Assembly: GCA_900128395.1 (NCBI GenBank)
Contig: LT649556.1
Span: forward strand, 1-20,539
Length of the DNA stretch: 20,539 nt
Source of the DNA: Stramenopiles sp. TOSAG23-2
Lineage: Eukaryota; Sar
Direction: 5' to 3'
The translations under genes were made by a program, and so were the position numbers. This document shows positions 1-20,539 of this stretch, in pieces (positions within the stretch are counted from its first letter, which is position 1; each line of letters begins with the position of its first letter). The notes below the pieces were generated by a model. It saw only the letters and a program-made list of their open reading frames with translations. It ran no database searches and had not been told where the DNA came from.

Positions 1-51
1 AAAACACATTGTGAATATCCTATTAACACCGGTGGAGATCCAATTGAATAA
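1..51 (+). CDS. 3' end of a second GST-like gene (partial, cut by window edge)
   Basis: The first 51 bases read in frame as 16 codons and a TAA stop. The peptide (KTHCEYPINTGGDPIE) closely matches the C-terminus of the GST-like gene on the opposite strand at 366-1225 (KTYCEFPVNNGGDPL). The window therefore begins with the tail of a paralog that points towards its sibling, so the two are convergent. An AATAAA-like A-rich stretch and a TACGTTCGTA palindrome follow the stop immediately. Only the tail is visible, so family membership rests on this match of about 16 residues. The rest of the gene lies outside the window. Confidence 0.75.
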   Translation, partial: KTHCEYPINTGGDPIE

Positions 52-60
52 AAAAAATAA

Positions 61-70
61 TACGTTCGTA
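61..70. repeat. TACGTTCGTA micro-palindrome (candidate TA-type footprint)
   Basis: A perfect inverted repeat (TACG-TT-CGTA) lies 9 bases after the stop of the partial GST-like gene. It has the same form as sites elsewhere in the window where arm comparison shows a TA replaced by TA-n-TA. No second copy is available for comparison here, so calling it a footprint is inference. Confidence 0.4.
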
Positions 71-103
71 ATAAAAAATGGAAACGAGGGCGTGAGAGGT
101 GTA

Positions 104-127
104 TGTGTGTGTGTGTGTGTGTGTGTG
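104..127. repeat. (TG)12 microsatellite
   Basis: Twelve uninterrupted TG dinucleotides lie in the spacer between the two convergent GST-like genes. The rest of the spacer (52-216) is AT-rich and shows no gene. Confidence 0.95.
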
Positions 128-216
128 GTGTTAATTTTAAAAAAAAAGCTACAAAGTCGTACATGATAAATTTACGCGCGTCTTTAAATTTTCCACACAT
201 ATTCTCCTCTTCGTAT

Positions 217-489
217 GCACACCAAGTTAAAGTGGATCTCCACCATTGTTTACTGGAAATTCACAATATGTCTTGATAATATAATCACGATGTTCAATTA
301 ATATTGGTTTTAATGCGGCTTTTACTACTGGTTGATTATTTCCAAACATTGTATTGCACACCAAGTTAAAGTGGATCTCCGCCATTGTTTACTGGAAATT
401 CACAATATGTCTTGATAATATAATCACGATGTTCAATTAATATTGGTTTTAATGCGGCTTTTACTACTGGTTGATTATTTCCAAACATT
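217..489. repeat. 134-bp direct duplication over the GST stop codon
   Basis: Bases 217-350 are repeated at 356-489 with one visible difference (an A/G at the site reading ctccAcc versus ctccGcc) and a 5-base spacer. The unit covers the last codons and stop of the minus-strand GST-like gene. The copy nearer the gene body (356-489) keeps the frame intact. The outer copy is an untethered gene tail. Confidence 0.92.
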
Positions 490-1225
490 TTATCCAGAAA
501 TTTTGTTTGTTTTGAACGTGGAAGAAAATCTGGTCCAGGTGGTGCAAGCATATATGACATAGTAGCCATGTAAATGTCTGCTGCTGTCAACGAATCTCCA
601 ACTAAATATTTACTACCAACTTTTTTTTGTGCTTCAAGTCGATCACAAATAATGGTTACAATTTGTGCAATTTTCCCAGGCGCTGCTTTACTTGCTTCTT
701 CGCTATATCCATATTTCATTGCAAGTGCTCCAGGTGCTTGGATACGCGAATTCCATATCAATCCATCTTCTGCTAAAATGAGAGTGCATAGACCAAAGAC
801 TCTTGCTCTGTCCATCATATTGTTTGGCACCAATTGGGGGCCTGTACCAATACGTTCTGCCAATGCCAATTGCTCAGTCCAATTACTACGTAAGGGCCTG
901 TACCAACTCTTTCTGCCATGGCTAATTGTTCAGTCCAATTACTACGTACTCTTTCGTCGTTGTACCACATTACAGGCAAACTTGTTTGTGATGTCAATTC
1001 ATACAATCTTTTTTGTCGATCTTTACCAGTTTTTTTATCTTTACCCATAGCTGGATGATGCACACGTGTAAATGGAATGTTTTTCACATAACATATATTT
1101 TTCAAAGCTTCTGCATATAAAGCAGGAAAGCCACGCATAAAAGTTATTCGAACTCCTTTCATTGTTGCACCTTCTTCCAATGATACATAATTTTCATTTG
1201 CTTTATCTAAAAATGCTTTTGACAT
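366..1225 (-). pseudogene. GST-like protein, frame broken by a 56-bp tandem duplication
   Basis: Two overlapping minus-strand frames (1225-815 and 869-366) together make a glutathione S-transferase-like protein. The first half looks like a thioredoxin fold, with a cis-Pro-type motif in SLPVMWYNDE followed by NWTEQLA. The second half is an all-helical GST C-terminal domain (RARVFGL, then VGDSLTAADIYMATM, a typical GST helix signature). The break lies at 838-949, where 56 bases are duplicated in a diverged form. Subtracting 56 from the 860-base span leaves exactly 268 codons, a normal size for this fold. The start has the context AATCATGTC. The usual catalytic Tyr/Ser/Cys near the N-terminus is not obvious, so activity is uncertain. 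The break could be a real pseudogene, an allele-specific change or an assembly fault. A convergent paralog's tail lies at the left edge. Confidence 0.75.
838..949. repeat. Diverged 56-bp tandem duplication inside the GST-like gene
   Basis: Bases 838-893 and 894-949 align at a period of 56 with several scattered differences. Both encode versions of NWTEQLAxAERxGTGP (M/L and V/I differ). Because 56 is not a multiple of three, the frame shifts. The divergence suggests the two units come from two different GST paralogs or alleles rather than from a fresh copy. Confidence 0.85.
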
Positions 1226-1888
1226 GATTTGTTTCTTTTATTTCTTTTTTATTGTATGTTTATTAAAGCACTACTTGGTTGTAGCGGGTCTCTTTTGGAT
1301 TTAGTTTTTATTATATCTATATACCTTTCTTCTTATATGAATGTGTATAATGTATAGATATACAAATGAATAATATCTAATATATCAATTCAATAATACT
1401 GTATCTTAAGCACATAAGTTCAATAATAAGGATAAAGGATTGATGTAATAAAGAGATTGGACACAACAAAAATTAAAATAAAAAGCTGGTTCACAGTTCA
1501 CAGTATAGCACAGTAGCTATATTCACCTTAACCTGCTGAGGTATTATTATACTACACTAATGGTATTATCATATTGATTCAATAGCAGGTGAATAACTCT
1601 GGAGACCACCTTTTTTTGAACGAAGAATATTGTGGTGTTTTTTTTCTGGTGTTTAATTAGGACTTTACAGAAATAATTAATAAATACAATTAATGTATGA
1701 ATGAAATAACATACATGTAGACGTATACATTTAACAACAACAATAGAAAACAACAACAAATAACAACATGGGGCGATTAAATAGGCAGAAGAAATATAGG
1801 AAAATATTGAAATATTATAAAATCAATTATAAAATAAAAGCACCGTTTAAAGTAACAACAACAATAGAAAACAACAACAAATAACAAC
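1226..1888. promoter_or_regulatory. Divergent promoter region, GST-like (-) / UTP23 (+)
   Basis: This 0.66-kb AT-rich spacer separates two start codons that point away from each other, so both promoters should lie here. I see no gene: a 70-codon minus-strand frame at 1547-1759 is low complexity and overlaps the duplicated UTP23 leader. A TACTGTA heptamer lies at 1397-1403. The right end is filled by the first copy of the UTP23 5' duplication, with a leader rich in AACAAC. A similar AACAACATG leader precedes the ankyrin genes, which suggests a preferred start context in this genome. Confidence 0.5.
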
Positions 1889-1973
1889 ATGGGGCGATTA
1901 AATAGGCAGAAGAAATATAGGAAAATATTGAAATATTATAAAATCAATTATAAAATAAAAGCACCGTTTAAAG
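1732..1973. repeat. 121-bp perfect tandem duplication over the UTP23 start codon
   Basis: Bases 1732-1852 recur without visible change at 1853-1973. The unit contains the CAA-rich leader, the ATG and the first 28 or so codons of UTP23. The second copy runs on into the full gene. The first ends in a short decoy frame. Confidence 0.95.
1768..1884 (+). other. 38-codon upstream decoy ORF from the duplicated UTP23 5' end
   Basis: The first copy of the tandem duplication has its own ATG and encodes the same first 29 residues as UTP23. It then reads into the repeated leader and stops at TAA (1882-1884), only four bases before the real UTP23 ATG at 1889. If transcription starts upstream of 1732, this would act as an upstream ORF with almost no gap to the main start. 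If it starts between the copies, this ORF is silent. Confidence 0.6.
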
Positions 1974-2653
1974 TATTATTGGATGGTAATTTTATACATG
2001 CATCCATTAAAAATAGTGTCACTATTAATGAAAAAATACCAAAAATATTAAACGATCCAACTTGTGACTTATTAGTGCCTAATATTGTATTGGATGAATT
2101 GGAAAAAATAGGAGAACCTGTAAAAGAAACGTTGTATCAAGCACAAACATTTAAAAAACATAAATATGGAAATGGCTCGACACCATCGGAAGTTATATTA
2201 GATATTATTGGTCAAACCAACCGTAATAAATTTGTTGTATGTACTCAAGATGTAGATTTACGACATCAACTTCAAAAAATACCAGGTGTACCATTAATAT
2301 ACATGAACAAAGCATCATTTGTCATTGAACCACCATCCTATGCATCAAATCGATTAACTGAAAAACAAGAACAAAAAAAAAATGAACCAAAACGAGATGA
2401 ACGTAGACGTTTACAACAAGCAATGGGTGGTAAATCATTATCCTCTATCAATAAAAATCATAATAATGATAATAGTATCAATCCATTATCCAAAAAACGT
2501 AAAAAAGGTAGTGGTGGTGGTATTAAACAACCAAATCCATTATCCATGAAAAAGAAAAAAGTAAAAGCAAATCTTGGTGTTGTGAATAATAATAATAATG
2601 ATGATGATGATACTACGACAAATAAAAAACGTCGTAAAAAACGTCGTGGTTGA
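1889..2653 (+). CDS. UTP23: UTP23-like PIN-domain small-subunit processome protein
   Basis: This 254-residue protein belongs to the Fcf1/Utp23 PIN-domain family, whose members act in the nucleolus in early 18S rRNA processing. UTP23 binds snoRNP components and helps release snR30/U17. Visible marks are a basic N-terminus (RQKKYRKILKYYK), the first PIN aspartate at D32 (VLLDGNF), acidic residues around E70 and D121/D123 (CTQDVDLRHQLQKIPGVPL), and the family-type ending KASFVIEPPS near residue 150. That ending favours UTP23 over FCF1. Residues 155-254 are a Lys-rich, low-complexity tail with Asn and Asp runs, typical of nucleolar proteins. The Cys/His zinc-binding residues found in yeast and human UTP23 are not seen. 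The start at 1889 is chosen because the upstream ATG at 1768 leads to a stop. Confidence 0.85.
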   Translation: MGRLNRQKKYRKILKYYKINYKIKAPFKVLLDGNFIHASIKNSVTINEKIPKILNDPTCDLLVPNIVLDELEKIGEPVKETLYQAQTFKKHKYGNGSTPSEVILDIIGQTNRNKFVVCTQDVDLRHQLQKIPGVPLIYMNKASFVIEPPSYASNRLTEKQEQKKNEPKRDERRRLQQAMGGKSLSSINKNHNNDNSINPLSKKRKKGSGGGIKQPNPLSMKKKKVKANLGVVNNNNNDDDDTTTNKKRRKKRRG

Positions 2654-2853
2654 AAAGAATCATTTTAATTTTTGTGTAACAACGAGCGAGGAGAGAAGAG
2701 GTGTTTTCGCAAAGGTAAATGTAGAATGTAAGGTATAAATAAAAAACGTCGTAAAAAACGTCGTGGTTGAAAAGAATCATTTTAATTTTTGTGTAACAAC
2801 GAGCGAGGAGAGAAGAGGTGTTTTCGCAAAGGTAAATGTAGAATGTAAGGTAT
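2620..2853. repeat. 117-bp perfect tandem duplication over the UTP23 stop codon
   Basis: Bases 2620-2736 recur at 2737-2853 with no visible difference. The unit carries the codons for the basic tail NKKRRKKRRG, the TGA stop and about 80 bases of 3' flank. The first copy ends the gene, and the second is a detached tail. Confidence 0.95.
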
Positions 2854-3148
2854 TTTTATATAGTGCTATTTATATGCTAAATTTCGAAATAATAAATAAA
2901 TAATAAATAATAATTAATAGATAGATCTAATAATAATAAATAATAAATCAACAATACTACTAAATCAAAAACGTAGATGACGTTGATATATATATATATA
3001 TATAAACATCATATGAAAAAATCTAATGGACAATAATATCCCCAACCCATGTAAATATATATATATATAAACATCATATGAAAAAATCTAATGGACAATA
3101 ATATCCCCAACCCATGTAACAAAATTGTAACATCTAAAAAGTAACAAG
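2654..3148. other. Intergenic, UTP23 to FIH-like gene
   Basis: This 0.5-kb spacer lies between two genes on the same strand. It holds the second copy of the UTP23 tail duplication, an AT-rich stretch with many AATAAA-like words (2880-2960) that could serve polyadenylation, and a 65-bp duplication just before the hydroxylase start. No further gene is seen. Confidence 0.6.
2990..3119. repeat. 65-bp tandem duplication upstream of the FIH-like gene
   Basis: Bases 2990-3054 and 3055-3119 repeat each other. Each unit is an (AT)n run followed by a unique stretch ending in CCAACCCATGTAA. The second unit ends 30 bases before the ATG, so this sits in the likely promoter or 5' UTR of the hydroxylase gene. 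Confidence 0.92.
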
Positions 3149-4459
3149 ATGGAAACGATACCAAAAAATAATGTAGATACAAAAAAACAAAAAACTTCGA
3201 TATTATTTCAACATGTACAAAATATTCCACGATATGAATGGAAAGATCCAAAAGCATTTGAAGCAATGTTAAAACAACAACCTATTGTTATTACTAAAAC
3301 TAATTTAGCTGGTAAAGGTTTAGAAAAATGGTATGATTTAGATTATTTAGGTGAAAATATGTCCCCTAGTGCAATGTTTCATACATACTTTTGTGAAAAA
3401 ACATTCTTATATTCCGATAGAAATGGTAAAAAAGGTCATCCGTATATTTTTGATAATAAAGTCAGAGAAGTAGAAATACCATTTCTTCAATTTAAAAATT
3501 TATTGGAGAAAAAAATAAATAATAATAAACATAATAATGATGATGGTGATGAATTAATTTACCTTCAACAACCATTATATGCTGGTATTGGAGAAAATAT
3601 TACAAAAGATTTCTCTTCTATGAATTGGGCATGGGTCAACGCAATGAGAATGCAATTGGATTTTGGACCATTAACGACAAATACACTTTTAATAGGTCAA
3701 GAAGGTTCAACAACACCTTTACATTTTGATGAGCAAGAAAATTTCTTACATCAAATTGGTGGTACAAAAACATGTTATTTATTTGCTCCTTCGTATTATA
3801 AATATTTTTATCCATATCCATTGCAACATCCATGTGATCGACAATCTCAAATAAATTTTGATGCAATAGATTTTGATCGATTTTCAAATATGCGTGATAT
3901 CTGTTGTAATGATAAAGAAGAAGAAGGAGAAGGAGAAGGAGGAGGAAATAACAATGTAAATGAAAAAAAGGAAAAGAAGAAGAATTCAAATAAAAAACAA
4001 TATTATCATGGATATAAATGTGTTTTGGAACCTGGTGATGTTCTTTATATTCCAAGGTATTGGTGGCATCATATAATAAATGAAAAAAAGACCAGTATGG
4101 CTATTAACTTTTGGTTTAAACCACCAGATTTGGATAAAGAAATATTAAATCAGATTCCTATTACAAATCCTGATATTAAAGTGACATTAAGTCGAAATAT
4201 TGAAAAACTTGCATTAAATGAATTAAAAAATAAACATAAAGTAGCAAGCTTTTTTAAATATCATGATGATAAATTGAATGGGAAAAAAACAACTACAAAA
4301 ACAGGAAAGATAATTGAAGGTTACGAAGAATACTTCAAAGTAGTTAAATCACGTTTAAAATTAGTTTTACGTGAAGAGGATATAGATCCTTTTTTAAGAG
4401 ATTATTTATTTAATGGGAGATTTTCAGGGGTTAGGGTTATAAAATATACGGCCGTATGA
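3149..4459 (+). CDS. FIH-like (HIF1AN family) JmjC asparaginyl hydroxylase
   Basis: This 436-residue Fe(II)/2-oxoglutarate dioxygenase resembles FIH, the enzyme that hydroxylates Asn in HIF-alpha and in many ankyrin-repeat proteins. The JmjC core carries the iron triad H192-x-D194 (TTPLHFDEQENF) and H307 (IPRYWWHHI), a 2OG-binding Lys at K208 (GGTKTCYLF) and the substrate-contact stretch HPCDRQSQ (R231, Q232). The C-terminal helices match the FIH dimer region (KVTLSRNIEKLALNEL, near 344-360). A lineage-specific insert (about 252-287) of Glu/Gly and Lys/Asn runs interrupts the core. Compared with human FIH (349 residues) it also has a longer C-terminus. The gene is tail to tail with an ankyrin-repeat gene, a plausible substrate. 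The stop codon lies within a TACGGCCGTA palindrome and a 123-bp tandem duplication. Confidence 0.88.
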   Translation: METIPKNNVDTKKQKTSILFQHVQNIPRYEWKDPKAFEAMLKQQPIVITKTNLAGKGLEKWYDLDYLGENMSPSAMFHTYFCEKTFLYSDRNGKKGHPYIFDNKVREVEIPFLQFKNLLEKKINNNKHNNDDGDELIYLQQPLYAGIGENITKDFSSMNWAWVNAMRMQLDFGPLTTNTLLIGQEGSTTPLHFDEQENFLHQIGGTKTCYLFAPSYYKYFYPYPLQHPCDRQSQINFDAIDFDRFSNMRDICCNDKEEEGEGEGGGNNNVNEKKEKKKNSNKKQYYHGYKCVLEPGDVLYIPRYWWHHIINEKKTSMAINFWFKPPDLDKEILNQIPITNPDIKVTLSRNIEKLALNELKNKHKVASFFKYHDDKLNGKKTTTKTGKIIEGYEEYFKVVKSRLKLVLREEDIDPFLRDYLFNGRFSGVRVIKYTAV

Positions 4460-4616
4460 TAGATGTAATCAGAGAGAGTGTGTGAGACACGAGGTGAAGA
4501 GGATATAGATCCTTTTTTAAGAGATTATTTATTTAATGGGAGATTTTCAGGGGTTAGGGTTATAAAATATACGGCCGTATGATAGATGTAATCAGAGAGA
4601 GTGTGTGAGACACGAG
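4371..4616. repeat. 123-bp perfect tandem duplication over the FIH-like stop codon
   Basis: Bases 4371-4493 recur at 4494-4616. The unit encodes the last 29 residues of the hydroxylase plus about 34 bases of flank. Both copies carry the TACGGCCGTA palindrome, so that palindrome predates the duplication. Confidence 0.95.
4447..4456. repeat. TACGGCCGTA micro-palindrome at the end of the FIH-like gene
   Basis: A perfect palindrome supplies the last codons (Y-T-A-V) just before the TGA, and its duplicate lies at 4570-4579. The mirrored flank in the right arm shows TCATATATA where this arm has TCA-TACGGCCGTA, which fits a TA-n-TA insertion. The flanks soon diverge, so that comparison is short. 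Confidence 0.5.
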
Positions 4617-4940
4617 GGTTTACATGAAAATATACGCACACACAACAAATTTACGTTCGTATATTTTTATATATATATTATATTACGAGAAGTGTAAAAT
4701 TATAATTTAATTTACGCATAATTTATTTTTAATTTACTCATGATAATTCCTACTCTTCAAAAGAATAAAATAACTGAAATAATCTATCTCACACTACAAG
4801 TGTGTTGATATTCTCATAATCGAAAATACCAATGTAAAATTATTATAACTTTAGATTTTAACCATCATAATCATAGATTATAAAATATAAAAAAAAAAAA
4901 TAATGTTTTCGTACATAATAAAGTTTGTGTTTTTATTCAT
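4460..4940. other. Convergent intergenic region, FIH-like / ankyrin gene
   Basis: This spacer lies between two stop codons. It contains the second copy of the hydroxylase tail (4494-4616), a TACGTTCGTA palindrome at 4652-4661, and AT-rich DNA that would hold the 3' ends of both transcripts. AATAAA (read on the minus strand) lies close to the ankyrin stop. No gene is seen. Confidence 0.6.
4652..4661. repeat. TACGTTCGTA micro-palindrome
   Basis: This is identical to the site at 61-70 and is again in 3' flanking DNA. It is a candidate TA-n-TA footprint, with no second copy available for direct comparison. Confidence 0.4.
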
Positions 4941-5116
4941 TTAAAAATCACCATTGCCTCTTCCAACTCTTCTACCATTTGCATCATAAATGTTTGATTT
5001 TCCACCTTTTGAACGTAAAAGTCCAATGATCTCTTGTTTAATTGGACTATCATTATATTCATATGCAAGATCTAATAGAGTTTGTCCATAATCATCCATT
5101 TCATTAATATCATCAA

Positions 5117-5374
5117 TCTTAGTTAATGCTTCACGTACGACTTCTATATCGGATCCTATTACTACTGCATGCCGTTCAACATTTAAATCACCATTGCCTC
5201 TTCCTACAATTCTACCATTTTCATCATATTTATTTGCTTTTCCACTCTTAGTTAATGCTTCACGTACGACTTCTATATCGGATCCTATTACTACTGCATG
5301 CCGTTCAACATTTAAATCACCATTGCCTCTTCCAACTCTTCTACCATTTGCATCATATTTATTTGCTTTTCCAC
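5117..5374. repeat. 129-bp in-frame repeat in the ankyrin gene
   Basis: The two units (5117-5245 and 5246-5374) have a period of 129 bases or 43 residues. They differ in the linker (DENGRIVGRG versus DANGRRVGRG). Being in frame, the repeat inserts a shortened extra unit (GKANKYD to REALTK) into the C-terminal array. Confidence 0.85.
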
Positions 5375-5493
5375 CTTTTAAACGTAAAAGTGCTATGATG
5401 TCTTGTTTAATTGGACTATCATTATACAAATATGCAAGATCTAATACAGTTTGTCCATAATCATCCATTTCATTAATATCATCAATCTTAGTT

Positions 5494-5735
5494 AATGCTT
5501 CACGTACGACTTCTATATCGGATCCTATTACTACTGCATGCCGTTCAACATTTAAATCACCATTGCCCCTTCCTACAATTCTACCATTTTCATCATATTT
5601 ATTTGCTTTTCCACAATGCTTCACGTACGACTTCTATATCGGATCCTATTACTACTGCATGCCGTTCAACATTTAAATCACCATTGCCTCTTCCTACAAT
5701 TCTACCATTTTCATCATATTTATTTGCTTTTCCAC
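5494..5735. repeat. 121-bp frame-breaking tandem duplication in the ankyrin gene
   Basis: Bases 5494-5614 and 5615-5735 match with a single C/T difference. The join (TTTTCCAC-AATGCTTC) is abrupt and shifts the frame by one, turning EALTK into EALWKSK followed by a stop. Confidence 0.92.
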
Positions 5736-6651
5736 CTTTTTGACGTAAAAGTGCAATGATATATTGGCGATTACATGCATATGCAACGCCCAGGGGAGTG
5801 GATCCCCACCATAACCTGGACAGAGAGTCTGCAATGGACGTCTTCTTATTAATGCTATCAAGAGACAGATGAGATAATAACAATTTAATCAACTCAGTAG
5901 TCATTCTGCCATTACTTGCTGCATAGTGTAATACATTCCATCCATCACTATCTGCAATATTAGGATCAGCTTCACCTTGTTCAATTAAATATTGAACTAC
6001 TTGGAAATGTCCTTTCTTTGCAGCTATCATTAAAGGTCTCTTATCCCAACCACCCCAATTTGTACCGACTTGATTCACGTATTCTCTCAATGTCATATTA
6101 CTATTAATACCATTCATGCATGTAATAAATAATTTCACATCCTGTAAACGCCCTTTTTCACATGCACATACCAATGGCGTGCCTTCTGGGAATTCGGTTT
6201 CATAACGATCGTTTAAACGATTCAAAACATTTTGATAATATATATCACGTATTGTCGGTACAGTTAAAAATCGTTTTGTTGTTTTTCCAAACATATTCAT
6301 TAACGCTTGACCATCGTTACCAAGATATGGTATTATAGTTTTCACACATATATCATCAATCCCAGGCAATCTTGAAAAGTCACGCTTTACTACCTTTTCC
6401 ATGCATTGTTTATCTTGTTGCCTCACTTTAAGATGCACCATTGTTTCCATTCGTTCTAAAACACCTTTCTTGTTTTCTGGTGTAAGCTCACCATTACCAT
6501 TAGATAATTTATCATACATTGTATTTATAAAATCATCAATAAATGGTACTAATGAAATTGTTTTTATTTGTGATGTATTATTATTTTGTGTAGTTATTGC
6601 TGACGTCCTCGGTCTTTTTGCTGGTGGTGGATTGATAGTTAACGATGCCAT

Positions 6652-7071
6652 GTTGTTGTTATATGTGCTGTGTATGATATATATATATATATATGTTTGT
6701 TTCTCTTGTCAAATATATTTCTTATAATTCTATATTAGAGTATATATTATATATATTTTTAAAAATAATAATATTTTTTACATACACGCATACAACACGT
6801 ATATATTTTGAAAAAAAATTGATGATGATTATTTTATATTCAACGAAGCAGGAATACACACACACACACCGCGCAGTAAACACACACAACACAATTTCTC
6901 ATTTATATATCATATTAATTTACAATGGAACTTGACTTAACTTATAATTCGTCTTTGCTTTTGGCATTGTCATCCATCTACCTTTCTTTTCATATTCCGT
7001 TTTGACTTGTTGAATGAATGAATTATTAATTTCACGCTCAACTTCATCCATAGCAGCTATATCATATTAAT
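6652..7071. promoter_or_regulatory. Ankyrin gene promoter and coiled-coil gene 3' flank
   Basis: Both neighbours are on the minus strand, so the ankyrin promoter and leader lie at the left of this spacer. The ATG is preceded by ATAACAACAAC, with an (AT)n run at 6677-6694. A (CA)n tract lies near 6855-6870. The right part is a detached copy of the end of the coiled-coil gene (6906-7057). No independent gene is seen. Confidence 0.5.
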
Positions 7072-7209
7072 TTACAATGGAACTTGACTTAACTTGTAAT
7101 TCGTCTTTGCTTTTGGCATTGTCATCCATCTACCTTTCTTTTCATATTCCGTTTTGACTTGTTGAATGAATGAATTATTAATTTCACGCTCAACTTCATC
7201 CATAGCAGC
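6906..7209. repeat. 152-bp tandem duplication over the coiled-coil gene stop codon
   Basis: Bases 6906-7057 recur at 7058-7209 with one difference (CTTATAATTC versus CTTGTAATTC). The mirrored copy in the right arm has only one unit, carrying the second copy's G variant and the first copy's outer flank. The single-unit form is therefore probably ancestral. Confidence 0.93.
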
Positions 7210-8625
7210 TCTGGCTTCTGCTTTTCTAGCATTGTCTTCACTAATTTGACGTATTAAATCACGACGATATTGTTTCTTATTTTGTAATCGTTTTTTAACA
7301 TCATTATCTTGCAATTTTAATTTTTCACTAGCAATTTTATTCATCTTAATTGCAAACTCTCTATCTTTTTTTCTTAACGCTTCTTCCTCCTCCCTTTTTC
7401 TTATAATTGCTGCATCAATCGAGGCCATCATGTCACGTTTCATCTTCTCTTTCTTCGCAATCGCAGCTTTTTCTTTGTCATCAACTCTTTTTTGTTCTGC
7501 TTCCCGATGTCGCTTATTTCTAGCTTCTTCAGCAGCAAATATTGCTGCTTCATTATTTTGCGTTGCTTGACCAATGGCAGTCAATTTATGCTGGCGTGCA
7601 TATAGATCAGCTAATCTTTTCTCACGTGCCCTTTCCTGTTTATCAAGAATTTCTTTCCATTGCGCATCGATTCTAGCTTCTTCTTCCCACATTTTCTTCT
7701 TTTGATTCTCACGCATAATCAAAATCTGTGCATTTTCTTTTTTCACAATTTCCAATTCTTTCTGTTTGCGCAACATATCACGACGTTTTTCTTCTTTTTC
7801 ATCCTCTAATGCTTTTTTTTGCCTTTTAACAATTCGCATTTCTTCGAAATGTTTTTGTTTACGCGCAGCATCCGTACGACGTTTTGTTTCCTCCAGTTGT
7901 TTTTTTCTTTCTTGTTGAATCAACTGATGTTGTCTTAAACTTCTGCGTTTAATTTCTTTTTGCTCTTTAATCCATTTTTTCTTTTGCATTTTTTCATATT
8001 CTAGCCAATACTTTTTATCTTCATTTGCCTTGATTCTCTCTGCATATTTTGACTCTTCTTGTTTTTTTAAATATGACTGTATATCTTTAGCATGCTTACG
8101 CCTAGCTGCTTCTTTCTTCTTTGCATCCATTTCACTTTTTTCTGCAGAAAACATATTTAACATTGCCCATTCATTTGTCTTTGCACCTTCTTTTCTCTTA
8201 ACATAAAAGTTTGACTCTGGCACATCTGATACTATTTTTTGTGTCGGCAAAGAAGTCTTTGCTGATTTTATAGCTTCTTTCATTTCGTGTTGAAACTTTT
8301 TCTTTGATTTTTTCTTTTCATATTTATTTCTTGGATCTGGATAATGATCAATTCGTTTTAAACGATTAGGATTACCAATACTTGCTTTATTGGTTATTTT
8401 AACTCGTTTTAAAAATTCGGTTAAATTTTGATCTTTTCCATGGTCATTTCCATGTATCCTATCATGTCGTATTTTACGTGCACGTGCATGTTTCCGTGCT
8501 AACTCTTTAGCATGCATATCATTCATTATTTTTTTTTTCCTTGCAACTTTATCTTCACCAGATGCACGTTTCCTAGATGATTGTGCTGCATTTTTTGCAT
8601 ATATTTGTAACATTCGTGTCGTCAT
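7072..8625 (-). CDS. Long coiled-coil protein, TPH/ciliary-type
   Basis: This 517-residue protein is highly charged (Lys, Glu, Arg). Its N-terminus is basic (about 1-130) and a nearly unbroken helical coiled coil follows from about 165 to 500, with stretches such as EKMQKKKWIKEQKEIKRR and RKREEEEALRKKDREF. The composition and periodicity resemble trichohyalin-plectin-homology proteins of the CFAP45/CFAP53 kind, which lie inside ciliary doublet microtubules, but no diagnostic motif lets me fix the family. It ends in a Pro/Lys-containing tail (MPKAKTNYKLSQVPL). The ATG follows an AAAC-repeat leader. The last 136 codons are copied in inverted orientation at 19242-19649 with no amino-acid change seen. 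Confidence 0.7.
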   Translation of the reverse strand: MTTRMLQIYAKNAAQSSRKRASGEDKVARKKKIMNDMHAKELARKHARARKIRHDRIHGNDHGKDQNLTEFLKRVKITNKASIGNPNRLKRIDHYPDPRNKYEKKKSKKKFQHEMKEAIKSAKTSLPTQKIVSDVPESNFYVKRKEGAKTNEWAMLNMFSAEKSEMDAKKKEAARRKHAKDIQSYLKKQEESKYAERIKANEDKKYWLEYEKMQKKKWIKEQKEIKRRSLRQHQLIQQERKKQLEETKRRTDAARKQKHFEEMRIVKRQKKALEDEKEEKRRDMLRKQKELEIVKKENAQILIMRENQKKKMWEEEARIDAQWKEILDKQERAREKRLADLYARQHKLTAIGQATQNNEAAIFAAEEARNKRHREAEQKRVDDKEKAAIAKKEKMKRDMMASIDAAIIRKREEEEALRKKDREFAIKMNKIASEKLKLQDNDVKKRLQNKKQYRRDLIRQISEDNARKAEARAAMDEVEREINNSFIQQVKTEYEKKGRWMTMPKAKTNYKLSQVPL

Positions 8626-9476
8626 CTTTTTTTGTTTGTTTGTTTGTTTTATGTTTAAATATTAATTATCAATAACAAATAAAAAAATAAATCTAATAAT
8701 ATAACTACTAATAAATAGCAGTTGTTATCGTGTTAAATTATATATTTATATCTGTATTTATATATACAGAAAACAAAATAAATAAACAGTATTCCTATGA
8801 TATATTTCGCTTACAACTCTTCAATCATGAAACACAATCGTAATAAACTTGTTCTATAACAAGAAGAGAGAGACTAAATATATATATTTTATTAATTTTT
8901 TTGGTATGGTTACAAATAATAATATATATTTTTTTTTAACAACAGGTAAATACAATGGGGAAACCCAATATTTTATTTCGCAAAATTAAAACCTTCAACA
9001 ACTCTATAAAACGTCTTTATTTCAACCCATAGTTGCTACACAGCACTACAGTATGAACATTCATAGAGTAAGGCGTGGAAATTGGTCTATCAGATACTGA
9101 AACATTAAAAAACCGGAAATATAACAAACTCATGTGTAAATCCCTTAAAACTTAAATTTGGTGTTTTTTTTGCTAGGTAATATCATACTATTTTGAACTC
9201 AACTTTTGTATACTAATGACCAAATCACGATCAATAAAAATCCCAAAAACTGGAAGGCCAGAAGGCAAACAACCTTGGTGGAAAGTGGAAAGGGGAGTTT
9301 ATTCGTTCGTTCAGCCAGTAACTTACAAGTATATAGTATTTTTATTAGATTTAAACAGTTGAATAAATGGAATGGAACAATATATCTTTCATAAAAATAT
9401 ACATAAATTGTTGTTTTTTCTTTGATATTATTGATAGAAATATTGAAGAAAGTTTTTAACAATAGCAGGCATCACA
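8626..9476. promoter_or_regulatory. Divergent spacer, coiled-coil gene (-) / membrane protein (+)
   Basis: This 0.85-kb AT-rich region separates two start codons pointing apart and should contain both promoters. It begins with an (AAAC)n leader for the coiled-coil gene. A 25-codon ORF lies at 8955-9032 (MGKPNILFRKIKTFNN and onward, basic), preceded by CAGGTAAATAC, which could be a small upstream ORF or chance. TACAGTA lies at 9047-9053. Frames on both strands near 9199-9462 lack recognisable features. No RNA gene is seen. Confidence 0.45.
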
Positions 9477-10151
9477 ATGTCAGCGAATTATAGAGGTTTG
9501 AATTACCATGGTGGTGGAACATATCAAGAATCAAATATGAATAATACCAGAGCACGTTTTAATGCTGCTTCCTCACCAAATAATAATAATAATTATAATC
9601 ATCATATATTAAGTACACCATCGTCCAACCAAGGTGATACTTTATTACCGTCTATTAGCTCACGAAAAAGCTCGCCCAGAAAATCATTCGCCGCCAAAGA
9701 TGGTGGCTTTGGTAAATCGTCCCTCCTTTTATGTTTCATATCATTAACACTTTTTGCTTTATGTATATATTTAATTTTTACTCGAAAATGTGCTACAAGG
9801 TCTGATTATGAAGCTTTGCAAGAAGAACATGAATTATTAAAAATGAAATTGTCTGAAGTAAAGTCAATCAGTTTAAATTTAAAAGCAAAGCATCAACGGC
9901 GATCAAAAGTTTTGCAAAATTTATATACGTCCAATTCTAAATTACGTGTTATGTTAAAAGAAGTTTGTATGGTACACGTTCCGGACGCTCTGAAACATGA
10001 AAACGAAGGAATAGAAGATTTTAAATTAGACAAAAAACATGATGAGAAGAAGAAGAATATAAAAGTAGAAACATTAGCCAAAAATAAGAAAATGCAAGAG
10101 GCAAAGTTAGAGTCGGATCAAAATAAAAAAGAGCCAAGTGGGCCATCATAA
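9477..10151 (+). CDS. Single-pass membrane protein with luminal coiled coil, unknown function
   Basis: This 224-residue protein is of no family I recognise. The N-terminal 80 residues are disordered, with Asn and Ser runs and basic patches (SSRKSSPRKS). One hydrophobic segment spans about 82-102 (SLLLCFISLTLFALCIYLIF). After it comes a Lys/Glu/Leu-rich coiled coil from about 108 to 165 (YEALQEEHELLKMKL) and a very charged tail. There is no cleavable signal peptide. Basic residues before the membrane segment suggest a type II signal anchor with a cytosolic N-terminus, a layout common in Golgi and ER proteins; this is inference. The ATG context is ATCACAATGTC. The gene ends 233 bases from the stop of the convergent HECT gene. 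Confidence 0.75.
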   Translation: MSANYRGLNYHGGGTYQESNMNNTRARFNAASSPNNNNNYNHHILSTPSSNQGDTLLPSISSRKSSPRKSFAAKDGGFGKSSLLLCFISLTLFALCIYLIFTRKCATRSDYEALQEEHELLKMKLSEVKSISLNLKAKHQRRSKVLQNLYTSNSKLRVMLKEVCMVHVPDALKHENEGIEDFKLDKKHDEKKKNIKVETLAKNKKMQEAKLESDQNKKEPSGPS

Positions 10152-10177
10152 ATATAGTTATATACATATACAATTTT

Positions 10178-10188
10178 TACGAACCGTA
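10178..10188. repeat. TACGAACCGTA micro-palindrome
   Basis: Arms TACG/CGTA flank AAC in the spacer between convergent stops. The same 11-mer occurs at 20283-20293 in unrelated flanking DNA, which makes a chance origin less likely. It is a candidate TA-n-TA footprint. Confidence 0.4.
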
Positions 10189-10300
10189 TAATTCTTTCTT
10201 TACAAAGATAGTTTGATAGTTTTTTCTCTTACACAAGCAAGAATATTTATTGATAAGTATTTTATCACTTCGTATGATATGCATATCAATAACCATATCA

Positions 10301-10325
10301 TACTCGTATCATACAGTACTTCGTA
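10301..10325. repeat. Cluster of TA-n-TA words (TACTCGTA, TACAGTA, TACTTCGTA)
   Basis: Three such words lie within 25 bases (10301-10308, 10312-10318, 10317-10325) in the spacer between the membrane-protein and HECT stops. TACAGTA is the classic Tc1/mariner excision scar form. No comparison copy is available. Confidence 0.4.
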
Positions 10326-10384
10326 CATATAATTTTATATTCGCATATTGACATATGGTGTACATATTTCTATTTCTATTTAAC

Positions 10385-13300
10385 TCAACTAAAATCAATA
10401 TCATCGCCTCCTAAACCCCAATCACTACTAAGTGCGATATCAAGTTGATGTTTCATTACTTCAAAAGAAGAATATTTGGGTAACTCGACGTTAAAAAAGC
10501 AAGTATCTGCTGTGGGTAACAACATATCAGGATTTCCAGATTTAGTTGACGCTTTTAAAAGCAACCTTGCACCTTTTTCATTCCACTCCCGATCTGAACT
10601 TGGGATTCGTTTTTGCCCCCATGCAAATTTAATAAATCTTCTCCTTTCATCATTAGAATACGATTCTAAACATTTCCAGAAAAATGCGATTCGTGGATCC
10701 TCTTTTGCCATTCCAGAATACTCTGTATGCCGTTTTAATAATTCGATATCTATCTCTGGCGTACCGCAAATTAGCATTTCTAATTCAGACCAATTTAAAA
10801 TCCACAAAAGTTGTGGTGGAACAATCGCTACTAATCCCCTGGCAACCGCTTTGATTTGATTTATAGGTTGAATTTTTAATAAAGATTGTCCATCGACTGA
10901 TTTATCAACTGCTTCTAAGTCTTCCTTTGTGACTTCCTCGCCAACTAGTGGTTTCCAGAATAACGATGGTAAATCCAATGCTAGCTTCACCCCTGTTCGC
11001 AATGCCATACCCATTATTCGTCCCAAAAATTCATATTTTTTTAATGACAAATAATCCGTACGTCTTGCTCCTGGAATGAATTTTTCTCTATTCTCACCAA
11101 AACTCAATAGTTGATTTGGACATGGGACCAACAATGAAAGAAGACCATCAGGGGATTGTAACTCCCTGCATATCTCATCAAAAAATTCTCTATATGGTCC
11201 ACCCTCACCAACAACATGTTCTTTTTGAAATTTAACTTCAAAGGCCAAATGTGGAGGTGCCATATCAGCTGTGCGTGGGCGTAATCTCCATGGATTTACT
11301 TTTTCTAATCCTAGGAATTGTTCCATTGCTTGGCCAAAAATTGTATATTCTTCCCCATTTTGCAGAGCAGATGCTGCGGTGTAACGGTTAATAACGATCC
11401 GTGGTCTTTCCGGTTCGGATGAAGTTGATGTTGCCTCTAGCATAGATGACACTATTTGAAACTTCACATTTGAGAAAAACAAGTTACGACATTCGGAAAA
11501 AAATTTACTTATGGATGAATTCAATTGAATAAATTTATAATTTGGCCAACATAGAGTATCTTTCAAAACAAAATTTATCCGATTTAAGATTAACCAACGA
11601 AGGTGTAAGAGTTCAACTGGGATATTTTGTAACGCTTTATAGCTAATTGGCATTGCAGCTGATTTAATGGTTTCTATATTGACCCTGTTGTTACTTTGCA
11701 TTATATTCGATGCTAATGAGACTAATGTTTCATCCGTATTGAGTTTGAATGTATTTTTCATTAGTAATAAAACATCTTCAATACCTGGGCCCAACTTTTG
11801 AACAACATCACTATGTTCTCTCCACAAAGCAAATACAAACTTAATTGGGACAATTTTACTGCTTCTTATACATTCCAACACATCTAAGCATTCAAGCCAT
11901 TGTTGTAAATGTTTATCCAGCGAGGGCATTTTTGGCCGTGCAGAGTGAATGACACCAGCAATTGATTGCAAAAGCGTAGATGGCAATTCTCCTTGTTGTC
12001 TTAAAAATGATAGTTCTGTGCAAAGCGGTGCCAAAATATGTCCATATTCAAACTTCGTCACGTAAAATAACTCGCGTAATACGGCATGGGCTCTTATTCT
12101 GAAAATTTGGGGCATTCGTGGGGCATAAGAGAAACGGGCACAGACATTAATATAGGAACGCAAAATTTCCCCAACATCAATCTTTTCCTCTCTTTCAATA
12201 CCATCTAAGTTGCCATTGATCATTTGTAAAATCAACCAAAATGCAAACTTCATCTTAGTTGAAAATGGTGACACTTGAAACATAACAACTGAATCATTTC
12301 CCGTATTTCGAAAAGTTTGTCGCTTAAATCGCATCCATATTGAATTATATGGTAAAGTAATAGATAGCAGCGGTTTTCGAATTGATCGCAATAATGTGGT
12401 GCATGATGAATCATTAAAAATGTCTATCGTATCATCATCTCTTAATTTACATTGTTTAGAAAATTGTAATAAAATGCCCATTCCCTCTGGAACTTGAATA
12501 TGTACACGCCGTCGCCCGTGATGCGGTAAGGTTACATCCATCGTATATCTTCTTATTCCCCTCATCACGTTTTCTAATAAATGTATTGGTGTTTCCGGCT
12601 TTTCGCAAAGTAGTTTCTTTGCATATGAAATCAACGATGGTGAATTTCGAAATTTAGAATCATGTGCATATTCCAACGAAACATTAAACAACATATCCTT
12701 CGAATAAACAGTCTCGTCGGGATCATCTAGAACACCACTCTCATCGCCTTTGCTATTTGCAATTTCATCTTTATAATCATTGTGGGTTTTTAACAACTTC
12801 AATCTGATAGCAAATGAACGAGAAAGCAGTTTCATATAATCTTTTTCAGCATTTAAAAGAGTATCGTCAAAAGCAATTGTTGTGGCACTTGATTTTTTCA
12901 TTATACCTTCTTCATCTGTGTTTCTATTCTTAATAAAATCAATTTTACTGCCATAACCAAATAGTATACTCTCATCTACACATACAGCAACCAATTGCGA
13001 TGGTCTAAACCACCATCGCTGATAAATATTTTTCTCGTTGTCCTGAAATTCTACAAATGCAATCTCTTTTACTAGATCTATTTTAACAACTTGGCCAACG
13101 TAACCATGTAAATCTTCTAAGCCAGAATTTTGCTGCGTATCGTGGTTGCTTTCCTGTATAATTCGCACTGCCATTCCGACCCATATTTCTTCCATGTGAA
13201 GCGAACGTCCGACGTATTGCAAACAATAACCGGTATTAAGAAACTTATCATTACCATCCAGCTCAACTGGCATCGGAGGTAATGACAACCCGATGTCATC

Positions 13301-16300
13301 CAACATCATTCGAGCCATTGCAATATTTTCCGAGCCACCAGATTGCAACACTTGTAAAATTAATTGACTAGTCCTTGGGGGTATATGGCGCTGTTGTAAT
13401 AATGCAATTATACTTTCCAACCATTCCATTTTTTTCTGTGAAATACCTCGGGAACCACTTGAATGTAGATATACTTCCTCTTCCTTTGAAAAACATTCCA
13501 TCGGCATAATGTGTTTCAAGCTTGATTCTACAATCACCGTTGAGCTCGTTGTATGATTGAAGCAGGCCAACTCCAATGCCACTTTTGTTTTCCACGGTCT
13601 AACTGCACGCCTTCTTAAAATATGGATATCGCTTTTTTTTGATTGTTCCTTTTGTGAATGGTCCGATAATTTTTCATCGATATCGTTTGTTGGAGACCCT
13701 AAACGCCCACTTCCACCACCGTCCCTATCACTTGTAGTAAATTTCTCTGACTGTGTGTTTCGTATCATATTTGTATCTTTCGTAATTTCTAAGTCGTCGA
13801 CAAGACCTTCCCAACTTTCTCGCTCCGGGAAAAATACAATAGCGGACGCTAAATCACTTCCTGGTGCATGGTGAATGGCCCTTATAATGCCTACACAGTC
13901 ATGGTTGATTCCATCCCAGCCTAATACAGGCTCCATGACGGTATTCCTAACTTTAACGTAATCTCCAACTTGAATGACATCATCGCTCTCCCTTGTTTCG
14001 TATAGCATTTCTTGCTTTTCTACGCTATGTTCTGTTGTAGACGCTGTATCTTTAGCTTCACCATCAGGTTTGCCCGTTTGGTGTTCATTGATATTATTAT
14101 CATTCTTATCACCATCATTATTATTTTCATCTGAGTGATTGCTTCTGTTTGTAGTATTTTCTGCACCCGTAGTATCTTTACCTGATGGGTTCACTCCAGT
14201 TTTCAAGATTATCGTTTCATTGTCACTATCTGCAAGTCTTTGTTTGATTATTTCACCATCTTCAAAACTTATCATGACAGCTGGAATTCGTATATCTAAA
14301 CCATCATCAGTATCATTTTCAGGAAGACCCATTCGCCAATCTTTTGACAATCCTTCTGTTGATATAACTAAGACTCCCAGTGCGCCAGCAGATTGGCAAT
14401 TACGAATTTTTACGCTAAAAGCAACGTTGCCTCTATCAACTAATACGCAGCAACCAGCGACATCAGCTGCATTATTGAGCGGAGTTTCTGCATATGGTGG
14501 GTCTGCAATTTTAATTTGCAAATTTAGTCCCGGTGCTGGAGGTGGTGCTGGTGCAAACGATGAGACATTATGATTCAAATATCTCCCTGCAAACACAACG
14601 TGGCTGTGTTTAGCACATTCTTCAATTATCGTTTGATCATTTGATAAGTTTGATAATTCTTCGGCGTGTGTTAAAGCCCATTCTGCAGACCTTTGAGGAT
14701 CTTGTCCATGCGCCTCCAATACTCGCATCATTGCTTGTATCATATTTTCACCTCCATCAAACATATCTGCAAGTGGGATAGCCATTTGACGGCTATACCA
14801 GCATTCACACGGTGTAATTGGTTCAACAGTTCCTATATGAATATCTTCTTCTACTTTTCTTGCAATTTCTTCATCTATTTTTGCCTGTGATAGTCGTATA
14901 TTGTGATAATGAAGCATTCGCTTTTGGCGATCTATCGTCGTGCTGCTGTTAACGCTATTGATACTGTTGCTGTAAGAACCCCTTCCTTCTGGTGCCCCGT
15001 ATACAAACGGGCTATCCTTACCGAAATTAACCCGCAAAGCTGCACATTGGTTCGAAAATGCAACAGCTGGATAAAATATCCCGAAGACGTTAGTAAATGC
15101 TAAACCAAGTGGTTTACCATTTAAAGTGTAAAATATTGTCCCTTCATCTGCGTTCCAACCACATCCAACAACATCGCCAACTTGACCAAAAGCTTCAGTA
15201 AATGGACTCTTTTCCATAAACCCAGCAGGTCTTGGGCCTCGTGTGTGTGTACGAAACGGTGCAATCTTTTTGGATGATTTTTCCATCCAAATGTTCCATT
15301 TATCTTCCCAACCGATAAAATGCACCTGTATCTGTGTCTTATCCTCACTTTCTGCAATAACTCGAGCAGGTCTCCAACGAACAACGCCGGTGTAATCCTC
15401 TATGTCCAACGGTGCTCCCAGTCGAAAATCTACTTCGTGTGATGCACCAAGGGAGGACCATTGAGCTTTTTCGCCACTTTTTGAGTATACTGAATAGCTT
15501 CCAAGTCCCCATTCTAAACCGGTATTGGTTGTATCTGTTCCAGGGACGTCAGACCAAAGGCCAACAGAAAATCCCGGTTTATCCTGCATGAAATTGTATG
15601 AATCAACTGAAACGACTGTCACTTCAAAATAAAAATTAGAGGCTGCTGCTGGAATTGGATCGTTTGCCACTACTACTACACACTCTGAACGTCGTCCAGG
15701 GGCTTGTTCCGCTCTCCTAGGGTCTTCTTTTAATTTACGAAAAGGAAACCCAGCAAATTGTACCGTGTCCGCTATCAATCTTGGACTTTCCCCTTCAAGT
15801 AAATTATCATCATCACTGGCACCCACTTTATTTTCTACAAACATCATATGCCACGACAATTTTGTATTCCAACCAACAGGACAAGATAGATTGCTATTAG
15901 ATTTATGTTTTTCCAGTAAAACTACATTATCATCGCCTGTTTCTGTTGGTATATCAGTAATCTTAAATGCAGCGGCCGTAGCACGAGCTTTTATGTCACT
16001 TGGTGTAAGAATGGTTGATGATGGTTGCCCAATCGATTCGACCCAAGAAAATGAATTTGCAATGCGTTCAGTAAATACAGATGGATTTACATGCACTAAA
16101 TTGGTTAAAAATCTAAAAACGCGAGTTTTTAAAAAGGTATAACTCCAATGATCGCGTACCCCAATAGTTTTTGATCTATCAGCGGAGGATGACACTAAAG
16201 ATAAATCTCGTTGCAGAAAATTATTTATTGCCTTAAAATGCTTTTCGGTAAATAGTGGGTTTAGAAGCTCTACGACGCCACGAGAAGGAATTTCATCCAT

Positions 16301-19291
16301 TTTTCTAAGCTCCTTGAAGGATATTGTAATTGGTATAGAGTTATTGTTCAATAAAACTGTTGCAGAACCTTGTGCGTAATTCAACGATAAAACATTTCCA
16401 TATAAACGAGGCGCTGTATTGCACGTTAAAACTTCCACTACATTTCCAATCGACAACAAGTCGTTTTGTTCTAACGAACAAACAGTAACAGCACCTGTTA
16501 TCATTTCTTTCTTCGTCTTGCCAAATTTTTCAAATGACGTCAAATCACACCAAGAGTGCGCAACTAATTCATTGATAACACTCTTCCATGACGTATTACA
16601 AATCAACCATCGCAACAACAAAACTAGTTCCTCCGTCAACGCAGTCCGTGCAGCAAAAGAATAGCGCTCGCCATGCGAGTTATTGCCAAATTTTTCTCTT
16701 ATTGCATCATTTCTTAGAACAGCATCGCTAGAAACTTTTTCAACTACAATGGTTTGTAGTCCGGTTGTTGCAAGAGTTTTTGCATTGTTTATACATTCAC
16801 GACGCGAGCCTTCGAGGACAACAGTGTATTCTTTCTTTTGGTCTGCATAATCAGCTTGTACCAAGTCTACAACAACTGTTGAGTTGCACATGTTTCTTGG
16901 GGACAAACTTTGGACTTTTCTTACTATTTCATCATATGGAACGCCTGCATTCAAACAAACCAGCACATTGTGAACTGGTGGCATAGAAATGCAGCAAGAT
17001 CGTGAAAATCTAGCGTTGTCTTTTTTCGTCGAGGCGCCGCAATCACAGTAAAACCTACTGCGCGTGGCAAAAACAACGTCATGGCCAAAATGGCATGTTT
17101 TGGCACAAATTGCACACACTCCATTTTGTTCTATTAAGCAACATGTCAAACAATGATACCAATCCTGCTCAACATGTTGTTGTCCTGTATCACTAAACGT
17201 GCAAAACTTTTCTTGTCCATCTTGTGTTGTAAAAACTGTGTTATTTTCTCTCAATTCTGAATGTTTCCTTTTCCTCGATAAGACTACTTTCGCAAGTTCC
17301 TCGTTATTTACATCTACTTTGCTAGGAACGCGTTTATTCTTATTAATATCATGAACAAGAAGCAGACTTCCGATTTTCTTAAACAACTGATTCACTGTAT
17401 TTATCGATGAATGATTTTCATTACCGGGTTCTTTCTCTCCTTCTTGCTGAGATTTTTTAACAGCACGTAATTTATTGTATCTAGGAAGTATGAAGCGTAG
17501 CAATCGAATGCAAATTCGTTGTACCCTTAACGTCATGCAACTACCATTTCCTACGATCACGCTTAATATAGCATCTTTCGGCTCTGCAAAGAGCTCGAAT
17601 GGATAATTTTTCCAAGCTATAGAGTCACAATGATCCGCTAATATACATAGCAATCCATGTAATTCACGTTCGTTTTTGTAGTATTTATATTTCAACGCTT
17701 TAAATACTACATCAAAAAATATTTTTTGAATTCGAACAGGGGATGATCTGTCCTCCTCCTCTCCAGATTTTGAACTGATTGTTGTTTTGACACTTGTCTT
17801 TTGACTGGCGGAGATACCAATGCTATTATACTCATTTTCAGGAACCGAAGATTTAATCACGTCATTCCACCCTAAACAAACCGTAGCTAACTTTGAAAAT
17901 GCTGACCATGTTGCATAGCGGAGCTCGGCATGGGCTTTTTCTATATATAAAAATTCTCGCTCTCCAAAATTGAATTGTACCGACGAAGATAAAGGCATGG
18001 AAAGTGATGGGTACATGCCACCCGTATTTTCAAATTGCTGTGACTTGATTAAATTTGTGATTGGGATGCTTATTTCTATATGACCATTCACTGTTACGTA
18101 TAACTTCGAGTTTTCAAAATTCAATCCAATACCAACAACATCATTTATACCAAAACTGGAAACACGCGCATTTCTACCATCATGCATTACTAAATATTTT
18201 CCATTTACACTGATTTTCCCGTTCGAATTAAATGAAAAAATAGATTTTTCATCATTAAACAAGTCTGGACTTTTGCGCAATAGATCACCGTACAAACTTA
18301 CAGTAAATGCGGGCTGTTGTTCTTTTGACTCAAGAAATTTGACTTCAAAATACGATAAATTAGCAGACAGGGACTGATCGCTGCAAACGATTGAGACTAA
18401 ATCAAATGGAGATTTTCCTTGGTTTACTTTAAATCGATCTCTCATAGGGGAAATAAAACTTAACCAAGCGGGGTCGTGGCTTTTATCTTCGGGTGCTGGA
18501 GTTGGTGAAGATGAAGGTGAGCGAGTATTGTTTTCTCCATCTTTTCCAATTAAAGTTGAAGGCACCTTAAATAAACGATTAGAACTTTCATTTATCCATT
18601 CATTCCATCGCTCGGACCATCCTTTGAATTTCACTAAATATTCGATGCCACTAAGATCTTTATTAGTTCGGTTAGCAATGATTATACCAACTCTTTTTAC
18701 ACCAGTCATATATTTATCAATGATATAAACTTCATCGCCAGTACTCATAAGGTTTGAAAGAGATATAATATCGTTATCTACTGCAACTGCTAATGGGTTT
18801 GTCTTTGTATAACCACGGAAAGCAATATGTTCTATACCGATATCTTCGTCTCTATTCTCGCCATTCATTAGTTTGACAAATAAATATTTTCCACGCATAG
18901 GCTTCTCAAACACTATCGTGCCGCTACATAATCGGCTACTAGAAGCGTTTTGTTTGTCTAATTCTATCAGGACTCCGCCAGTACAATTCTTTGGCTTCTT
19001 TATGTTACAAAATGACTTTTTTGTACAATTGCCAAAAGCATTAAAATCATCTAAAGATGGTAGAATGGATGTTGAAAATATTGCAATCGATGTCACAGGG
19101 GATGCAAATGGGTTTTTGTAAGGACATCGCAAATACACAGCAGTCAATTCAAACTCTTCTACTGTTTTTGTTGTCAAAATTACGTTAACATTTTGTCGCA
19201 TCCTACTTCCTGCGTCCGAACAATATACCTGAGAGTCATTTGACAAAGAAAAAGCTGCGATTGCGAAGAAAGAGAAGATGAAACGTGACAT
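10385..19291 (-). CDS. Giant multidomain HECT E3 ubiquitin ligase with UBR box
   Basis: The open frame has 2968 residues. HECT enzymes take ubiquitin from an E2 onto a cysteine and pass it to substrates. Domains in order: a beta-rich N-terminal region; a chromo-barrel (about 182-245, VKFKGWSERWNEWI); SPRY (about 275-450); a UBR-box zinc finger for N-degrons (about 690-765, WYHCLTC, CAICAKTCHFGH, FYCDCGA); a second SPRY (about 1215-1420) with a chromo-barrel inside it (about 1298-1347, FIGWEDKWNIWM); UBA-like (about 1510-1548); a protease-associated (PA) domain (about 1583-1685); two MIB/HERC2-like beta domains (about 1770-1834 and 2034-2100); and HECT (about 2640-2966) with catalytic Cys2931 in TADTCFFNVELPKYSS. 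The HECT N-lobe seems shortened after LEAVD. Residues 1-17 are antisense to a copied piece of the coiled-coil gene, so this start is unreliable. M31 (19199-19201) is the first Met outside it, and the true 5' end may be missing. Confidence 0.9.
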   Translation of the reverse strand: MSRFIFSFFAIAAFSLSNDSQVYCSDAGSRMRQNVNVILTTKTVEEFELTAVYLRCPYKNPFASPVTSIAIFSTSILPSLDDFNAFGNCTKKSFCNIKKPKNCTGGVLIELDKQNASSSRLCSGTIVFEKPMRGKYLFVKLMNGENRDEDIGIEHIAFRGYTKTNPLAVAVDNDIISLSNLMSTGDEVYIIDKYMTGVKRVGIIIANRTNKDLSGIEYLVKFKGWSERWNEWINESSNRLFKVPSTLIGKDGENNTRSPSSSPTPAPEDKSHDPAWLSFISPMRDRFKVNQGKSPFDLVSIVCSDQSLSANLSYFEVKFLESKEQQPAFTVSLYGDLLRKSPDLFNDEKSIFSFNSNGKISVNGKYLVMHDGRNARVSSFGINDVVGIGLNFENSKLYVTVNGHIEISIPITNLIKSQQFENTGGMYPSLSMPLSSSVQFNFGEREFLYIEKAHAELRYATWSAFSKLATVCLGWNDVIKSSVPENEYNSIGISASQKTSVKTTISSKSGEEEDRSSPVRIQKIFFDVVFKALKYKYYKNERELHGLLCILADHCDSIAWKNYPFELFAEPKDAILSVIVGNGSCMTLRVQRICIRLLRFILPRYNKLRAVKKSQQEGEKEPGNENHSSINTVNQLFKKIGSLLLVHDINKNKRVPSKVDVNNEELAKVVLSRKRKHSELRENNTVFTTQDGQEKFCTFSDTGQQHVEQDWYHCLTCCLIEQNGVCAICAKTCHFGHDVVFATRSRFYCDCGASTKKDNARFSRSCCISMPPVHNVLVCLNAGVPYDEIVRKVQSLSPRNMCNSTVVVDLVQADYADQKKEYTVVLEGSRRECINNAKTLATTGLQTIVVEKVSSDAVLRNDAIREKFGNNSHGERYSFAARTALTEELVLLLRWLICNTSWKSVINELVAHSWCDLTSFEKFGKTKKEMITGAVTVCSLEQNDLLSIGNVVEVLTCNTAPRLYGNVLSLNYAQGSATVLLNNNSIPITISFKELRKMDEIPSRGVVELLNPLFTEKHFKAINNFLQRDLSLVSSSADRSKTIGVRDHWSYTFLKTRVFRFLTNLVHVNPSVFTERIANSFSWVESIGQPSSTILTPSDIKARATAAAFKITDIPTETGDDNVVLLEKHKSNSNLSCPVGWNTKLSWHMMFVENKVGASDDDNLLEGESPRLIADTVQFAGFPFRKLKEDPRRAEQAPGRRSECVVVVANDPIPAAASNFYFEVTVVSVDSYNFMQDKPGFSVGLWSDVPGTDTTNTGLEWGLGSYSVYSKSGEKAQWSSLGASHEVDFRLGAPLDIEDYTGVVRWRPARVIAESEDKTQIQVHFIGWEDKWNIWMEKSSKKIAPFRTHTRGPRPAGFMEKSPFTEAFGQVGDVVGCGWNADEGTIFYTLNGKPLGLAFTNVFGIFYPAVAFSNQCAALRVNFGKDSPFVYGAPEGRGSYSNSINSVNSSTTIDRQKRMLHYHNIRLSQAKIDEEIARKVEEDIHIGTVEPITPCECWYSRQMAIPLADMFDGGENMIQAMMRVLEAHGQDPQRSAEWALTHAEELSNLSNDQTIIEECAKHSHVVFAGRYLNHNVSSFAPAPPPAPGLNLQIKIADPPYAETPLNNAADVAGCCVLVDRGNVAFSVKIRNCQSAGALGVLVISTEGLSKDWRMGLPENDTDDGLDIRIPAVMISFEDGEIIKQRLADSDNETIILKTGVNPSGKDTTGAENTTNRSNHSDENNNDGDKNDNNINEHQTGKPDGEAKDTASTTEHSVEKQEMLYETRESDDVIQVGDYVKVRNTVMEPVLGWDGINHDCVGIIRAIHHAPGSDLASAIVFFPERESWEGLVDDLEITKDTNMIRNTQSEKFTTSDRDGGGSGRLGSPTNDIDEKLSDHSQKEQSKKSDIHILRRRAVRPWKTKVALELACFNHTTSSTVIVESSLKHIMPMECFSKEEEVYLHSSGSRGISQKKMEWLESIIALLQQRHIPPRTSQLILQVLQSGGSENIAMARMMLDDIGLSLPPMPVELDGNDKFLNTGYCLQYVGRSLHMEEIWVGMAVRIIQESNHDTQQNSGLEDLHGYVGQVVKIDLVKEIAFVEFQDNEKNIYQRWWFRPSQLVAVCVDESILFGYGSKIDFIKNRNTDEEGIMKKSSATTIAFDDTLLNAEKDYMKLLSRSFAIRLKLLKTHNDYKDEIANSKGDESGVLDDPDETVYSKDMLFNVSLEYAHDSKFRNSPSLISYAKKLLCEKPETPIHLLENVMRGIRRYTMDVTLPHHGRRRVHIQVPEGMGILLQFSKQCKLRDDDTIDIFNDSSCTTLLRSIRKPLLSITLPYNSIWMRFKRQTFRNTGNDSVVMFQVSPFSTKMKFAFWLILQMINGNLDGIEREEKIDVGEILRSYINVCARFSYAPRMPQIFRIRAHAVLRELFYVTKFEYGHILAPLCTELSFLRQQGELPSTLLQSIAGVIHSARPKMPSLDKHLQQWLECLDVLECIRSSKIVPIKFVFALWREHSDVVQKLGPGIEDVLLLMKNTFKLNTDETLVSLASNIMQSNNRVNIETIKSAAMPISYKALQNIPVELLHLRWLILNRINFVLKDTLCWPNYKFIQLNSSISKFFSECRNLFFSNVKFQIVSSMLEATSTSSEPERPRIVINRYTAASALQNGEEYTIFGQAMEQFLGLEKVNPWRLRPRTADMAPPHLAFEVKFQKEHVVGEGGPYREFFDEICRELQSPDGLLSLLVPCPNQLLSFGENREKFIPGARRTDYLSLKKYEFLGRIMGMALRTGVKLALDLPSLFWKPLVGEEVTKEDLEAVDKSVDGQSLLKIQPINQIKAVARGLVAIVPPQLLWILNWSELEMLICGTPEIDIELLKRHTEYSGMAKEDPRIAFFWKCLESYSNDERRRFIKFAWGQKRIPSSDREWNEKGARLLLKASTKSGNPDMLLPTADTCFFNVELPKYSSFEVMKHQLDIALSSDWGLGGDDIDFS

Positions 19292-19649
19292 GATGGCCTC
19301 GATTGATGCAGCAATTATAAGAAAAAGGGAGGAGGAAGAAGCGTTAAGAAAAAAAGATAGAGAGTTTGCAATTAAGATGAATAAAATTGCTAGTGAAAAA
19401 TTAAAATTGCAAGATAATGATGTTAAAAAACGATTACAAAATAAGAAACAATATCGTCGTGATTTAATACGTCAAATTAGTGAAGACAATGCTAGAAAAG
19501 CAGAAGCCAGAGCTGCTATGGATGAAGTTGAGCGTGAAATTAATAATTCATTCATTCAACAAGTCAAAACGGAATATGAAAAGAAAGGTAGATGGATGAC
19601 AATGCCAAAAGCAAAGACGAATTACAAGTTAAGTCAAGTTCCATTGTAA
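19242..19649 (+). pseudogene. 5'-truncated copy of the coiled-coil gene
   Basis: The frame opens at the inverted-repeat breakpoint (DKEKAAIAKKEKMKRDMM) and runs 135 codons to TAA, matching the C-terminus of the gene at 7072-8625 with no amino-acid change that I can see. The first in-frame ATG is at 19278. There is no native promoter: upstream DNA is the antisense of the HECT gene's 5' end. It lacks the 152-bp tail duplication of the parent gene. It is most likely non-functional, although a 123-residue product could be made. Confidence 0.85.
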
Positions 19650-19805
19650 ATTAATATGATATAAATGAAAAATTGTGTAGTGTGTGTTTACTGCGCGGTG
19701 CGTGCGTGCGTGTGTGTGTGTGGGTATTCCTGCTTCGTTGAATATTATTTAAAATAATCATCAATTTTTTATCAAAAAATCTCGTACGTGCACACGTGTA
19801 AAAAA

Positions 19806-19813
19806 TACGAGTA
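19806..19813. repeat. TACGAGTA: TA-CGAG-TA insertion relative to the left arm
   Basis: The left arm, reverse-complemented (near 6772), reads AAAAAATATTATTATT. Here it reads AAAAAATACGAGTATTATTATT. A single TA is replaced by TA-CGAG-TA, a six-base gain that duplicates the TA. Confidence 0.7.
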
Positions 19814-19834
19814 TTATTATTTAAAAATATAATA

Positions 19835-19846
19835 TACGAAGTCGTA
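19835..19846. repeat. TACGAAGTCGTA palindromic insertion
   Basis: An inverted repeat (arms ATATACGA/TCGTATAT around AG) lies inside an AT run that is plain (AT)n in the left arm. The AT run makes the exact alignment ambiguous, but the CG-containing core has no left-arm counterpart. Confidence 0.55.
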
Positions 19847-19907
19847 TATATATATACTCTCCAATATAGAATTATAAGAAATATATTTGACAAGAGAAAC
19901 AAACATA

Positions 19908-19925
19908 TACGTATATATACTCGTA
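19908..19925. repeat. TACGTA and TACTCGTA within an AT run
   Basis: The left arm has an uninterrupted (AT)n run here (6677-6694). The right arm has TACGTA (19908-19913) and TACTCGTA (19918-19925) breaking it up. The form fits repeated TA-n-TA insertions, with alignment uncertain inside the run. Confidence 0.5.
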
Positions 19926-19936
19926 TGTATATATCA

Positions 19937-19945
19937 TACGAAGTA
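19937..19945. repeat. TACGAAGTA: TA-CGAAG-TA insertion relative to the left arm
   Basis: The left arm (reverse complement near 6673) reads ATCATACACAG, and here it reads ATCATACGAAGTACACAG. Flanks match on both sides, so a single TA has become TA-CGAAG-TA. This lies about 25 bases before the mini-ankyrin ATG. Confidence 0.7.
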
Positions 19946-19968
19946 CACAGTTCACATATAACAACAAC

Positions 19969-20261
19969 ATGACATCGTTAACTATTAACCCACCACCAGC
20001 GAAAAGACTGAGGACGTCAGCAACAACTACACAAGATAATAATACATCACAAATAAAAACAATATCATTAGTACGAACGTACCATTTATTGATGATTTTA
20101 TTAATACAATGTATGATAAACTATCATCTAATGGCATCAATCGTAGTGTAATTCGCCAAGAGATCATTGCACTTTTACGTTCAAAAGGTGGAAAAGCAAA
20201 TTATTATAATGATGAAAATGGTAGAAATGTAGGACCAGGCAATGGTGATTTGAATGAATAA
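19969..20261 (+). pseudogene. Miniature ankyrin-gene copy without ankyrin repeats, frame broken
   Basis: The start (MTSLTINPPPAKR) matches the ankyrin gene at 4941-6651, and the end (EIIALLRSKGGKAN, then NGR and GNGDLNE) matches its C-terminal unit. All residues from about 52 to the last unit are absent, so the ankyrin and F-box-like regions are gone. An 8-base insertion (TA-CGAACG-TA at 20072-20081) shifts the frame after ISLV. Subtracting 8 from the 293-base span leaves exactly 95 codons. As it stands, translation ends after about 60 residues at 20151. The leader ATAACAACAACATG is kept. An AATAAA follows the old stop. Confidence 0.8.
20072..20081. repeat. TACGAACGTA: TA-CGAACG-TA insertion in the mini-ankyrin copy
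   Basis: The left arm reads ATTAGTACCATTT and the right reads ATTAGTACGAACGTACCATTT. The flanks match perfectly, so this is the clearest case: one TA becomes TA-CGAACG-TA and the frame is lost. Confidence 0.8.
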
Positions 20262-20282
20262 AAAACACAAACTTTATTAATG

Positions 20283-20293
20283 TACGAACCGTA
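20283..20293. repeat. TACGAACCGTA micro-palindrome
   Basis: This is the same 11-mer as at 10178-10188. The left arm has GTACGAAAACATTA at the matching place (near 4905-4915), so part of the motif is shared and the right arm differs by CCG. The history is unclear. Confidence 0.4.
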
Positions 20294-20326
20294 TTTTTTT
20301 TTTATATCACTCTCTCTGATTACATC

Positions 20327-20333
20327 TACTGTA
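20327..20333. repeat. TACTGTA: TA-CTG-TA insertion relative to the left arm
   Basis: The left arm (reverse complement near 4460) reads GATTACATCTATCATA, and the right reads GATTACATCTACTGTATCATA. TACTGTA is the textbook excision scar of Tc1/mariner elements with CAG-type ends. Confidence 0.65.
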
Positions 20334-20361
20334 TCATATATATCATATATATAACGAAATT

Positions 20362-20371
20362 TACGCACGTA
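20362..20371. repeat. TACGCACGTA micro-palindrome
   Basis: Arms TACG/CGTA flank CA in right-arm DNA that has no clear left-arm counterpart. The form is the same as the other candidate footprints. A related TACTTCGTA lies at 20431-20439. Confidence 0.4.
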
Positions 20372-20453
20372 CCACTCCTCTCCAATCACACTTTATATTT
20401 TCGCTCTTCTATAGCACACCTCGCATGATATACTTCGTATAACATATTATATT

Positions 20454-20539
20454 TTATTGATTTTCTGTACATAATTCACACCCAGAAAATCTCCCATTAA
20501 ATAAATAATCTCTTAAAAAAGGATCTATATCCTCTTCAC
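20454..20539 (-). pseudogene. 3' end of a second FIH-like gene copy (cut by window edge)
   Basis: On the minus strand this reads EEDIDPFLRDYLFNGRFSG, identical to the C-terminal region of the hydroxylase at 3149-4459, then diverges (CELCTENQ) to a TAA. The reading frame is open to the window edge. The match stops at GATTTTC, and the following 130 or so bases have no left-arm match. Whether a whole second hydroxylase gene lies beyond the window cannot be told, so 'pseudogene' is provisional. Confidence 0.6.

Follow-up and report, generated by a model that had tools for sequence, protein, structure and literature searches.

Which process could leave a few bases between two TA dinucleotides in one copy of a sequence, at places where another copy has a single TA? 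This question is raised by the window analyzed here, which is the whole of contig C323 (20,539 bp) from an assembly of 17.45 Mb in 793 contigs. The window contains an inverted repeat, and four micro-insertions were found on the plus strand of its right arm: TA-CGAG-TA (TACGAGTA, 19806..19813), TA-CGAAG-TA (TACGAAGTA, 19937..19945), TA-CGAACG-TA (TACGAACGTA, 20072..20081), and TA-CTG-TA (TACTGTA, 20327..20333). As the first-pass annotation of this DNA had reported, each of them faces a single TA with matching flanks in the left arm, namely, 6772-6773, 6673-6674, 6547-6548, and, for the fourth, 4460-4461 together with its tandem copy at 4583-4584. The insertions were read back by script, and the first three are also visible in the arm alignment; the fourth was paired by eye because this alignment fails beyond about 20180. 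Three other plus-strand blocks lie in low-complexity DNA where the alignment is ambiguous: TA-CGAAGTCG-TA (TACGAAGTCGTA, 19835..19846) inside an AT run, and TA-CG-TA (TACGTA, 19908..19913) and TA-CTCG-TA (TACTCGTA, 19918..19925) inside a TA run.

The insertion at 20072 sits in the ankyrin reading frame of the right arm, where eight extra bases shift the frame. The same site is a plain TA in the left arm and in four ankyrin paralogues, of which C326 has one and C577 three (two of the latter have one changed base beside the site). Because these five sequences lack the insertion, the right arm has gained it, and 20072 is the only site of the window for which the direction of change is established.

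The inverted repeat itself was confirmed. The initial 423 bp of the right arm (19241..20539, plus strand) match the left arm exactly (19241-19663 is the reverse complement of 7058-7480). The remainder, starting at 19664, corresponds to the left-arm region down to 4371 in a diverged and shortened form. The left arm (4371..7480, minus strand) carries the empty TA sites, as seen in the arm alignment and the script read-back. The 423-bp identity stops at a 152-bp tandem duplication (99% identity) in the left arm. In addition to a UTP23-like PIN protein, a JmjC/cupin protein, an ankyrin-repeat protein, and a coiled-coil (TPH) protein, the window encodes a giant HECT protein, the reading frame of which (10385-19291, minus strand) crosses the arm boundary at 19240/19241 and extends into the inverted arm; the boundary thus cuts the gene, and its true start is missing. 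Together with the end of the identity at the tandem duplication, this cut gene suggests that the arms probably represent two haplotypes of a single locus connected by a chimeric join, which may stem from assembly or from single-cell amplification. A biological inverted repeat is, in our best reading, the less good account of the arms. The UTP23-like protein has mostly oomycetes as its closest named relatives (~40% identity) and shares 74-100% identity with unnamed environmental proteins; the DNA is likely that of a stramenopile-like protist.

Adjoining direct duplications of 65-152 bp with 98-100% identity are found at 216-493, 1732-1973, 2620-2853, 2987-3116, 4371-4616, and 6906-7209 of the window. 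These are likely contig overlaps that were left unmerged, and similar duplications are present in L030, L032, and L034. As a separate observation, L009 (contig C577) holds ankyrin-repeat genes in an array of nearly identical copies, along with large inverted repeats.

Dispersed repeats provided an independent test of the TA pattern. Families A and B are non-coding repeats that were found with query sequences taken from L036 and the window; the searches gave at least 48 and at least 50 matches, respectively, and in each of them 40 candidates (out of 281 and 331) were scored. We took 88 short stretches (75, then 13 more) and added the copies from the window, L011, L031, and L036, which resulted in 94 alignments (46 for family A and 48 for family B) that total 13.4 kb and cover about 1,900 TA sites. 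L029, L030, L037, and L039 were excluded from this set as partial matches or diverged. Four loci carrying these families had no match in Rfam. The copies differ by only 1.65% substitutions, so the insertion events are recent.

Comparison with other genomic copies had been proposed in the first-pass annotation, and in families A and B the TA is duplicated around 30 of the 57 distinct insertions of at least 3 bp (TA-x-TA), each carried by single copies of these young repeats. When the same strings were placed at random positions, a mean of 3.6 of 57 fitted (maximum 11 in 2,000 trials). TA ranked first among the 16 dinucleotides; AT, which overlaps TA, was second with 17. For CG-containing insertions, 8 of 16 fitted the rule (null mean 1.2, maximum 6). 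An earlier run with fewer copies, which included L030, L037, and L039, gave 19 of 48 against a null of 2.9, and a cruder all-against-all comparison, undirected and with no clean-up, had 54 of 341 places fitting the rule. The outcome depends to some extent on the consensus: the L106 insertion was TA-CGT-TA in the earlier run and was uncounted in the run with 94 alignments. The four differences between the arms are real, and they do not set the arms apart as such, since the same pattern is found at other sampled places of the genome.

The rule-fitting insertions have a common vocabulary. Eight of the 30 are of the CG type (CG twice, CGAAG, CTTCG, CGAACG, CGAGTCG, CGAAGTTCG, and CGCGTG), 13 are of the TG/CA type (TGA four times, TCA, TCATA, TGCA three times, TGGCA, and three longer ones), and nine are plain or repeat-like. 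The insertion in L129 that follows the TA rule is 30 bp long; it is a piece of family A, with a possible longer duplication, and it was excluded from the CG and TG types. One TA of family A was struck repeatedly, with CGAAGTTCG, CTTCG, and CGAGTCG found there in three separate copies. The strings of the window recur as well: CGAG within compound insertions of L071 and L126, CGAAG in L128 and, reversed, in L065, and CGAACG in L031. The two strings that are ambiguous in the window, CGAAGTCG and CG, are clean insertions in the family A copy of L011 and in L103 and L107, respectively. The TA rule and the CG-starting strings shared by unrelated sites point to defined element ends. CTG and CAG are absent from the 30 TA-rule insertions of families A and B, which leaves TACTGTA alone in this data set, and its designation as a classical mariner scar was not supported.

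The CG type is also evident outside the repeats. Unselected intergenic DNA (38.7 kb) contains 23 TA-CG...CG-TA blocks, whereas an order-2 Markov model predicts 2.6 (~ninefold; maximum 8 in 100), and GC...GC control blocks are not raised (2 against 1.3). In the same DNA, TG...CA blocks are not enriched (27 against 25.4), and the counts for CA...TG, CC...GG, and GG...CC are 36 against 27.2, 5 against 2.4, and 2 against 1.8, respectively. The TGA end type is thus supported by the insertions alone. With repeat loci included, CG blocks number 44 against 5.5 expected in 66 kb. A TG-type enrichment that first appeared with repeat loci included (68 against 42.5) was gone in unselected DNA. Likewise, the apparent excesses of CC...GG (34 against 3.9), CT...AG (53 against 19.2), and GT...AC (26 against 13.2) with repeat loci included were rejected because each is dominated by one family A or B string. 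Counted over the whole assembly, there are 1404 occurrences of TACGAGTA and 413 of the pattern read backward, and TACGNNCGTA has 646 sites against 351 for its control, with both controls matching base content only. Word statistics over the whole sample were diluted by coding DNA; once open reading frames are masked, the signal becomes visible.

Our preferred explanation, to which we assign a probability of about 0.6, is that the micro-insertions were left behind on excision of transposons of the IS630-Tc1-mariner kind, which target TA; the ends of these elements would be of the CGA type and, less securely, of the TGA type. A cut-and-paste element of this kind would enter at a TA and duplicate it; on exit, staggered cuts would leave a few terminal bases at one flank or at both, and these leftover bases would be sealed between the two TAs by end joining. 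CG, CGAG, CGAAG/CTTCG, and TGA/TCA could then be one-ended scars, and CGAACG, CGAAGCG, CGAGTCG, CGAAGTTCG, and TGCA could be two-ended scars. Two end types would be implied, namely, CGA.../...TCG and, with less security, TGA.../...TCA. The scar lengths are 2, 3, 4, 5, 6, 7, 9, and more (>10), whereas a single enzyme would be expected to cut with a fixed stagger; this range fits a stagger only if both one-ended and two-ended joining took place. Together with the missing element, these varied lengths are the reason that the probability is kept at this level. The first-pass annotation had proposed scars of the Tc1/mariner type. Its TA rule is borne out by the repeats; from the strings left between the TAs, we infer that a longer element was formerly present there and that an enzyme of this kind moved it.

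Several known systems resemble the pattern in part. Footprints of Tc1/mariner elements such as Sleeping Beauty and mariner are alike in that the TA is duplicated and a few terminal bases remain between the TAs. The differences are that the strings here begin with CG or TG rather than CAG, that they range from 2 to >10 bases in length, and that the element is not visible. Minos, in turn, leaves a TA-CGAG-TA scar. For IS630 (ISY100), the likeness consists in the TA target and an IS630-like DDE_3 gene in this genome, but a two-base stagger would not account for the four- and five-base scars, and the gene found here is without terminal repeats. The ISY100 transposase is described as cutting inside the 5' ends by two nucleotides, and those of Sleeping Beauty and mariner by three, such that the overhang becomes the scar (PMC2170065, PMC7827188), and irregular excision scars are on record for Hsmar2 (PMC3770610). 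The internal eliminated sequences of Paramecium are also bounded by TA and absent from the sequenced genome. Unlike here, where extra bases remain between two TAs, their excision is precise and restores one TA.

A direct indication of the parent element was sought in the genome. We read ~243 kb including the window, with some overlaps (~1.4% of the genome of 17.45 Mb), and found no intact TA-flanked element with terminal inverted repeats, in agreement with its reported absence from the window. The sequences that follow the blocks at the listed TACGAAG, TACGAAC, and TACGAG sites mostly show no relation to one another, duplicated loci excepted, and inward-facing pairs of TACGA ends share at most 11 bp of sequence in the best 30 of 133. 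Among the matches listed for inverted repeats starting at TA, a search that was swamped by contig C577, no CG-ended family was found. The CG strings that recur at unrelated sites point to a CG-ended element family of the kind that had been proposed, and no CGA-ended element was found in the sequence read. The longest insertion in the repeat copies is 57 bp; most of the stretches had ~80 bp of flank, such that longer insertions could escape. Queries with part of each family led to 13 further repeat places, five in family A and eight in family B, none of which had a long TA-flanked insertion. Eight of the 88 copies are partial: two start at contig starts, one enters N and cannot be judged, and for the other five the missing part is absent from the stretch examined. 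BLAST comparison of 37 contig ends (one of which is N) gave no CG-ended family, and several of these ends belong to one of the two families or to a ~3-kb repeat. This non-coding ~3-kb repeat is located at about 868-3933 of L016 (contig C3), and parts of it are present where C2, C6, and C18 begin and where C4 ends. It was rejected as the parent element because it lacks a long reading frame and is not bounded by TA plus inverted repeats.

A search for a DDE transposase, which had also been proposed, returned one full IS630-like gene and two partial relatives. The open gene in C111 (L029 1309-2442) encodes a DDE_3 transposase of 377 aa (59.4 bits, cut-off 28.6) and is the sole full match in the genome; the partial, weaker relatives are in C492 and C150. 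No terminal repeats were found around the C111 gene, and hence none with the ends of the scars; this transposase is perhaps domesticated. Its environmental relatives comprise 14 proteins, with the best at 99%. Since B-like sequence is present at the 3' end of the C111 transposase gene, a tie between family B and this transposase was considered and was not adopted. In the window, a family B copy (4704..4832, plus strand) is nested in a family A copy (surrounding region 4682-4868) between 11-bp direct repeats (4693-4703 and 4833-4843). Family B is for this reason not treated as TA-targeted, and its insertion into A is as expected of a retroposon-like sequence.

Other explanations were weighed against excision footprints. 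An unlikely one is that a TA-directed process inserts the short blocks, or that a domesticated TA-cutting transposase strips the sequenced nucleus of elements, with scars as the only trace, in a sloppy, ciliate-like elimination. It would fit the many scars in young repeats with no element in the sequence read, and the full-length IS630-like gene without terminal repeats could encode such an enzyme. However, we know of no germline-soma split in this organism, nor of nuclear dimorphism or a germline copy, and no element has been demonstrated at any site; moreover, the sequence read covers only ~1.4% of the genome, and a short-read assembly may conceal repeats. More doubtful still is an imprecise programmed elimination outside ciliates, by which a host process driven by a domesticated TA-cutting transposase removes TA-flanked elements such that young repeats have many scars and none of the elements survive in the sequenced nuclear DNA, or cuts and refills bare TAs.

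Of a likelihood between these two is ordinary mutation, such as slippage, tandem duplication, or polymerase-theta-like filler in AT-rich DNA, combined with a selected CG motif. The 27 of 57 insertions that break the rule, the nine plain or repeat-like ones that fit it, the TG...CA blocks at their expected number, and the abundance of TA in AT-rich DNA are in line with it. Nevertheless, the same strings placed at random sites fit far less often than observed, the CG strings are identical at unrelated sites and yet are not copies of their flanks, and a selected motif is not expected at varying TAs of dispersed repeats. Errors in consensus or assembly are very improbable. The contig does contain many adjoining duplications with near identity, and one of its joins interrupts the HECT gene, but random errors would have no common vocabulary, whereas here a few of the same strings recur between TAs across many contigs.

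Among the papers listed on excision footprints and related subjects, mainly on active elements, MITEs, and ciliates, none was seen to describe a genome in which TA scars are numerous and the element is not visible. If the reading as excision footprints is true, many small intergenic indels of this genome would record transposon traffic that is missed by annotation of intact elements. Young dispersed repeats would then serve as a scar counter for insertion and excision, even when no element survives. The contrast between recent scars and no visible element would also pose a concrete question, namely, whether the parent is extinct, unassembled, or eliminated.
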